From Xenorhabdus nematophila ATCC 19061 (GTDB lineage: Bacteria > Pseudomonadota > Gammaproteobacteria > Enterobacterales > Enterobacteriaceae), in the NCBI RefSeq assembly GCF_000252955.1, contig NC_014228.1, positions 3,015,232-3,079,231 of the forward strand: a DNA stretch of 64,000 nt, read 5' to 3'. Position 1 is the stretch's first letter; each line of letters starts with the position of its first letter. The translations under genes and the position numbers were made by a program. Under the pieces are notes generated by a model. It was given only the letters and a program-made list of their open reading frames with translations. It was not told where the DNA came from and did no database searches. Below, piece after piece: positions 1 to 64,000 of the stretch.

Positions 1-1
1 A

Positions 2-2092
2 TTAACCGCTGAAGAACAAGCATTTATTGATGGCCCGGTAGAAGAAGCCTGCCGCATGGCAAATGACTTCCAAATTAGCCACGAATTGGCTGACTTACCT
101 CCGGAGCTTTGGACGTACCTGAAAGAAAATCGTTTCTTCGCCATGATCATCAAGAAAGAATACGGTGGTCTGGAATTTTCCGCTTATGCACAATCTCAAG
201 TGCTGCAAAAACTGTCTGGTGTCTCTGGCATTCTGGCAATTACTGTCGGTGTACCTAACTCTTTGGGGCCAGGTGAATTATTGCAACATTACGGCACCGA
301 TGAACAGAAAAAACATTATCTGCCCGGGCTAGCCCGCGGCGAAGAAATCCCTTGTTTTGCCCTGACCAGCCCAGAAGCAGGTTCAGATGCTGGCGCTATC
401 CCTGATACAGGCGTTGTTTGTATGGGAGAATGGCAAGGCGAACAAGTCCTGGGTATGCGCCTGAACTGGAACAAACGTTATATTACGCTTGCTCCGATCG
501 CGACGGTATTGGGCTTGGCATTTAAGTTGTACGATCCTGATCATCTGCTGGGTGATACCGAATCACTGGGCATTACTTGTGCTTTGATCCCAACCAATAC
601 GCCCGGAGTTGAAATCGGTCGCCGCCATTTCCCGCTAAATATCCCATTCCAAAACGGCCCAACCCGTGGTCAGGATATTTTTGTGCCTATCGATTACATC
701 ATCGGCGGGCCAAAAATGGCGGGTCAGGGTTGGCGTATGCTGGTTGAGTGTCTGTCTGTTGGCCGTGGCATCACCCTGCCATCCAACGCAACTGGCGGAT
801 TAAAAAGTGCCGCAATGGGAATTGGTGCTTACTCCTATATCCGTCGTCAGTTCAAACTGCCGATCGGGAAAATGGAAGGCATCGAAGAACCATTGGCACG
901 TATCGCAGGTAACTCTTACCTGATGGATGCGGCTGCAACCATGATTACCAGCGGTATCATGCTGGGCGAAAAACCTGCTGTTCTGTCTGCTATCGTGAAA
1001 TACCACTGTACCCACCGAGGTCAACGCGCCATCATTGATGCAATGGACATCGCGGGTGGTAAAGGTATCTGTCTTGGGCCATCCAACTTCCTTGCCCGTG
1101 GCTATCAGGGTTCCCCAATTGCCATTACCGTGGAAGGAGCAAATATCCTGACCCGCAGCATGATCATCTTTGGTCAAGGTGCAATTCGCTGCCATCCTTA
1201 TGTACTGGCTGAAATTGCTGCGGCTGAAAGCAACGATGTGAAAGCCTTTGATAAAGCACTATTTGGTCACTTGGGTCATGTTGCCAGCAATACTCTGCGC
1301 AGCCTGTGGCTTGGTATTACCAAAGGAAGAACCAGCAGCACACCAGTGAATGATGCAACTCGCCGTTACTACCAGCATATCAATCGCTTAAGTGCTAACC
1401 TTGCCTTGCTTTCTGATGTTTCAATGGGAGTATTAGGTGGTAGCCTGAAACGTCGTGAGCGTATCTCAGCTCGTCTGGGTGATATTCTGAGTCAAATCTT
1501 CCTGGCCTCTGCGACATTGAAACGCTACGAAGATGAAGGCCGCCAGAAAGAAGATTTTCCATTGGTACAATGGGCAGTAGAAGATAGCCTGTATCAAGCA
1601 GAACAAGCAATGAACGACTTGCTGCGCAATTTCCCTAACCGTTTGGTTGCGGGTTTAATGCGTGTGATTGTCTTCCCATTAGGGCGTTCACATACTGCAC
1701 CATCCGATAAGCTGGATCACAAACTGGCTCAGATATTGCAAACTCCTTCCGCAACGCGTAGCCGTATCGGACGTGGACAATACCTGACCCCAAGCGAACA
1801 TAACCCTCATGGGTTACTGGAAGAAGCCCTGCATGATATTATCGCCGCAGAGCCAATTCATGCACGCTTGAGTCGCGATGCAGGTAAGAATCTGAGTTTC
1901 ACCCGTCTGGATAAATTAGCTGAAAAAGCGTTGGCAGAGCACAAAATATCTCAGGAAGAAGCAGAAATTCTGAAACGTGCTGAAAACAGCCGATTGCGTT
2001 CAATTAATGTCGATGAGTTTGAAGCGGACGCATTTGCGGTGCCGAGTTCAGCAAAAAAGCCTGAAAGTCAGCGTCAAACTAAAGCCGCCTGA
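2..2092 (+). CDS. fadE: acyl-CoA dehydrogenase FadE (5' partial)
   Basis: First step of fatty-acid beta-oxidation: FAD-dependent oxidation of acyl-CoA to trans-2-enoyl-CoA. The reading frame is open from base 2, so the true start lies upstream of the window. About 696 codons are present, against roughly 814 residues in the E. coli protein. The text is close to E. coli FadE throughout, for example [20 protein letters not shown] near the start, [16 protein letters not shown], and [11 protein letters not shown] in the acyl-CoA dehydrogenase core. The long C-terminal extension typical of FadE is intact and ends with a run of Lys/Gln-rich residues. The gene is convergent with lysA and shares a terminator hairpin with it. 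Confidence 0.97.
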
Positions 2093-2119
2093 TGCTGACA
2101 AGAAAAGAGAGTTAAGCCC

Positions 2120-2150
2120 AATCCGGGGACAATAACATTGTCTCCGGATT
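2120..2150. terminator. hairpin between fadE and lysA
   Basis: A 14-bp stem with one mismatch (2120-2133 with 2137-2150) and a 3-nt loop is followed by TTTATTTC. It lies between the convergent fadE and lysA stops, so it probably works in both directions. Confidence 0.8.
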
Positions 2151-2155
2151 TTATT

Positions 2156-3451
2156 TCAACAGGATTCCAACAATAGCAGTTCTTCTATTGTTTGGCGACG
2201 TCGAATCAAATGAACTTCCCCTTCGATAAACAAAACTTCCGGGATCAAAGGGCGACTATTATAATTTGAAGACATTGACGCCCCGTAAGCTCCCGTATCA
2301 TGGAAAATCAAATAATCTCCGACACGAACCGAAGGCAGCATTCGCGGTACAACCTCCCCGCCTTCCAATTGGGTAAAAACATCACCAGATTCACATAATG
2401 GCCCGGCTACCAACGTTTCCTGCAATAATGTTTCCTGCGATCCGGCTTCCTGCATACTCGTGCCATTTTCACTCTGCTCTACAGGTAAAACTGAAATATG
2501 GTGATAGCTGCCATACATCGCAGGACGCATCAAATCACTGAATCCCGCGTCTACCAACACATAATTGCGACTGCCCATCGATTTTACCGCTCGTACTTCC
2601 GCCATCAAGATACCGGATTCAGCCACCAGAAAACGGCCCGGTTCAATCTCTAATTCAACAGCGTGTCCTAAATGCTGTTCAATCCGCTGACGCGCTTCAT
2701 GCCATAAACTGTAATAGTGTTCAGTATCTACCGCTTCTTCACCTGTGTTATAGGGGATTGATAACCCACCGCCTGCTGAAATGGCCTGAATATCCTCGCC
2801 ACACAATATGACCTGCTCCACCATTGCGTTACATACGCTGGCAAGATGCTGATAATCCACACCCGAACCGATATGCATATGCAGCCCTGCTAATTTCAAT
2901 CCATACTGGTGAATCTTCTCAATCGCCAACGGAAGGTCCTGATACCAAATCCCGTGCTTGCTATTTTCGCCGCCCGTATTGGTTTTTTGGCTATGTCCGT
3001 GACCAAATCCGGGATTGAGGCGTAACCAGACCGGATGGCCCGATTGACGTGTTCCAATCTGATCCAACATATCAATGGAGCCAACGTTTACAGGAATATC
3101 CAACTCAATAACGCGGCTCAGTGTGGCTTCATCAATCACATCCGCAGTAAACACAATTTCTGATTTATCACGGCCGGGTTGAAAACCAGCATAAAGCGCC
3201 CGTTCAACTTCCCCCAACGATACTGAATCCACCTTCACGCCCTGCTCTCTCATCAAACGCAGGATATGGGTATTTGAACACGCTTTCTGTGCGAACCGGA
3301 TAACATCAAACTGTTTTAATTTTTTGATTTGTTTGATGATGTTATCGCCATCATAAAGCCATAATGGTGTTCCGTACTGAGCAGGTAAACGGAGTAAATT
3401 ATCAGGAGTGAAATACTTGCCTGAATCGCCGGAGAAAATTGAAGTTGTCAT
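2156..3451 (-). CDS. lysA: diaminopimelate decarboxylase
   Basis: PLP-dependent decarboxylation of meso-diaminopimelate to L-lysine, the last step of lysine synthesis. Lys56 in FAQKACSN is the expected PLP-binding lysine. HMHIGSG, the glycine-rich GGGLSIPYN, EPGRFLV, CESGD and YGASMSSNYNSRP are the usual fold III decarboxylase motifs. At 431 residues it is about ten longer than the E. coli enzyme. The extra residues form a Gln/Glu/Ser-rich loop just before LVAGPLCES, where a short TTTCCTGC unit recurs three times in the DNA. The gene is divergent from lysR, as in E. coli, which implies LysR/DAP-dependent activation. Confidence 0.97.
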   Translation of the reverse strand: MTTSIFSGDSGKYFTPDNLLRLPAQYGTPLWLYDGDNIIKQIKKLKQFDVIRFAQKACSNTHILRLMREQGVKVDSVSLGEVERALYAGFQPGRDKSEIVFTADVIDEATLSRVIELDIPVNVGSIDMLDQIGTRQSGHPVWLRLNPGFGHGHSQKTNTGGENSKHGIWYQDLPLAIEKIHQYGLKLAGLHMHIGSGVDYQHLASVCNAMVEQVILCGEDIQAISAGGGLSIPYNTGEEAVDTEHYYSLWHEARQRIEQHLGHAVELEIEPGRFLVAESGILMAEVRAVKSMGSRNYVLVDAGFSDLMRPAMYGSYHHISVLPVEQSENGTSMQEAGSQETLLQETLVAGPLCESGDVFTQLEGGEVVPRMLPSVRVGDYLIFHDTGAYGASMSSNYNSRPLIPEVLFIEGEVHLIRRRQTIEELLLLESC

Positions 3452-3521
3452 TGAAGTGCCTCACAAAATCGGTAGTGCTTTATTATCAACAACAATAAGG
3501 CAGGAAGAAAAATATCCATTT

Positions 3522-3551
3522 AGCTATAGTCTATTCATTTATGATATAGCT
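3522..3551. promoter_or_regulatory. candidate LysR operator between lysA and lysR
   Basis: In the 131-bp divergent gap the arms AGCTATA (3522-3528) and TATAGCT (3545-3551) form an inverted repeat. This is the arrangement expected for a LysR-type activator acting on lysA and on its own gene. The assignment is inferred from position and symmetry only. Confidence 0.45.
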
Positions 3552-3582
3552 TTGCCTATTTTATCAACAAGAGGATAAACAA

Positions 3583-4512
3583 ATGCATTCCTGCTCATGG
3601 CGGCATATTGAAATTTTTCATGCGGTAATGACGACCAAGAATCTGACTGATGCCGCGGCATTATTGAAAACGTCTCAGCCAACGGTCAGCCGTGAACTTG
3701 CACGTCTTGAACAATTACTGAAATTCAAATTGTTTGATCGCATTAAAGGGCGCTTGTTTCCTACTGCACAGGGAATTCGGTTATTTGAGGAAGTACAACG
3801 CTCTTATTACGGACTTGAAAGGATCATCAACGCAGCTGACAGTATCCGTCAATTCGAACAAGCACAATTGTCCATCGCCTGCCTGCCAATGTTCTCACAA
3901 TCTTTACTGCCCAAAGCATGTAGCCGCTTTATTCAATGCTACCCTGAAACAAAGCTGACCATTATTCCGCAGGAATCACCTTTATTGGAGGAATGGCTTT
4001 CAGCACAACGCTATGATATTGGCTTAACAGAGCACTTACAAACGCCAGCCGGCACTGAGCAGGAAACGTTAATAACCTTAAATGAAGTTTGCGTCTTACC
4101 TCTCAATCATCCACTGTGCCAAAAATCACAACTGACACCTGAAGATTTTCGCGGGCAAAATTTTATCAGCCTGTCGATCACTGACAGCTATAGGCAGCTT
4201 ATCGACACAATATTTACTGAACATCAAGTCAACCGCAAGATGGTGATGGAAACCCATAGTGCCGCGTCAATTTGTGCCATGACCAACGAAGGCATTGGTG
4301 TATCGATAGTCAATCCACTGACCGCTCTGGATTATTTAGATAAAAATTCCGGGATCTGTATCCGGCCATTCAGTATCGATATTCCATTCACTGTGAGCTT
4401 AATCAAGCCTATACATCGGCCATCTTCCGATCCAGTAGAAAGTTTTATCAATCACTTAAAACAACAAATCGCTCTATTTCCCGAAAAATTGGCATTCGCT
4501 TTTCTCCATTAG
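3583..4512 (+). CDS. lysR: LysR, transcriptional activator of lysA
   Basis: A 309-residue LysR-type regulator. The N-terminal winged helix-turn-helix is visible in LTDAAALLKTSQPTVSRELA (about residues 19-38), followed by the linker helix and a two-lobed effector domain. Divergent pairing with lysA and overall similarity support LysR itself, which senses diaminopimelate. The start ATG follows AGAGGATAAACAA, a fair ribosome-binding site. The 3' end overlaps the end of the next, convergent LysR-family gene by 39 bp. Confidence 0.93.
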   Translation: MHSCSWRHIEIFHAVMTTKNLTDAAALLKTSQPTVSRELARLEQLLKFKLFDRIKGRLFPTAQGIRLFEEVQRSYYGLERIINAADSIRQFEQAQLSIACLPMFSQSLLPKACSRFIQCYPETKLTIIPQESPLLEEWLSAQRYDIGLTEHLQTPAGTEQETLITLNEVCVLPLNHPLCQKSQLTPEDFRGQNFISLSITDSYRQLIDTIFTEHQVNRKMVMETHSAASICAMTNEGIGVSIVNPLTALDYLDKNSGICIRPFSIDIPFTVSLIKPIHRPSSDPVESFINHLKQQIALFPEKLAFAFLH

Positions 4513-5415
4513 CTGTAACTCTTGCCAGTGAGAGGATGTAGCAAACCAATCAACCAAAAAATCCAATAACGCCCGCAGAATAACGGGCATATTCTGGCGG
4601 CTGGAATAAATAGCGTAGATCCCCATTGCCTGAGGTTGATAATCAGGCAACAATTCAACTAATTGCCCAGAGATTAAATAAGGAGAGACAGAATAGTAGG
4701 GCTGCATTGCTATTCCTGCACCCAGCAAGGCAGCTTCCATTAAAACCGTAGATTCATTGGCACTTAGCGTACCACTGACAGGAACAGAATATTGTTCATG
4801 TTGTTTTTCGAACAACCATAAGCTTTTGCCGAAAAAGTTATACGTCAGACAATTATGTGATGCCAGATCGGCTGGGTTTTGCGGAATAGATTTTCCCGCT
4901 AAATAAGAAGGCGCGGCACAAACAACCGAGTAACAAGTTGATAATGGCCGGGCAATCAGATTAGGTTCCAGATTATTGGTAATACGAATTGCTAAATCAA
5001 TGCGTTCCTCAATTAAGTTAATCGCTTTATTGTTAATTTGCAGATTGACGGCAATTTGTGGATAGATTCGTGTAAACTCAGGAATGGCGGCTGATAATGC
5101 ACTGATACCCAATGATTGAGAACAACTCACACGCAATAGCCCCCTCAAAGTTTGTGCCTCTGAAAATTGTTGTACAGGTATTTCCTCCGCCAATTCCATG
5201 AGCTTAAGACTACGCTGATAAGCGCTCTCACCTGCTGAAGTTAAGCTGATCTTACGTGTTGTGCGATGCAATAAGCGAATACCCGCCCACTGTTCCATTT
5301 CTGCCAGATAGCGTGACACCATTGCCCGCGACATATCCAGGCGCTCTGCCGCCGCAATCAGACTTCCCTGCTCAACAATCGTAACAAACACTTGTGCTGC
5401 TGTGACTCTATCCAT
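4474..5415 (-). CDS. LysR-family transcriptional regulator
   Basis: A 313-residue LysR-type regulator counted from the ATG of MDRVTAAQVF, the usual start for this subfamily. A GTG seven codons upstream (5436) is possible but less likely. The HTH is GSLIAAAERLDMSRAMVSRY, followed by the LHRTTRKISLT wing typical of the group that resembles CrgA/YafC. It is divergent from the exported MBL-fold gene at 5553, with near-identical repeats in the gap, so it probably controls that gene. Effector unknown. Confidence 0.9.
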   Translation of the reverse strand: MDRVTAAQVFVTIVEQGSLIAAAERLDMSRAMVSRYLAEMEQWAGIRLLHRTTRKISLTSAGESAYQRSLKLMELAEEIPVQQFSEAQTLRGLLRVSCSQSLGISALSAAIPEFTRIYPQIAVNLQINNKAINLIEERIDLAIRITNNLEPNLIARPLSTCYSVVCAAPSYLAGKSIPQNPADLASHNCLTYNFFGKSLWLFEKQHEQYSVPVSGTLSANESTVLMEAALLGAGIAMQPYYSVSPYLISGQLVELLPDYQPQAMGIYAIYSSRQNMPVILRALLDFLVDWFATSSHWQELQLMEKSECQFFGK

Positions 5416-5445
5416 TTCAGCCGACTCATTCCCCACTCTAATTGG

Positions 5446-5518
5446 TTCGATATATGCAACAAATAGTTGCTGATTATGGAGTTTTTAAATCGAAATATGC
5501 AACCTATCATATATGCCA
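5446..5518. promoter_or_regulatory. repeated operator-like sites in a divergent LysR/MBL promoter
   Basis: TTCGATATATGCAAC (5446-5460) recurs with one internal change as TCGAAATATGCAAC (5490-5503), and a third ATATATGC lies at about 5510. An inverted repeat GCAAC-N5-GTTGC occupies 5456-5470. Sites like these fit binding by the flanking LysR protein. No footprint is known to me. Confidence 0.45.
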
Positions 5519-5552
5519 GTAAAGCAAACACACATTTTGATATAGGAATTCA

Positions 5553-6440
5553 ATGATGACTCGCAAAACAACATTAAATATCGCTCTGGCGGCGACCCTA
5601 TCTTTGGGAATGGCATCACTGGCTCAAGCAACCGATCTCAAGTTGGATATCTACAATCCGGGTGAGAAAGGCATTTTCCCGGTTTCTTCTGAGGTCATCA
5701 GCGGTGATCATGAAGTTGTTCTGATCGATGCTCAGTTTAAGAAAAACGATGCACAAGAACTGATAAAAATGATCCAGCAGACAGGTAAAAAACTGACAAC
5801 GATCTATATCAGCCAATCCGATCCTGATTTTTACTTTGGCCTTGATGTGATCACTGAAGCATTCCCTGAAGCCAAAGTTATCGCATCACCAGAAACCATC
5901 AAAGCAATCAACGAAACTAAAGATGGTAAACTAACCTATTGGGGCGGCATTCTGGCTGATCAGGCACCTAAAAAGATTATCGTACCAGAACCACTGAAAG
6001 GAAATTCCTTCACTGTCGATGGCGAAAAACTGATTGTTGAAGGCCTGGATGGTCCGGCTCCGGATCGTACTTTTGTCTGGGTCCCTAAACTGAAAGCGGT
6101 TGTCGGTGGCGTCACCGTTTCTGACAATATTCATGTATGGCTTGCAGATACCCAGACCAAAGCATCACGTCAACATTGGGTACAAACACTGGATCGTATT
6201 AAAAGCCTGAAACCTGACACTGTTGTACCAGGCCATTATGTAGGTAATTCATCCATGACCTTGGATTCAGTGACGTTTACGCAAAACTATCTGGCTACAT
6301 TGGAAAAAGAATTACCAAAAGCAAACGATTCCGGGGCGCTGATTGCAGCAATGAAAAAACACTATCCTGACCTTGCTGATGAATCCAGCCTTGAGCTGAG
6401 TGCCAAAGTATTGAAAGGCGAAATGAAGTGGCCTCAATAA
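5553..6440 (+). CDS. exported MBL-fold protein with a degenerate metal site
   Basis: A 295-residue protein with a clear Sec signal peptide (MMTRKTTLNIALAATL, then a cut after about AQA at residue 26), so it is probably periplasmic. The fold is that of metallo-beta-lactamase-like hydrolases: VVLIDA near 55-60, a loop at the usual HxHxDH position, GGVTVSDNIHVW, and a late PGHY. The metal motif itself reads SQSDPDFYFG (about residues 87-96), so the two first histidines and the final histidine of HxHxDH are absent. It may bind metal differently or not be a hydrolase. The ATG follows AGGAATTC. It is probably regulated by the divergent LysR gene. Confidence 0.85.
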   Translation: MMTRKTTLNIALAATLSLGMASLAQATDLKLDIYNPGEKGIFPVSSEVISGDHEVVLIDAQFKKNDAQELIKMIQQTGKKLTTIYISQSDPDFYFGLDVITEAFPEAKVIASPETIKAINETKDGKLTYWGGILADQAPKKIIVPEPLKGNSFTVDGEKLIVEGLDGPAPDRTFVWVPKLKAVVGGVTVSDNIHVWLADTQTKASRQHWVQTLDRIKSLKPDTVVPGHYVGNSSMTLDSVTFTQNYLATLEKELPKANDSGALIAAMKKHYPDLADESSLELSAKVLKGEMKWPQ

Positions 6441-6452
6441 GTTGAAAATATA

Positions 6453-6479
6453 ACGGACGTTGCACAGAGCAGCGTCCGT
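6453..6479 (+). terminator. hairpin after the exported MBL-fold gene
   Basis: An 11-bp stem with one mismatch (6453-6463 with 6469-6479) starts 12 nt after the stop codon. The following U-rich stretch is weak, so termination strength is uncertain. Confidence 0.55.
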
Positions 6480-6568
6480 ATGCAATTCCTGTCATTTTTA
6501 ATCTGTTGCTTTGTTGATTAATATCCTAAATCCATCTGGTATAAAATCTTATTCAATTACCCGTAATA

Positions 6569-7562
6569 TCAATCAAATTCAATAGATTGCCCTGTTGAAA
6601 GATTTTTTGCATTCGGCAGCCATAATCTGCCCCACGCTCCACTGCAATGACATGCATAGATATGCAGGGCGGGAGCGTGAAAGACTATTTTTCAATCAAC
6701 CCTTATAAATAAAACACTAATTGATACTTTAATAAAATAGTGTTAATCAATTTCTACCTAAAATCAGCTTTCATTGCATACAAATGAAGCTCAAAAAACG
6801 TTCATGCAGCTCGTCCTGCATAGATATGCGATATATTTTCTTTCTTGATGTATTTCCTAATCTTCAATAAGTTAAGTGGTGAAGCATAGCGTAAATGTAA
6901 ACCACCAATAACTGCATAGACGTTTTTAATTCCAGTCATTTTCTTGGCATATTCTATAATATCAATAACCCCTCGGTGCCCACATCCAATGAATATAATG
7001 AGTCCTTTTTTTGACTTATAGATCAAAACGCCTTCATCTTTGACAAAATCGGGTGAAAATTTTTCCACTCCATTTTTATTCTTAATAATCCCATATTGTT
7101 TATTTTTATTCTTTTTTACCTCACCAGAATATAAAAAATTTTCACTGATATGCGTTTCGTCCTTTGAGAAAAAAACATCAAATTTTTCAAATTCAACTTG
7201 TTTGTATATTTTCTTAAGTGTAACCGCAATATTTTTAGTGAGCGCCCAACCATAATACCGTTCATTTTTAATGTCTGGATGAGCAATCAATTTTGCTTCA
7301 GTTGAAAAAAAAAATTTAATCCTCCGCAATAATCAAAATGCCCATGAGATATAACTACTGTTGAAACAACAGATAAGTCGATATTTAATTTATTAGCATT
7401 ATCAATAAAACTCCCATCCGGCCCAGTATCAAAAAGAATGGAATTTGCTTGATCCTGAATAAGCAGACTCAAGCCAGGTTTAGCGGTTAAGCTACCTTTA
7501 TAAGGAGCAAAAACCTGATTTTCTAACAAGGCCGTTATCTTTAATGTCATAATAGCGCTCAT
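6569..7562 (-). pseudogene. MBL-fold hydrolase pseudogene (dihydropterin-synthase-like family)
   Basis: Reading leftward from 7562, the first part encodes LLIQDQANSILFDTGPDGSF and the metal motif SHGHFDYCGGLNFF. The frame is then lost in a run of ten T (7305-7314). The second part (to 6804) continues the same protein, with FIGCGHRGVIDIIEYA and AVIGGLHL, as in the MBL family that includes 7,8-dihydropterin methyl-ribofuranosyl synthases. It ends early as IYAGRAA. The true C-terminus, IYACHCSGAWGRL to a stop at 6569, lies beyond a 164-bp insertion (6666-6829). One extra T plus removal of that insertion would restore a full gene of about 275 codons. The final HC motif is a known ligand position in the family. 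Confidence 0.82.
6653..6829. mobile_element. small MITE-like insertion with 13-bp direct repeats
   Basis: TGCATAGATATGC occurs at 6653-6665 and again at 6817-6829, with 151 bp between. Removing one repeat plus the interior joins the MBL pseudogene perfectly to its lost C-terminus, so the interior is an insertion and the repeat looks like a target duplication. The interior ends share a loose inverted match (GGGCGGGAGC against GGACGAGCTG read inward). Its middle has inverted arms AACACTA and TAGTGTT. No coding capacity was seen, and the family is not recognised. Confidence 0.6.
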
Positions 7563-7671
7563 CTCCTCTATAAATGTAGAAAGAGCATGAACTTTTTATA
7601 AAAAATCTGCAAGTTATGCAGTGCCAGATGGCAATAATTGTTACTTGATTAACACTCCTGATACGTAAATT

Positions 7672-8118
7672 TTACGGCTTACCCATCCCATTACTTAGGT
7701 AAAACCCCACCAGCACTATTGCAGATAAGCATAAATAAGGCCCAAACGCGATAAAATCGGGGTAGGATTTTCTTTTCAACCCAATCACGATAAAACTAAA
7801 TAGCCCGGATAATGAAGACATAAGCAATAATATTGGTATCATTTCTACCCCAAGCCATGCACCAATAGCCGCTGTTAGCTTTAAATCACCATAACCAATT
7901 CCCTCTTTCTTTAAAAAAGACCAACATAACCAATACAAAAACCACAGAAACAGATACCCTGATATGGCGCCATATATTGCACTCTTGATCGGAATCCAAT
8001 GGCTATCAACATTAAATAAAAGCCCGAGCCATAATAAAGGTAGCGTGATAACATCAGGCAAGAGATAGGTTTTAATATCGATAACCGATAATAAGAGCAA
8101 GGTGCTACAGAAAAACAT
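7672..8118 (-). CDS. short type IV prepilin peptidase (A24 family)
   Basis: A 148-residue, mostly hydrophobic inner-membrane protein with five to six predicted membrane segments. Both catalytic aspartates of A24 aspartic peptidases are recognisable: VIDIKTYLLPD near the N-terminus and GYGDLKL in the middle. The N-terminal cytoplasmic cysteine/methyltransferase domain of full PilD/GspO proteins is missing, so it may cleave prepilin-like leaders without methylating them. No Shine-Dalgarno is obvious before the ATG. No pilin or secretion genes are adjacent; the PilT-like yggR lies 40 kb away. Confidence 0.85.
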   Translation of the reverse strand: MFFCSTLLLLSVIDIKTYLLPDVITLPLLWLGLLFNVDSHWIPIKSAIYGAISGYLFLWFLYWLCWSFLKKEGIGYGDLKLTAAIGAWLGVEMIPILLLMSSLSGLFSFIVIGLKRKSYPDFIAFGPYLCLSAIVLVGFYLSNGMGKP

Positions 8119-8488
8119 AATTATTATATAATCAACTTCAATTAAAATAACAAACCATCCTTTATTAAAATTTATTTAAAAATCAGAAATCATTTTATAA
8201 ATAACATCCTTGTTATTACATTATTCCCTTATATTCTGACCTCAATCAGAACAAGGAGAATATTAATCCTTTCTTCTGAACATTGACAATGAAAATTTAA
8301 TTAAAATAGTCTTTTCAAAATAAATATGCGAACCCGCTCGCAAGGAGACAGCTTATCAGCCAAAAGCTGAGAAAGAGATAGCTTGATCACGCAAACAGCG
8401 CTCATTTATCATGACAATGAATCAACTTTGTCATATGACGGTTTATGTCATACCGGAGTCCTCCGGAAAAGAGAAGGAAAAAAGAAAT
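8119..8488. other. intergenic region before rsmE
   Basis: No gene is supported in these 370 bp. The part next to the prepilin peptidase is very AT-rich. Closer to rsmE are ATGACAA (8411-8417) facing TTGTCAT (8428-8434), the palindrome GTCATATGAC (8430-8439) and the hairpin CCGGAG-TC-CTCCGG (8453-8466), which lies 23 nt before the rsmE start. These may be regulatory. endA, the usual enterobacterial neighbour, is not present here. Confidence 0.5.
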
Positions 8489-9220
8489 ATGCGCACTCCC
8501 CGCATTTATCACCCTGAGCCGCTCTCCATAGAGACTGAAATCTACCTGAGTGATGATGCTGCCAATCACGTAGGCCGCGTATTGCGAATGAGTCTTGGGC
8601 AAGAATTACAACTTTTTGATGGCAGTAATCAGATTTTTAATGCAGAAATCACTGAAACCAGTAAAAAAACGGTCAAAATACGTATTCTCAATGGCAAATT
8701 TTCTGATCATGAATCCCCATTGAATCTGCATTTAGGGCAAGTGATGTCCCGCGGTGAAAAAATGGAATTCACCATCCAAAAATCGGTGGAGTTGGGTGTC
8801 AGTACCATCACCCCATTACTTTCTGAGCGCTGTGGTGTAAAGCTGGATGCGGAAAGACTGGAAAAAAAGTTACAGCAATGGAAAAAAATTGCCATTTCTG
8901 CCTGTGAGCAGTGCGGGCGTAATCGTATCCCTGAAATCCGGCCTGTTATGTCACTTGAAGCCTGGTGCAAAGAAAATGACGACAGCCTGAAATTAAACCT
9001 GCATCCTCGCGCCAGTCAAAGCATTAATACCCTTACACTACCGGTGAAAAAAGTACGCCTGTTGATTGGGCCTGAAGGTGGGTTATCTGCTGAAGAAATT
9101 GATATGACGGCAAAATATCAATTTACTGATATTCTGTTGGGACCTCGCGTCCTGAGGACAGAAACGACAGCACTGACTGCAATTACCGCCCTGCAAGTGC
9201 GTTTTGGTGATCTGGGTTAA
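8489..9220 (+). CDS. rsmE: 16S rRNA m3U1498 methyltransferase
   Basis: A SPOUT-class methyltransferase that modifies U1498 of 16S rRNA. Starting at the ATG of [12 protein letters not shown] gives 243 residues, the length of E. coli RsmE, and this ATG follows a purine-rich GAGAAGGAAAAAAG. An in-frame ATG at 8411 would add 26 unlike residues and is rejected. The knot motifs [13 protein letters not shown] and [11 protein letters not shown] are present near the C-terminus. It lies 9 bp before gshB, the conserved rsmE-gshB operon. Confidence 0.96.
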
Positions 9221-9229
9221 GGAGAAAAA

Positions 9230-10192
9230 ATGATCAAGCTCGGTATAGTGATGGACCCAATTTCATCCATCAACATTAAAAAAGACACTAGTTTTGCTAT
9301 GCTGCTGGAAGCACAGAAACGCGGATGGGAACTCCATTACATGGAGATGAATGATCTCTACCTGCATCAAGGTGAAGCCCGCGCCCGTATTCGTTTGCTC
9401 ACAGTGGAACAAAATCCACAACAATGGTACCAGTTTGGCAGTGAACAAGAGATAGCCCTCGATACTTTGCACGTTATTTTAATGCGTAAAGATCCGCCTT
9501 TTGATACCGAATATATCTATGCCACCTATATTCTGGAAAGGGCGGAAATCAAAGGCAGCCTGATCGTCAACAAACCTCAGAGCCTGCGCGACTGTAACGA
9601 AAAACTTTTTACAGCCTGGTTCCCGGATTTAACGCCTGAGACATTAGTCACTCGTAATGCAAAATATTTACGTGAATTCCATCAAAAGCATGGCGATGTC
9701 ATCTTCAAACCACTGGATGGCATGGGAGGCGCTTCTATCTTTCGCCTGAAACAAGATGATGCAAATGTCGGTGTCATTATTGAAACCCTGACAGAACATG
9801 GCAGCCGTTACTGCATGGCACAAAATTTCCTGCCAGCGATTAAGGATGGGGATAAACGCGTGTTGGTTGTTGATGGTGAGCCTGTACCTTATTGCCTTGC
9901 CCGTATTCCAGCCCAGGGAGAAACCCGAGGCAATCTTGCAGCCGGTGGACGCGGAGAAGCCCGCCCATTGTCAGAAAGTGATTGGGCTATCGCCCGTGCT
10001 GTTGCACCGGTACTAAAAGAGAAAGGCTTAATCTTTGTTGGGCTTGATATCATTGGCGATCGTTTAACTGAAATCAACGTCACCAGTCCAACCTGCGTAC
10101 GTGAAATAGAAGCCGCCTTCCCGGAAATTTCAGTAACGGGTATGTTAATGGATGCGATCGAAAAGCGACTGGAAAAACAGGTAGCGTCATAA
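9230..10192 (+). CDS. gshB: glutathione synthetase
   Basis: ATP-grasp ligase joining gamma-glutamylcysteine and glycine to make glutathione in the cytoplasm. The 320 residues align end to end with E. coli GshB (about 316). MRKDPPFDTEYIYATYILE, KPLDGMGGASIF (ATP-grasp loop), ETRGNLAAGGRGEARPL and the C-terminal GLDIIGDRLTEINVTSPT are all recognisable. The start follows AAGGAGAAAAA. In other enterobacteria yqgE follows directly; here the P2-like prophage is inserted 48 bp after the gshB stop. Confidence 0.98.
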   Translation: MIKLGIVMDPISSINIKKDTSFAMLLEAQKRGWELHYMEMNDLYLHQGEARARIRLLTVEQNPQQWYQFGSEQEIALDTLHVILMRKDPPFDTEYIYATYILERAEIKGSLIVNKPQSLRDCNEKLFTAWFPDLTPETLVTRNAKYLREFHQKHGDVIFKPLDGMGGASIFRLKQDDANVGVIIETLTEHGSRYCMAQNFLPAIKDGDKRVLVVDGEPVPYCLARIPAQGETRGNLAAGGRGEARPLSESDWAIARAVAPVLKEKGLIFVGLDIIGDRLTEINVTSPTCVREIEAAFPEISVTGMLMDAIEKRLEKQVAS

Positions 10193-10240
10193 CCCAAACC
10201 ACTTTCCTTTGCTGGCAATATTTGCCATTTATAATAATAG

Positions 10241-10256
10241 CCCACATACTGCTGGG
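10241..10256. repeat. attL core
   Basis: CCCACATACTGCTGGG is identical to 45069-45084. It lies 48 bp after gshB and outside any tRNA. The outer four bases are self-complementary (CCCA/TGGG). Confidence 0.88.
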
Positions 10257-10343
10257 ACGTTTAAAGATGTTATGTATTGATTACAAAGGGATTTTGTAAT
10301 CATCCATCCACATCTCATCCACTTTATAACCAAACCTTTAGCA

Positions 10344-10370
10344 AAAGCCCTTCGATTTCTGAAGGGCTTT
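10344..10370. terminator. hairpin near the prophage left end
   Basis: A perfect 10-bp stem AAAGCCCTTC / GAAGGGCTTT (10344-10353 with 10361-10370) with a 7-nt loop. T-rich ends on both strands fit a bidirectional terminator insulating the prophage from gshB. A second inverted repeat, GATTACAA/TTGTAATC, lies at 10279-10301 and might be an integrase arm site. Confidence 0.65.
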
Positions 10371-10488
10371 CTCATTCATCACTATCAAACTATCAGACAG
10401 ACCTCACATCTATATTGTGTAAACCTTGAATAATGATTAGCATCTGCAATATTTGTCTATGCTTATGAGAGATCAAAGGAGAAGTTTA

Positions 10489-10887
10489 ATGAAAAAAGTT
10501 ATCTGTACGCTATTTCTACTGGTTTCATTTGGGGTTTTTGCACAATCAACGAATGACTCAATTTTGCAAAAATCTATGAAATCATGGCAACCGTTATCAA
10601 TCAGTGATAAAGGGGGTATCATTACACTTACGATGAATGAAGATCGGATAACCAACGATATTTATAAAGCCGTCATTAACATTGGGGTATGCACCCCACT
10701 TTGGTTTGAAGACAAAAACGGCTCATACCTGAAAAAAACAAAAGAGATTCGGGTACTGAACAAACACAATCATTCTGGTTACGTTTTTGAAAATCCGCAT
10801 TCATCATGTAATGAGTTGGGTAAAGCAACAAATGATAAAATTAGCATTATAATTTCATCCCACACTCATGGGCATATGAATCAATAG
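10489..10887 (+). CDS. exported protein of unknown function (prophage cargo)
   Basis: I do not recognise the family. From the ATG at 10489, which follows AAAGGAGAAGTTTA, it encodes 132 residues. A signal peptide MKKVICTLFLLVSFGVFAQS is followed by a mature domain of about 112 residues with one cysteine pair (C in IGVCTPLW and C in HSSCNELG) that could form a disulfide in the periplasm, and a His-rich tail HTHGHMN. It sits at the extreme left end of the prophage, transcribed against the tail operon and closed by its own terminator, which is typical of lysogenic-conversion cargo. Confidence 0.75.
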   Translation: MKKVICTLFLLVSFGVFAQSTNDSILQKSMKSWQPLSISDKGGIITLTMNEDRITNDIYKAVINIGVCTPLWFEDKNGSYLKKTKEIRVLNKHNHSGYVFENPHSSCNELGKATNDKISIIISSHTHGHMNQ

Positions 10888-10913
10888 TGAAGTATTTAGT
10901 CTCTATTAAGAAT

Positions 10914-10939
10914 AAACCCCAAATTTTTATCTGGGGTTT
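10914..10939 (+). terminator. terminator of the exported cargo gene
   Basis: An 8-bp perfect stem AAACCCCA / TGGGGTTT (10914-10921 with 10932-10939), followed by ATTTGTTTTC, 27 nt after the stop codon. Confidence 0.8.
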
Positions 10940-10964
10940 ATTTGTTTTCAATCAAAATTCAAAA

Positions 10965-11183
10965 CTAAAAATTCATGACTGTTTGCTGAGCATTGGTAGG
11001 GTGTGGTGGGGCTGTCTCAATCAAAGTGGGCTTAGTCACGTACCGGACAAAGGTTTCATGGCTGACGAACGTCGCACCGCAATTGATATTCTGGCACTGG
11101 TTGTAACGTTCTTTGGTTTGAGGCGTGTGTTCAAAGCTGCTGCGGGTGTGGGCAACATGGAAGCAAAGGGGGCATTTCATCAT
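10965..11183 (-). CDS. ogr: Ogr/Delta-type late gene activator
   Basis: Zinc-binding activator of P2 late promoters. From the ATG at 11183 it encodes 72 residues. CPLCFHVAHTRSS and YNQCQNINCGATFVSHET supply the four cysteines of the Ogr zinc site (CX2C...CX4C). Length and sequence are close to P2 Ogr, which starts MFHCPLC. The in-frame extension to 11228 does not match the family and is rejected. The gene lies at the attL end, as ogr does in P2. Its targets here should be the TGT-N12-ACA boxes upstream of FI, V and O/P. Confidence 0.95.
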   Translation of the reverse strand: MMKCPLCFHVAHTRSSFEHTPQTKERYNQCQNINCGATFVSHETFVRYVTKPTLIETAPPHPTNAQQTVMNF

Positions 11184-11356
11184 GATATGCGTACCTTCTT
11201 GGAAAGGGCTGCCAGCTCTGTTAGGCAATGGCGCGATTATAACAAATCCCGCGCCCGTGTCTTTTTCTTCTCTTAAAAATCATACAGAAAAAATATTCTT
11301 CACAAAAAAAGCCCATCTGATTGAATCATAACGTGCTTTTGTGATTATCTATTTAT

Positions 11357-11524
11357 TTAATCTGGGCGGGCTATTGCATCCAAAAAGTCTCGCAGCTCTT
11401 TTTTTTCCTTATCTGTTCGACAATTAACGGTTGCATACACGCCACTAAAAAAGAGTACTTTCCACGCTTTTGCAAGCAATGTGAAAGCAATCTTTATTTT
11501 ATCAAGAGGTTTTTTAGCATTCAT
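11357..11524 (-). CDS. possible small protein (55 codons)
   Basis: The last part of a longer open frame, counted from an ATG at 11524, encodes a basic 55-residue peptide (MNAKKPLDKIKIAFTLLAKA...) with a charged end KEKKELRDFLDAIARPD. It starts head to head with the gene at 11523 and has no convincing ribosome-binding site. It may be a shadow. Confidence 0.25.
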   Translation of the reverse strand: MNAKKPLDKIKIAFTLLAKAWKVLFFSGVYATVNCRTDKEKKELRDFLDAIARPD

Positions 11525-11858
11525 GACTAACACTAACATGATAATTACCCAAATAAATGCACATGGCCTGATTATACAAGAATTAGCCGATGAACTCGAC
11601 CTGTGTGGTATTTCATACAATAGAAGCCCAATGTATTTTTCAGCAGGCGCATTGGAATGGTTACAAATAGCACTGCCTGCTGGCGCGAGTGCGGCCCGCG
11701 TTTTTATTGCTGTGATTGTTGCAAAGATAAACAAAAACAGAAGAGCAAAAGTAACATTTAACGATGGGAGTCCAATAAAAGAAATAGAAGCCGCAAGCCC
11801 GGAAGATTTGAAGAAAGTCTATGAGTATATTAAATCTATTGAAATAGAGAGACAATAG
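11523..11858 (+). CDS. small unknown protein with one membrane-like segment
   Basis: A 111-residue protein. The central stretch IALPAGASAARVFIAVIVAK is hydrophobic and is followed by a basic KINKNRRAK and a C-terminal part with EAASPEDLKKVYEYI. The layout (helical head, hydrophobic segment, short strand-rich tail) is like that of small effector-associated component proteins, but the match is weak. The ATG at 11523 is preferred to GTG at 11481. It sits between ogr and D in opposite orientation, so it is probably cargo. Its 3' end faces gene D across a shared terminator. Confidence 0.5.
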   Translation: MTNTNMIITQINAHGLIIQELADELDLCGISYNRSPMYFSAGALEWLQIALPAGASAARVFIAVIVAKINKNRRAKVTFNDGSPIKEIEAASPEDLKKVYEYIKSIEIERQ

Positions 11859-11873
11859 ATTCTTTAATTAAAT

Positions 11874-11905
11874 GATTGCCGGCTTTACCAGAAAGCCAGG
11901 CAATC
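11874..11905. terminator. terminator at the end of the tail operon
   Basis: A 13-bp stem with one bulge (11874-11886 with 11892-11905). On the minus strand it follows the D coding end and leads into ATTTAATT. It is shared with the convergent gene at 11523. Confidence 0.7.
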
Positions 11906-13013
11906 ACGCGCTCATGTCAGCATCCGCTATTTTCACTTCCAGCGCTAAGGCCGAAGTTAACCCGCTGTCATTCAGGGTGTGGGTCACGGTGACCAGTGTC
12001 CAGTCAGCCTGATCAATTTCAGGCTTAAAGCCGCTGACCCTCACTTTCATTTCAGGAAACAGTTCCGGCCGGCCTTTGGCCAGTTGCAGGGAAAAGGAGG
12101 CGACACCGCGCTGGATCTTTTCCCATTCCGCTTTGGCAGCGCGTTCCGCATTGGCTTTATTGGCATAAGTATGTTTCATCACCAGGACATTACCTTCACT
12201 GCCGGCCAGATATTCCCCCTGTTTTTCGTCTTTTTTCTCCGGTGTGGTTTTGCGTTGCTTACGCTTGACCGTAATGTTTTCTTTTTTCTTGGGTTCACGG
12301 GTGTTAAGCCAGCTGGCCGACACACCGGTATAGGCGCTGCGATCAGACAATGAAAAGCGGTAGCCATCACCGGACTGGCGGGTGATGAAAATCTGAGGCA
12401 ACGGTTTACCGCTGACCGTCTGGTTTTGGCCCTGCCGCATAAACAGCAAACAGCCGTTCTTGACGGCGGCCACGGCCCCTTCCTGTCTGGCCAGCCGGGT
12501 TAAGAAGCTGCCGTCGGATTCGTTGGTCTGGTCGATATGGTTCAATCGGATATCGGCCAGCGTGTTGTCTACTTCCGGTTTAAGGTTATTGCGCGTGGCG
12601 ACGGTGCGCACAATGTCGCTGAGCGTTTTCTGGTGATAGGACAATTCCCGGCTGATATTGAACGTGGCCCGAAAATCAGCACTGCGGGCGCGTACCGTGA
12701 TTTTATCCGGCGCGCTGCTGTACTCAATTTCATCCACAATAAAGGTGCCTTTGTGGATCAGCGACTCCCCCTGCCAGCCCAGATGCAACGACAGTGTCGT
12801 TCCGCGCGGGGGCAGGGACAGCAGGCCGTCGCTGTCGTCCAGTTCAATGTCGAGCTGGTCAGCTTCAAAACCCCGGTTATCGGTCAGGCTCAGGGACATC
12901 AGCCGGTTCTGGATGCGGGCATTGATATTCGTTTCACCGGCACTGAGTACGTAAACGGGGGTGTTGGTGTTGCCGGTTATCCAGTCAATGCGGGGCATGT
13001 GGGGCAGGGGCAT
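11904..13013 (-). CDS. D: P2 gpD-like tail protein (late control protein)
   Basis: A 369-residue homologue of P2 gpD (about 387), the baseplate/tail hub protein at the tail tip. Typical segments are GFEADQLDIELDDSDG, LHLGWQGESLIHKGTFIVDE and LARQEGAVAAVKNGCLLFM. A Lys-rich linker (REPKKKENITVKRKQRK) separates the two halves. It is the last gene of the leftward FI-D operon, and its ATG overlaps the U stop by one base. Confidence 0.95.
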   Translation of the reverse strand: MPLPHMPRIDWITGNTNTPVYVLSAGETNINARIQNRLMSLSLTDNRGFEADQLDIELDDSDGLLSLPPRGTTLSLHLGWQGESLIHKGTFIVDEIEYSSAPDKITVRARSADFRATFNISRELSYHQKTLSDIVRTVATRNNLKPEVDNTLADIRLNHIDQTNESDGSFLTRLARQEGAVAAVKNGCLLFMRQGQNQTVSGKPLPQIFITRQSGDGYRFSLSDRSAYTGVSASWLNTREPKKKENITVKRKQRKTTPEKKDEKQGEYLAGSEGNVLVMKHTYANKANAERAAKAEWEKIQRGVASFSLQLAKGRPELFPEMKVRVSGFKPEIDQADWTLVTVTHTLNDSGLTSALALEVKIADADMSA

Positions 13014-13477
13014 TATTTTAAGACTCCGTTGAGGGTGCGGGTGACGTTGGCTTTCAGGTCAGTCAGTTGGCGGCGCAGGTCGCCGAACATCTCACCGAGG
13101 TTTTCATCCACCCGCTTGAGAGTGACGGTAAAGTCAATTTTGCGGGCGGCCCCGTCGATAAAAAATTCACTCTTGGTCTGGTCGAGACTTTCAATGATAA
13201 ACATGCCGTAAATGGTGCCGCTGCCGTCCAGAAATGACCATGCCTTGCCGCTTTCGGCCATTAGTTCGAGCGTCAGCAGTGACAGGCGCCCGCCGGTGAT
13301 TTCAGGGTACAGGGCACCGGACAGCGTGAGGGTGTCATTATCCGGCCCCATAAACTGGAAAGCCGGCCGGGCACCGATCCGGTTGTTAAAGCCGTAGCGC
13401 CATGACTGTTGGTGTTGCAGGCTCTGGTAGGGCGTGGTTTTCAGCATAAAGACAAATAAACCTAATGCGGCCATCAT
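13013..13477 (-). CDS. U: P2 gpU-like tail protein
   Basis: A 154-residue counterpart of P2 gpU (about 159), a tail-terminating/tail-tip protein. It begins MMAALGLFVFMLKTTPYQS, near the P2 start, and keeps GALYPEITGGRLSLLTLELM and ARKIDFTVTLKRVDE. It lies 2 bp after T and is followed immediately by D. Confidence 0.95.
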   Translation of the reverse strand: MMAALGLFVFMLKTTPYQSLQHQQSWRYGFNNRIGARPAFQFMGPDNDTLTLSGALYPEITGGRLSLLTLELMAESGKAWSFLDGSGTIYGMFIIESLDQTKSEFFIDGAARKIDFTVTLKRVDENLGEMFGDLRRQLTDLKANVTRTLNGVLK

Positions 13478-13479
13478 GA

Positions 13480-16269
13480 TTAAAATCCCTCGCTGTCGTA
13501 GAAGGTACTGTGTGCACGGGCGCGGCGTTGTTGCTCCCGGCGGTCAATTTCCTGCGCCACCATCCGCGCAATGTCCTGCGGTGACTGGGCGGGTGTGGGG
13601 TAAATATTAATCGTATACGCGGGGCGGCTGTCGCTTTGCTGCTGGTTGATCACCGCGACATTGGCCGGTTGGTACTGAGATGCCGGCAGGCTGTAGGGAT
13701 GCAGGGGCGCCTGTTGGGTACTGGCTGAGGTCGCACCCAATGACAGCGCCGCGGCGGCCATGGTGGCGAGGGCAGCAGTTTGTCGTCGGCTGGTGACGCG
13801 CACCGGGCCGTTAATCAGCTCCGGGCCATGTTCCCCGACCAGCCCGAATTTACCCGTTGGGATAGTGCCGCCGCGATCATGAGCACCGGAAAACGCCGTA
13901 AACGGGTTAGCATGTGGGCGGGTGGCGTCGTTATAGGCCTCCAGAGCCTGTTTCACCTGCGGTTTTTGGCGTTGATCCTTCATAAAATCCGGGGTCACCG
14001 CGTCCTTAATTTCGGTACCCAAATTTGCGATGCTCTGTTTCAGGGCTTTCCATTTCTCTTTGATGCCGTTAATTAGTTTGTCGATGATCTCAGTGCCGAA
14101 CTGCTTAAATTTTTCCGGCAGTTTTTTGGTGTCTTCAACAATTTCATCCCATTTATCAGCAATGGTTTTTTTGATGCCATCCCATTTGTTTTGGGTATCC
14201 TGTTTGATTTCTTCCCACTTGTTGAGGATTTTCTGCTTAATGTTCTCCCATGCCGTGGAAACCCACAACGCAATGTCATTCCACAGTTTTTTGAACCACG
14301 GGCCGAGCTTATCCCAGTTTTTCCAGATAAGATACGCGCCGACGGCAATCAGACTGATGATAAACAGGATGGGATTCATCAGCATAATCCGCCCGAGCCA
14401 CAAGAACCCCTTACCCAGAAAAGAAATGGCACGCCCCACCAGTTTAAGTCCACTTACGCCCTGTTTGCCCAGCCATTTGAACCCGTTCCCCAGAAACGTG
14501 GTAACTTTCCCCAACCGTTGCAGAGAGCCGGCGCCCTTGATGCCGAGGATGGACAGGCTAAACCTGACGAGCGCCAAGGGACCCAGCAAGGCCGCCAGTG
14601 CTAGAGTGATTGTCCCAAATACCGACAAAATGACACCCAGTCCAATCGCGACCATCGTTAACGTCTTGGTCAGTTCGGGGTTGGCTTTCATCCATTCGCC
14701 TGTTTTGCTGATGATTTTGGTTATACGTTGGGTGATCCCGCGCAAAGGACTGTCCACACCGCCAAAGATTTCGATGCCGAGATCTTCCCAAGCTGAAGAC
14801 AGGGCTTTCAGGTCACCGTCCAAATTGTCGGTCATGGTACCCGCGACTTTCTTCGCTTCCCCCTGCGCCTGTTTCAGTTCCTGAGTCAGTTTTTGCAGCG
14901 CCCCTGAACCGGCCTGTTCGGACAGTACTAATAAGGCTGAAAAAGCCTCTTCCCCAGCAATCGCCTTAAAGATCCCCGCACGCTGGGCATCGCCCATTTT
15001 GGCGGTTTTGGCGTTCAGCTCGGTCAAAATCTCCGGCAGGGCACGCAGATTACCCTTGGCATCTTTGGTCTGAATGTTCAGCTTTTTAAGTGCCTTGGCG
15101 GCGGCGGTAGGCGGTGCAGCCAGTCGCCCCAGAATGGATCGCAGAGCCGTCCCGGCCATACTGCCCTGAATACCGGCATCCCCCAGTTTACCAGTGGCCG
15201 CAGCGGCGGTTTCAATATCGACACCCAATCCGGCCGCCACGGGGGCAACATACTTCATCGTTTCGCCCAGCATCGACAGGTTGGTGTTAGAGCGGGTAAA
15301 GGCACCGACCAAGACATCACTGACCCGCCCCATTTCTTCCGATTTCAGTTTAAAACCGGTCAGGATATTCGAGCCAATGTCTGCCGTGGTGGCCAAATCG
15401 GTATCGCCGGCCAGTGACATCGCCAGCGTACCGGGCATCGCGGCACGTATCTGGTCAGGTTTAAAGCCCGCCATCGCATAAAAACTTTGTCCCTGTGCCA
15501 CCTGATTGGCAGTAAAGGCAGTAGTGGCACCTAAATGCCGCGCTTGTTCCCGTAATTGTTTCAGCTCAGGGGAATTTTTATCCAGCCGGGTGAGTGCCTG
15601 CACTTTTGACATGCCGACTTCAAAATCATAGCCCGGCATCATCACGCGCTTAGCACTGTAGAGCGTTCCGACACCAGCAGCGGTAGCTGCTGCCCCCGTG
15701 GCGGCAATCTGGTTACGCACGTCCTTGGTTTTCTGGTAGCGGGACTTCGCGGACGCCAGTCGTTTCTCCTGCTGGCTGAGCCGTTCCAGCTGCTGTTGCT
15801 GCCGTTGGAGTGCATCGGTCGTGCGGCTGATATCGGCATTGAGGCGCCGTTGCGCCTGCCCGAGCTGATTAGTGGCAATACCGCTGGCGTGCAGGGCATC
15901 GCGCTGGCGTTGCAGGGACTGGTTTAAGGATTGGGTTCGTTCTTTAAACTGGGCGGCCGTGTTTTTGGCCCGTTGAAACTGGGCAATTTGGGCTTTGGTG
16001 GGATGTTCACTGGCTTTGATTGCCCTGGCCAGTGCTGCCACCCGTTCGGTGGCGCTGCGGTAGGCCTGCTGGGTTTCCGTCAGCTGGCGCTTTGTTTTAC
16101 TAAAGCCGTCAATCTGGCCGGCCTGTTGGTTCAGGTCGCGCAGTTGCTGGCGTGACTGCTTGAGCGTTTCCGCCAGCCGCTTATTGGACTCCTGCGCGTT
16201 CTTAAACGGGCGGGTGAGTTTATCCACCGCGCCCAGTACCACTTGCAGGCGTAAATTTTGGTTACTCAT
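13480..16269 (-). CDS. T: tail tape measure protein
   Basis: 929 residues from the ATG at 16269. Four codons upstream there is another ATG, but the chosen one overlaps the E' stop (ATGAGTAA), as expected for coupling. The N-terminal 200 residues are a long Gln/Arg-rich coiled coil, followed by the TP901-type tape measure core (AVKAL-like QALTRLDKNSPELKQLREQA, GATTAFTANQVAQGQSFYAM). A hydrophobic central block at about residues 540-660 has repeated membrane-like helices, followed by Trp/Lys-rich repeats. P2 T is about 815 residues, so this predicts a slightly longer tail. Confidence 0.94.
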   Translation of the reverse strand: MSNQNLRLQVVLGAVDKLTRPFKNAQESNKRLAETLKQSRQQLRDLNQQAGQIDGFSKTKRQLTETQQAYRSATERVAALARAIKASEHPTKAQIAQFQRAKNTAAQFKERTQSLNQSLQRQRDALHASGIATNQLGQAQRRLNADISRTTDALQRQQQQLERLSQQEKRLASAKSRYQKTKDVRNQIAATGAAATAAGVGTLYSAKRVMMPGYDFEVGMSKVQALTRLDKNSPELKQLREQARHLGATTAFTANQVAQGQSFYAMAGFKPDQIRAAMPGTLAMSLAGDTDLATTADIGSNILTGFKLKSEEMGRVSDVLVGAFTRSNTNLSMLGETMKYVAPVAAGLGVDIETAAAATGKLGDAGIQGSMAGTALRSILGRLAAPPTAAAKALKKLNIQTKDAKGNLRALPEILTELNAKTAKMGDAQRAGIFKAIAGEEAFSALLVLSEQAGSGALQKLTQELKQAQGEAKKVAGTMTDNLDGDLKALSSAWEDLGIEIFGGVDSPLRGITQRITKIISKTGEWMKANPELTKTLTMVAIGLGVILSVFGTITLALAALLGPLALVRFSLSILGIKGAGSLQRLGKVTTFLGNGFKWLGKQGVSGLKLVGRAISFLGKGFLWLGRIMLMNPILFIISLIAVGAYLIWKNWDKLGPWFKKLWNDIALWVSTAWENIKQKILNKWEEIKQDTQNKWDGIKKTIADKWDEIVEDTKKLPEKFKQFGTEIIDKLINGIKEKWKALKQSIANLGTEIKDAVTPDFMKDQRQKPQVKQALEAYNDATRPHANPFTAFSGAHDRGGTIPTGKFGLVGEHGPELINGPVRVTSRRQTAALATMAAAALSLGATSASTQQAPLHPYSLPASQYQPANVAVINQQQSDSRPAYTINIYPTPAQSPQDIARMVAQEIDRREQQRRARAHSTFYDSEGF

Positions 16270-16713
16270 TCTCTGCCCCACTGCGTTTCATGGCCCGGTA
16301 ACGCCATGCCAGCAATTCGGGCAGGTTCATGTCAGCCGTCACGGCGGGCGACCAGTGAAAGACGGTGGCAATGTCGGCCACCAGTTCATCCACGGTTAAC
16401 TGTTCTGGAAATCGGACTTCACCGACTTCGGCAGCAAAAAATTAACCACCTCGACCGACAGGTTAATCAGGTCACCCGGCGACATCAGCAGCAGGTCGTT
16501 TTTGGTCAGGGCCGGCGCGGTGATGCGGGGCAAGACCAGCATGATGGAATCCACGTCCATCTCCATCAGGGCTTGCAGGCGAACGCCGCGCAGCGCGCCG
16601 CTGTTGGGTTTGCGGACGATGACTTCACTGATGGTGGAGGTGCTACGGGCAATCGGCTCTTCCAGTGTGACGCTGGTTTGTTCGGGCTGGGTAACAGGGA
16701 GTTGTTCGGTCAT
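16262..16713 (-). CDS. E: tail assembly chaperone E and frameshifted E+E'
   Basis: The zero frame (16713 to 16396) encodes E, 105 residues, starting MTEQLPVTQPEQ and ending LPKSVKSDFQNS. A slippery TTTTTTG at 16441-16435 lets ribosomes shift back one base. They then read AAEVGEVRFPEQLTVDELVA to a stop at 16262, giving a fusion of about 150 residues. The shifted part contains DIATVFHWSPAVT and LPELLAWRYRAM, which are hallmarks of P2 E'. E and E+E' chaperone the tape measure protein during tail assembly, as G and GT do in lambda. Confidence 0.93.
16435..16441 (-). other. programmed -1 frameshift site
   Basis: The minus strand reads T TTT TTG in the E frame (codons AAT TTT TTG). This is the same heptamer as at the P2 E/E' junction. 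The -1 frame is open for 57 further codons and encodes a recognisable E' protein. Confidence 0.88.
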
Positions 16714-16752
16714 GGTGAAGGTTCCTGTGTGAGTAAGTAAAAAAGGTTGGTA

Positions 16753-17268
16753 TTACAGGCCAATGGCGCGGCGATGGGCGTCCAGACGGTCAACCCCGCC
16801 GACCACTTCCACCATGTTAACGGTGTCGATTTCGACCAGTACTTCACCGTCCCACGTCAGTTTGTAGTAGGTGTTCTTGGCGCTGACCTTGGTCTGGGTG
16901 TTATCCCCCTGCTTGTAGCTGCCGGGGTCGAACTCGGAAAAGCGGCCACGCAGGACGACTTCCACGGCAATCACTTCGCCGGTGTCGTCACGCTGAAAGG
17001 AGCCGTTAAAGCGCAGGGCCACGCCGTCCACTTTCTCAATGCCCCACTGCTTGTACAGCTGGGCTTCCACGCCACCGAGGGTAAATTCGGCATCCAGTGC
17101 GCCGTCGTCCAGCCCCAAATCAACATTGGCCGCGCCGTTCATGCCGCCGCCGCGATAGGCTTCGAGTTTGCGGCTCAGCTTGGGCAGGGTGATGTCTTCC
17201 ACCACGCCGATGTAGCTGTTGCCGTCATTGAAGAGGTTGAGGTATTTCAGTTTACGCGGGAGTGCCAT
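16753..17268 (-). CDS. FII: major tail tube protein
   Basis: 171 residues against about 172 in P2 FII; it forms the inner tube of the contractile tail. It begins MALPRKLKYLNLFNDG and keeps GVVEDITLPKLSRKLEAYRG and YYKLTWDGEVLVEIDTVNM. It lies 10 bp downstream of the sheath gene. Confidence 0.96.
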   Translation of the reverse strand: MALPRKLKYLNLFNDGNSYIGVVEDITLPKLSRKLEAYRGGGMNGAANVDLGLDDGALDAEFTLGGVEAQLYKQWGIEKVDGVALRFNGSFQRDDTGEVIAVEVVLRGRFSEFDPGSYKQGDNTQTKVSAKNTYYKLTWDGEVLVEIDTVNMVEVVGGVDRLDAHRRAIGL

Positions 17269-17278
17269 GTGTTACCCC

Positions 17279-18451
17279 TTAGCTGTTAATGTTGTTGGCA
17301 AAGTTCATCAGGTACTGGTCGGTAATGCGCTGGCGCAGCAGCAGGTTTTCCAGTGGCGGGACGGGCGTATAGTCATAGTCAATGGTGAGCTTGCCCGCTT
17401 TCAGGGTGTCTTTGTCATTGACGCTTTCGTTATACCAGCATTTGCCGTCAATCAGATAACCGTTAGCTTTGAGTTCACGCAGCTTGGCGTTGATGCCTTC
17501 AATGATGTCGCGCACCAGTGACGGAGTGAGTGGTTTGTCAATCGCCCACATATGCGCTTCGGCCATCGTGTCCGCCAGTACCTGCGCCGTGCGGGTGTAG
17601 CTTTCAAACTGGAACAGCTTGTCATCCGAGCAGGTGCGCGAACCCCAGAAGCGAAAGCCGTCTTTGCGAATAAGCGTCGTGACATCGTTCTGGTTCAGCA
17701 GGTTGGCATCGGTGGCCACATCCTGTAAATCCCAGAAGACATCGGCCGAAATGCCAGTGACGCCATTGACGCCGACGTTGGACAGGGTTTTGTGCCAGCC
17801 GGTCTGTTCGTCGATTTTGGCGCGCAGGCCCAGTGCGCGGGCCGTGGCGTAAGCAATCGCTTCACCGTTCCTGACCGTATCCCAGCTGAGGAAGTCCGGC
17901 CAAATCAGCATCAGCTCACGCTGGTTAAAGTTCTTGCGGTAGGCAATGGCCTCACTGATGGTCTTGCAGCCGTGGGCGTGAATATAGGCCATCGCTTTCA
18001 GCTTCTGGGCAATGCCGGCCAGTGCAACCGCCACGGGCAGGGTATCGTGGCCGGGGACACCAAGAATGCGCGGCTTAACGCCGAGCTGGCCTTGTGCCGC
18101 TAACAGGGCTTGTAGGCCGGTTTTCTTGCCCTCATCAGTGACACCGCCGAGGATATTGGACGTGGTGTCGGCTTCGGTCTTGCCCTGGGCGACACGCACC
18201 ACGACAGTCACGGGCTTGGCCTGATCCGCAATCGCCCGCAGGGTAGGGGACAATGTTCCTGTTTTGCCGGCCTTGCCACTGGCGGTCAGGACGTCGGTCA
18301 ACAAGACCGGGGTGTTCAGGGGAAAGGTTTTTTCGTCGGCGTCATCCGCCGTGCAGACCACGCCGACAATGGCGGTGCTGACGGTGGTGATGGTGCGGGT
18401 GCCTTCGTTGATTTCTTGCACGCGTACGCCGTGGTGATAGTCTTGGGCCAT
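17279..18451 (-). CDS. FI: tail sheath protein
   Basis: 390 residues from the ATG of [18 protein letters not shown], the same start as P2 FI (about 396). The open frame runs 50 codons further up to 18601, but that part covers the promoter and is not protein. The contractile sheath around the FII tube is visible in [34 protein letters not shown] and [16 protein letters not shown]. It is the first gene of the Ogr-dependent FI-D operon, with a TGT-N12-ACA box 72-89 bp upstream. Confidence 0.96.
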
Positions 18452-18522
18452 AGCGAAAAGCTCCGGTAAAGGGGATGGCGTTATGGTGGCTGGTGTGACA
18501 ATAAAATGCAGTTGACGGCATG

Positions 18523-18540
18523 TGTGTGGGGGCTGGCACA
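18523..18540 (-). promoter_or_regulatory. Ogr box upstream of FI
   Basis: The minus strand reads TGTGCCAGCCCCCACACA, a TGT-N12-ACA site. It shares TGTGCCAGCCC with the boxes at 24511 and 30484, and it lies upstream of FI where P2 has the PF promoter. Confidence 0.85.
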
Positions 18541-18777
18541 AAGTAAATGGTAGCTTTGATGTTTTCCTTAAAATCAGTATTGTTCTGATTTGGAAAAACA
18601 TATTACAAACAAAATAATAACCATTTAAAATAAAAAAATAATATCTCTATCACAGTTCTCACACTCCCTAATGGAACATTAAATAAAGCAATCTATTTTT
18701 TATACTTAAATAATGCACGGTTACAGCATCAAACACATTATAACCGCTCTTTTCTTGACTAAATCTAAAAAATAATC

Positions 18778-19470
18778 ATGACACTAAATAAAAAATTGCT
18801 TTCTAATATTATTGAATGGGATGTTAATAACTGGAGTAAATGTTTATCCTTTTGGCCAAAAAATAGCTCTTTGCCATTAGATGATAGCCATGTACTAGAG
18901 TTAGGTAGCAGGCATGGTGGGTTATCTCTGTGGGCTGCATTAAACGGTGCAAAAGTGATATGTTCTGACCTCTCTGGACCAACTCAGGCGGCTATAAAAA
19001 AACACAGTTCTTATAATGTTTCTAATGTCATTGAATATGAATCAATTGACGCATTAACAATTCCCTATAAAAACAAGTTTGATATTGTTATTTCTAAATC
19101 TGTCATTGGGGGGATAGGTAGAAATAATAACATTAAAAACCAGAGGCTAATGATTGAAGAAGTATTTAATTCACTAAAAGACGGTGGGGAATATTGGTTT
19201 ATTGAAAACCTGATAGCTTCTCCTATTCACAGAATGACAAGGAATACCCTTACTGGTTGGGGAAATACTTGGCGATATATATCCATTGATGAAAGCAAAG
19301 ATTTTTTTCGCGATTTTTCTTCCTTTAATTATAAAACCTTTGGTTTCTTATCGTGTTTCGGACCCAACGAACTATCGAGAAAAATATTTAGTTACTTTGA
19401 TGAGTATTTATTTAATCACATTACGCCAAATCACTGGCATTATATTATTGTTGGAGTGGCAAAAAAATAA
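18778..19470 (+). CDS. class I SAM-dependent methyltransferase (prophage cargo)
   Basis: 230 residues. The Rossmann SAM-binding motif is HVLELGSRHGGLSLW (about residues 38-52), followed by KVICSDLS (acidic strand-2 end) and FDIVISKSVIGGIGR (motif IV area). The substrate cannot be read from sequence. The C-terminal half (GNTWRYISIDESKDFF, PNHWHYIIVGVAKK) resembles small-molecule or lipid methyltransferases more than DNA methylases. It is far more AT-rich than the flanking tail genes and transcribed against them. It occupies the slot between FI and G where P2 carries fun(Z), so it is probably an acquired lysogenic-conversion gene. Confidence 0.82.
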   Translation: MTLNKKLLSNIIEWDVNNWSKCLSFWPKNSSLPLDDSHVLELGSRHGGLSLWAALNGAKVICSDLSGPTQAAIKKHSSYNVSNVIEYESIDALTIPYKNKFDIVISKSVIGGIGRNNNIKNQRLMIEEVFNSLKDGGEYWFIENLIASPIHRMTRNTLTGWGNTWRYISIDESKDFFRDFSSFNYKTFGFLSCFGPNELSRKIFSYFDEYLFNHITPNHWHYIIVGVAKK

Positions 19471-19654
19471 GCTTACTGGCGGATTTATCTGTGTTACGGG
19501 ATAACTGTGTACCGACATCAAAAATACAGGCTGTTGAAATTCATCAATGTGTCCTACAGGAACGAGAATAGTTGGATTTAAAGAATAAAAAATGCTTTCT
19601 GATGAACCGTTCAATAGTGAATTATAGTAATCAGGGGCTAATGTGCCCCTCTAT

Positions 19655-20188
19655 TTACTTTGGTTGTTTTGGCCATGCGATATCAGGGACAAGCGAACAA
19701 TCAACCCGGCTGAGCCGTATCCGGTATTTACGCCATGCCATTAAGCTGGCCTGCTCTTCTTCCATGGCCATCCCTAACTCAATGGCATCCTGACAGATCG
19801 CAATCTTTTCGGTGGCCGCCCGTAATAACTGCCGTTTTTCATCTTCTGCCCGCTGGATGTCATACACCTGTTGGGCGGCAAGATCCGTTACCCAGTCTTT
19901 CCCATCCCAGTTATCGAACAGGGTTTGCGGCACTAAATCCGTATACCCCTCCGGCATGATGACCTCCTCACACCGAAGGGACTGTCGCGTGGTGGTGCTG
20001 TAAACGATTTTCCCCCGGTGATCCGGCAGCAACTCCCATTGACCGTCAATCAGGCAAGGCCAGTAACCGTTGCGTGTCTGGGGGGCCGTTCTGATGGCAT
20101 TATCCGGTGGATAAGAGCCGGGTGAGGCCTCCGTGATAAACGTGAACGGGCGATGGGATTGGGTTTCATCAAAATAATAATTCTTCAT
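19655..20188 (-). CDS. G: tail fibre assembly chaperone
   Basis: 177 residues of the phage tail fibre assembly (gpG/Tfa) family, which folds the tail fibre. It starts MKNYYFDETQSHRPFTF and has the helical C-terminus with ATEKIAICQDAIELGMAMEE and LMAWRKYRIRLSRVD, the best conserved part of Tfa proteins. It lies 4 bp after H. A GC hairpin AGGGGC-N6-GCCCCT (about 19634-19649) follows the stop and may end the V-G transcript. Confidence 0.92.
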   Translation of the reverse strand: MKNYYFDETQSHRPFTFITEASPGSYPPDNAIRTAPQTRNGYWPCLIDGQWELLPDHRGKIVYSTTTRQSLRCEEVIMPEGYTDLVPQTLFDNWDGKDWVTDLAAQQVYDIQRAEDEKRQLLRAATEKIAICQDAIELGMAMEEEQASLMAWRKYRIRLSRVDCSLVPDIAWPKQPK

Positions 20189-20192
20189 TTTC

Positions 20193-21962
20193 TTATACTC
20201 CTAGAAAGATAGCCGGGGTCATACCAATATGCATGGGGGCGGTCTCTACACCGCCGGTCACCCCCTCCGTTCGGCTGTTTCCCGGATAACGGGCCGCCGT
20301 CGCGCGAAACCACGCCACTGCCGCATTCTCGCCATAGTTAACAATCCGTCCACTGTCGATACTGCTGACCACCTCGGGATGCGAATGGGCACGGAAAGTG
20401 TCTGGGACAATCTGGCCGGTGGTAGTTGACGGACGCAGGAATAGCCCCCGGCCACCCGAATAAAAATTCGGCAGGTTAATCGCGTTGTTGTCCACGCTGA
20501 TCCTGAAATCCGATTTATAGCTGCCCGACAGCTGCGTGAGTGCTTTGCCAAGTACCGAGTGTATCGGGTGCTTATCGCCATTACAGTGATACCAGCCTGA
20601 GGGTAATTCATGCGGGCGGAACGGGAATAATCGAATTTCCCCATAAATCTGATAACGCTGGTCAAAATTGGCATAATCAGCAGGAATAACCTGCGTGTTA
20701 AAATGAAAAACATCGGTAATTTTTAACGTTGTGTCTGTTGTATCATTTTTAAAATATAAAGGCCCATCGCCCGCCCGGCCACAGAAAAACTGACGTTCTC
20801 CCCGGAGATCAAACCCGGCGATATAAGGAATATCGGACTTAACCGTCATACCGGGTGCCGTGACAACGCCATTAAACTGGAAGTCATCGGTAATTTTTAA
20901 CATGGCTCCGGTGGTGTCATTTTTTAAATATAATGGCCCATCGCCCGCCCGGCCACAGAAAAACTGACGTTCTCCCCGGAGATCAAACCCGGCGATATAA
21001 GGAATATCGGACTTAACCGTCATACCGGGTGCCGTGACAACGCCATTAAACTGGAAGTCATCGGTAATTTTTAACATGGCTCCGGTGGTGTCATTTTTTA
21101 AATATAATGGCCCATCGCCCGCCCGGCCACAGAAAAACTGACGTTCCCCACGAAGATCAAATCCGGCCAGATAGGGCACGGCGGCTTCAAGAGTCAGCCG
21201 CTGACAAATGACGTCCCCCGAAATTTTACCACCAGTTTGAGGATAAGCGCCCACATTGCTCATAAACGCTATTTTATCTGGAATGTCTGCTCCGTTTCGG
21301 GCTTTCTCAAGACGGCCGTTCGCGTTGTCGTTGGCGGCATTCGCCAAATCATACGCAGACTTAACGGCTTTGGGGGTGGCAGAGTGTGTTTCGCTGTTGC
21401 TATCTACCGCACTACTCAGGATCACAAAGCCTTTTTCTTTCAATGTGGCATCGGGGTGGCGGCGGCTTTTCTCATGCTCGACCATCGCCTTTTTGACTAA
21501 GGCATCCGCATATTCACGGGTGGCCAGCACCACCGACGGATCAATTTTCAAGGTGACAGCATCAGTATGGCTGACAATCAGCACCATGCGAAGGGTCTGG
21601 GTGCGCCCCGACCCTTCCTGTAACTGCGGTTTGTAGGTTTCGGCGCAGTTGCCGACGGCAATTAAAATGCCGTCCTTATCGAACAGGCCGATTTCCCGTA
21701 TCCACCAACCGCCTTCACTTTCGGGTATCACCTGTTCGGCGATAATCTGATGGGTATTCTTGGGGTCAACACTCAGCACGTTGATGGCAGCACGGCGGCG
21801 CTCGTTCACCAGTTTGGTTTGTGCTGTGTCCGGTGTGGGCAATGTCCCGCCACCATCCCCGATCGCCATATGGGTAATGTCCAGCTTCGTGCCCAGTGCG
21901 GCAGCATTGGCCAGTTTGTCCGCCCCCAACCGGGTGAGCAGGGCAAAGTATTTTGTCGTCAT
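20193..21962 (-). CDS. H: tail fibre protein with three 58-residue repeats
   Basis: 589 residues. The N-terminus (MTTKYFALLTRLGADKLANA to about residue 150) is the P2 gpH-type baseplate attachment domain. A linker with phage tail-fibre repeat features follows. Residues 262-435 consist of three tandem 58-residue units starting (V/I)PY(L/I)AGFDLRGERQFFCG. Two are nearly identical in DNA and the last is diverged at its end. The C-terminus (GEIRLFPFRPHELPSGWYHC, NLPNFYSGGRGLF, HSHPEVV) is a tail collar domain. The tip should bind the host surface, with G as its chaperone. Confidence 0.93.
   Translation of the reverse strand: MTTKYFALLTRLGADKLANAAALGTKLDITHMAIGDGGGTLPTPDTAQTKLVNERRRAAINVLSVDPKNTHQIIAEQVIPESEGGWWIREIGLFDKDGILIAVGNCAETYKPQLQEGSGRTQTLRMVLIVSHTDAVTLKIDPSVVLATREYADALVKKAMVEHEKSRRHPDATLKEKGFVILSSAVDSNSETHSATPKAVKSAYDLANAANDNANGRLEKARNGADIPDKIAFMSNVGAYPQTGGKISGDVICQRLTLEAAVPYLAGFDLRGERQFFCGRAGDGPLYLKNDTTGAMLKITDDFQFNGVVTAPGMTVKSDIPYIAGFDLRGERQFFCGRAGDGPLYLKNDTTGAMLKITDDFQFNGVVTAPGMTVKSDIPYIAGFDLRGERQFFCGRAGDGPLYFKNDTTDTTLKITDVFHFNTQVIPADYANFDQRYQIYGEIRLFPFRPHELPSGWYHCNGDKHPIHSVLGKALTQLSGSYKSDFRISVDNNAINLPNFYSGGRGLFLRPSTTTGQIVPDTFRAHSHPEVVSSIDSGRIVNYGENAAVAWFRATAARYPGNSRTEGVTGGVETAPMHIGMTPAIFLGV
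20658..21179 (-). repeat. three tandem 174-bp repeats in the tail fibre gene
   Basis: The motif TCGCCCGCCCGG starts at 20767, 20941 and 21115, an exact period of 174 bp (58 codons). The middle units are almost base-for-base identical, and the downstream unit diverges in its last third. Near-identity indicates recent duplication, and copy number may vary. Confidence 0.92.
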
Positions 21963-22567
21963 GCGTTAATCCTCATCTCATCAATCACATGGATACCGGC
22001 GCCGACGACGTCCGCGCCGGTCACGATGATTTCTTGCGGTAAATAGGGGTAAACGGTCAGCACATCCCCGTCATAACTGGTGACAGCACAATAGGTGGTA
22101 CCGCCGGTTTCCAGTTGAATGGACAGGCCTGTCAGGTGGCGAGACGCAGGTTTGGCATCAAAAATCAATCGCTCCAGCTCAAAGTAGGTGGCTTCGGTGA
22201 TCCCTGTATCCATCACGCCGATATCCAGCCGGAAGGTGCCGGGCGGGTCTTGGTTCTGCCACCATTCCGTCACCCGGATCAGATAACCGAACGGCTCAAC
22301 CACACGGCGGATAGCGCCAATGGTGCCTTTGTGCTTGTGCACAAACATTGCCACCTTGATGGCTTCACGCTTGGTGCTTTCCGACCAGTCCACGTCCCAG
22401 CGGTCAACCGACCACGCCCACGCCAGATAGGGCAGCAAAAGCACCGGACAGCGATCCGGATGCCACAATTCACGCAGGGGGACGGGAATATCGGCAAGGC
22501 AGGCCAGCGCTTGTGCAGCAGCCACTTCCAGCGGCGATGAGCCGGCCGGCAACAGATGATTATTCAT
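21959..22567 (-). CDS. I: baseplate protein gpI
   Basis: 202 residues against about 176 in P2 I, a wedge component of the baseplate. It has LLPAGSSPLEVAAAQALACL near the start and the conserved ELWHPDRCPVLLLPYLAWAW and SVDRWDVDW. It overlaps J by 8 bp and H by 4 bp, which implies translational coupling. Confidence 0.94.
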   Translation of the reverse strand: MNNHLLPAGSSPLEVAAAQALACLADIPVPLRELWHPDRCPVLLLPYLAWAWSVDRWDVDWSESTKREAIKVAMFVHKHKGTIGAIRRVVEPFGYLIRVTEWWQNQDPPGTFRLDIGVMDTGITEATYFELERLIFDAKPASRHLTGLSIQLETGGTTYCAVTSYDGDVLTVYPYLPQEIIVTGADVVGAGIHVIDEMRINA

Positions 22568-23468
22568 CCGAACCCCCCATGATAACCTGCGCCTGCGTGC
22601 AGAAGCTGGCCTGTGTTTTGTCCAGTATCATGTCCCTGGCGGGATTCTTCAGATCAACCCGCTGGACACCGGGCACATGCAGCGCGGCAAAAATGGCACT
22701 GCGCACGATATCGCGCCCGATGCGGTGCTGGGCGGCGGTGTAACGTGCCAGCCGTTCTTTAGCGTCCTGCAATATCGGTTCATACTCCGGCGTTGGGTAG
22801 AGGTACAACACTGCATCAATCTCATATTCCACTATCCTGGCAGACTGCACGGTCAGTCTATCCGCCACGGGGCGCACATCCTCATCATTCAGCGCACGGC
22901 TCACTGTCTTAATCAGTTCGTCACCGGCGGCGCCGTTCCCGTCACGGGATAAAATACTGACCGTGACACAGGCGGGGGCTGGGCTGATGACCGAGGCATC
23001 GGCCACCCGGCCGTCGGCACTGCGGGCATAATATTCATAGGACGCAATCGGCCCCGCGACACTCAGGCCCTCAAATGCCTGCGGGATGCGTACCCGAAAA
23101 TCGGCATCCGTTTCCAGTACTGCCGGTACGGGCGGCACGGCCTGATTATCCGCTGGTTGCAACACCAGCCGGCTGACGTTGTTGTTCGCGCCCAATTGGT
23201 CGAGATCGGCACCCTGGGCAAAGGCGACCATGGCCGCCCGCGCAGCTTCATTGATGCGCTGGCGTAACAGCAGTTCGCGGTAAGCATTCTCCTGCAACAG
23301 CTTGGTAATGGGTTCGGATTCCAGTGCCAGCGTGCGGCTGAGGGCGTCACGCTGCTCTGGCGGTGTCAGGGCAACCAGTGCCGCTTTGCGCTCGGCAAAC
23401 AGGGCTTCAAAGTCCAATGGTTCGATGACATCCGGCGGCGGCAACTGGCTTAAGTCAATCGTCGGCAT
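22560..23468 (-). CDS. J: baseplate assembly protein gpJ
   Basis: 302 residues, the same length as P2 J. It begins MPTIDLSQLPPPDVIEPLDFE and keeps ELLLRQRINEAARAAMVAFA and ARSADGRVADASVISPAPA. It is a baseplate wedge protein of the Mu gp47/J family and lies 4 bp after W. Confidence 0.95.
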   Translation of the reverse strand: MPTIDLSQLPPPDVIEPLDFEALFAERKAALVALTPPEQRDALSRTLALESEPITKLLQENAYRELLLRQRINEAARAAMVAFAQGADLDQLGANNNVSRLVLQPADNQAVPPVPAVLETDADFRVRIPQAFEGLSVAGPIASYEYYARSADGRVADASVISPAPACVTVSILSRDGNGAAGDELIKTVSRALNDEDVRPVADRLTVQSARIVEYEIDAVLYLYPTPEYEPILQDAKERLARYTAAQHRIGRDIVRSAIFAALHVPGVQRVDLKNPARDMILDKTQASFCTQAQVIMGGSDE

Positions 23469-23472
23469 CGTG

Positions 23473-23814
23473 TCACCTCACGGGGACGGAAAAGGCGATC
23501 GGATCGCGGGCGGGCTGGTAATAGCCGCGAATATCCAGCAGGGTTTGCCCGGCTGCACCCGGCGTTACAGTAATAGCGGTCAGGGTCAGGCGGGGTTCCC
23601 ATTGCTGGAGCGCGGTATAACAGGCCGCCATCAGTTGTAAGTTCAAAGCAGGGTTTTGTGGGGCGTCGATCAGTTCAGACAGTAATGAACCGTAATGGCG
23701 GCGGGCTAAACGGCTGCCAACCGGGGTCAATAAAATATCACTGACTGACTGGCGGATATGGTCAATATCGGTCAGTGGCTGGCCAGTCTGGCGGTTCATG
23801 CCCAGATATCTCAT
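23473..23814 (-). CDS. W: baseplate protein gpW (gp25-like lysozyme fold)
   Basis: 113 residues against about 115 in P2 W. The gp25-family signature includes IRQSVSDILLTPVGSRLARRHYG and an AACYTALQQWEPRL segment. Its ATG overlaps the V stop by 4 bp (ATGA). Confidence 0.95.
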   Translation of the reverse strand: MRYLGMNRQTGQPLTDIDHIRQSVSDILLTPVGSRLARRHYGSLLSELIDAPQNPALNLQLMAACYTALQQWEPRLTLTAITVTPGAAGQTLLDIRGYYQPARDPIAFSVPVR

Positions 23815-24464
23815 GAGACGGGGCCTCCGGTGGTGCTGTCCCCGCTGCGCACTCCGCTATGGCGGTGACGGTCAAGGACGACGCCGTTCGAACTGAACTG
23901 GCCGCCGGTGTGGGTGACATTGCCCTGCATCGTGCCACCTTGTTTCACCTCCAGACTGCCGGTGGTCAGGTGATGGGTGCAGATAACGGTCGGTGTATCC
24001 AGCGTGATTTGCTGGCTGGCGGTGCAGGTGATTTGTGGGGCGGTGACATGCACCGAGGCGGAAGCCGTCACGGTCGCCGTTTGAATGCCGCTCACGGTCA
24101 GGGCACCGGATTGCGGTTCATACTCCATCACCGCACCATCCGGGAAAGCCAGGTGTACCGCTTCGGGCGAAGCCGACGGCGCGGGGAAGGTATCGGAGAA
24201 AATCGCCGGCAGCACAAACGCGGTGGTCAGGTCGCCGCCGATGGCAAGCAGCAACACCTGTTCATCGACACTCGGCGCCCACCATGTACGGGCATGGCCG
24301 GCGCGGGCAGTGAGCCAGTGCAGCCAGTCGGTCTCTAATTGGCCAGTGGTGACCCGGCACACGCCCCTTGCAGTATCTACTTGGGTGATAGTGCCGATGC
24401 GGATCAGGTTGCGCAGCCGGCGCAACAGTTCCGTGGTTTGTGAGTGAGCGTATTGTATGTTCAT
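23811..24464 (-). CDS. V: baseplate spike protein gpV
   Basis: 217 residues. The N-terminal OB-fold contains the P2-like TDWLHWLTARAGHARTWWAP and EQVLLLAIGGDLTTAFVLP. The rest is a beta-helical spike (TVTASASVHVTAPQITC...) and the end HRHSGVRSGDSTTG contains the HxH found in iron-binding spike tips. P2 V is about 211 residues. It is the first gene of the V-W-J-I-H-G operon, with an Ogr box 47-64 bp upstream. Confidence 0.95.
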   Translation of the reverse strand: MNIQYAHSQTTELLRRLRNLIRIGTITQVDTARGVCRVTTGQLETDWLHWLTARAGHARTWWAPSVDEQVLLLAIGGDLTTAFVLPAIFSDTFPAPSASPEAVHLAFPDGAVMEYEPQSGALTVSGIQTATVTASASVHVTAPQITCTASQQITLDTPTVICTHHLTTGSLEVKQGGTMQGNVTHTGGQFSSNGVVLDRHRHSGVRSGDSTTGGPVS

Positions 24465-24510
24465 GCCGACAACATGGCACTGAATCGGCGGGTTAGCACG
24501 TCACTAGGCT

Positions 24511-24528
24511 TGTGCCAGCCCTGACACA
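24511..24528. promoter_or_regulatory. Ogr box upstream of V
   Basis: The plus strand reads TGTGCCAGCCCTGACACA (TGT-N12-ACA). It lies between S and V where P2 has PV. The element is nearly symmetrical, so orientation is not decisive. Confidence 0.85.
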
Positions 24529-24530
24529 GT

Positions 24531-25166
24531 TCAGCGGGTGAGGTGCGCTAAAATCTGTTCTTCGATATGTTGGATATCCTGCGTGGTCAGCCCCAGCAGG
24601 CGGCGAGCCGGATAGTGGACTTCAATATTTTTGCCGTGCATCCGTTCTTTTAAGCCGAACTGGTGAACACGTGCGACGGCCGCCGCCTTGGGGGCAAAGA
24701 AGATAACTGCTTCCCGATCAGTGGCAGACAGGCGCAGGTAACGGGCGGTGGCCAGCTTCTTGAACATGCGGGTTTTTGCACTGGTCTTGCGGGTAGTGAG
24801 GCGGTCGCTTTTCTTTTCCAGTATGCGCTGGATATCGTCGCGGTAGAACGTCCGTACCCCTTTGCGGTCGGCATCATAGCCGGTGATCACCTTGCCGTTT
24901 TTGCCCTTGCGGATTTGCCAGTTCTTCAGCGTGCGGGTTTCCCCGCGCCAGACAAACTTCATGCCGCGCTGGACGGTCAGCACCTTGGCCTTGCGCTGGG
25001 TATAGCGGCTGCCGTCAGGATTGCGCTGGGCGCGGATGCGCTGCATCTGGCTGCGGCGCAAGTCCCGCGCGATATCCCGTGACAGTTGCTTGCGGCTGGC
25101 TGGCGACAGTTGGGTCAGTAAGGCGGTCAGTGCAGTGTCCAGTGGTTGCAGCTCGTCATTGTCCAT
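24531..25166 (-). CDS. S: tail completion protein gpS
   Basis: 211 residues from the ATG at 25166. A GTG three codons upstream is also possible. It is the P2 S / Mu gpG-type virion morphogenesis family, acting at the head-proximal tail end. Recognisable segments are LSPASRKQLSRDIARDLRRS, RNPDGSRYTQRK and VHQFGLKERMHGKN. The start lies 2 bp after the R stop. Confidence 0.93.
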   Translation of the reverse strand: MDNDELQPLDTALTALLTQLSPASRKQLSRDIARDLRRSQMQRIRAQRNPDGSRYTQRKAKVLTVQRGMKFVWRGETRTLKNWQIRKGKNGKVITGYDADRKGVRTFYRDDIQRILEKKSDRLTTRKTSAKTRMFKKLATARYLRLSATDREAVIFFAPKAAAVARVHQFGLKERMHGKNIEVHYPARRLLGLTTQDIQHIEEQILAHLTR

Positions 25167-25168
25167 GC

Positions 25169-25585
25169 TCACCACCGGTCAAACGGGTTATCAGGTTCAG
25201 GGATGGCGGTCACGGTGCCGGTGCCGTCCTGCGTGGTGACCTGCACCCGCTCTGTCAGTTTCAGGTCAATGCTGATGTCGGCGGTGGTGTCATTAAGGAT
25301 ATTGACATCAAAGGTAAAGCCGCTGCGGCGGTTATCGGGATTGGCAAAGATATCCGGTTGGTGCTCACGCAGCCAATGGCCGACCACCGCCATTAAAATA
25401 TTCTGGTCACCCGGATAGGCTTCGATAATCAGGTTCAGGGTGTATTCGTACTCAAACGACAGGGACGGGGCCAGCGTGGCCAGCACCGCCCCGTCTTCGA
25501 CAAACAGGTGCAGGTATTCAGGATTGTCGCGCAGGAAGGGAATTTTCGTGTTCAGCTCAGTGCGCAATGATTGTGGTTTTTTCAT
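25169..25585 (-). CDS. R: tail completion protein gpR
   Basis: 138 residues against about 155 in P2 R. It begins MKKPQSLRTELNTKIPFLRD and keeps FEYEYTLNLIIEAYPGDQN and VVGHWLREHQPDIFANPD. With S it finishes the tail before it joins the head. Confidence 0.93.
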   Translation of the reverse strand: MKKPQSLRTELNTKIPFLRDNPEYLHLFVEDGAVLATLAPSLSFEYEYTLNLIIEAYPGDQNILMAVVGHWLREHQPDIFANPDNRRSGFTFDVNILNDTTADISIDLKLTERVQVTTQDGTGTVTAIPEPDNPFDRW

Positions 25586-25614
25586 GGTTCACCTGCCATT
25601 TAGGGAAGTATAGA

Positions 25615-25845
25615 ATGATTTTTACTTTAAAACTTAAAGGGCAATTTATGTTTTTAAATCCAAATGATTTTACCGGTAGAAGTGGCGGCCTTTTCCAAGA
25701 AGTCGATCCCGACGGTAATGAAATCTTTAATTTCGTGGTCGTGGGTGATAACAGGAAAATGCCCCAAACCATGAAACACGGACACCAATGGAAACCCGTT
25801 AACGTTCTTCCGGCCGGAGCACCTGTTAAATATTATGATGATTAG
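25615..25845 (+). CDS. small unknown gene inside the late operon (cargo)
   Basis: 76 residues from the ATG at 25615, which follows TAGGGAAG at good spacing; a second start at 25645 is possible. I do not recognise the product. It is a soluble, Gly/Asn/Pro-rich protein (LNPNDFTGRSGGLFQEVDPD, FVVVGDNRKMPQTM) ending PVKYYDD. It exactly fills the gap between R and the spanin gene and is read against both, with lower GC than its neighbours. This suggests a cargo gene with its own promoter. Confidence 0.6.
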   Translation: MIFTLKLKGQFMFLNPNDFTGRSGGLFQEVDPDGNEIFNFVVVGDNRKMPQTMKHGHQWKPVNVLPAGAPVKYYDD

Positions 25846-25857
25846 TCCCGGTAGGTT

Positions 25858-26313
25858 TCATTGACACTGACTCTTAATATATTCCTGCAATCCTAAAATC
25901 ATTTGTCCTGCGGTTGCTGCGCGTTCTCTGAGTAACCAATAATTTCTGACAGCGGCGTCAGTAGGTCGGGCGGTGGCTGCATTATCCACGCGGGCGGTGA
26001 CGGCGGGATCGCTGGCTGGACAGGTGGCTTTGATGTACACCCGTTCAGGATGAGCACGGGCAGCATTATGCAAAGTATCAATTTCAGATTTAGCATGGGC
26101 AAGCGCCTGTGTATGTTTGGTATCCAGTTCAGCCAGTCGGCTGATTTTTTCCTGCTGGCTGTGGTTAAGGGCGATTTGTGCCGTCAATGAATCTGATAGC
26201 CTGCCGTTTTCTTTCTTGAGCTTGTCGTTCTCCATAACGATAAGGAATACTGAAACAATAAGGAAACCCCAAAAGGCTACAGGCGCAATCGCGGCCAGCA
26301 TTTTTTTCATCAT
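25858..26313 (-). CDS. inner-membrane spanin (Rz-like)
   Basis: 151 residues with a single N-terminal membrane segment (IAPVAFWGFLIVSVFLIVM) and then a long periplasmic coiled coil (NDKLKKENGRLSDSLTAQ). It ends in a domain with one cysteine pair. This is the topology of i-spanins, which join the inner and outer membranes in the last lysis step. The ATG overlaps the endolysin stop by 4 bp. A separate outer-membrane partner is encoded inside it in another frame. Confidence 0.85.
   Translation of the reverse strand: MMKKMLAAIAPVAFWGFLIVSVFLIVMENDKLKKENGRLSDSLTAQIALNHSQQEKISRLAELDTKHTQALAHAKSEIDTLHNAARAHPERVYIKATCPASDPAVTARVDNAATARPTDAAVRNYWLLRERAATAGQMILGLQEYIKSQCQ
25899..26102 (-). CDS. outer-membrane spanin lipoprotein (Rz1-like), nested in Rz
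   Basis: 67 residues lying entirely inside the Rz-like gene in a different frame. It has a lipobox ending LILNGC and, after the cysteine, a short proline-rich chain (TSKPPVQPAIPPSPPAW), the signature of Rz1 o-spanins. The start could be either of two ATGs two codons apart. The nested arrangement matches lambda Rz/Rz1. Confidence 0.85.
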   Translation of the reverse strand: MPMLNLKLILCIMLPVLILNGCTSKPPVQPAIPPSPPAWIMQPPPDLLTPLSEIIGYSENAQQPQDK

Positions 26314-26705
26314 AGCAATTCAAACGCCCGCGTAATCACGGCATCGGAATAGGGTTGCTGGCCGTTCTCCATATAAATAATGGCTTTCACCAGCTTGCGC
26401 ATCGTGGGTTCGTTGTCCACATCAATCACCGCACTGCTGGCGAAGCTCACTTTTCCGCACACATAGGCAATGTAGCCTTCGGTGTCGTTTTCATTGGGCG
26501 GTGCCCAGCGGGCAATCATCTGACGGATCGTGTTATAGCCGTACATGCGCTCGTAATTGCGTAAAATTTTCAGCATGGCGCGAATGCCCCATTCCGGCGC
26601 GATAAACTGGCAAAAATCGGTGTCGGTCTGGGTGTCGCGTAAGCCCTGCCATTTATCCCCGTGGCGGATATTGCCCGGGTTGTGGTTACGGATGCCTTTA
26701 CTCAT
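26310..26705 (-). CDS. phage endolysin / muramidase-like protein
   Basis: 131 residues. The start SKGIRNHNPGNIRHGDKWQG and CQFIAPEWGIRAMLKIL match the family of phage structural-protein-P5-like lytic enzymes that cleave peptidoglycan glycan strands. It takes the position of P2 K between holin and spanins. No signal sequence is seen, so the holin must release it. It overlaps the holin stop by 8 bp. Confidence 0.85.
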   Translation of the reverse strand: MSKGIRNHNPGNIRHGDKWQGLRDTQTDTDFCQFIAPEWGIRAMLKILRNYERMYGYNTIRQMIARWAPPNENDTEGYIAYVCGKVSFASSAVIDVDNEPTMRKLVKAIIYMENGQQPYSDAVITRAFELL

Positions 26706-27021
26706 GCGGTTTATCTCCTAAACGTTTATTGATGGCGCGAACGGCAAATTCACGCAGCTTTTCCACGCCAATGAAACCGACCGCGCCGCCGAGTGCCGGT
26801 GAGACGCTGGCCGGAATGCCGAACAGTTCCAGCCCGCTGGCAATGCCCCATGACAGCGCCCCGCACAGCAGCGGCTCAACCCAGCGGTTGCGGCGTTCGA
26901 CCCCGTCATAAATCAGCCGGCCATAGCAAATCAGGATGGCCAGCAGCGAGCCGGAAATCTGCGGCCAGGAGTGTTTGAATCCGTTGAGCAGTTCCGCCCA
27001 GAGATCAGGTTGTTTGTCCAT
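26698..27021 (-). CDS. holin (lambda S-like)
   Basis: 107 residues with three hydrophobic stretches (ISGSLLAILICYGRLIYDG, LLCGALSWGIASGLELFG, ALGGAVGFIGVEKL) and a charged C-terminus. Sequence and topology resemble lambda-family class I holins more than P2 gpY, although it occupies the gpY position. It forms the inner-membrane lesion that times lysis. Confidence 0.85.
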   Translation of the reverse strand: MDKQPDLWAELLNGFKHSWPQISGSLLAILICYGRLIYDGVERRNRWVEPLLCGALSWGIASGLELFGIPASVSPALGGAVGFIGVEKLREFAVRAINKRLGDKPHE

Positions 27022-27024
27022 GTT

Positions 27025-27228
27025 TCAGTCCCATAATTGGATCATGGGTGTCACCGGGGCGGGTGTCATGTCCGGCAGCTCAATCTCGGTGCCGTGAGGC
27101 AGGATGGCGCCCCTGTCGGCCAGACCGGGATTGGCATCCAGTACCCGCTCGGTGACACCCTGTGTATAGCCGTAGTGACGCCAGCACAAGGCATCTACCG
27201 TGTCATGTTGTTGTGCCCGTACCCGCAT
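27025..27228 (-). CDS. X: tail protein gpX (LysM-like)
   Basis: 67 residues, the same length as P2 X. The ATG at 27228 overlaps the L stop (TAATG). Sequence QHDTVDALCWRHYGYTQGV and NPGLADRGAILPHGTEIELP are near-identical in spacing to P2 X and resemble a LysM domain. An upstream extension of the frame is rejected. Confidence 0.94.
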   Translation of the reverse strand: MRVRAQQHDTVDALCWRHYGYTQGVTERVLDANPGLADRGAILPHGTEIELPDMTPAPVTPMIQLWD

Positions 27229-27692
27229 TAAATCAGCGCCACGATGGCATGATCCTGCCCCTGAATGCGGCGCAGTGCCCATTGCGCATCGCGCCACAGG
27301 TCATCAATGGTGGTTTCCAGTGACTCGGCCTTTTTGCTGCCGGGCTGGGTGGTGTCAATATCGCGGTAGCGTTCGGTCAGGTTGGCTTTGGTCAGGCAGA
27401 ACACCGCCCGTTGATAGAGGTAGACCAGTTCGCTTTCTTGTCCGATTTGGCCGGCCGGCAGGGCGTCCAGGCTGGCGTAACCCTGGGCGACATTCACCAG
27501 TCGCCAGCGGTTCAGTTCGCGGTTGGCTTCGACAATGGCGTTGGCGATAGCCTGCTTTAAACGGGCGGGGGTCACGGTGCCGTCAGTACGCATCTCATCC
27601 CGGTAGCGGACGAGGCGGACAGCCGGAAAAAACGGATCACTGCTGATGGTCTCATCCGTCTCTTTTGCGGGTTGGGGAGCAATAAAATCCAT
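27228..27692 (-). CDS. L: head completion protein gpL
   Basis: 154 residues against about 169 in P2 L. It has PFFPAVRLVRYRDEMRTDGT, EANRELNRWRLVNVAQGYAS and YQRAVFCLTKANLTERYRD. It connects the filled head to the tail. An 87-bp gap separates it from M, with no hairpin that I could find. Confidence 0.93.
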   Translation of the reverse strand: MDFIAPQPAKETDETISSDPFFPAVRLVRYRDEMRTDGTVTPARLKQAIANAIVEANRELNRWRLVNVAQGYASLDALPAGQIGQESELVYLYQRAVFCLTKANLTERYRDIDTTQPGSKKAESLETTIDDLWRDAQWALRRIQGQDHAIVALI

Positions 27693-27779
27693 GCTAATGA
27701 CCTTCGATTAAGGGGGCGGTGGACGGGGTTTTGATGAGGATCGCCACCCTGTGCCGCCCCGGCGCGTTGGCACACTCGG

Positions 27780-28442
27780 TTAAGTGCCGGCGTTCTGGTT
27801 GCGGATCACCCGGGTGAGTTGTTCCAAGTCCTTTTTCACGCCGACACGGTTGTTCAGTTCCAGTGCCCGGCTCAGGGAGCAATAGGCAGGTTGCGGCAGG
27901 TCATTATCCCGCTGGCTGTAGCCGAGCCATTTGTACAGTTCTGCCCGCACTTCATCGGGCATGTCCTGATCATGGGTCAGGGTCACGGTGCGTTCCAGTG
28001 TGGCCAGCGGCATCGGTGCCTTGGCGCTATAACTGCGCTGGGCGGCGGCGGCCATTTCTTCGGCCACCACGCAACCGGTGGTACGTTTATGCCCCGACGG
28101 CATGACGAGATGAAATTGCAGGGCATAGTCGGCAATATCCAGCGCACCGTCATACTCCCCGGCATCCATACGCCACAGCATGACATACATCAGCACATCA
28201 TCCTGAACCCCTTGGCCGGCCTGTAAGACACCGGTGACCCACGGAATATAATGGGGCAACAGTTTGCGTTTCAGCGCGGCTTTGCTTTCGTTGGACTGGA
28301 TACCCTTCAATTGCCGGCGGTGTTGCCCCAGCATCAGCAACATCTGGTTATAGCCGTTGTGGCCCTGCAAGGCATCGCCGCTCAGTTGAGCAGCGGCCGC
28401 AGCCTGTAGCCGCATCCGGTGACGTCGCCACGGGCTGGTCAT
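27780..28442 (-). CDS. M: terminase small subunit gpM
   Basis: 220 residues. P2 M (about 247) is the endonuclease subunit that recognises cos. Recognisable segments are MTSPWRRHRMRLQAAAAAQ, KRKLLPHYIPWVTGVLQAG and MYVMLWRMDAGEYDGALDIA. It is adjacent to the capsid gene N and works with gpP. Confidence 0.94.
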   Translation of the reverse strand: MTSPWRRHRMRLQAAAAAQLSGDALQGHNGYNQMLLMLGQHRRQLKGIQSNESKAALKRKLLPHYIPWVTGVLQAGQGVQDDVLMYVMLWRMDAGEYDGALDIADYALQFHLVMPSGHKRTTGCVVAEEMAAAAQRSYSAKAPMPLATLERTVTLTHDQDMPDEVRAELYKWLGYSQRDNDLPQPAYCSLSRALELNNRVGVKKDLEQLTRVIRNQNAGT

Positions 28443-28443
28443 G

Positions 28444-29553
28444 TTATTGCGTCTCGCTGCCAGTTGACGGGACGTGTTGCGCCTCGTTGCCTTTCAGCGG
28501 GGCTTGTGGGGCGGTTCCTTTCACCGGCAGCATCTCAATGTGTTCAATCAGGGCCACACCACGATAATCTTCCACCACGTAGGCTTCATTGACTGATTCA
28601 AAGTTTTCGATGCGATCACGGCGCGGGTTATCCAGCACGGTGCGGCGGCGGGTACCGTCCTGATAGTAGATGGACAGGTTATCCAGCCGGGTAATGAACA
28701 GCGCTTTGGGCGGGAAGTACGGCACACGCACGGCCGGCAGGTGGCCAATGCGCTTCTGGCTGATAATGATGTCTGCGGCCATTTGCTCGGTATTGGGCTG
28801 GGCCTGGTTGACCAGCGGGAAGTATTTGTCAGCCAGCAACTCACGGCCACAAATCACCACCAGTTCGGTATCGTCCTGATATTCCGCGTCAATGGCGTTA
28901 TTGACGCTGTCCATCACCAGTGCATCCAGGTTATGGAAATCGCCGCCTTTGCCGATACGGATCACGGCGGAAATCACCTTGCCTTGGTCGTCAGTGATGC
29001 TGCTGATGACATGATCCGGGGCATCCTTGCGGACTTTTTCCAGCCAGCCAATATTGACGTCTTCCAGCATGGGGTATTGCGCCCGGTTGGAGGTTTTTGC
29101 CCGCTGGGTACCGTTAAAGCCGATCATGATGCGGTCAAGTGCCTGACGGCGAATGATGGCGTTGCGGATACGCAGCTGAAAATCCCTGAACTTGGCCCAC
29201 AGGTCGAGCTTGGCGTAACTGAGGCTGGTATCAAAGTTAGTCTGTTCGCACTTGTACTCAACGGCGGTCAGGCGGGTCGGGTCAGTGGTGATACGATCCT
29301 GGCTGTCGGTGTCTGTGGTACCGGCTACGGTGGAGCCAATGCCCAAGCCGATAGCCTGACCGGATTGTTCGCTGACGGGCACCACGTTCACTTTTTGCAG
29401 GAACTCGGCGCTGCGCTGGATCTCGTCTTCCAGTGTCTGGGCAACGGACGGCTGCACTTCCACCTTGCCGCTGAACGCGCCGGCATCCACCCCGTGGATT
29501 TCGCCCAGTCGGGTCAGGTAGGCATTAAATTTAAAGCGGGTATCGGTCTTCAT
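28444..29553 (-). CDS. N: major capsid protein gpN
   Basis: 369 residues against about 357 in P2 N. Segments include FNAYLTRLGEIHGVDAGAFS, EYKCEQTNFDTSLSYAKLD and LSIYYQDGTRRRTVLDNPRR. The C-terminal tail after IEHIEMLPVK is a short Pro/Thr/Gly-rich extension not expected in P2. It is processed by gpO during head assembly. Confidence 0.96.
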   Translation of the reverse strand: MKTDTRFKFNAYLTRLGEIHGVDAGAFSGKVEVQPSVAQTLEDEIQRSAEFLQKVNVVPVSEQSGQAIGLGIGSTVAGTTDTDSQDRITTDPTRLTAVEYKCEQTNFDTSLSYAKLDLWAKFRDFQLRIRNAIIRRQALDRIMIGFNGTQRAKTSNRAQYPMLEDVNIGWLEKVRKDAPDHVISSITDDQGKVISAVIRIGKGGDFHNLDALVMDSVNNAIDAEYQDDTELVVICGRELLADKYFPLVNQAQPNTEQMAADIIISQKRIGHLPAVRVPYFPPKALFITRLDNLSIYYQDGTRRRTVLDNPRRDRIENFESVNEAYVVEDYRGVALIEHIEMLPVKGTAPQAPLKGNEAQHVPSTGSETQ

Positions 29554-29568
29554 GGCAAAGCAGCTCCG

Positions 29569-30405
29569 TTAGCAGTTGGTCAGGTGTTCGGCAGTGGGGG
29601 CATCGGCGTGTTGCGATCCCTGTGAGAATGGTCGGTGTGTGGGGTTGTTGTCTTGCCGGCTCAACCGGGTGGTTAGATCATTCAACTGGATTTCAAGCGT
29701 GGCCTGTTTCTGTTTGAGGGCAGAAAATTCGCCCAGCTGTTGCACCAGTGTGGTGACGGTCTCGGCCGTGGTTTGTTGCTCCTGGGCGCACAGTTCGACG
29801 GCCTGATGGATGTCAGCAAAACGGGCATCGTCGGATTGCTGCTTTTTCTGGAAGAACGCCTGCACACGGGAGAACAGGGACGGCTTGTCGTTGTCAGCCG
29901 GCAGTTCGACAAATTCCAGCACCGTCTCTTCGGCGGCGGTAAAAATATTGTCCGGGTGCTGTTTGCGGGCGGTCAGCGGATTGATGGCCGCCCCGGCGCT
30001 GAACTGCAACATTTCGGTGCCGAGGCTGGCCGGACTGTCAGTGACGGCCAGTCCCACCAGATACGCGCCGCCGGAGTCGGCAAAATCAAGGTTGATTTCG
30101 GCGGAGGTATAGACTTTCTGGCGCTTGCGGTTCATTGCCACCAGTTCATCGGTGGGGGAGAGCACCCCATACAGGCCTAACTTGCCGGCCAGTTTGCCGT
30201 CCTTGATTTCTTCGGTGTAGACGGATTCGACATCACCAAAGCGCGGACTCCATGAATAGTTGTAGTGCTCCTGATTGATGCGGGCGCCGTAGGTGCTCGG
30301 GTCGTAATTGTCCGCAATCTGGTTCAGCCACGCACGCTGGATTTTACGGCCGTCGGTGGTGGCACCTTCCACACAGATACGAAAGGGTTTGGATTTTGTT
30401 GCCAT
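29569..30405 (-). CDS. O: capsid scaffold and maturation protease gpO
   Basis: 278 residues against about 284 in P2 O. The N-terminal protease domain includes FRICVEGATTDGRKIQRAWL, RINQEHYNYSWSPRFGDVES and the LAVTDSPASLGTEML segment containing the serine. The C-terminal half is a Gln-rich coiled scaffold (EQQTTAETVTTLVQQLGE). It is the first gene of the O-N-M-L-X...R-S operon. Confidence 0.95.
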   Translation of the reverse strand: MATKSKPFRICVEGATTDGRKIQRAWLNQIADNYDPSTYGARINQEHYNYSWSPRFGDVESVYTEEIKDGKLAGKLGLYGVLSPTDELVAMNRKRQKVYTSAEINLDFADSGGAYLVGLAVTDSPASLGTEMLQFSAGAAINPLTARKQHPDNIFTAAEETVLEFVELPADNDKPSLFSRVQAFFQKKQQSDDARFADIHQAVELCAQEQQTTAETVTTLVQQLGEFSALKQKQATLEIQLNDLTTRLSRQDNNPTHRPFSQGSQHADAPTAEHLTNC

Positions 30406-30483
30406 TGTTAGCCCCGGTGGTTAATGGGTCGGTCATGGCCTATTAGTTTGTGTGGTTGTGGCGGGGAAACAATAAAAGGCGGT

Positions 30484-30501
30484 TGTGCCGGGGCTGGCAC
30501 A
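30484..30501. promoter_or_regulatory. Ogr box in the P/O divergent region
   Basis: TGTGCCGGGGCTGGCACA is a TGT-N12-ACA site with strong dyad symmetry. It lies 79-96 bp before O and 47-64 bp before P, so one site could serve both divergent late promoters. Confidence 0.85.
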
Positions 30502-30547
30502 AAGGGCGGGCGCGGAGAAATGGCGGGCTGGCCTGTAGTCTGGCGGC

Positions 30548-32308
30548 ATGAAAATCATCAATGACTTTGATCCCCGAAAACAAGCCATGCACCTGTACTT
30601 TAGCGGGTACCGGGTGGCACGCATTGCGGAAATGCTCAATGAGAACGCGACGACTATCCACAGCTGGAAACGCCGCGACAAATGGGACGATGTGACGCCG
30701 TTTGAGCGGGTTGAGTTGTCGCTGGAAGTGCGGCTGTGCCAGTTGATTGCCAAGGAGCAGAAGGAGGGCAAGGACTTTAAGGAAATTGACCTGCTGTACC
30801 GCCAGCTGGAGCGGCAGGCGCGCATCAACAAATACAGCCACGGCGGCGGCAATGAAGCCGATCTGAATCCGAAGATTGCCAACCGCAACAAGGGCGGGCG
30901 CAAGCCACCAGAAAAAAATGTATTCAGTGAAGAACAGATCGAAAAACTGGACGCCCTCTTTCAGGCGAACATGTTCGGTTACCAGAAAGTATGGTATCAG
31001 TCTGGTCTGCAAAACAGTATCCGTAATATCCTGAAATCCCGCCAGATTGGCGCGACCTACTTTTTCGCCCGCGAAGCGTTGATGGATGCGCTGACGACCG
31101 GCCGCAATCAGGTTTTTCTGTCGGCCAGTAAGGCACAGGCCCATGTCTTTAAAGAGTACATTCTGGATATGGCACGGGAAGTGGATGTCGAACTGCGCGG
31201 CGACCCCATCACTTTAAGCAACGGGGCCACGCTCTATTTTCTCGGCACCAATGCCCGCACCGCGCAAAGCTACCACGGCAATCTCTATCTGGATGAATAT
31301 TTCTGGATCCCGCGCTTTCAGGAGCTGCGCAAAGTCGCGTCCGGCATGGCGATACACAAGAAATGGCGCCAGACCTACTTTTCCACCCCGTCCAGCCTGA
31401 CCCACAGCGCTTACCCGTTCTGGTCAGGCAAACTGATTAACCGGGGGCGGGCGAAGGCTGACAGGATTGAGATTGATATCAGTCATGACGTGTTGGCTGA
31501 GGGGGTGCTGTGCGGTGACGACCAGTGGCGGCAGATAGTGACGCTGGAAGATGCAATACAGGGAGGTTGCGACCTGTTTGATATCGACCGGTTACGGCGA
31601 CAATACAGCCCCGACGAATACCAGAACCTGCTGATGTGTGAGTTTATGGACGATATCGAATCCATATTCTCGTTGCAACTGATGCAGGGCTGCATGGTGG
31701 ACAGCTGGGAAATCTGGCACGATGTCCAGCCCCTGATGTTGCGCCCGTATGGCTACCATCCGGTCTGGATCGGCTATGATCCGGCCAAGGGTGGCGAGAA
31801 CGGCGACAGTGCCGGCTGTGTGGTGATAGCACCGCCACAAGTGCCGGGCGGCAAGTTCCGCATTCTTGAGCGTCACCAGTGGCGCGGGATGGACTTTCGC
31901 GCCCAGTCGGACGCCATCCGGCAACTGACCGAACAGTATAATGTGGAATATATCGGCATTGACTCGACCGGCATCGGGCATGGGGTATACCAGAACGTGA
32001 AAGAGTTTTTTCCGGCGGCACGGGAATTTGTTTATAACCCGTCCGTTAAAAATGCCCTGGTGCTGAAAGCGTGGGACATCATCCACCATCGCCGGCTGGA
32101 ATTTGACGCCGGCCACACCGACATCGCCCAGAGTTTTATGGCTATCCGCCGTGCCACGACCGCCAGCGGCAACCGTCCAACCTATGAAGCCAGCCGCAGT
32201 GAAGAAGCGAGTCATGCCGATCTGGCGTGGGCGACCATGCACGCGCTGTTTAACGAACCGATCACCGGTGACACCCCCCAACACAGAAACATTGTCGAGG
32301 TTTACTAA
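30548..32308 (+). CDS. P: terminase large subunit gpP
   Basis: 586 residues against about 590 in P2 P. An N-terminal HTH (GYRVARIAEMLNENATTIHS) is followed by the packaging ATPase: Walker A-like LKSRQIGAT (about 162-170), ITLSNGATLYFLGTNARTAQ, and Walker B LYLDE (about 246-250). The C-terminal RNase H-like nuclease starts at about residue 400 (WIGYDPAKGGENGDSAGCVV). It cuts cos and packages DNA with gpM. The stop overlaps the Q start (TAATG). Compare it with the truncated paralogue at 34774. Confidence 0.96.
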   Translation: MKIINDFDPRKQAMHLYFSGYRVARIAEMLNENATTIHSWKRRDKWDDVTPFERVELSLEVRLCQLIAKEQKEGKDFKEIDLLYRQLERQARINKYSHGGGNEADLNPKIANRNKGGRKPPEKNVFSEEQIEKLDALFQANMFGYQKVWYQSGLQNSIRNILKSRQIGATYFFAREALMDALTTGRNQVFLSASKAQAHVFKEYILDMAREVDVELRGDPITLSNGATLYFLGTNARTAQSYHGNLYLDEYFWIPRFQELRKVASGMAIHKKWRQTYFSTPSSLTHSAYPFWSGKLINRGRAKADRIEIDISHDVLAEGVLCGDDQWRQIVTLEDAIQGGCDLFDIDRLRRQYSPDEYQNLLMCEFMDDIESIFSLQLMQGCMVDSWEIWHDVQPLMLRPYGYHPVWIGYDPAKGGENGDSAGCVVIAPPQVPGGKFRILERHQWRGMDFRAQSDAIRQLTEQYNVEYIGIDSTGIGHGVYQNVKEFFPAAREFVYNPSVKNALVLKAWDIIHHRRLEFDAGHTDIAQSFMAIRRATTASGNRPTYEASRSEEASHADLAWATMHALFNEPITGDTPQHRNIVEVY

Positions 32309-33336
32309 TGAGCCGCAAAAGCCGCAAACGTCAGCCGGTGCAAGCCACTGCGCCCGCCCAGTCCATGGAAGCCTTTACCTTTGGCGACCCGATCCCGGTG
32401 CTGGACCGGCGCGAGGTGTTTGATTATCTGGAGTGCGTACGGGTTGACAGTTGGTATGAACCCCCTATCAGTTTTAACGGGTTGGCGGTTTCCTTCCGTT
32501 CTGCCCCGCATCACAGCAGCGCGGTGTACGTGAAACGCAATATCCTGACCAGCACCTTTGTTCCCCATCATTTGCTCAGCCGACAAGTGTTTGATTCGTG
32601 GGCGCTGGATTTTATGCTGTTCGGCAATGCCTATCTGGAACTGCGCAAGAACCGCCTCGGCCAGCCTTTGAGCCTGCACCATTGCCCGGCCAAGTTTACC
32701 CGGCGTGGGGAGGACTTGACCACCTACTGGTTTGTGCGCTACGGCTACCAGAGCCAGCCGTACCCGTTTGAAACGGGACAGGTGTTTCACCTGATTGAAC
32801 CCGACATCAATCAGGAACTGTACGGTTTGCCGGAATATCTGGCGGCGCTGCCGTCAGCGTTGCTGAATGAATCGGCGACGCTGTTTCGGCGCAAGTATTA
32901 CCTGAACGGCAGCCATGCCGGGTATATCCTGTATATCAGCGATGCGTCGCAAAATATTTCAGATGTCAACAATATCCGCGAGGCGCTGAAGAATTCGAAA
33001 GGGCCGGGTAATTTCCGCAACCTGTTTTTGTATGCGCCCGGCGGCAAGAAAGACGGCATTCAGACTATCCCGCTGTCTGAGGCAGCGGCCAAGGATGAGT
33101 TTCTGAATATCAAGAACGCCAGCCGGGATGACATTCTGGCCGCGCACCGCGTCCCGCCGCAGATGATGGGGATTATCCCGCAGAACACCGGCGGCTTTGG
33201 GGATGTGGAGAAAGCGGCCAAGGTGTTTGTGCGCAATGAACTGCTGCCGTTGCAAAGCAAGATGAAACAACTGAATGACTGGCTCGGGGAAGAGGTGATC
33301 CGGTTTGAGCGGTATTCACTGGATGACGACAAATAG
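32308..33336 (+). CDS. Q: portal protein gpQ
   Basis: 342 residues against about 344 in P2 Q. Core motifs are WYEPPISFNGLAVSFRSAPH, DFMLFGNAYLELRKNRLGQP and VPPQMMGIIPQNTGGFGDVE. It forms the dodecameric head portal. It is translationally coupled to P and followed by a strong terminator. Confidence 0.96.
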   Translation: MSRKSRKRQPVQATAPAQSMEAFTFGDPIPVLDRREVFDYLECVRVDSWYEPPISFNGLAVSFRSAPHHSSAVYVKRNILTSTFVPHHLLSRQVFDSWALDFMLFGNAYLELRKNRLGQPLSLHHCPAKFTRRGEDLTTYWFVRYGYQSQPYPFETGQVFHLIEPDINQELYGLPEYLAALPSALLNESATLFRRKYYLNGSHAGYILYISDASQNISDVNNIREALKNSKGPGNFRNLFLYAPGGKKDGIQTIPLSEAAAKDEFLNIKNASRDDILAAHRVPPQMMGIIPQNTGGFGDVEKAAKVFVRNELLPLQSKMKQLNDWLGEEVIRFERYSLDDDK

Positions 33337-33354
33337 CGAATAATTCCCTCTGAT

Positions 33355-33379
33355 GGCCGCCGGTATGGCGGTCTTTTTT
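33355..33379 (+). terminator. terminator after Q
   Basis: The stem GGCCGCC / GGCGGTC (33355-33361 with 33367-33373, one G-U pair) runs into seven T. It ends the P-Q transcript 19 bp after the stop. Confidence 0.9.
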
Positions 33380-33545
33380 TGCCTGAAGAAACGATAGTTT
33401 CACGTATCATGATTGCGGGCTGAAATTGGGGCTGGCATGGGGCCCAAACGCCGCCGCGCGCAGTTGTGACCCCGCCGCACCTGCCCACTAAATGTGTCGC
33501 TTTTTATGCACCTGCACGGGATCGTCGGAAGCCCGCCAGCGCTGG

Positions 33546-33564
33546 GGCTTGGCGGGGTGAGAGA
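33546..33564. other. candidate cos site
   Basis: GGCTTGGCGGGGTGAGAGA shares about 13 of 19 positions with the P2 cohesive end as I recall it (GGCGAGGCGGGGAAAGCAC), and it lies just beyond Q as in P2. An inverted repeat CCCGCCA/TGGCGGG (33532-33538, 33550-33556) overlaps it. A second GC-rich run at 33587-33602 (TTGGGGCGGGAAAGGG) is an alternative. The region 33380-33654 has no gene that I can support. Confidence 0.4.
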
Positions 33565-33632
33565 TCCTTGTTTGATCTTGCGGATTGGGGCGGGAAAGGG
33601 GGAGTTTTATGCAGACAAAATTATTCCGAAAA

Positions 33633-33748
33633 AACTGTACAGTTCCAGGCACGTTTGCATAATTAAAAAGCACCCTGTATATTGACGGCCGGTAATCGAT
33701 GAGATAGATTTTTACTATAATTTCTTCACGATCCGTGAATCTGTACAG
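33633..33748 (+). promoter_or_regulatory. promoter with CTGTACAG palindromes
   Basis: A sigma70-like promoter TTGCAT (33655-33660), 17 bp, TATATT (33678-33683) points at the 11-codon ORF and the DUF4760 gene. It is flanked by AACTGTACAGTT (33633-33644), a perfect 12-bp palindrome, and CTGTACAG (33741-33748). A third small dyad TTCACG/CGTGAA lies at 33725-33739. The repeated CTGTACAG suggests an operator for an unidentified regulator. Confidence 0.5.
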
Positions 33749-33765
33749 TCTTTAAGGGGGTTAAC

Positions 33766-33801
33766 ATGAAAAAACTGTTTGATGAATTTGACGGCTTCTA
33801 A
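33766..33801 (+). CDS. 11-codon leader-like ORF
   Basis: MKKLFDEFDGF, with a strong ribosome-binding site TAAGGGGG five bases before the ATG. It is followed 19 bp later by a perfect terminator hairpin and then by the DUF4760 gene. The order (RBS, tiny ORF, terminator, gene) resembles an attenuator or a small mRNA. Translation is unproven. Confidence 0.45.
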   Translation: MKKLFDEFDGF

Positions 33802-33820
33802 TCTGAAATTAACCTCTATG

Positions 33821-33848
33821 AGGCGGGGGATCTGACCCCGCCTTTTTT
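33821..33848 (+). terminator. terminator or attenuator before the DUF4760 gene
   Basis: A perfect 8-bp GC stem AGGCGGGG / CCCCGCCT (33821-33828 with 33836-33843), 7-nt loop, then six T. It sits 16 bp before the DUF4760 start, so read-through must be allowed or another promoter used. Confidence 0.88.
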
Positions 33849-33863
33849 GTGGATGAAAGAAAA

Positions 33864-34367
33864 ATGACATTAGACGCAACAACGCTGCAAATCATCAGTA
33901 ATGCCATTGTCTTTCTGGGTGTTCTGGTGGCCATCGGTACAATCATCTATAACGTTCGCACCGCGAAGAAAACCCAGACCGCCCATTTTTTGTTTGAGAG
34001 TCGCCAAGACACGCAGTACATAGAGTCACTGCATGTACTTAAGCAGGTGCATCGGTCAGGAAAATCCTTCCGTGCCTATGTTTTCCCTCCTGAAGGAAAA
34101 TCAATCTCCGAAGAGGAAATGGTGGAACGTCGTAAATTCCAGTACATCCTTAATTTTTACGAAAGAGTGGCGGTCAGCATCCGGGAAGGGATCTATAACG
34201 AAAAGATGATAAAGCGAACCTCATTTACCACCGTGGTTGAAACTTACGATATTGCTGAACCCTTAATCAAAGCCATCAGGGAACACATCAACTCTGAAAC
34301 CACTTACCAAGAATTCGAATGGCTGGTTAAGCGCTGGAAAGCCAGTCCGCTAAAGAAAAATAAGTAG
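33864..34367 (+). CDS. DUF4760-like membrane-anchored protein (prophage cargo)
   Basis: 167 residues from the ATG at 33864. One N-terminal membrane segment (IISNAIVFLGVLVAIGTIIY) is followed by a cytoplasmic helical domain with ESRQDTQYIESLHVLKQVHR, ILNFYERVAVSIREGIYNE and YQEFEWLVKRWKASP. This layout is typical of the DUF4760 family; function unknown. It lies outside Q, across cos, where P2 carries the exclusion genes tin and old, so a superinfection role is a reasonable guess and no more. A GTG five codons upstream is an alternative start. Confidence 0.7.
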   Translation: MTLDATTLQIISNAIVFLGVLVAIGTIIYNVRTAKKTQTAHFLFESRQDTQYIESLHVLKQVHRSGKSFRAYVFPPEGKSISEEEMVERRKFQYILNFYERVAVSIREGIYNEKMIKRTSFTTVVETYDIAEPLIKAIREHINSETTYQEFEWLVKRWKASPLKKNK

Positions 34368-34385
34368 ACTGCCACGATAAAAAAA

Positions 34386-34402
34386 GCCGCTCAACAGGCG
34401 GC
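34386..34402 (-). terminator. terminator of the leftward early operon
   Basis: The minus strand reads GCCGC CTGTTGA GCGGC followed by seven T. It lies 22 bp beyond the RHH-Zn gene stop. A perfect palindrome GTGACATGTCAC is at 34408-34419, between stop and terminator. Confidence 0.9.
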
Positions 34403-34423
34403 ATTTCGTGACATGTCACAACA

Positions 34424-34756
34424 TTACAATTTCAACTCATGCCAGCCTGACGTATTCCAACACGCAGCCTCGCCAGAGAAACAGCATTCCGTCACCGGAA
34501 GCGTATTACCACATTTTCCGCATTGCTGCGCTGATAACGCCTGCATTTTCTGTCGTAACGCCGCATCATCTTTGCGAATAAGCAACGTCAGGTATTCAAC
34601 CACCTCATACGGATCGCGACCCGGCCGCCTCAGTGCGCAATTGCGCTTTAGCATCGCCAGTTCCTGATTATCGAGCAGCACCTCTATTTTGGTCACGCCA
34701 GAATCTTTCTGGCGTTGACGCTGGGCGGCTTTACGTTCTGCGGGAGATTTAGCCAT
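34424..34756 (-). CDS. RHH-like DNA-binding protein with a C-terminal zinc-ribbon-like tail
   Basis: 110 residues from the ATG at 34756, which follows GGGAGATAAACCC. A basic N-terminus (AKSPAERKAAQRQRQKDSG) precedes TKIEVLLDNQELAMLKRNCA, which could be the strand-helix of a ribbon-helix-helix fold. The C-terminal CGKCGN...ECCFSGEAAC could bind zinc. The family is not known to me beyond P2-like early genes. It is the last gene of the early operon, 17 bp after the terminase paralogue. Confidence 0.6.
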   Translation of the reverse strand: MAKSPAERKAAQRQRQKDSGVTKIEVLLDNQELAMLKRNCALRRPGRDPYEVVEYLTLLIRKDDAALRQKMQALSAQQCGKCGNTLPVTECCFSGEAACWNTSGWHELKL

Positions 34757-34773
34757 TGGGTTTATCTCCCTGA

Positions 34774-35469
34774 TCACCAACGTGGATGAGGCAAACGACA
34801 CAAATACAGCTCTTCAAACGCCTGCGGTGTTAAACCCCAGGCAATTTTTTCTTTATCCAATCGATTTTCAGTATCATCAAACAAGGTGACCGTATCGAAA
34901 AAAGCGCGTTCACCTCTGATACGATTCAGGATAAAGAACCGCTTATAAACCTCCTCGCCGTTATCCCCTGAACCTCTGGAGGAGTAAAACGTTCTCTTCC
35001 ATTGCTTATGCATTGATAGATTCAAAGCTAATTGCACCAACTGAATAGGGTTATCCGACCAAGCCCACTCTGACACATAAACATCGCCACAAAGGGCTGC
35101 AACATGGCTGTTTTCATGCACAAAGCGGATTTCAGCACCATTACTGAGCGTCACTAACCGAATATCTTCAGCATTTTCGGTTAACGTTGCTTGCTGTTTC
35201 GGGAAATACTGCGCAACGTAGTGAACAAAGTTCGGCAATAACTCCTTATTGGACATAAAAAACTTATTTCGCCCCGTCCGGCAGGCATCGCTTAACGCTT
35301 CCAGCACGAAATAATAATCAGCACCCGCCTGTCTGCATTTATGCAAAAAGCGATTACGGTGATGTTGATTAGCTTTCCAGCGTTTCTGCCAGACAAATAA
35401 GTCTAAAACAAATTTCCGGTGAATGTCGTAAACGATGTTGGTATCTAACTTTAAGGTGATGTTATTCAT
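34774..35469 (-). CDS. truncated, ATPase-degenerate terminase large-subunit paralogue
   Basis: 231 residues. From residue 35 to the end it lines up with the ATPase domain of gpP in this same prophage: FLHKCRQAGADYYFVLEALS with ILKSRQIGATYFFAREALMD, TGRNKFF with TGRNQVF, VTLSNGAEIRF with ITLSNGATLYF, and HKQWKRTFYSS with HKKWRQTYFST. Key residues differ: the last Walker A position is Asp51 instead of Thr, and Walker B reads YVSEW instead of YLDEY. The N-terminal HTH and C-terminal nuclease of gpP are absent. It is expressed from the early operon, far from the packaging genes, and a start with AGAGGAT is clear. It may interfere with terminase assembly or act as a regulator. Confidence 0.75.
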   Translation of the reverse strand: MNNITLKLDTNIVYDIHRKFVLDLFVWQKRWKANQHHRNRFLHKCRQAGADYYFVLEALSDACRTGRNKFFMSNKELLPNFVHYVAQYFPKQQATLTENAEDIRLVTLSNGAEIRFVHENSHVAALCGDVYVSEWAWSDNPIQLVQLALNLSMHKQWKRTFYSSRGSGDNGEEVYKRFFILNRIRGERAFFDTVTLFDDTENRLDKEKIAWGLTPQAFEELYLCRLPHPRW

Positions 35470-35474
35470 TTTAT

Positions 35475-35675
35475 TTATCCTCTCAGAATAAGAATGCCTG
35501 CCGCTAAGTCACATTTAATGATTTGTCGCAACACCTTATCCCGACGGGACTTGATTGTTTTAAAAGCACGTTGATAAGGTTTAGTTCGGGTGTTTTTCCA
35601 CCATTTTCTACGGCGGGCAAAGTACGTATCTAAATCGCTCTTCAATAATTCATTGGCTGTGGTGAGTTTTTTCAT
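35475..35675 (-). CDS. small basic protein of unknown function
   Basis: 66 residues from the ATG at 35675, which overlaps the Dcm stop (ATGA). It is rich in Lys/Arg/Trp (ARRRKWWKNTRTKPYQRAFK) and so probably binds nucleic acid. It is five bases from the terminase paralogue's ribosome-binding region, so the two are probably co-translated. Not recognised. Confidence 0.55.
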   Translation of the reverse strand: MKKLTTANELLKSDLDTYFARRRKWWKNTRTKPYQRAFKTIKSRRDKVLRQIIKCDLAAGILILRG

Positions 35676-36841
35676 TGTTGCCTCATCTGCATTAAAATCC
35701 GTTTCCCAATCCATGCCATCACCGGCACGGCCATTGAATTACCGATTGCCCGGTAACGATGGCCATCGGGACAATCTGCCGCGGATTTACCGTTCCACGG
35801 AATTTGGGTGTGATTATCAGGAAAACCCTGTAACCGCTCGCACTCCACGGGGGTGAATCGCCGCACAGCGTCATGAGTAGCTATCAGGTCAGCAGCGCTT
35901 TTATCATCCCGTGACCTGAGTGTTGATGAGATATCATCTGTTTTGTATTCCCCGAATGAAAGCAGGCGATAGGTGGATACCAACCCGCTGCCGCGCTGAG
36001 AAAATATTTCCTGATTGCTCATCCCGATCCCACCTGTGTTATGGCTCTGGTTTAAGGTTGGGTGTGGGTTTAACTCTGAATCCCAGTGACTACCGATAAC
36101 AGCACGGTTTCCAGCATGGGCGGCAACGGTTTGCCCCGCCGTTCCGCGCGTCTCAGGATGCCGGTGCACGCTGTCCGGCTCAAAAAGTACCGTGGCGGGA
36201 CAAAAGTTTTTTCGAGCACTTGCGACAACAAACACACGGCGGCGTCGTTGGGCCACGCCGAAATATTGAGCGTCGAGCACCCGCCAGGCGACGGCTCTTT
36301 GTGGTCCAGACACATAACCTGCGTTCGTCCACCGTTTCCCTGACGGCTGCAACGGCACATCTTCGCCGGCAAGGCCTGCAAGAAAACAGCCGAAGGCGTT
36401 ATCTCGGCTGGATAAGACGCCGGGGACGTTTTCCCAGACGATAATCGCGGGTTGTTTTCCGTTTGCTGTTCTGACTGAATCAATGACATTGGCCAACTCC
36501 ACGAATGATAAGGTTAGTTTTCCCCGCTCATCGCCCAGCCCATTGCGCAAACCCGCAATGCTGAACGCCTGACAGGGTGTCCCGCCGACCAGAATATCCG
36601 GCGCATCGGCCTGATTTTCAGCAATCAGGGCGGAGATTTGGGTCATATCCCCCAGATTGAGGACATACGGCCAGTGATAGCGCAGTACCTCACTGGGAAA
36701 TTTTTCGATTTCACTGAACCATGATGGAAACAAGCCGAGCGGTTCCCATGCCACACTGGCCGCCTCAATGCCGGAACAAACCGAGCCGAATGTACACGTA
36801 ATGTTATTAACGATTTCGGCATCTAATTTTAAGGTCAGCAT
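35672..36841 (-). CDS. DNA (cytosine-5) methyltransferase
   Basis: 389 residues. C5-methylase motifs in order: I FGSVCSGIEAASVAWEPLGL (18-37), IV GGTPCQAFS with the catalytic Cys90, VI WENV (136-139), VIII AQRRRRVFVV (197-206), and X AIGNSMAVPV near the end. The specificity region between VIII and X is long and not assignable to a target sequence. No cognate nuclease is nearby, so it is an orphan methylase that probably protects phage DNA. Its first 14 residues (LTLKLDAEIVNNI) resemble the start of the terminase paralogue downstream. Confidence 0.93.
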   Translation of the reverse strand: MLTLKLDAEIVNNITCTFGSVCSGIEAASVAWEPLGLFPSWFSEIEKFPSEVLRYHWPYVLNLGDMTQISALIAENQADAPDILVGGTPCQAFSIAGLRNGLGDERGKLTLSFVELANVIDSVRTANGKQPAIIVWENVPGVLSSRDNAFGCFLAGLAGEDVPLQPSGKRWTNAGYVSGPQRAVAWRVLDAQYFGVAQRRRRVFVVASARKNFCPATVLFEPDSVHRHPETRGTAGQTVAAHAGNRAVIGSHWDSELNPHPTLNQSHNTGGIGMSNQEIFSQRGSGLVSTYRLLSFGEYKTDDISSTLRSRDDKSAADLIATHDAVRRFTPVECERLQGFPDNHTQIPWNGKSAADCPDGHRYRAIGNSMAVPVMAWIGKRILMQMRQQ

Positions 36842-37095
36842 CCGGCTTCCCTCGCTGCAAAATTTTCCGCAATTTCCTCAATTCGCTCACTCAGTTGCTG
36901 CAAGGTTTTTATATCATTGCCATCAACTCCCAGTCTGATCACACAGCGGACTAATTCCCGCAAATTTGTGTAATATCTAAATGGTGTCAAATATTCGCGG
37001 CCTGCATTTTTACCTCTCAGCGATACTGTTTTTTTATTCAGCGTGTATGCTCTGCTATCTGAAGTAATGACATATTGACCTAAATCGATTCTCAT
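36835..37095 (-). CDS. DUF5405-like phage protein
   Basis: 86 residues, starting MRIDLGQYVITSDSRAYTLN and containing YYTNLRELVRCVIRLGV. This matches my memory of DUF5405, a small protein of P2-like early operons between A and other genes. Function unknown. It overlaps gpA by 4 bp and Dcm by 7 bp. Confidence 0.65.
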   Translation of the reverse strand: MRIDLGQYVITSDSRAYTLNKKTVSLRGKNAGREYLTPFRYYTNLRELVRCVIRLGVDGNDIKTLQQLSERIEEIAENFAAREAGC

Positions 37096-39206
37096 GATTT
37101 CCTCATTTCACCCAGATTCTTAATCCGCTGCCGCAGCACATCGCGGTGCGCCTCTTTTTGCCGTTCCGTTTCCACCGGAATAAAACTGCCGTCCGTCCAT
37201 AACCGGAAAGATTGTTCACTGAGGTTAATTTTTCCCCCGATAATTAATGACTGCGCCATCAGCCGGCTAAAATCCATCCCGATTGACCGGGCGTAATCGA
37301 CCACTTTTTCAACTAACTGATCCTTCTCGCTGATCGTACGCTGACCCCCCGTACAGTTATTGACAGAACTCCAAGGGGCGGCGTTGCCGCCAGATAAAGG
37401 CAAAACCCCACTGCTGACCGTGCCGTTATCGGCCGTTAACTTCGGCACTATCTGCCAGCGGTGTTCACGGGTTGAAATAAAGGGATCATTGATAAGGTAA
37501 GGGGAGGTGATCCCCTGAATGCGTTGCGTGTCCTCACCGTAAGGGCTGCCACCTTCCACACGCTCATAAGAAAGACGCGCGGTCAGATCACGGCGGGAAA
37601 CCAGCGGGCCACCCTGCGCCTCGGTGTATTTAGCCCAGTTGCCGGTATCGGCCGCGTCAATGACGTCATCCAGCTTTTCAATATTCAGGCGGGTATCCCC
37701 CAGACGGCGCAGTTCCCGCCAGACCGAAACCGGTGCCCCGCCGATTTGCTGAAACTGCCGAATACGCCAGCGGCTTGCCCAGGCAGAAACCGCTTTCGCC
37801 ATGTCCTTGATGGATTCGCCTGTTTCAGCGTCTTTCTCATCATCCAGCGCGTAGCCGTCGATATTCTTTGAGATATATTTGGCGATATACCCCGTGGCGC
37901 TGCCTTTTTCCTTGTCAATGGGTTCAACATGAAAGCGGGCTTTGCGGGCGGCTTCGCTGTTCAGTTCAGCGGCGTCTTCCAGCATGGCATGATGGCGAAT
38001 AATGGCGCGCATCTTCTCGACATGCTCAGGGGGCATAAACAGCAGCATGTGCCAGTGGGGCGTCCCGTCATGGTGAGGCTCAACCACCCGGAAGCCAAAG
38101 ACGCTAATTCCCTCACGGGCATACGCCGCGCGGATACGTGCCCAGACACCACACAGGTACTTTTGGGTATCACGGGGGTTAGAACCGTCCCAGTTTTCCA
38201 CGAAACCCCCTTTGCTGTGCACCGCATGGTATTTTGACGGGGCGGTCAGGGTATAAAACTCACCCACAAAGCCGCGTTCGTCAGCCAAATCCTCAAAACC
38301 CCGCATCCGTACCATCAATTCGCAACGGCGCACGGCCGGATTGGCCACACTGCCCAGTACCCTCTCACTTAATGGCACCCGTTCACCGAGTTCATTCTCT
38401 AAATCAAACGCCTTGAGAAATTCCCAGCTCTTGCGCTTCTGCTCTTTCCATTCACGCAGGGTATGGCGGGAAACATACGGTGAGGCGGATTTTTGTACCT
38501 GTCCGACCGCAATCGCCATATGCTCAGCACGAATATCCCGCATTCTTTTCAGGCGGCCATACCACCATTTATCAGACATCAGGCGAAGCAGGCCGGCGCA
38601 TAACTGATCAACCGTGACTTTTCCACCCCGCGCCAGTTGTTGCCAGTAAGGGGGCGTTGTCCCGGTCTGATGGGCCAGTTTTGCCATTCTTTGGTAGACA
38701 TTCAGCAGACGCAGCCTGGCTTCGTCCTGATCATCCGGGGGCTGATTGACATACTGTGCGGAGACGTCTTCATAACTGTCGGTCATAAACTGGGAAACTG
38801 CCCACGCAAGCTGCTTAATCTCTTTGCGCTCCAGCGTCACCAGACGCTCTAATTGCTCGATAAAAGGAAAGGGGATTGCACCGGCGGCCTGATGCCTGAA
38901 TTGATAACGTGCAAAGACTGTGTTCAGTCGTGGTAATACATTCTCACCAATGGTCTTACGTAAAAATGCATTAGCACGACGGCGGCCATGGCGGCCGGAC
39001 TCGGTATAGATTTTTTTGTAACGGTTAGAAAAATACGTCGCCAGAAAATCAGGCATGACCCCGATAAACTGGCGGCGCCATTCATGATCGGCGGGGTTGG
39101 TATCCCATAGCAGACGTTCAGCCATCGTTGCATCCGCGGGCAAACCCGGCTGAAAGTCTTCACGCTGGCGACGCACAGATAGCATTGCGTCGCTGTTGTG
39201 TTCCAT
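37092..39206 (-). CDS. A: replication initiator endonuclease gpA
   Basis: 704 residues from the ATG at 39206. A GTG at 39248 is possible but lies inside the upstream gap. P2 A (about 761) nicks the origin inside its own gene and starts rolling-circle replication. The HUH motif is EPHHDGTPHWHMLLF (about residues 376-390 of this start). The two active tyrosines are in TGYIAKYISKNIDGYALDD (Tyr440 and Tyr444). The middle region keeps ITLTAPSKYH-like FYTLTAPSKYH. The origin itself was not located. Confidence 0.95.
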   Translation of the reverse strand: MEHNSDAMLSVRRQREDFQPGLPADATMAERLLWDTNPADHEWRRQFIGVMPDFLATYFSNRYKKIYTESGRHGRRRANAFLRKTIGENVLPRLNTVFARYQFRHQAAGAIPFPFIEQLERLVTLERKEIKQLAWAVSQFMTDSYEDVSAQYVNQPPDDQDEARLRLLNVYQRMAKLAHQTGTTPPYWQQLARGGKVTVDQLCAGLLRLMSDKWWYGRLKRMRDIRAEHMAIAVGQVQKSASPYVSRHTLREWKEQKRKSWEFLKAFDLENELGERVPLSERVLGSVANPAVRRCELMVRMRGFEDLADERGFVGEFYTLTAPSKYHAVHSKGGFVENWDGSNPRDTQKYLCGVWARIRAAYAREGISVFGFRVVEPHHDGTPHWHMLLFMPPEHVEKMRAIIRHHAMLEDAAELNSEAARKARFHVEPIDKEKGSATGYIAKYISKNIDGYALDDEKDAETGESIKDMAKAVSAWASRWRIRQFQQIGGAPVSVWRELRRLGDTRLNIEKLDDVIDAADTGNWAKYTEAQGGPLVSRRDLTARLSYERVEGGSPYGEDTQRIQGITSPYLINDPFISTREHRWQIVPKLTADNGTVSSGVLPLSGGNAAPWSSVNNCTGGQRTISEKDQLVEKVVDYARSIGMDFSRLMAQSLIIGGKINLSEQSFRLWTDGSFIPVETERQKEAHRDVLRQRIKNLGEMRKS

Positions 39207-39278
39207 TAACTCACTCACTCGCAAACCCCGGCATACACCGAGCTGCACGCCTGATGGGCATTTTCTTCGGCCAATAAG

Positions 39279-40220
39279 TCAAACTGACGCCCCCCCCCTG
39301 GAAGTCAGCGCCCAGTCGCGATAGGTTTCAATCCCGTGGGATTCCAATGTCACGCACTCGATACGACGTTCCCGTTTCACCGGGTCTTGATGGGATGGAA
39401 AGAAAGTGGAATTACCCCGACGTGAACAGGCCGCCACCATCTGTTTCCAACGGGCAACGCGGGCAATTTCATCCGGGAAGCGAGAAAATATTTCGGCCAG
39501 TTCAGATTTGCGGGCATGAATGCAGGGCATACAACCGACGCGCGAACAACCTTGCTGATACAGGGGGTTAGGCTTGATACCGTGCTTTTTCGCCAGTACG
39601 AAAACCTGCTCATGTGTCCATGACAAAATAGGGCGGTAAACGGACAATCCGGCGGTATCATCAATATCCGATTCCCATGCCGGCAATTTCGCCCGCTCCG
39701 GTGATTCCTGCGCCCTGATACCCTGCCATGAGATCACTTCATCAAATTCAGTGAGCAACGGCTGGATAACCTGCTCAGCAATGGGCTTATGCTTAAGCTC
39801 GAAAGTACAGAACCGGGCTTTTGTTGACGGGAAACGGCCCTTTAACATACACAGGTCGAGAAAGGGGTTATCCGTAGGAAATAAGACCTTGAGTGCAGCA
39901 ATAATACGCTTTTCTGCCTGTGCTTCGGTCATGCCACATTCGGCAACCAGACTGATCGGCCAACGGGTTTTGATAAACTCACGCTTGTTTTTAATCTGGC
40001 GGGTAAAGTCCGCTTTTACCCGCTGAATTTTCCCCAGCCGGTTTTCCAGATAATCCAGATAGTCCATGGTTTGCGGGTGTTCATGCCCGGTATCGGCAAA
40101 GACGGCAATATGAGGCACATTGGCTTCGCGAGCCAGTAACCACTGGGCGAGGCTGTCTTTACCCCCTGAAACAGAAATCACGTTAATGGTGTTTTCGGCA
40201 TAGCATCGGGTATCAATCAT
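39279..40220 (-). CDS. PP-loop / PAPS-reductase-family protein
   Basis: 313 residues. A PP-loop ATP-pyrophosphatase motif SGGKDSLAQ (18-26) and the adjacent VFADTGHEHPQTMDYL place it with phosphoadenosine phosphosulfate reductase-like enzymes. A CSRVGCMPCIHARK block supplies three cysteines that may bind a metal or Fe-S cluster. This group occurs in P2-like phages but the substrate is unknown. Assimilatory sulfate reduction seems unlikely from context; nucleic-acid modification is possible. It lies between Dam and gpA, overlapping Dam by 4 bp. Confidence 0.82.
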   Translation of the reverse strand: MIDTRCYAENTINVISVSGGKDSLAQWLLAREANVPHIAVFADTGHEHPQTMDYLDYLENRLGKIQRVKADFTRQIKNKREFIKTRWPISLVAECGMTEAQAEKRIIAALKVLFPTDNPFLDLCMLKGRFPSTKARFCTFELKHKPIAEQVIQPLLTEFDEVISWQGIRAQESPERAKLPAWESDIDDTAGLSVYRPILSWTHEQVFVLAKKHGIKPNPLYQQGCSRVGCMPCIHARKSELAEIFSRFPDEIARVARWKQMVAACSRRGNSTFFPSHQDPVKRERRIECVTLESHGIETYRDWALTSRGGASV

Positions 40221-41041
40221 GAACGTTCTCCCAACACCGCAATAATTTCTTTCGCAGACTGACGGTTGCCATTGGCGGCAATGGTACGAGGGGCATCGAT
40301 TTCATGGATAGTGAAACCCAGATCGGCATACAACTCTTTGGCTTCAATTGAGTTGGAAACGGTGACGGGTATATCGCCTTCATCATGCAGGGTGCGTAAA
40401 AACACGGCTAACAACTCATGATCAGCAGGGGTAAAATTTACCTGATGATATTGGGTGAAGGCTTTGCCTTTGGTGAGATACGGCGGATCGCAATAAACTA
40501 CATCGCCATGTTCAGCGCGTATTAAAGTGTCCTGCCATTCCTGACAGGCAATCTCAGCGTGTTGGGCTTTTTCAGCGAAGGCGCGAATTTCTTTTTCAGG
40601 AAAATAAACGTTTTTATATTTTCCGTAGGGGGTATTAAATTCACCACTTAAATTATATCGGCATAAGCCATTATAACAGTGCCGATTTAAATATAAAAAA
40701 TAAGCGGCTTTTGATGCCTGACTCAGTTCGAGTACTTTTTCGTTAAAATCATCGCGCTTCATATTATATATTTTGCGCGAATTATCACCGTCAAAACCCA
40801 GCTTTAACCAGTTAATGTACCAGTCAATATCAACACCAAAAGACAAAATTTGTGCATATAAATTAATTAAATCAGCGTTAGCATCCGCCACCAAATACGC
40901 CGGGTAATCCGTATTCATCATCACGGCACAGGAACCCGCGAACGGCTCAACCAGCCGCTGACCGGCAGGCAGATGCGGCAGTAACTTATCCATAATGCGG
41001 ACTTTTGAACCCGCCCATTTGAGGATAGTTTTATTGGCCAT
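40217..41041 (-). CDS. dam: Dam-type DNA adenine methyltransferase
   Basis: 274 residues from MANKTILKWAGSK, whose ATG is one base after the upstream stop (TGAGATG). Motifs: LKWAGSK near the N-terminus, the SAM site VEPFAGSCAVMMNTDYPAYL, and the catalytic DPPY in VVYCDPPYLTKG (185-188). This is the D12 class, probably methylating GATC. Orphan Dam genes are common in P2-like phages. Confidence 0.93.
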   Translation of the reverse strand: MANKTILKWAGSKVRIMDKLLPHLPAGQRLVEPFAGSCAVMMNTDYPAYLVADANADLINLYAQILSFGVDIDWYINWLKLGFDGDNSRKIYNMKRDDFNEKVLELSQASKAAYFLYLNRHCYNGLCRYNLSGEFNTPYGKYKNVYFPEKEIRAFAEKAQHAEIACQEWQDTLIRAEHGDVVYCDPPYLTKGKAFTQYHQVNFTPADHELLAVFLRTLHDEGDIPVTVSNSIEAKELYADLGFTIHEIDAPRTIAANGNRQSAKEIIAVLGERS

Positions 41042-41042
41042 C

Positions 41043-41264
41043 TCACACACTCCGATAATGTTTCAGTTTCAGTTCAAAAATTTCCTGGCAGGGCGCGCAG
41101 TGGGTCACGCCGGTGACAATCCTCCGGCGTGCTTCGGGGATTGCATGTCCGCAAACCTCACATTCAAACGCTGAGACACCGACAGGGCGGTTAACATGAG
41201 CAGCTATTCGCTGTTCCAGCAATTGCTCAGCGTGCTGAAGGGCTAAATCGAGCGCCTTAGACAT
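41043..41264 (-). CDS. TraR/DksA-type zinc finger protein
   Basis: 73 residues from the ATG at 41264. An N-terminal helix (KALDLALQHAEQLLEQRIAA) is followed by CEVCGHAIPEARRRIVTGVT and CAPCQEIFE, the four-cysteine DksA/TraR finger. It corresponds to P2 orf82-type genes and may act on RNA polymerase during lytic growth. It overlaps the previous gene by 8 bp. Confidence 0.9.
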   Translation of the reverse strand: MSKALDLALQHAEQLLEQRIAAHVNRPVGVSAFECEVCGHAIPEARRRIVTGVTHCAPCQEIFELKLKHYRSV

Positions 41265-41505
41265 GGTTCCACTCCTGCGCCTGATGCCCGACCTGTTCAG
41301 ATTCGCTTTGCAGCAGGGCGGCACTGTCAGAAGGCCCCATTTTTTTATCCAGAACATGGGCAGACAGCTTGACCAGCCAATGCTGCCTTTCTTCCCGGCG
41401 GGCTTTTTTAATTAATTGTTCAGCGTGCTTATAGGTAATACAAACAGCAGCAGCATCCTGTGATTCAGCGGGGTCATAACCAGTCATTAATTTTTTATTT
41501 TTCAT
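41257..41505 (-). CDS. DUF2732-like early phage protein
   Basis: 82 residues. A helical EQLIKKARREERQHWLVKLS and AALLQSESEQVGHQ resemble DUF2732, a small protein of P2-like early operons. Function unknown. Confidence 0.6.
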   Translation of the reverse strand: MKNKKLMTGYDPAESQDAAAVCITYKHAEQLIKKARREERQHWLVKLSAHVLDKKMGPSDSAALLQSESEQVGHQAQEWNHV

Positions 41506-41576
41506 TTTCTATTTCCTGTTTTTAGGTAATAAGAATCCCTGCGCGTTGACGCATTAATTAAAATGTTTGTTATAAA

Positions 41577-41927
41577 TTAATGTGTCATTAATGCTGACAG
41601 CACCAATTTAGCCGGTAATATTGATGCGACCGCTTTAAATTGATTCATTGCCAAAATTAACGCCCGTTGTTCATTTTTCGTTAATTCATTGAATTTGACG
41701 TCATAACGTGACTTATCAAAACCCGCCAGATGAAAAATCAAATGCAGAATTCGTTCATTATTTCGGACACGGTTATTGGTACGGTCGCGCATATATTCCA
41801 TGAATTCAGCCAGTTCACTGTTATCATCAGAAAAAACCTTATGACGCAATTCTGCGGCGGCATTTAATCCGTCAATCCGCTCATCCAGGGTTAATACCAC
41901 TGCGCGGCAAGATTCTGTATTAGCCAT
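41577..41927 (-). CDS. early phage protein (possibly DUF5347)
   Basis: 116 residues, mostly helical (LTLDERIDGLNAAAELRHKV, LHLIFHLAGFDKSRYDVKF, NEQRALILAMNQFKAVASIL). It looks like a small phage family that I tentatively link to DUF5347. No function is apparent. Confidence 0.55.
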   Translation of the reverse strand: MANTESCRAVVLTLDERIDGLNAAAELRHKVFSDDNSELAEFMEYMRDRTNNRVRNNERILHLIFHLAGFDKSRYDVKFNELTKNEQRALILAMNQFKAVASILPAKLVLSALMTH

Positions 41928-41937
41928 AGCATCACCT

Positions 41938-42105
41938 TTATAGTATGGATAATAACGGGGTTAATATTGTGGTTGCTAAGCCGATTGACACTAATGTCAT
42001 TATCAATGGGTTTTCTTTTTTACCTGCCGTGCCGGTGACTTTAATGTTTAAAAAGTCAGCACTGGTTACTTTATATTTGTGCTGCATCCTCTTTAATTCG
42101 TTCAT
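41938..42105 (-). CDS. 55-residue small membrane protein
   Basis: The ATG at 42105 follows AGGATAAAAATCC, and the frame is MNELKRMQHKYKVTSADFLN, a glycine/lysine-rich middle, then a hydrophobic LIMTLVSIGLATTILTPLL to a stop at 41938. It overlaps the end of the upstream gene by 35 bp in another frame and ends 11 bp before the next gene. It fits the operon spacing. Function unknown. Confidence 0.6.
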   Translation of the reverse strand: MNELKRMQHKYKVTSADFLNIKVTGTAGKKENPLIMTLVSIGLATTILTPLLSIL

Positions 42106-42304
42106 GGATTTTTATCCTGTGTAATTGTCTGCAATACATTAATGCCTGGTTACGCGAATCAAATTTACCGTAGCAATATGCGCCGTCTTCCACCTGATAA
42201 CGTGTGAGTGGACAAGTAATGTTTTGGCGTACCGGGCGAATTAATAACTTTCCAAATTTAATTCGGCCTTTATTTAATTCCACTGGGATTGGGATTCTAT
42301 TCAT
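42071..42304 (-). CDS. small early phage protein of unknown function
   Basis: 77 residues, basic, with FGKLLIRPVRQNITCPLTRY and YCYGKFDSRNQALMYCRQLH. Not recognised. It is the first gene after the Cox-like regulator. Confidence 0.5.
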   Translation of the reverse strand: MNRIPIPVELNKGRIKFGKLLIRPVRQNITCPLTRYQVEDGAYCYGKFDSRNQALMYCRQLHRIKIHERIKEDAAQI

Positions 42305-42337
42305 TTCATTACCTCATAATTTAGTTATTAACAGAGG

Positions 42338-43012
42338 CTAATAATTTAATACTGTCCTATTTTCATCAGCTCTCTGATTACGACTTAAAATATTCTCTAT
42401 CCTTTCTAATTCAGGCGGTAATACTCCTAAATCATCAACCAGTTTATTAACTCGTTTAAACCAACTGGTTTTCCATCCCATGCGTTCAAATGAAGGTATC
42501 TTGTTATTGGCTTCATAAACCATTTCTAACCATTCATTCCACATAATCACAAGGTGAACTCGATTACCTTTAGGTGTACGTTCGCTTCTGATAGGCAAGC
42601 GACCACTACTAGTTAATTTGCGTATGCTACTTTCTGATTTTCCGGTACGACGACAAAATTCTCTAACAGTAATCGGATCTGGGGTATCAAATAATAATTG
42701 AATCACTGCGTTAATATTATGAATTGTGTCATCAACCTTACTCAACCAACTTGCCTTCCAACCGATTCTCTCATCAATAGGCAGTTTGTTAGTTACTTCA
42801 TAAATCATTTCCAGCCACTCATTCCACATAATCATGAGCCGCATATCGCTAAAGCCTTCACCGTTAATTTCACGCTCGGTTCTGATAGGCAAGCGGCGAC
42901 GATCAGCTAACTTACGCACACTGCTTTCTGTTCTTCCAGTGCGACGCTGGAATTCATTGATTGTGATTGGGTCTGGGATCTTAAACAACAATCTCAAAAC
43001 TTGTTCGTTCAT
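42338..43012 (-). CDS. tandem two-domain Cox-like regulator
   Basis: 224 residues made of two copies of a Cox/MerR-like winged-helix unit. Unit 1 (about 12-94): DPITINEFQRRTGRTESSVR, KLADRRRLPIRT, IMWNEWLEMIYEVTNKLP, WKASWL. Unit 2 (about 111-199): DPITVREFCRRTGKSESSIR, KLTSSGRLPIRS, IMWNEWLEMVYEANNKIP, WKTSWF. P2 Cox is a single unit of about 91 residues that represses the C promoter and helps excision. A fused pair would bind two adjacent operators. It is divergent from the CI genes, as cox is from C. Confidence 0.82.
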   Translation of the reverse strand: MNEQVLRLLFKIPDPITINEFQRRTGRTESSVRKLADRRRLPIRTEREINGEGFSDMRLMIMWNEWLEMIYEVTNKLPIDERIGWKASWLSKVDDTIHNINAVIQLLFDTPDPITVREFCRRTGKSESSIRKLTSSGRLPIRSERTPKGNRVHLVIMWNEWLEMVYEANNKIPSFERMGWKTSWFKRVNKLVDDLGVLPPELERIENILSRNQRADENRTVLNY

Positions 43013-43030
43013 GTGCTAATCTCTTTATTT

Positions 43031-43095
43031 GGGGTACTTCCGAAAAATTTACCCCTTACAGTTCTAATTTTTCACAATCTACATCCATTTTTCGG
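43031..43095. promoter_or_regulatory. CI/Cox switch region with inverted repeats
   Basis: The 91-bp divergent gap holds GGGGTA (43031-43036) facing TACCCC (43050-43055), and CCGAAAAAT (43040-43048) facing ATTTTTCGG (43087-43095). The 10-mer GGGGTACTTC at 43031-43040 recurs, inverted, at 43959-43968 before the integrase. These are candidate operators for CI and/or Cox. Confidence 0.6.
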
Positions 43096-43103
43096 AGAAA
43101 GCA

Positions 43104-43394
43104 ATGATTTTGACTATAGGTGAAAAAATTTTACTTATGAGAGAAAGCGAGAGACTAACTAATAGGAAAGATGCCGCTGATCTAATTGGTATAACAAACA
43201 ATGCGTTATGGCGTTATGAAACCGGTGAAGCTATCCCTAAAGGAGATATGATCATGAAAATACTTTCACATCCAAAATTTGAGAAATACACATTATGGTT
43301 TGTAACAGGCAAAACAGCGCCAGAGGTAGGGCAAATAGCCCCTGCTCTCTATGACCCTAAGAACTACGAAAGAAAAGAAGAAAAGTCTGCATGA
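43104..43394 (+). CDS. CI-like repressor, copy 1
   Basis: 96 residues. An HTH domain (SERLTNRKDAADLIGITNNA, LWRYETGEAIPKGD) is followed by a short dimerisation segment FEKYTLWFVTGKTAPEVGQI and PALYDPKNY. Size and position equal the P2 C repressor (about 99), which keeps lysogeny by shutting the early promoter. It overlaps copy 2 by 4 bp (ATGA). Confidence 0.88.
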   Translation: MILTIGEKILLMRESERLTNRKDAADLIGITNNALWRYETGEAIPKGDMIMKILSHPKFEKYTLWFVTGKTAPEVGQIAPALYDPKNYERKEEKSA

Positions 43395-43678
43395 ATTTAT
43401 CCATAGGAGAAAAATTATTACTAATGCGTGAAAGTGAAAGACTCAAAAGTCGACCGGAAGCGGCTGAAATGATAGGAATTCCTACAAATGCTTTGTGGAG
43501 ATATGAGACAGGAAAAACTATGCCAGATGTGGATATTGTCACAAAAATTTTAAGTCATCCAAGATTTGAAAAATATGCTCTTTGGTTTGTGACTGGAAAA
43601 ACAATTCCGAAAGGGGGGCAAGTAGCCCCAGCTTTATTCGATCCTAAAAACTATAAACAGGAGGAAAAATCTGCATGA
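43391..43678 (+). CDS. CI-like repressor, copy 2
   Basis: 95 residues, clearly paralogous to copy 1: IGEKLLLMRESERLKSRPEA, GIPTNALWRYETGKTMPDVD, FEKYALWFVTGKTIPKGGQV, and the same end FDPKNYKQEEKSA. The recognition-helix region differs at several places, so operator preference may differ. It is coupled by 4-bp overlaps on both sides. Confidence 0.85.
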   Translation: MNLSIGEKLLLMRESERLKSRPEAAEMIGIPTNALWRYETGKTMPDVDIVTKILSHPRFEKYALWFVTGKTIPKGGQVAPALFDPKNYKQEEKSA

Positions 43679-43905
43679 AACTTAATGAAAAGTTAAAATT
43701 AATAGAGTCAGTTGAAAAAATAGGCTTATCTTTTTCAGAAAGCGAAGAACATAAAAATTGGAGTGCTATTAGTACAATCCTAAACCAAAAAAAGATAGAA
43801 AAATATTCAACATGGTTTGTCACCGGAAAGATTGCCCCTGAAGCCGGACAAATATCTCCGGCTATCGCACACAATGGGCGATTGACAACAATATTGTTGT
43901 TTTAA
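43675..43905 (+). CDS. CI-like copy 3, degenerate
   Basis: 76 residues. The C-terminal half, KIEKYSTWFVTGKIAPEAGQ, matches the dimer segment of copies 1 and 2. The N-terminal HTH is shortened and no longer recognisable, and the end (AIAHNGRLTTILLF) departs from the DPKNY ending. It could be a decaying gene or a non-DNA-binding partner that forms heterodimers. Confidence 0.65.
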   Translation: MKLNEKLKLIESVEKIGLSFSESEEHKNWSAISTILNQKKIEKYSTWFVTGKIAPEAGQISPAIAHNGRLTTILLF

Positions 43906-43989
43906 GAGCCTCAAATTGGCTATCTGTTTATCAACATTATGTTTTTCATACAGGTATAGAAGTACCCCGTCTGACTGGAGGGCGCAATC

Positions 43990-45003
43990 ATGGCAATTAA
44001 AGCGCTTGAAGGTGGACGTTATAAAGTGGATATAAGACCGCGTGGAACGTCAGGAAAGCGAGTCCAGCGGATATTTAACAAAAAAGCAGATGCCGTTGCA
44101 TTTGAGCGGAATATTCTAGCCAATACCAATACCCAAGATTGGAAACCAAACACAAAGGATTTCAGAAAGTTATCGGAAATAGTGGAGGTTTGGTGGAATT
44201 ATGAAGGACGTAACTTAACTTGGGGTAAAAAAAGAAACTATTCAATACAAGGAATGATTAGAGATATGGGCGATCCAGCTGTGTATCAGCTAACGCCACG
44301 TTTTCTAAGCGAATATCGCTCACAAAGGTTATATGAAGGCATAAAAGCATCGGCAATCAATAGAGATATGGCAATGCTTAGCGGCATATTTACTGTTCTG
44401 ACCGATATTATGGAGTATACCGGAACACACCCAATCAAGAGCATTAAACCACTCAAGATAAAAAAGCCGGAGATGTCTTATCTCACTGAGCCAGAAATTG
44501 CAGACCTATTAAATGCGGTTACCGACGATGCTTGGCGTTTAACCGTTCTGTGCCTAAACACTGGTGCAAGATGGGGAGAAGCCAACAAACTGAGAGCCGA
44601 AAACATGCTACACAATCGAGTAACGTTTACTGAAACCAAAAACGGTAAGCATCGGACTATCCCCATATCTGATGAAGTTATGAAAGTAGTTAAAACCAAA
44701 TCTAGCGGTGCTTTGTTTGATGTTAATTACAACTCATATGCGAATATCTTGAAAAAGGTAAAATTAGACTTACCCCAAGGGCAAGCTGTACATGTTTTAC
44801 GCCATACCTTTGCTGCCCACTTTATGATGAATGGAGGAAATATTTTGACCTTACAAAAAATCATGGGACATGCAAATATTCAACAGACGATGGCATATGC
44901 CCACTTCGCCCCTGACTATTTACAGGATGCGATTAAATTCAATCCACTAAGAGGAAACATCCATATTCCATCCACTTTTGTGGATGAAAAAAGGATCGAA
45001 TAA
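43990..45003 (+). CDS. int: P2-type tyrosine integrase
   Basis: 337 residues, as in P2 Int. Catalytic residues are recognisable: Arg194 in NTGARWGE, Lys220 in TKNGKHRTI, His268 and Arg271 in VHVLRHTFAAH, His294 in MGHANIQ and Tyr303 in MAYAHF. The start follows CTGGAGGGCGCAATC. It lies 65 bp from attR, and the 10-mer shared with the immunity switch is 22 bp before the ATG. Confidence 0.96.
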   Translation: MAIKALEGGRYKVDIRPRGTSGKRVQRIFNKKADAVAFERNILANTNTQDWKPNTKDFRKLSEIVEVWWNYEGRNLTWGKKRNYSIQGMIRDMGDPAVYQLTPRFLSEYRSQRLYEGIKASAINRDMAMLSGIFTVLTDIMEYTGTHPIKSIKPLKIKKPEMSYLTEPEIADLLNAVTDDAWRLTVLCLNTGARWGEANKLRAENMLHNRVTFTETKNGKHRTIPISDEVMKVVKTKSSGALFDVNYNSYANILKKVKLDLPQGQAVHVLRHTFAAHFMMNGGNILTLQKIMGHANIQQTMAYAHFAPDYLQDAIKFNPLRGNIHIPSTFVDEKRIE

Positions 45004-45035
45004 TACCTCAATGAGTTTTTAATCCATTGAAAACC

Positions 45036-45068
45036 AAGCGTACTCCTTGTATAAAGGACTACGCTTTT
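45036..45068 (+). terminator. terminator after int
   Basis: AAGCGTACTCCTT pairs with AAGGACTACGCTT (45036-45048 with 45054-45066; a mismatched C-C inside), then TT. It ends exactly at attR. Confidence 0.65.
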
Positions 45069-45084
45069 CCCACATACTGCTGGG
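45069..45084. repeat. attR core
   Basis: CCCACATACTGCTGGG, identical to attL at 10241-10256. The sequences flanking the two copies differ on both sides, so the core is exactly 16 bp. It lies 42 bp before yqgE. Confidence 0.88.
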
Positions 45085-45126
45085 CTAACTTACTTTTACA
45101 TTGCCAAAATAATTATCAGAAAACAC

Positions 45127-45690
45127 ATGAATCTACAGCACCATTTCCTTATTGCCATGCCTTCGCTCTCTGATCCTTATTTCAATCGTTCTGTAGTTTA
45201 TATCTGCGAACATGATCAAAACGGGGCAATGGGATTAGTGATTAATAAACCGATAGCTCAGGTTTCTATCGAAAGTATCTTACAGAAGTTAGATATTGCA
45301 CCTGAAGACAGAGACAAGGCTATCAATCTCAATAGACCCGTGATGGCAGGTGGGCCACTGTCTGAAGAACACGGTTTCATTCTGCATACACCGCAGTCAG
45401 GTTTTGGTTCCAGCATTCAGATCTCCGCACAGACCATGATCACGACATCCAAAGATATGCTGGAAGCACTGGGAACGCCGCGCCAACCGAAGAATATTTT
45501 GATGACCCTCGGCTATGCAAGTTGGGAAACAGGGCAATTGGAAAAAGAGATTATGGAAAATAGCTGGCTGACTGTCAGCGCAGAACCCTCTATCATTTTC
45601 AATACACCTATTGCCGATCGCTGGCATGAAGCTGCGGCTTTACTGGGGATCAATATTTATAATCTCGCATTACAAGCAGGACATGCCTGA
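45127..45690 (+). CDS. yqgE: YqgE/AlgH family protein
   Basis: 187 residues, the same length as E. coli YqgE. It starts [20 protein letters not shown] and has [24 protein letters not shown] [20 protein letters not shown] and [13 protein letters not shown]. Biochemical role unknown. It overlaps ruvX by one base, the conserved pair. The prophage separates it from gshB, so it needs a promoter in the 42 bp after attR or transcription from the prophage end. Confidence 0.96.
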
Positions 45691-46109
45691 TGAAAAACCG
45701 CACTATCATTGCTTTCGATTTTGGCACTCGCAGTATTGGCGCCGCTATCGGGCAAGAAGTTACAGGCACAGCCAGAGCACTCTCAGCCTTTAAAGCCAAC
45801 GAAGGTTCCCCAAACTGGCAACTCATTGAGAAACTGCTCAAAGAATGGCAGCCCGACTTGGTTATTGTCGGTCTGCCTCTCAATATGGATGGCACAGAAC
45901 AACCTGTCACCGCCCAAGCCCGTAAATTCGCCAACCGCCTGCATGGGCGTTTTGGTGTTCAGGTGGCACTCCATGATGAACGGTTAACCACGGTAGAAGC
46001 CCGTTCTCACTTATTCGATCACGGGGGCTACAAGGCGTTGAATAAAGGCAAAGTTGATGCGGCTTCTGCTGTCATCATTCTGGAAAGCTGGTTTGAGCGC
46101 AATCAATGA
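45690..46109 (+). CDS. ruvX: Holliday junction resolvase-like / pre-16S rRNA nuclease YqgF
   Basis: 139 residues of the RNase H-fold YqgF/RuvX family that processes the 16S rRNA 5' end. [16 protein letters not shown] supplies the first catalytic Asp, [20 protein letters not shown] and [14 protein letters not shown] the other motifs, and [14 protein letters not shown] ends the active site. Confidence 0.97.
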
Positions 46110-46135
46110 TAGGATATCTTGTAAAAATTTTGGTT

Positions 46136-46156
46136 GGCTCATATTTTATTTGAGCC
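46136..46156 (+). terminator. terminator after ruvX
   Basis: GGCTCA (46136-46141) pairs with TGAGCC (46151-46156), followed by GCCTTTATC. Confidence 0.7.
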
Positions 46157-46330
46157 GCCTTTATCTAAAAATTACTTATAAATACAATTACATTATATAG
46201 TTATCACAAAGCTCTCTAAAATTTATAAAAATGCTCTATGAAATGTGTTTTTAGTAGAGAATGAATATTTATTTCATTGAATTTAGTAAAAAACAAAGCT
46301 ATATTACCGAGTTAGAAGGCTCTAACCACT

Positions 46331-46384
46331 TTGTAACCTTTGGTGAATTCCAGAGGGTGCTAGTTCCCCCAACTAGCGTTACAA
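46331..46384 (+). ncRNA. structured RNA leader
   Basis: An outer stem TTGTAAC / GTTACAA (46331-46337 with 46378-46384) encloses an inner stem GCTAGTT / AACTAGC (46359-46365 with 46371-46377) with a CCCCC loop. The two 3' arms are adjacent, and a 21-nt bulge lies on the 5' side. Both stems are perfect. The structure ends 14 nt before the start of a 33-codon ORF. It could be a cis-regulatory leader or part of a small RNA. No known class is recognised. Confidence 0.45.
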
Positions 46385-46398
46385 ATAGGGGCAATATC

Positions 46399-46500
46399 AT
46401 GGCGAAAGTTAAAAGCGTTCATGTAAATGCTTATTACCGCAGCCGTAACGGTAAGAGAGAACGAGTGACCAGTCACTGGCGCTCTCCTCCGAGACGATGA
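46399..46500 (+). CDS. 33-residue highly basic protein
   Basis: The ATG follows AGGGGCAATATC, a good ribosome-binding site. The peptide starts MAKVKSVHVNAYYRSRNGKR and ends HWRSPPRR. The pattern of aromatic and basic residues around YRSRNGKRERV resembles small nucleic-acid-binding peptides in mobile elements. It sits 44 bp from the convergent OLD-type ATPase gene. The upstream open frame to 46261 overlaps the RNA hairpins and is not expected to be translated. Confidence 0.55.
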   Translation: MAKVKSVHVNAYYRSRNGKRERVTSHWRSPPRR

Positions 46501-46544
46501 ACGTAATTTGAGGTATAGGGCCTTCATCAAACTAATTTTTAATC

Positions 46545-48164
46545 TTAAAATGCTTTCTCCCAACAATATTGCAAGCATTCAAAAAGGTCAGTCATTTCGT
46601 TCTCAAATTGTGTTTGTTTAATGCTCTCTCCTATCTTTTTTGCATGTTTAATTTTTTTCTTACCATCCATATCCTTTACTTGTTGCTCATTTTTTTTCCA
46701 TTCATCAACATCAGGATAACATTCTTCAATAGAACCTTTAGTAAGAGTTTTAATCTGCCCTCTATGATTAAACTCCTTATACTGACGCAAAAATTCTTCA
46801 TATCCTGCTTTACTTGTATCAGAAGGTCTATCACATAACACAGTAAGTCTCTCTTTAAAAATAGAATGCTCTAATGGTTTAAAAGCTTGAATGATACTAT
46901 TAATCGTCCTTTTAGCCTGATGTGTATCACCAGAAGCAGAAATTATTTGAATTTGAGGTTTATCTGGATAAAAACGCTTTATAACCCTAGTAACAAATTC
47001 TAATTCACTGGGTCCTTCTACGATCAAAAAATTTCTCGGTAACAATAAATCAGCAGGACTTCCTCCAAGAAGTTCAAAAACCACATATGGTTTATCTAGT
47101 ATACCAATAAGATTAATATTTGTGACACTATCTTCTTTTTCTATTTTATAAATATTTTGTAATTTATGTTCATCAGCAACAAAAACTGAAGAATGAGTAT
47201 TGATAAATACTTGATCAAGTTTTTCACAAAGCTCTAAAAGTACATTTTTCAATTTTCGTTGTGCAGTTGGATGAAGATGTAATTCTGCCTCATCAATGAA
47301 GAATAGGAATGATTTCCCAGCATCTTCACGATCTTTTCGATAGTCTGCGTAAGCTTGAATAATTGCTAGCATTAAAGCTCGTTGCATACCGTCGCCTTTT
47401 TCTGATGCGTATGTATCTACACCATCATCAACACATGTTTGAAAATTCTTTAATAGATCATCAAAATCAGGTCTTTTTACTTCAAAACTAACTTTTGTAC
47501 ATTCATCAAATTGTTTTTCAAGATGAAATTGGACTCTATTACCTAGTTTTTCAAATGCAATTTTTACCTCAGAATTTTCATCGTTAAATAATTTTTCAAA
47601 TTTATCTTTAAATTCTTGATATTGATGATTATCTTCAAGCATCTCTTCCAATACTGATGATAACATAATTCCGACAGGAGATTTAGCTGAATACTTTGCT
47701 ACTTCGTCAAAATATTGTCTTGTATGTACATATTCAAATTTTGGCAAGAAATCATTTAATGCAGAATCAAAACCCGTTGGAAGTTTTTTTATTTCATTTC
47801 CTGAAATTATAATAGTTCTTTTATTAGGTGTTAAACTAGTTCTTCTAACAATAACTTTATCATTTCCCTCCAATAATTTCATAATTTTAGCTTTATTAGA
47901 TTCATTCTTCATATTACTCGCACCATACAAAGCCCCAGTGAATTCGATCTCAACCGAAATCTCATTATTAATGTCACGATTACGATGAACTTCTGATATA
48001 GACTTGTTTTTTGGAAGCCCATTAAAAAACCATTCAATAGCCTCAAAAAAATTTGTTTTTCCCGTATTATTTTGACCAACAAAAATATTGAACTTACCAC
48101 ACTCAAAAGTTTCACATTCAATTGATCGAAAATTTTTTATGTTAACTCTATTTATCATCATCAT
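46545..48164 (-). CDS. OLD-family ATPase with TOPRIM nuclease domain
   Basis: 539 residues. ABC-type ATPase: Walker A FVGQNNTGKT (28-37), signature-like EKGDGMQRA (255-263), Walker B FFIDEAELHLHP (288-299; Asp291, Glu292), and switch His324 in INTHSS. The C-terminal TOPRIM has LIVEGPSELEF (Glu383) and LCDRPSD (Asp445, Asp449). This is the class of OLD nucleases used in phage defence (P2 Old; GajA and retron effectors share the layout). No GajB helicase or reverse transcriptase is adjacent, so it looks like a stand-alone OLD gene. The region is AT-rich and interrupts the ruvX-yggR order. Confidence 0.88.
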   Translation of the reverse strand: MMMINRVNIKNFRSIECETFECGKFNIFVGQNNTGKTNFFEAIEWFFNGLPKNKSISEVHRNRDINNEISVEIEFTGALYGASNMKNESNKAKIMKLLEGNDKVIVRRTSLTPNKRTIIISGNEIKKLPTGFDSALNDFLPKFEYVHTRQYFDEVAKYSAKSPVGIMLSSVLEEMLEDNHQYQEFKDKFEKLFNDENSEVKIAFEKLGNRVQFHLEKQFDECTKVSFEVKRPDFDDLLKNFQTCVDDGVDTYASEKGDGMQRALMLAIIQAYADYRKDREDAGKSFLFFIDEAELHLHPTAQRKLKNVLLELCEKLDQVFINTHSSVFVADEHKLQNIYKIEKEDSVTNINLIGILDKPYVVFELLGGSPADLLLPRNFLIVEGPSELEFVTRVIKRFYPDKPQIQIISASGDTHQAKRTINSIIQAFKPLEHSIFKERLTVLCDRPSDTSKAGYEEFLRQYKEFNHRGQIKTLTKGSIEECYPDVDEWKKNEQQVKDMDGKKKIKHAKKIGESIKQTQFENEMTDLFECLQYCWEKAF

Positions 48165-48331
48165 TATGAATTACACCTATATGAAATATATGAATTTAAA
48201 AAATTAAAAGTATAATTTATTATCCAACAATTAATTTTTATATTCATTCTAAAAAAGATCAACATTTTTAAGCATGAGAAGTTCACTCTTGATAATTTAC
48301 CAAATATGATTATCACCAAATAATAACATCA
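48165..48331. other. AT-rich gap between OLD ATPase and yggR
   Basis: No gene is supported in these 167 bp. They should hold the leftward promoter of the OLD gene. They also mark the right edge of the insertion, because yggR and its neighbours follow in normal order. Confidence 0.4.
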
Positions 48332-49327
48332 TTATATTAAATTTTGTAACTTACGCTGTTGCCGGCTTTGTTCGTAAGTTTGCATACCACAGGCGGCACC
48401 AGTCTGCATTAATGTTGCTATTTGATGATTTTTACCTTCCCTGATCAAATGACTGACAGCTTGATTGACGACCAGAACTTCATGAATAGCTACCCTTCCT
48501 TCCTCTTTGGCCGGAAGCAATTGCTGAGAAACAACCGCTTTTAAACTTCCCGCCAATTGGCTGCAAATCCAGCCTTTTTCTTCCGCGGAGAAAACATCAA
48601 CCAAGCGATCTATCGCTTGAATTGCCCCACGGGTATGTAATGTTGATAAAACCAAATGCCCCGTTTCAGCCGCCGTCAAAGCCAACCTGATTGTCTCTTT
48701 ATCCCGCAGCTCTCCCAGCAAAATCACATCGGGGTCTTGCCGTAATGCACCTTTCAGGGCAGTGTGATAATCCGGTACATCCTTGCCAATTTGTCGTTGC
48801 TGTATCAGGCAATTCCGGCTTTGATGCACAAATTCGATTGGATCTTCCAGCATGATGATATGTTTACTGCCATGACTATTAAAAGCATCAATCATGGCTG
48901 ACAAAGTCGTAGATTTCCCGCTTCCCGTTGCTCCGGTCACTAATATCAGGCCACTAACTTCCTGCAAGATAAGGTGCTGAATTATGTCAGGAGCATAGAG
49001 CTGTTCCAGAGTCGGACATTTATCTGTAATCAATCTCAGCACCAATGACAAATGAGACTGTTGATAGAACAGATTTCCCCTGAGCCGCTGTTTATCCGGC
49101 ATTACCAGAACAAAATCGACATGACCATGTTCTTGTAATTGCTGTTTTTGCGCATCCGATAATATTTCTTTGCTCCATTCCTCAAGCGCATCCAATTGAA
49201 TTTCATCCGATTGTATCTGTGGATATAACCCACCATTGATGCGCAAAACCGGAACTTGTCCTACACAAAGATGCAGATCAGAAGCATTATGCTTTACACT
49301 AAGGGCCACCCATTTTTCCATATTCAT
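48332..49327 (-). CDS. yggR: PilT-like ATPase
   Basis: 331 residues of the GspE/PilT retraction ATPase family. Walker A is TGATGSGKSTT (131-141), the Asp box reads IIMLEDPIEFVH, Walker B PDVILLGELRD and the His box TGHLVLSTLHT. E. coli YggR is an orphan of the same kind in the same place. No pilus operon is adjacent, so its role is open. It is divergent from yggS. Confidence 0.93.
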   Translation of the reverse strand: MNMEKWVALSVKHNASDLHLCVGQVPVLRINGGLYPQIQSDEIQLDALEEWSKEILSDAQKQQLQEHGHVDFVLVMPDKQRLRGNLFYQQSHLSLVLRLITDKCPTLEQLYAPDIIQHLILQEVSGLILVTGATGSGKSTTLSAMIDAFNSHGSKHIIMLEDPIEFVHQSRNCLIQQRQIGKDVPDYHTALKGALRQDPDVILLGELRDKETIRLALTAAETGHLVLSTLHTRGAIQAIDRLVDVFSAEEKGWICSQLAGSLKAVVSQQLLPAKEEGRVAIHEVLVVNQAVSHLIREGKNHQIATLMQTGAACGMQTYEQSRQQRKLQNLI

Positions 49328-49348
49328 TTTTTATCTCCTGAGTCACTT

Positions 49349-50044
49349 ATGAACAATATTGAACAAAATCTTCACGATGTCAGGAACCGCATTGCCCTTG
49401 TTGCTCAAAAATGCGGACGTATTCCAGAAGAAATTACGTTGCTTGCAGTCAGTAAAACCAAGCCTGTGGATGACATCGCAAAAGCGATAGCCTCGGGTCA
49501 GCGGGAATTCGGGGAAAATTATGTACAGGAAGGTGTTGAGAAAATTCAACACTTTGACAACCATGACGATTTGGTATGGCACTTTATTGGTCCATTGCAG
49601 TCCAATAAAAGTCGTCTCGTTGCAGAAAATTTCGATTGGTGCCATACCATCGATAGATTGAAAATCGCTGAGCGATTAAATGAACAGCGCCCTGAAAATA
49701 TGGCACCGCTCAATGTACTGATCCAGATTAATATCAGTGGTGAAGAGAGTAAATCAGGCATTCTGTTAGAAGAGTTAATCGACTTGGCAGCAAAGATTAA
49801 TTCTTTGCCTAATCTGGTATTACGTGGCTTGATGGCAATCCCTGCACCGGAAAACGATTTTGAGCGCCAACTTGCTGTTTTTCACCAAATGGAACAAGCA
49901 TTTATCAAACTGAAAAGGCTGTATTCACCCGTCGATACACTTTCAATGGGCATGACAGATGATATGGAGGCCGCCATTACTTGTGGCTCTACACTGGTTC
50001 GGATTGGAACGGCAATATTTGGCGCCCGTCAATACCGTTCTTAA
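49349..50044 (+). CDS. yggS: PLP homeostasis protein YggS
   Basis: 231 residues from the ATG of MNNIEQNLHDVRNRI; the longer frame to 49256 overlaps yggR and is rejected. A PLP-binding fold III barrel without catalytic activity: LAVSKTKP contains the PLP lysine, with FGENYVQEG, WHFIGPLQSNKS and LSMGMTDDMEAAI. It controls cofactor and amino-acid balance. It is the first gene of the yggS-proC-yggT-rdgB-hemW cluster. Confidence 0.96.
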   Translation: MNNIEQNLHDVRNRIALVAQKCGRIPEEITLLAVSKTKPVDDIAKAIASGQREFGENYVQEGVEKIQHFDNHDDLVWHFIGPLQSNKSRLVAENFDWCHTIDRLKIAERLNEQRPENMAPLNVLIQINISGEESKSGILLEELIDLAAKINSLPNLVLRGLMAIPAPENDFERQLAVFHQMEQAFIKLKRLYSPVDTLSMGMTDDMEAAITCGSTLVRIGTAIFGARQYRS

Positions 50045-50097
50045 TTTAAGCCGGAATTGATACCTCAAATTAACTGATTAATATGCGAGATTGTTCA

Positions 50098-50919
50098 ATG
50101 GAAAACCGTAAAATTACCTTTATCGGTGCAGGAAATATGGCTCATGCCATTATTGCTGGGTTAGTCAGAAAAGGGTATCCCGCCCAACTCATCACGGTCT
50201 GCTCCCCAAGCACAGCTCGTCGTGATGTGCTGGCAGAAAAATATGGTATTCACAGTCAAAACGATAACATTCGTTACGCGCAGGAAGCTGATGTCGTTGT
50301 GCTGGCCGTTAAACCACAAATGATGGCCGAAGTGTGTGAATCTCTGCGTTCACAAGTCGATTTCAGTCCAAAGTTGGTTCTTTCTATTGCTGCCGGTATT
50401 CCGATTAGCCGTTTTTATGCACTTTTGCAGGATAATCTCAATATCATCCGCATCATGCCAAATACGCCCGCACTTGTCGGGCAAGGAATCAGCGGGCTAT
50501 TTGCACCTGAACATGTTGCTCAGCCTGATCGTGAATTTGCAGCGGCCTTGATGAGCAGTGTTGGTAAAGTATGCTGGGTGGATAATGAAAACGGCATCAA
50601 TGATATTATCGCCGTCGCAGGCAGCGCACCGGCCTACTTCTTCCTGTTTATGGAATCGATGCAACAAGAAGCTGAACGCCTGGGATTTGACAGCGAAACT
50701 GCCAGAGAGCTAGTCCTGCAAGCCGCAATGGGTTCAGCTAAACTTGCTGAAACGCAAAAAGATCTTCCTTTTGCTGTCTTGCGTGAGCAGGTAACATCTA
50801 AAGGCGGTACAACAGCTGAAGCCCTGCGCATTTTTTACGAAGGCAACCTGCCTGAAATCGTATCCCGTGCCATGCAGGGAGCAATCCGCCGGGCGCAGGA
50901 AATGGAAAAGTTATTTTAA
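50098..50919 (+). CDS. proC: pyrroline-5-carboxylate reductase
   Basis: 273 residues from MENRKITFIGAGNMAHA. It reduces 1-pyrroline-5-carboxylate to proline with NAD(P)H. The Rossmann GAGNMAHAIIAGLV is at the N-terminus, with VLAVKPQMM, MPNTPALVGQGIS, SAPAYFFLFME and TSKGGTTAEALR in the C-terminal dimer domain. An ATG at 50083 is an alternative start. proC between yggS and yggT is also seen in Yersinia and Serratia. Confidence 0.96.
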   Translation: MENRKITFIGAGNMAHAIIAGLVRKGYPAQLITVCSPSTARRDVLAEKYGIHSQNDNIRYAQEADVVVLAVKPQMMAEVCESLRSQVDFSPKLVLSIAAGIPISRFYALLQDNLNIIRIMPNTPALVGQGISGLFAPEHVAQPDREFAAALMSSVGKVCWVDNENGINDIIAVAGSAPAYFFLFMESMQQEAERLGFDSETARELVLQAAMGSAKLAETQKDLPFAVLREQVTSKGGTTAEALRIFYEGNLPEIVSRAMQGAIRRAQEMEKLF

Positions 50920-50951
50920 TTTAATTGTGTTAATTCAATCAGGGCTGCTAC

Positions 50952-51551
50952 ATGCAATTCTTAAACTTCATTTTTTTTACAGTTCTAGATCTATATATTT
51001 CTGTTCTGCTCCTGCGCGTCTGGATGCAGTGGGTACGTTGTGATTTCTATAACCCATTTGCACAATTTATCGTTAAAGTCACCCAACCGGTGGTGAAGCC
51101 ATTACGTAGGTTCATTCCTGCTATTGGCCCCATTGATACAGCCTCCGTATTGCTGGCCTTTTTACTCATTATCTTCAAGATAATGGCACCTACGTGGCTG
51201 ATGACAGGGCAATTCTTACCTTCGGTGATATTTGTCATTCCAATGAATCTGGCAATACCGCCATCATTTATCCTGCCTTTCAGTCTGCTTGAACTGCTGA
51301 CCACAGCCGGCAAATTAATGTTCTGGCTGGTCATTGCCCGTGCATTATTAAGTTGGATCAGTCAGGGAAAAAATCCTGTTGATTACGTTTTGATTCAATT
51401 GACCGAGCCGTTAATGGCACCGATCCGCCGGATTATCCCTACTATGGGTGGCCTTGATTTCTCCGCCATGATTGTCATGTTAATCCTTTATGCACTGAAT
51501 GCCCTGCGCTATGACGTGCTGGGATGGTTAGTTTCAATGTTCGGTTCATAA
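50952..51551 (+). CDS. yggT: YggT family membrane protein
   Basis: 199 residues with two YGGT repeats: LLRVWMQWVRCDFYNPFAQF...PVVKPLRRFIPAIGPID and ARALLSWISQGKNPVDYVLI...PLMAPIRRIIPTMGGLD. Four hydrophobic segments are seen. Its role is proposed to be in osmotic or cell-envelope homeostasis. In E. coli yggU follows; here the next gene is rdgB, 38 bp away. Confidence 0.95.
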   Translation: MQFLNFIFFTVLDLYISVLLLRVWMQWVRCDFYNPFAQFIVKVTQPVVKPLRRFIPAIGPIDTASVLLAFLLIIFKIMAPTWLMTGQFLPSVIFVIPMNLAIPPSFILPFSLLELLTTAGKLMFWLVIARALLSWISQGKNPVDYVLIQLTEPLMAPIRRIIPTMGGLDFSAMIVMLILYALNALRYDVLGWLVSMFGS

Positions 51552-51589
51552 GATACATCATTAGTTAAATACATAGGTTAATTGAATAA

Positions 51590-52189
51590 ATGGCAAAGCA
51601 AAAAGTTGTTCTCGCTACGGGAAATGCAGGCAAAGTACGTGAACTGGCTGATTTATTGGCCGACTTTGGTTTAAATATTGTGGCTCAAACTGAATTGGGC
51701 GTTGATTCAGCCGACGAAGCTGGCCTCACCTTCATTGAAAATGCCATCATTAAGGCTCGCCATGCAGCGGCAGTCACTGGCTTACCGGCTATTGCGGATG
51801 ATTCAGGATTATCGGTTGATGCGTTAGGGGGTGCTCCGGGCATTTATTCCGCACGCTATGCAGGTAGTGAAGCATCTGATCAGGACAATCTGGAAAAACT
51901 GCTGGAAGCGATGCGGGATGTGCCTGACGAACAGCGTCAGGCACAATTCAACTGTGTTCTGGTCTTTTTACGCCATGCTGAAGATCCGACTCCTCTGGTA
52001 TTTCATGGTCGTTGGTCAGGAATGATCACCCATGAACCTGCCGGAGAAGGCGGTTTTGGTTACGATCCTATTTTTTATGCCCCAGAGCTTGGTTGTACTG
52101 CTGCACAATTAAGCCGCGAACAGAAAAATACGGTTTCGCACCGTGGTAAAGCGTTAGATATGTTGTTGGAAGCCATGCGTAATGCTTAA
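51590..52189 (+). CDS. rdgB: XTP/dITP pyrophosphatase
   Basis: 199 residues. It hydrolyses ITP, XTP and dITP to keep deaminated purines out of nucleic acid. [12 protein letters not shown] near the start, [20 protein letters not shown], and GFGYDPIFY plus SHRGKAL at the C-terminus are the Ham1/RdgB motifs. It overlaps hemW by 8 bp. Confidence 0.97.
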
Positions 52190-53312
52190 GTTGCCGCCTC
52201 TGAGTCTGTATATTCATATTCCCTGGTGTGTGCAAAAATGCCCTTACTGTGATTTCAACTCACATGCCTTAAAGGGAGATGTACCCCATCAGGAGTATGT
52301 CGATCATCTATTGGCAGATTTGCGTGCTGATTTGCCGATGATTGGTGATCGCGAGGTATCAATGATTTTTATTGGTGGAGGAACCCCCAGCCTGCTCAGT
52401 GCTGAAGGGATGCAGCGATTGCTTGACGGAGTGAGAGATTCACTCCGGCTTTCTCCACAGGCAGAGATTACAATGGAAGCCAATCCCGGAACGGTTGAAG
52501 CCGACCGTTTCAATGCCTATCAACAAGCCGGCATTAATCGCATTTCCATCGGAGTACAAAGTTTCGGTTCAGATAAATTGATCCGTTTGGGGCGGATCCA
52601 CGGCCCGGAAGAAGCCAAACGAGCAGCAAAATTGGCTGACGGACTCGGATTACGCAGTTTCAATCTGGATTTGATGCACGGGCTACCCAACCAAACGCTT
52701 AACGAAGCATTGAATGATTTGCGTCAGGCGATTGAACTCTCTCCGCCACACTTATCCTGGTATCAATTAACGATTGAACCCAATACCCGTTTTGGCTCCC
52801 GTCCACCGGTTTTGCCTGATGATGACGCATTGTGGGATATTTTTTCCCAAGGTCATCAATTATTGACGGAAGCAGGTTACCAACAATACGAAACCTCAGC
52901 GTATGCCAAACCGGGCTATCAATGTCAGCATAACCTTAATTACTGGCGTTTTGGCGATTATCTGGGGATTGGTTGCGGCGCACACGGAAAGATATCGTTT
53001 GAGGATGGTCGTATTCTCCGCACAGTGAAAACTAAACATCCACGCGGTTATATGCAGGGTCGCTATTTGGATCAGAAAAATCAGGTGGATCATGACGATC
53101 GGCCATTTGAATTCTTCATGAACCGTTTTAGGTTGTTAGAATCCATGCCACGTCAGGATTTCAGTGATTTTACCGGATTACCCGGAAGTGCCATTCGCCC
53201 ACAACTTGATGAAGCGTTAGCTAAAGGTTATATCACCGAAAACGATACACACTGGCAAATCACTAAACACGGAAAACTATTTCTGAACTCCTTGCTGGAA
53301 TTATTTCTTTAA
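52182..53312 (+). CDS. hemW: radical SAM heme chaperone HemW
   Basis: 376 residues. [10 protein letters not shown] is the radical SAM CX3CX2C cluster; [33 protein letters not shown] and [11 protein letters not shown] follow as in HemW/HemN-like proteins. It delivers heme to respiratory enzymes; it was formerly annotated as coproporphyrinogen oxidase. A perfect 12-bp hairpin follows. Confidence 0.96.
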
Positions 53313-53317
53313 AAACA

Positions 53318-53349
53318 AACTGCACCTTTGAATATTAAGGTGCAGTTTC
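53318..53349. terminator. bidirectional terminator between hemW and leuD
   Basis: AAACTGCACCTT pairs with AAGGTGCAGTTT (53318-53329 with 53338-53349), a perfect 12-bp stem with T runs on both strands. Confidence 0.92.
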
Positions 53350-53368
53350 TTTCCGATTAATCTAAAAA

Positions 53369-53920
53369 TTATTTAATTCTTCCCGTCGCCCGTGCGTAAG
53401 AAAATAGCCCACCAGCAGTAACAATGTTAGCAAGTTCGCCAATCGGATCCGTTTGATATTTCTCACCCTGTTTCAGTAATGTTACAGTTTGGTTTTCAAC
53501 ATCAATCTCAATGCAATCACCGGTGACTAATTTGTCACACAAGCGCGCCTGAGCGGCAATCGGTAACAACTCTCCGGTTGATACACAATTGCGGAAAAAT
53601 ATACGCGCATAAGATTGGGCAAGCACCACTTTTACACCCGAAGCACCCAATGCTGCAACCGCATGTTCACGCGAAGAACCACAACCAAAGTTCTGTCCCG
53701 CCACAATAATCGGATATTTCGCTTTGCCCTTGTTTTCATCAATGAAAGGCAGTGATCCTTCCGGCAATCCACACATCGCCAGTGAAGCCAATTGTGCGTA
53801 TCCTTCAGGTGTCGAAGGGTTTATCTTGAGGTATTCGGCAGAAAGAATCTGGTCAGTATCAATATTATCGGTCAATACATAAACCTCACCCCGAATGATA
53901 TTTTCCTTTAACTCACTCAT
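53369..53920 (-). CDS. leuD: 3-isopropylmalate dehydratase small-subunit-type protein
   Basis: 183 residues. The swivel domain of aconitase-type enzymes: DNIDTDQILSAEYLKINPST and GQNFGCGSSREHAVAALGAS, with the SREHA substrate loop. It resembles the short archaeal/homoaconitase type rather than E. coli LeuD (201). It overlaps leuC by 4 bp. leuA and leuB are not adjacent, so it may serve a paralogous pathway on a related malate rather than leucine synthesis. Confidence 0.8.
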   Translation of the reverse strand: MSELKENIIRGEVYVLTDNIDTDQILSAEYLKINPSTPEGYAQLASLAMCGLPEGSLPFIDENKGKAKYPIIVAGQNFGCGSSREHAVAALGASGVKVVLAQSYARIFFRNCVSTGELLPIAAQARLCDKLVTGDCIEIDVENQTVTLLKQGEKYQTDPIGELANIVTAGGLFSYARATGRIK

Positions 53921-55215
53921 AAGAACTCCTCAGGATTGGTGATCTGGCCAGTAATCGCTGCCGCAGCAACCGAATACGGGGAAGCAAGATAAATATTGGC
54001 GCGCTTATGCCCCATTCTGCCGACGAAATTGCGGTTAGTTGTCGATATCACGGATATCGGGTCATTGACTCGTCCAAACGTATCCGGCGGGCCGCCAATA
54101 CAGGCTGCACACCCTGATTCAGAGGAAAGTTTCACGCCAGCATCACTTAAAATCTGATAGACAGAAACTCCCTCAATTTGCGTCGTTATCGTTTTATGGA
54201 AAACCTCTTTTGTTGCAGGAACGGCATAAGTCGGGATCTTAACTTTATGCCCTTTTATCACGCGTGCCGCCGCGACGAAATCTTCCAGCTTGCCGCCAGT
54301 GCAAGAACCAATATACGCCTGAGAAATGGCAACATTAGCAACTTGTTCGATAGAAACGACATTATCCGGCGAATGAGGTTTAGCAATTTTCGGCTGCATA
54401 TCAGTCACATCTATGTTCAATACACGGCTGTACTGTGCATCTTCATCAGGATAAACAACCTCAAACGGGAGATGATTGCGTTCCGCCAAATAATCCAAAG
54501 TCGCCTGATTGGGAACCATAATGCCATTTTTCGCCCCGCACTCAACGACCATATTACAAATCGTCATGCGCTCTTCTACGGATAACTCATCAATCACATT
54601 ACCGCCAAATTCGATCGCCTGATAAGTCGCTCCATCAACGGTTAATTCTGATAACACTGACAGGATCATATCTTTAGCCAGAACATGGGCGGGTTTAGTT
54701 CCGGTAAAATTAACCCGAATTGTTGTCGGTACCTTAAGCGGGATTTCACCAGTGCCTAACGCATAAGCGGCATCCGTAATGCCCAGACCAATCGCGAATG
54801 TCCCAAAAGCGCCCGCCGTAACAGTATGAGAATCCGTACCCAACAATACTTCACCAGGACGAGTATGCCCGCCCTCTGCAAGCCCTATATGGCAAACACC
54901 TTTATAGTCTGGCGTCCCGACATCATAAAAATATTTTATATTCTGCTCCGCGGCGAATTCACGCATCACGCGAATATTCTGATTGGCTTGCGAGTCTGCT
55001 GAATAGACAAAATGGTCAGGGATTAAAATAAAGCGTTCAGAGTCCCATATTTTTGCCGACTGGCCGAACTCTTTTTTAAATACGCTGGCCACACCCGGAG
55101 TACAGGGATCGTGAGACATTAGAATATCCACTTTCGCCCAAACCACTTCACCCGGAGTGACGTGTTCACGCCCACTTGCTCGCGCCAGAATTTTTTGTGT
55201 CATAGTTTGGCTCAT
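53917..55215 (-). CDS. leuC: 3-isopropylmalate dehydratase large-subunit-type protein
   Basis: 432 residues (E. coli LeuC about 466), closer in size to archaeal/homoaconitase-type large subunits. The 4Fe-4S ligands are in YIGSCTGGKLEDF and SGCAACIGGPPD. HIGLAEGGHTRPGEVLLGTD and FGTFAIGLGITDAAYALGTG are family motifs. It forms the enzyme with the small subunit just downstream. Control by the divergent LysR gene is likely. The substrate is not certain: 2-isopropylmalate or another 2-alkylmalate. Confidence 0.82.
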   Translation of the reverse strand: MSQTMTQKILARASGREHVTPGEVVWAKVDILMSHDPCTPGVASVFKKEFGQSAKIWDSERFILIPDHFVYSADSQANQNIRVMREFAAEQNIKYFYDVGTPDYKGVCHIGLAEGGHTRPGEVLLGTDSHTVTAGAFGTFAIGLGITDAAYALGTGEIPLKVPTTIRVNFTGTKPAHVLAKDMILSVLSELTVDGATYQAIEFGGNVIDELSVEERMTICNMVVECGAKNGIMVPNQATLDYLAERNHLPFEVVYPDEDAQYSRVLNIDVTDMQPKIAKPHSPDNVVSIEQVANVAISQAYIGSCTGGKLEDFVAAARVIKGHKVKIPTYAVPATKEVFHKTITTQIEGVSVYQILSDAGVKLSSESGCAACIGGPPDTFGRVNDPISVISTTNRNFVGRMGHKRANIYLASPYSVAAAAITGQITNPEEFL

Positions 55216-55314
55216 CTCACATTACCCCCGAAAAATTAAAACAGGCTAATTAGATTGTTATCCTAGCAAGGTTGCCATTCCTTAACGTAGTGAAATACGA
55301 TGATTGGCTCACTG

Positions 55315-55349
55315 TTTCCATTATGGGACAGTCGTTCGCAAAATGGAAA
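55315..55349. promoter_or_regulatory. inverted repeat in the leuC/LysR divergent region
   Basis: TTTCCATT (55315-55322) faces AATGGAAA (55342-55349) across 19 bp. It lies in the 254-bp gap between the leuC-type gene and its divergent regulator and is a candidate operator. Confidence 0.4.
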
Positions 55350-55469
55350 ATTACCACACTTTGAATCTGACACTTATCTTGCAGCATAAATCAGGAATAT
55401 TGGCCTTTCCCGACAGGATATATGCTATGTTATACCGTGATTTCCCCGGGTCACTCATCAGGTTATTTC

Positions 55470-56387
55470 ATGAATAATATTGACAATCTCACTTCAATGG
55501 TAGTCTTTGCCCGCGTAGTAGAGACGCTGAGTTTTACTGAGGCCGCAAAATCGTTAAGGTTATCCAAATCTTCGGTCAGTCGCGAGATTGCACAGTTGGA
55601 AGTCAGATTAAGCACCCAGTTACTCAACCGCACCACGCGCAAAATTCAGGTGACTGAAGTCGGCATGAGTTATTACCAATACTGCCACCGAATTCTTACT
55701 GAAGCCCAGAATGCTGAACATTTCATCCGTAATTTTCATGAAGAACCGATGGGAAGTTTACGTCTGATTGCGCCGGTGTCCTTTGGCAGTCAATGTGTTG
55801 TGCCCGCCCTGAATCACTTTATTGCCGGAAATATTCATATCAGCGTTGATCTGGAACTCACCGACAAAGCAATTAATATGGAAGAGGATCAATGTGATAT
55901 AGCAGTCATTATCGGGCGTGCAACACCATATCATCCACTCATTATGCCTCTGATTGATATTACCTGGGGACTTTACGCCACACCTGATTATCTACGTCAG
56001 TTTTCACCGATAGATAAACCAGAGGATCTTCCCCGTTACGATTATCTGTTATTTCGTGGCCCTGCACATACGCTCTCTCTGCCATTTCGTAAAGAGAGGC
56101 ATAAGCTGGATATTGAAGTCCGCAGCCGGTTTCGCATCAATAACAGCGTAGCGTTAATGAGTTCTGCATTAGCCGGCGCGGGCATTGCCTACCTGCCAGA
56201 TTATGTCACTCATGAACCTGTTGCGGAAGGAAGATTGGTAAGACTGCTCCCTGAATGGAATATGGATATCTACCAAGCCTGGATGCTGTTTAAATCAGAA
56301 AGTACACTCTCTGCACGCGTACAGCACTTTGCCAGCTCTTTGCAAAATAAGCTGAAGCAAAATCTGGTAAATGGAAAAAAGGCATAA
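55470..56387 (+). CDS. LysR-family regulator divergent from leuCD
   Basis: 305 residues from the ATG of MNNIDNLTSMVVFARVVETL. The HTH is LSFTEAAKSLRLSKSSVSRE with the LLNRTTRKIQVTEVG wing of the CrgA-like group. The effector domain has GSLRLIAPVSFGSQCVVPAL and SALAGAGIAYLPDYV. It probably regulates the dehydratase pair; inducer unknown. The upstream frame to 55422 lacks a ribosome-binding site. Confidence 0.88.
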   Translation: MNNIDNLTSMVVFARVVETLSFTEAAKSLRLSKSSVSREIAQLEVRLSTQLLNRTTRKIQVTEVGMSYYQYCHRILTEAQNAEHFIRNFHEEPMGSLRLIAPVSFGSQCVVPALNHFIAGNIHISVDLELTDKAINMEEDQCDIAVIIGRATPYHPLIMPLIDITWGLYATPDYLRQFSPIDKPEDLPRYDYLLFRGPAHTLSLPFRKERHKLDIEVRSRFRINNSVALMSSALAGAGIAYLPDYVTHEPVAEGRLVRLLPEWNMDIYQAWMLFKSESTLSARVQHFASSLQNKLKQNLVNGKKA

Positions 56388-56430
56388 TCCGTGCGGGTAC
56401 AGTTGCACCCGCAGAAGACATGCTTATCGG

Positions 56431-57210
56431 TCAATAATAATTCCCGTGGCGGTAATCCCAAGTCGTGAAGATATCAGACATTATCGCCATGATCCTATTC
56501 ACATACAACCCCTTACGGATAAACACCGGGCATGGCGTAATGTCACGCTGGTGATTTTGCTGCGGCACCAAGTTACCGTTTTCATCCACCATTGAAACCA
56601 TAACGCCTTGTTCATAGCGTGTCTGCTCAGTTTCATTGGGTTGGATGGATTTAACATAGTCATTGGCAGCAATAATCAAATCAGCCTGACTTTCGATTCT
56701 CTCACCAATACATTCCACCAATCCACGATTGCCTTTGCCTGACGGATTAGCCGAACTGGCAAAAGAAAACTTGCCGTGTTTTTCCCAAAGCTCTTTTGCC
56801 AATATTTCGCCGGGTTTACCAAACTTAATCACGAAACAACTTGTACCACGATGATCCATCATCAATTCTTTGGAACCGTCATCAGGAATGCGGGCTAATG
56901 CTTCCTCTTTCCAGGGCAGGATACAGCCCAGCAAGACATTTTCATCCCAAGTTTTTTGATAAAACGCTTCAATTTCCGAATTAAGCTGAGCCAGTTCTTT
57001 CAACTGCTCCAGAGATCCACATAAAACAACACCGGGCTTGTTACGATTACGCTGTTTGGCTTCAAATTTACGTTCAAGCCCTCGTGCATCGGATGTCATG
57101 ATGATATAGCCAACTTTAGTTGGGCAAACGATCATTCCGCCATCATTAGAGAGGATCTCTACCGCTTCCGGCTGTACCCCATTATTCCATTGAATTTTTT
57201 TGTTGCTCAT
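56431..57210 (-). CDS. YrdC/Sua5-domain protein
   Basis: 259 residues. The YrdC fold is seen in GGMIVCPTKVGYIIMTSDAR, EAKQRNRNKPGVVLCGSLEQ, SCFVIKFGKP and SFASSANPSGKGN, which form the nucleotide/threonylcarbamoyl-AMP pocket. It is not the housekeeping TsaC (about 190 residues), because the C-terminal 60-70 residues are different (TPCPVFIRKGLYVNRIMAIM). It may use carbamoyl-type adenylation in a special pathway. Confidence 0.75.
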   Translation of the reverse strand: MSNKKIQWNNGVQPEAVEILSNDGGMIVCPTKVGYIIMTSDARGLERKFEAKQRNRNKPGVVLCGSLEQLKELAQLNSEIEAFYQKTWDENVLLGCILPWKEEALARIPDDGSKELMMDHRGTSCFVIKFGKPGEILAKELWEKHGKFSFASSANPSGKGNRGLVECIGERIESQADLIIAANDYVKSIQPNETEQTRYEQGVMVSMVDENGNLVPQQNHQRDITPCPVFIRKGLYVNRIMAIMSDIFTTWDYRHGNYY

Positions 57211-57254
57211 ATTGATCCTCTTGACTGGAAACGGAATGTTTATTGTTCAATCAG

Positions 57255-57743
57255 TTAACGTTGGTAATAACTGGTAATCGTGGCTGTTGCCAAGGTATTG
57301 GCCTGAATCATAAAACGCGCAACCGCGTTTGTCGTTTCAGCATCAATTCCCAGTTTTTCTACTGATAACGCATGTATTGTAAAAATATATCGGTGCGCTT
57401 TATTACCCACTGGCGGACAAGGGCCACAGAAGCCGGGAAAACCATAATCATTTCTGCTTTGAATCGTACCAATGGGCATTTTACTGCCATCGCTTTTCCC
57501 GGCATTTGCGACCAAGGCTTGGGCTGCAACGGGAATATCAAAAGCAACCCAATGCCAGAAACCACTGCCTGTTGGTGCATCAGGATCATAGGCAGTAATA
57601 GCAAAACTTTTTGTTTCGGCGGGTGCCTCTCTCCAGGCAAGTTCAGGTGAACGATTATTCCCATTGCCGCCAAATTCATTAAATTCGTGTTCTTTCTGCA
57701 AGAAATCATTATTCTTAAATTCAGTTGAAGTGATAATCATCAT
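57255..57743 (-). CDS. YbhB/PEBP-family protein
   Basis: 162 residues of the phosphatidylethanolamine-binding protein family. Both signatures are there: AITAYDPDAPTGSGFWHWVA and GPCPPVGNKAHRYIFTIHAL. Bacterial members (YbhB, YbcL) are cytoplasmic or periplasmic, and no signal peptide is seen here. Role unknown. Confidence 0.92.
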   Translation of the reverse strand: MMIITSTEFKNNDFLQKEHEFNEFGGNGNNRSPELAWREAPAETKSFAITAYDPDAPTGSGFWHWVAFDIPVAAQALVANAGKSDGSKMPIGTIQSRNDYGFPGFCGPCPPVGNKAHRYIFTIHALSVEKLGIDAETTNAVARFMIQANTLATATITSYYQR

Positions 57744-58023
57744 TATGTCTCCCGATTGAATGCCTTTTCAGACATCCTAACGTAGTTTTTCTGACCTGCA
57801 AGATCAGACTATCATTTTGCTTGATTGTTTCAATTTAGGTACAATAGGTGAGTTATTGGATACTTTTGTATGACGTGATTTTCTGGTTTTTTACCGGAAA
57901 TACAGTCGGTACAAATGAAGAAAGATAATCGAATAATAGATTACGATGTGGTTTAACAGATAAATGAAATTAAGGTGATCGCTTAGACAACCACCTTTAA
58001 ACTATTAACGTCATAAACAGGGT

Positions 58024-58968
58024 TTATAGCGCATCAGCAATAGCATTAACTTGCCGTGTCATACTATCCAGACCACCGCCAGACAAGTACCAAAGATCAG
58101 ATTGCAGATAAATTATTTTGCCATTTTTATAAGCATTGGTTGATTTGACTTGATCATTTTCAAACTGCTCTTTTATCAATTTATCCGCACCAATGGCTTC
58201 ACTGCGATCAATAATAAAAATCACATCAGGATTCGCTTGTGCGATCATATCCGCCGTTACAGACCGGCTGTTACTTTTATCTGATTTTGCAGGTAATTCC
58301 GCACGCGGCGCCTGAATTACATTATAAACAATGGATTGATTATTAGGATATAATTCACCGGCATTATGCAGTAACACCAAAACCTTGCTGTTTGTTGCCT
58401 TTGCTTTTTCCTGAGCGGACGTAATAACCTGCTCTAAATTAGCAAACTGTGCTTTAACCTCACCTTGTTTATTAAATAACTCTCCCAGTAATTTAAGATG
58501 GCTCTCAACAGATGACAGGTAATTTTTATTATCAGTACTTAAGTCAATTGTCGGTGCTATTTGTGATAAACGCTCATAAAAAGCCCCCTGACGCCCTGTT
58601 ATCACAATCAGATCCGGTTTTATTTCTGCTAACTTTTCCAGATCCGGCTCTTTCATTCCACCTGCATTATGCGTATTCGCTGGCACACCACTACGCATAT
58701 ATTCAGGCGAACTGGCAAGGGGTAATGCGATGACCCGCCCGGATAAACCTAATTTTGTCATCGAATCATAAGTACCGAAATCGAACAGAACAACCCGCTG
58801 TGGATCTTTTTTAACCTTAGTTTCACCGGAAAGATGTTTTACTGTGACATCATTACCAGATTGGGAAATTACTGTATTTGGGCTAAATAAGGCAGAAGAT
58901 TGACTAAATGCGGCGTAGCTGGTGACAGAAAGTAATGATGCGATAACAATTGGTAGGATCTTTTTCAT
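58024..58968 (-). CDS. iron-siderophore-type ABC transporter substrate-binding protein
   Basis: 314 residues from MKKILPIVIASLLSVTSYAA, a Sec signal peptide. It is the class III periplasmic binding fold: KDPQRVVLFDFGTYDSMTKL, LEKLAEIKPDLIVITGRQG, a long helix, then ANPDVIFIIDRSEAIGADK and KIIYLQSDLWYLSGGG. It resembles catecholate/petrobactin-type binding proteins (FatB/YclQ group). No permease or ATPase is adjacent. A Fur-like inverted repeat and a promoter lie just upstream. Confidence 0.87.
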   Translation of the reverse strand: MKKILPIVIASLLSVTSYAAFSQSSALFSPNTVISQSGNDVTVKHLSGETKVKKDPQRVVLFDFGTYDSMTKLGLSGRVIALPLASSPEYMRSGVPANTHNAGGMKEPDLEKLAEIKPDLIVITGRQGAFYERLSQIAPTIDLSTDNKNYLSSVESHLKLLGELFNKQGEVKAQFANLEQVITSAQEKAKATNSKVLVLLHNAGELYPNNQSIVYNVIQAPRAELPAKSDKSNSRSVTADMIAQANPDVIFIIDRSEAIGADKLIKEQFENDQVKSTNAYKNGKIIYLQSDLWYLSGGGLDSMTRQVNAIADAL

Positions 58969-59016
58969 TGTTACACCTGAATTAAGCATATTGGTAAGAA
59001 GTAACCTGCATTCTAG

Positions 59017-59072
59017 GTGGCAACCTATATAAGTCAACAAAATAAGAATCAATATGAAATTGATTCTTATTT
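59017..59072 (-). promoter_or_regulatory. Fur-like box and promoter for the binding-protein gene
   Basis: AAATAAGAATCAAT (59040-59053) and ATTGATTCTTATTT (59059-59072) form a perfect 14-bp inverted repeat with a 5-bp centre, resembling overlapping Fur hexamers. On the minus strand it is followed by TTGACT, 16 bp and TAGAAT. It could also serve as a terminator for yggN. Confidence 0.6.
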
Positions 59073-59091
59073 CCATCACATGTACTGTGAT

Positions 59092-59826
59092 TTACTTAAT
59101 AGAATTCATGAGAGCAACGCGTTGCTGTTCTAAGTTACTCGCTCTGCTGCAAACTTTTTCTTTCAAGCGCTTCAATTCTTGTTCTTGCTTTTTCAACTCA
59201 GCATCAAAGCCATTTTGCGCTCCCCCCAATCCCCCGAGAAGAGACATTATCATATGTTTTCCATCACCGTTCTGATCACTCTTTTTACGGCTCATTTCGT
59301 TAATGCTATCCTGCAAGATACCGCCAAGACTCTGTTCGAGCAGTTTTCTCCCTTCAGATTCTACCTGCTTGACCGCCTGAGCGCTGAATGCAAACCCATT
59401 CGCACGGGTTTCAATCACTTTATCAATTTGCTTATTAAGGCCAGACTCCAATTGAGACAAACGGTTACGAATATTGCTTTCTTTTCCCATTGTATCAACA
59501 ATCACTTTATCCAGTGATTGACGCGCACTTGCCAAATGACTCAATGCTTCTTTCTTCACCCACGGTAAATCTTGACGGATCGTCTGCTGATATTTTATAG
59601 CCCTGTTACGTTGTTCAGTATTCAATGACAACTTTCGATCATTGCGAGTCACCGAGCCATCAGGCAATATTTTCAGGTTTCCACTCGCGCCAACAATTTG
59701 GACAGATTTGGGGGTGACAATAATGTCATCATTAAGTGTTGCCCGACATTCAGAACCCGCTTGTGCTTGAGCTACAATCATCTGAGATGTCAATAATAAA
59801 GCAGCTATCGTGATTCTGCGTAACAT
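59092..59826 (-). CDS. yggN: DUF2884 family periplasmic protein YggN
   Basis: 244 residues from the ATG at 59826, which follows TCAGGAGAACAT. The signal peptide is MLRRITIAALLLTSQMIVAQ. The mature part has ECRATLNDDIIVTPKSVQIV, LRNRA-like NTEQRNRAIKYQQTIRQDLP, and a coiled C-terminus ending KVCSRASNLEQQRVALMNS. E. coli YggN is about 239 residues. Function unknown. Confidence 0.92.
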   Translation of the reverse strand: MLRRITIAALLLTSQMIVAQAQAGSECRATLNDDIIVTPKSVQIVGASGNLKILPDGSVTRNDRKLSLNTEQRNRAIKYQQTIRQDLPWVKKEALSHLASARQSLDKVIVDTMGKESNIRNRLSQLESGLNKQIDKVIETRANGFAFSAQAVKQVESEGRKLLEQSLGGILQDSINEMSRKKSDQNGDGKHMIMSLLGGLGGAQNGFDAELKKQEQELKRLKEKVCSRASNLEQQRVALMNSIK

Positions 59827-59893
59827 ATGTTCTCCTGATTTCCTTTGCTTGATGACGTTTCTATCTGCGCGGGCGCCATCAGCACGGACGAAA

Positions 59894-60820
59894 TTAAAAA
59901 ATAGAGCGACCAATACGCCCGGCCAGTTTTTCCAATGCGGCACAACCCGCTAAAGAGTTACCTGATTTATCCAGTTCAGGAGACCATACCGCGACAGTAA
60001 ACTCCCCCGGAACAACACAGACAATACCCCCGCCGACACCCGACTTTCCCGGCATACCTATCCTGAATGCAAATTCTCCTGAACCATCATACATACCACA
60101 AGTCAGCATTAACGCATTAATCTGCCTTGCTTGCCGAAGGCTCAAAATTTGCTGGCCTGAACCCATCATGCGACCTTGGTTAGCTAAATAAATAAAACAC
60201 TGCGCCAGCTCAACACAATTCATTTTCAAGGCACAATAATGGAAATAAGTTTGCAGAACCGTCAGGACATCATTTTCAAAATTACCGAATGATTTCATCA
60301 GATAGGCAATCGCGGCATTACGACTTGAATGATCCATCTCTGAACGAGCAACAACATCATCATAGCAAATATCTTTTTGCCCAGTGAGGCTGCGAACAAA
60401 TTCCAGCATTCTATGCTTCGGTGCACTCAGGCGTGATTGCAGCATGTCACAAATAATCAATGCACCCGCATTGATAAAAGGATTCCGGGGTATGCCCTTT
60501 TCCAGTTCTAACTGAACCAATGAATTAAAAGGCTGCCCCGAAGGTTCTGTGCCAACTCGCTGCCAAATGTCATGTTCTTTATAACGTGTCATCGCCAATG
60601 TCAGGCTCAATACCTTGGAAATGGACTGTATAGAAAAGCGCTTTTCTGCATTTCCCGCTTGGAAAACATGTCCATCGACTGTACAAATGGCCATTGCCAG
60701 ATTATTTACCGGAACTTCCGCCAGAGCAGGAATATAACCTGCCACTTTCCCTTCGCCAATCAAAGGGCGTACTTCATCTAAGATATCTGCCAATAACGAA
60801 TTAGAGAACCGTACCTTCAC
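59894..60820 (-). CDS. glsB: glutaminase
   Basis: 308 residues if translation starts at the GTG at 60820, the length of E. coli GlsB; a GTG at 60823 is equally close to the GGAG. It hydrolyses glutamine to glutamate and ammonia. The serine-dependent beta-lactamase-like fold is seen in [20 protein letters not shown] (catalytic SxxK), [32 protein letters not shown] and [19 protein letters not shown]. An upstream ATG would include a hairpin and is rejected. Confidence 0.95.
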
Positions 60821-60839
60821 CACTTCTTCTCCAGATAGA

Positions 60840-60862
60840 CAGGGGCTCCAAAGGAGCCCCTG
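60840..60862 (-). promoter_or_regulatory. perfect hairpin just before the glsB ribosome-binding site
   Basis: CAGGGGCTCC (60840-60849) pairs perfectly with GGAGCCCCTG (60853-60862) across AAA. It lies 6 nt before the Shine-Dalgarno of glsB on the minus strand. No U tract follows, so a translational or mRNA-stability role is more likely than termination. Confidence 0.6.
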
Positions 60863-60974
60863 CATACAGCGCTATCTCTGTATATTTACCTTTCGTTTTC
60901 CAAGTTAATGCTTGATTGGCGACAACTTGAAATCGATTAGGTATCAAAACGCCACATGTTTATGCAACAACAAA

Positions 60975-61301
60975 TCAATCCCACCAAATATCAAACAGTT
61001 CTGATGTGGCAACATCTACCATGCCGCGATCTTTCAACCACTTATCCACTAACTGACGGTGTTCTTCGGTACATTTGCCGATTTTTTGCAGGCAGATCAG
61101 ACCTTCCCACTGCAAATAACCACTGGCATCCAATGCCAAGCCATTTGGTTCAATCAATTCTTCAATAAAAGCATCAACCGAACTGTCAACAACATCAACG
61201 GATGTATTAGTCGGGAAATTCCACTTTACTGAAAACCCTAATTCTTGGAATTCATCAATATGCATTTTTTTACGCAGACGACGACTACGGTTTTTAGCCA
61301 T
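60975..61301 (-). CDS. yggL: YggL family 50S ribosome-associated protein
   Basis: 108 residues, as in E. coli YggL (DUF469). It starts [20 protein letters not shown] and has LGFSVKWNFP and DASGYLQWEGLICLQKIGKC. The ATG overlaps the trmB stop (TAATG). Confidence 0.96.
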   Translation of the reverse strand: MAKNRSRRLRKKMHIDEFQELGFSVKWNFPTNTSVDVVDSSVDAFIEELIEPNGLALDASGYLQWEGLICLQKIGKCTEEHRQLVDKWLKDRGMVDVATSELFDIWWD

Positions 61302-62020
61302 TATTTTACCCTCTCAAACATTAGATCCCATACGCCATGCCCTAACCGATGACCGCGCAGCTCGAATTTCGTCATTGGACGTGAATCAGGACGTGGTACA
61401 TAATCGCCATTTTCCGATAAATTGCGATATCCTTCTGCTTCACTCATGATTTCCAGCATATGTTCTGCATAAGGCTGCCAGTCAGTCGCCATATGGAAAA
61501 CACCACTGGTTTTCAGCTTACTTCTAATCAGTTGAGCAAATTCAGGCTGTACAATACGACGCTTATTATGACGTGCTTTGTGCCACGGATCAGGGAAGAA
61601 AAGCTGAACCATCTCCAGACTTTGCGCCGGGATCATATTATTCAGCACTTCAATGGCATCATGGCACATAACACGTAGGTTACTGAGGTTTTCCTCTTCT
61701 GCGGAAGCCAGACACGCCCCGACTCCCGGCGCATGAACTTCAATCCCAAAAAAGTTTTTCTCTGGGTTTTGACTCGCCATCGTGACCAATGATGCCCCCA
61801 TCCCGAAGCCAATCTCCAATACCACAGGCGCTTCTCGACCAAAAGTCTCGCCCATATCGGATAGCTCTGGTTGATAGTCCACCCCCATTTGCGGCCACAC
61901 ATTATCAAGTGCTTGCTGCTGACGACTCGTTAAGCGTCCCTGCCGACGCACAAAACTGCGGACCCGGCGCAAAGCCCTGCCATTTTCATCGTATTCCGGT
62001 GAAATTACGTTATTTATCAT
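61301..62020 (-). CDS. trmB: tRNA (guanine-46-N7)-methyltransferase
   Basis: 239 residues from [19 protein letters not shown], the same start and length as E. coli TrmB. SAM motif [14 protein letters not shown], then [35 protein letters not shown] (catalytic region) and [12 protein letters not shown]. It is the first gene of trmB-yggL, divergent from mutY. Confidence 0.97.
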
Positions 62021-62263
62021 GATACTTTCTATCAGTTTCAAAGACATTTACTCAGGCGTCTGAGGCTTAATGTACCGCAGGATTGCCCAAAGAGAGCGCA
62101 ATTATGCAAAGATGGCTGAGTTTATCAAGTTCAGTGCCCATAAGCACAACTTTAATACCAGATTGCATAGCGCTTCGAAATAAAGTTCGGGTTTACACCG
62201 AGGTTACACTATGTTGCAATTCTGTTCACGAAACTATTATCCAATATAAAGACAATTATTCTA

Positions 62264-63304
62264 ATGATGGAAGCCGAGCAATTCTCACAAGTGGTACTTG
62301 AGTGGTATCACCGCTATGGTCGCAAGACTCTGCCGTGGCAGTTGGAAAAAACATCCTATCACGTCTGGCTTTCAGAAGTGATGTTACAGCAAACACAGGT
62401 CGCGACCGTTATTCCCTATTTCCAGAAATTTATTTCACGTTTTCCTGATGTCGCCTCTTTAGCCACAGCCCCACTGGATGAAGTTCTCCATTTATGGACA
62501 GGTTTGGGATATTACGCCCGTGCCCGTAATTTGCATAAAGCAGCGCAACAGATAGTCACATTGCATAATGGCAAATTTCCGACAACCTTCGACGACGTTG
62601 TTGCCCTGCCGGGAGTCGGACGTTCAACCGCTGGCGCCATTCTTTCCCTGTCCCAAGGCAAGCATTTTCCTATCCTTGATGGTAACGTGAAACGTGTGCT
62701 GGCCCGCTGCTATGCCGTTGCAGGCTGGCCGGGGAAAAAAGAAGTTGAGAACCAACTATGGGATATCAGCACCCGTGTGACTCCTGGACAAGGCGTCGAA
62801 TATTTTAACCAAGCCATGATGGACCTGGGTGCAATGGTCTGTACCCGCAGCAAGCCAAAATGTGAAATCTGCCCACTCAATACAGGCTGTATCGCTTACG
62901 CCAATCACAGCTGGGCAGACTATCCGGGTAAAAAACCAAAACAGAGTATTCCAGAAAGAACAGCCTACTTTTTATTAATGCAACATGGCAATACGGTTTG
63001 GCTGGAACAGCGACCACTTTCTGGCATTTGGGGTGGCCTGTTTGCTTTCCCACAATTTGCTGATCAAGCTTCACTGGAACAATGGCTGCAAGATATCGGT
63101 GTTTCTCACAGCAAACCTGAACAACTGACCGCATTTCGCCACACGTTCAGTCATTTTCATTTAGACATTGTTCCCATTAAAATCGATATTTTATCTTTTG
63201 ATTCCTGCATGGATGAAAGCAAGGGACTTTGGTATAACTTACGCCAACCAGCGACGATAGGATTGGCAGCTCCCGTTGAGTATCTTTTGCAACAATTGGG
63301 TTAA
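62264..63304 (+). CDS. mutY: A/G-specific adenine glycosylase
   Basis: 346 residues. It removes adenine mispaired with 8-oxoguanine. Catalytic Glu38 is in [13 protein letters not shown] and Asp139 in [13 protein letters not shown], with the Hh[17 protein letters not shown] between. The Fe-S cysteines are in [20 protein letters not shown]-terminal NUDIX-like domain recognises 8-oxoG ([28 protein letters not shown]). Confidence 0.97.
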
Positions 63305-63342
63305 TTTGCCCATTTTATTTTAAGGATTAGTGAGGATTAATT

Positions 63343-63615
63343 ATGAGCAGAACTATTTTTTGTACTTTTTTGCAACAAGAAGCCGAAGGCCAAGATTTTC
63401 AGCTCTATCCGGGGGAGTTGGGCAAACGTATTTTCAATGAAATATCCAAAGAAGCATGGCAACAGTGGATGAGCAAACAAACTATGCTGATTAATGAAAA
63501 AAAATTAAACACCATGAATCCAAACGATCGCAAATTACTTGAACAAGAGATGGTGAAGTTCCTGTTTGAAGGGCATGACATCAAAATTGATGGTTATACA
63601 CCACCAGAACAATAA
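63343..63615 (+). CDS. yggX: Fe(II)-trafficking protein YggX
   Basis: 90 residues. It protects Fe-S enzymes and assists iron delivery. It begins [20 protein letters not shown] with the single conserved Cys7, then [20 protein letters not shown] and [15 protein letters not shown]. It lies 38 bp after mutY, the conserved mutY-yggX pair. Confidence 0.97.
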
Positions 63616-63700
63616 ATTACGGCTCAACTGGCATAATAAGAGCCATTTGTCTATGGCTCTGACTTACTGATGATACATCAATATTCAACGGCTCTTTAAG

Positions 63701-64000
63701 ATGAAAAAACTGTTGCCTCTGATTCTTCTTGCTCCACTTCTGATTTCCTGTTCCAGCAAAAAAGATATCGAATACAACGAAGCATATGTAAAAGATACGA
63801 ATGGTTTCGATATTTTAATGGGGCAATTTGCCCATAACATTGAAAATATCTGGGGCTTGCAAGAAGTGTTAATCGCAGGTCCAAAAGATTACGTGAAATA
63901 CACAGATCAATATCAAACTCGCAGCCACATCAATTTCGACACGGGAAGCATTACAGTTGAAACAATTTCGCCGGTTGAACCAACTCAACACTTGCAAAAA
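63701..64000 (+). CDS. mltC: membrane-bound lytic murein transglycosylase C (3' partial)
   Basis: 100 codons are inside the window and the frame is open to the end. The lipoprotein signal [20 protein letters not shown] has its lipobox at LISC, so it is attached to the outer membrane. The DUF3393 N-terminal domain follows ([39 protein letters not shown]). The transglycosylase domain lies beyond the window. Its order after yggX is conserved. Confidence 0.95.

What the first reader, a model, noticed from the sequence alone, without database searches (positions are those of the whole stretch)
34774..35469. A catalytically dead copy of the phage's own terminase ATPase in the early operon
The 231-residue product aligns with the ATPase domain of gpP in this prophage from residue 35 to its end, but has lost the Walker A Thr (to Asp51) and the Walker B Asp (YVSEW for YLDEY). 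It also lacks the HTH and nuclease parts. Being early, it could poison terminase of a superinfecting P2-like phage, delay packaging, or pair with gpM. Such a decoy would be a new kind of packaging control or exclusion.
Basis: partly seen in the sequence, partly recalled or inferred. Interest (0 to 1): 0.78.

Follow-up and report, generated by a model that had tools for sequence, protein, structure and literature searches.

The report
Inactive terminase-ATPase copy in phage cargo
A P2-like virus sleeping in a bacterial genome carries, among its early cargo genes, a cut-down and apparently inactive relative of the motor that packs viral DNA; it belongs to an old, barely studied gene family (gene W of phage 186) and may jam or adjust the packing of related viruses.

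Summary

The ancestry claim is wrong: it is not a copy of this prophage's gpP (AU p=0.019) but groups with an older lineage of ATPase-only gpP paralogues, gene W of phage 186, which elsewhere sits between P and Q in the late operon. The double change is a conserved two-state trait: 67 of 67 distinct ATPase-only proteins with Walker A Asp lack the Walker B Asp; Thr is kept in 107 of 107 gpP.

In Xenorhabdus prophages the gene lies on the early strand in the gpA-gpQ slot, an anti-phage hotspot in E. coli P2-like phages. It is under purifying selection (dN/dS 0.18-0.29), does not track its neighbour gpP, and 15 of 22 uncut genus copies are shortened or broken.

Function is unproven. First choice: packaging-motor interference; a relocated packaging helper is nearly as likely. 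New variant of a known kind.

The parts
34774..35469 (-). SHORT: 231-aa ATPase-only terminase paralogue (gene-W lineage, inactive branch)
35338..35340 (-). K44, lysine at the start of the Walker A motif (KCRQAGAD)
   Evidence: K in 36 of 36 SHORT rows that cover it (5 of 41 do not), 42 of 42 late W rows (1 of 43 does not), 34 of 34 gpP
35317..35319 (-). D51 in place of the gpP Walker A Thr170
35071..35073 (-). S133 in place of the gpP Walker B Asp249
35068..35070 (-). E134, the Walker B / catalytic Glu position, retained
34424..34801 (-). downstream gene, phrog_536 (transcriptional regulator), overlaps the SHORT stop; last gene before the terminator-like site
34386..34402 (-). terminator-like stem and T run after the early-strand gene chain
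   Evidence: consensus match only
35475..35714 (-). upstream DUF7301 gene
35672..36841 (-). upstream C5-cytosine DNA methylase
36835..37095 (-). DUF5405-like gene (Pfam 18.4 bits, below the cut-off of 21.6; phrog_154 8.9e-18), overlaps A and the methylase
37092..39248 (-). replication gene A (gpA), edge of the cargo slot
   Evidence: PF05840 Phage_GPA 6.6e-111
32308..33336 (+). gpQ portal; its start overlaps the stop of P, so there is no W between them
   Evidence: PF04860 Phage_portal 1.5e-19
30548..32308 (+). gpP, full terminase ATPase subunit with intact KSRQIGAT and YLDEY
33849..34367 (+). DUF4760 gene on the opposite strand, in the same A-Q slot

Best explanation
SHORT is an inactive, ATPase-only terminase paralogue of the phage-186 gene-W lineage. 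In Xenorhabdus P2-like prophages it lies not in the usual late P-W-Q position but on the early strand, in the cargo slot between gpA and gpQ; I read this as a relocation. SHOWN: fold (model), lineage (tree), conserved loss of both metal-site residues, purifying selection, early-strand position, independence of the neighbouring gpP. INFERRED: it folds like a motor subunit, so it can still take a subunit's place, either beside gpP in the ring or on the portal; but it cannot hydrolyse ATP normally and has no nuclease. Made ahead of the late genes, it would put dead subunits into packaging motors and lower packaging by competing P2-like phages (exclusion) or hold back packaging in its own cycle. 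Being cargo, it is swapped between prophages with different gpP and is often lost.
Against: No interaction, packaging or exclusion data exist. Relatives with the same dead site lie between P and Q in other phages (25 of 25 short copies found in viral contigs lie directly before Q, 24 with a P upstream), which is not how an exclusion gene is usually placed. In 186 the gene has a letter name, which for that phage I recall means amber-defined, that is, needed (not checked). A poison acting on gpP should hurt the phage that carries it, and no immunity partner was identified. PADLOC has no match for SHORT. Genomes with full-length SHORT carry a divergent (type C) P2-like prophage in 0 of 6 against 12 of 24 others, p=0.057; scoring two doubtful genomes (G201, copies cut by contig ends; G220, copy of 209 aa) in other ways gives p from 0.024 to 0.19. 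This is post hoc, ignores kinship, and is not counted as support. Prophages of types A and B, each with a full-length SHORT, live together in G222.
Confidence: 0.4

Rival explanations
1. Relocated packaging helper: SHORT does what gene W does in 186-like phages, serving the phage's own packaging as a non-catalytic subunit, assembly chaperone or portal-docking factor; only its place in the genome changed.
For: Gene W lies in P-W-Q with overlapping starts and stops in 186, PSP3, EtG, SW9, Yersinia phage 56.17 and 24 viral contigs. SHORT branches on the W side of the gpP/W split. Purifying selection. W of 186 carries a gene letter, which I recall as amber-defined.
Against: P2 lacks W although its gpP is 88% identical to 186 gpP, so gpP of this type can work without it. 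SHORT does not follow its neighbour gpP. Beside open P and Q it is cut down in G206 (twice, in-frame deletions) and G220 (209 aa) and was not found in the 5.2 kb beyond Q in G209. It is on the early strand.
Confidence: 0.33
2. Sensor decoy: an early-made, nucleotide-incompetent terminase mimic occupies host STAND sensors (Avs type) that recognise the terminase, so that the real gpP made later does not set them off.
Against: A domain that the sensor recognises could just as well trigger it. In 30 genus genomes only one nSTAND3 match is strong (G202, 145.6 bits); the other matches over the cut-off score at most 31.2 bits, 27.5 in the window's genome, and 14 of 14 control genomes also ring. Other nSTAND families were not searched. 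No co-occurrence test was possible.
Confidence: 0.12
3. Relic: a formerly useful W gene with no present function, kept by hitchhiking in the early operon.
For: 15 of 22 genus copies not cut by a contig end are truncated, interrupted or remnants (my reading); in-frame internal deletions in L107 and L108.
Against: dN/dS 0.18-0.29 in all 28 pairs, conserved D51 and S133, full-length open frames in 7 prophages.
Confidence: 0.1
4. Recent degenerate duplicate of this prophage's own gpP.
For: 32% identity to its own gpP; one other phage (G269) does show such a duplicate, an ATPase-only copy next to and clearly derived from its own gpP.
Against: AU test rejects SHORT with type A gpP (lnL lower by 36, p 0.019). 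Best BLASTP bit scores are to late W proteins, 114 and 109, against 77 for its own gpP and 80-84 for type B gpP.
Confidence: 0.05

Closest known systems
Gene W of coliphage 186 (AAC34147; PSP3 gp2, EtG gp02, SW9 gp02)
   Same: ATPase-only paralogue of gpP of about 230-250 aa, ending at about the same point before the nuclease; SHORT lies on the W side of the gpP/W split.
   Different: 186-type W keeps KSRQIGAT and YLDEF (PSP3 YLDDF) and sits in the late operon between P and Q; SHORT has D51/S133 and sits on the early strand between gpA and gpQ.
Dead-site W proteins between P and Q (L115, L116, L117, L118, L120, L004; viral loci L124-L173)
   Same: Same coupled change, Walker A Asp with Walker B Ser, Gly or Ala (L141 has Pro, its Walker A could not be scored).
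   Different: Between P and Q, not early cargo; 29-33% BLASTP identity to SHORT for the six compared.
gpP (P2 terminase ATPase subunit; Terminase_5 + Terminase_6N + Terminase_6C)
   Same: Homologous ATPase domain, about 32% identity.
   Different: gpP has HTH and nuclease; Thr in 107 of 107 and Asp in 104 of 104 scored, 3 not scored.
P2 old/tin and other gpA-gpQ hotspot systems (PMC9122126)
   Same: Same genomic slot.
   Different: No relation tested or claimed; no tested defence activity for SHORT.
Tab tail assembly blocker of JBD26 (PMC10884400)
   Same: Precedent for a prophage protein that stops virion assembly of competitors.
   Different: Tab is 83 residues, recognises the tape measure protein, is made from its own promoter and has an anti-Tab partner (passages); no such partner was identified here.

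Membership tests
Large-terminase ATPase domain (PF03237) | Sequence match above the curated cut-off and TerL ATPase fold | tested here: met
Complete P2 gpP terminase | N-terminal HTH (PF06056) and C-terminal nuclease (PF17289) | tested here: not met
   Both present in gpP, absent in SHORT
Complete P2 gpP terminase | Walker A Thr and Walker B Asp | tested here: not met
   D51 and S133
Gene-W lineage (186 W) | ATPase-only protein on the W side of the gpP/W split | tested here: met
   gpP one side at 100/100; SHORT with two W proteins (L115, L120) at 98/94. phrog_3746 is the best PHROG of both SHORT and 186 W but gpP matches it too, so it does not discriminate
Gene-W lineage (186 W) | Position between P and Q in the late operon (typical, not required by descent) | tested here: not met
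   P and Q overlap at 32308; SHORT lies on the opposite strand beyond Q. Hence filed as a relocated branch of the lineage, not as gene W itself
gpA-gpQ hotspot cargo of P2-like phages | Lies between gpA and gpQ with variable neighbours | tested here: met
Anti-phage defence or exclusion system | Protection against a phage when expressed | not testable with these tools
   PADLOC has no match for SHORT, which neither supports nor excludes
Pseudo-ATPase | No ATP hydrolysis | not testable with these tools
   Inferred from the lost metal-site residues only

The most novel reading that the evidence does not exclude
P2-like phages carry a widespread class of conserved pseudo-ATPase terminase subunits: an ancient ATPase-only paralogue of gpP in which the Thr and Asp that hold the metal have been exchanged for Asp and Ser as a linked pair. 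They act by entering packaging motors as silent subunits: as built-in regulators where they sit in P-W-Q, and as an early weapon against rival P2-like phages where one moved into the defence slot in Xenorhabdus.
Probability: 0.25. Interest if true: 0.82.

Novelty: new variant of a known kind. Interest (0 to 1): 0.57.

Why it matters
Phage packaging motors are usually described as rings of identical active subunits. A conserved, silent subunit type next to the packaging genes of many P2-like phages raises a question that can be tested at once in phage 186, a classic laboratory phage: what does W do? If the relocated form blocks packaging in rivals, it would be packaging interference by a dead relative of the motor subunit itself, distinct from tail blocking (Tab) and from the small-terminase blocking by PICIs that the Tab paper mentions.

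Tried and rejected
Recent duplicate of own gpP: rejected. Random decay of the active site: rejected, because the two changes are conserved and linked.

Loss of a trans-arginine finger before Walker B (as P74-26 R139): looked promising in 'NARTAQ' of gpP, but P2/186-type gpP have 'SAATAQ' there, so it was dropped.

Literature: seven searches listed no paper whose title or abstract start deals with the function of 186 W or with a terminase pseudo-ATPase; one search showed 20 of 2,258 papers, and the library lacks most subscription papers. PMC11126057 (search for terms) has no 'gene W' or 'W gene'.

Full report

THE ACTIVE SITE. Against its own gpP: K44=K163, D51=T170, S133=D249, E134=E250. In 41 Xenorhabdus SHORT rows, some near-identical, D51 is present in 36 of 36 that cover it and S133 in 40 of 41 (one Ala). 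Pooling distinct sequences: gpP has Thr in 107 of 107 and Asp in 104 of 104 that could be scored (3 not scored). Of 113 distinct proteins of 180-330 aa, 67 have Walker A Asp and all 67 lack the Walker B Asp (60 Ser, 6 Gly, 1 Ala), 36 have Thr with Asp (some of these are gpP fragments), 1 has Ser with Asp, and 9 could not be scored at one of the two sites. No protein scored at both sites shows only one of the two changes. In an active P-loop site these two side chains lie together at the metal (established for ASCE ATPases; recalled), so this reads as a linked exchange rather than decay. Whether the site still binds nucleotide is unknown. The gpP Walker A (KSRQIGAT) has its lysine at the front, as I recall for lambda; that lysine is kept in SHORT.

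WHOSE RELATIVE IT IS. Outside Xenorhabdus the closest short relatives are ATPase-only genes lying between P and Q in P2-like phages. One is gene W of coliphage 186, annotated 'W protein, similar to Orf12'; PSP3 gp2, EtG gp02 and SW9 gp02 are in the same place. P2 lacks it: P and Q overlap at 1221, although its gpP is 88% identical to that of 186. In a tree of 46 domains the 20 gpP and one odd copy (L103) share one side of a 100/100 branch; SHORT is one clade (100/100) and joins two W proteins, of L115 and L120, at 98/93. Its stem is long (2.19), so its exact place within W is less sure. Without L103, 20 of 20 gpP form one side at 100/100; forcing SHORT with the type A gpP, its own included, costs 36 lnL units, p-AU 0.019; a single origin of the dead site, with 186-type W on the gpP side, is not rejected (p 0.363). 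The L103 copy (G269) groups with its own neighbour gpP: a second, independent ATPase-only copy in the same P-Q position.

HOW WIDESPREAD. All 25 lie directly before Q; 24 have a gpP-type ORF upstream on the same strand (shortened in L134; L137 has no room for one), and 24 show KxRQxGAD (L141 has no motif match). The search patterns favoured the dead form, so this is no estimate of frequency. In E. coli, 21 of 5426 complete genomes hold a match over 80% or more of the L017 W gene. The early-strand form was found only in Xenorhabdus: of 34 protein hits, 31 name an organism and all 31 are Xenorhabdus; in a family sample of 198 genomes only two, G000 and G160, both of the window's genus, have a relative of 75% identity or more, the rest 40% or less.

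CONTEXT. In the window SHORT is the fourth gene after A in a chain of overlapping or abutting genes (A, DUF5405-like, cytosine methylase, DUF7301, SHORT, phrog_536) that ends at a terminator-like site, 34402-34386; Q is followed by its own at 33355-33373. The same slot and strand hold in 6 of 6 genome-contig loci that contain both A and Q (L005, L007-L011); the other five loci of that scan lack one or both, and L015 matched through gpP. Neighbours vary: HicA/HicB in L010, a YafO-type toxin in L106, other ORFs elsewhere. This gpA-gpQ slot is the anti-phage hotspot described for E. coli P2-like phages, where P2 has old and tin (PMC9122126, section 10 read).

EVOLUTION. Among eight Xenorhabdus copies (28 pairs) dN/dS is 0.18-0.29. 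Divergence of SHORT does not follow gpP: 80% for a pair whose gpP are 46% identical, 73% for a pair whose gpP are 94% identical. By my reading of the rows there are 24 separate SHORT loci in 18 of 30 genus genomes (5 more genomes match only through gpP): 7 are full-length and open, 2 (both in G201) are cut by contig ends, and 15 are truncated, interrupted or remnants (contig ends were not checked for the remnant in G012:C263; assembly errors cannot be excluded). Two prophages of G206 carry in-frame internal deletions (154 and 86 aa). By my reading, portals fall into three groups: type A (81-100% to the window), B (about 54%) and C (33-34%). Full-length SHORT is found with A and B; with C only one remnant was seen (G206).

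WHAT IT DOES. No result here shows function. Interference with packaging motors (0.40) fits fold, dead site, early strand, hotspot slot and independence of gpP; it lacks a known immunity partner and any phenotype. A relocated helper (0.33) fits the late P-W-Q relatives and the letter name of W, which I recall as amber-defined and did not check; it fits poorly with loss beside open P and Q. A decoy for Avs-type sensors (0.12) fits position and domain content (PMC12931631, passages) but has no genomic support here. A post hoc test for depletion of type C prophages in carriers (0 of 6 against 12 of 24, p 0.057) moves between p 0.024 and 0.19 with the scoring of two genomes, takes no account of kinship, and is suggestive at most.

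VERDICT. This is a new variant of a known kind: a relocated, inactive branch of the gene-W lineage.

Noticed in passing
L103 (G269:C6) 1769-2533 (-): A second, independent ATPase-only copy, derived from that phage's own gpP, sits in the same place between P and Q (AHQVGMS, YVDEY): a parallel origin of a W-like gene.
   Followed up: partly
L003 6001-6531 (NC_049342 gp13): Escherichia phage 500465-1 carries a shortened dead-site W (176 aa) annotated as a second terminase large subunit; its portal is also annotated in two pieces.
   Followed up: no
L108 3488-3952; L107 6434-6694: Xenorhabdus copies with in-frame internal deletions that keep both ends of SHORT (154 and 86 aa).
   Followed up: no
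window 33849-34367 (+): DUF4760 gene alone between Q and the early-strand genes, on the late strand, with terminator-like sites on either side; possible cargo or defence gene.
   Followed up: no
window 39279-41050 (-): PAPS-reductase-like protein (PADLOC: SspD-like 1.2e-24) and a D12-class adenine methyltransferase (PF02086) in the early region.
   Followed up: no
L010 8737-9494; L106 2275-2709: HicA/HicB and a YafO-type toxin occupy the same gpA-gpQ slot in sibling prophages.
   Followed up: no
G000:C2:2321906-2322625: The window's genome holds a second, partial type-B portal gene elsewhere, perhaps a remnant of another P2-like prophage.
   Followed up: no
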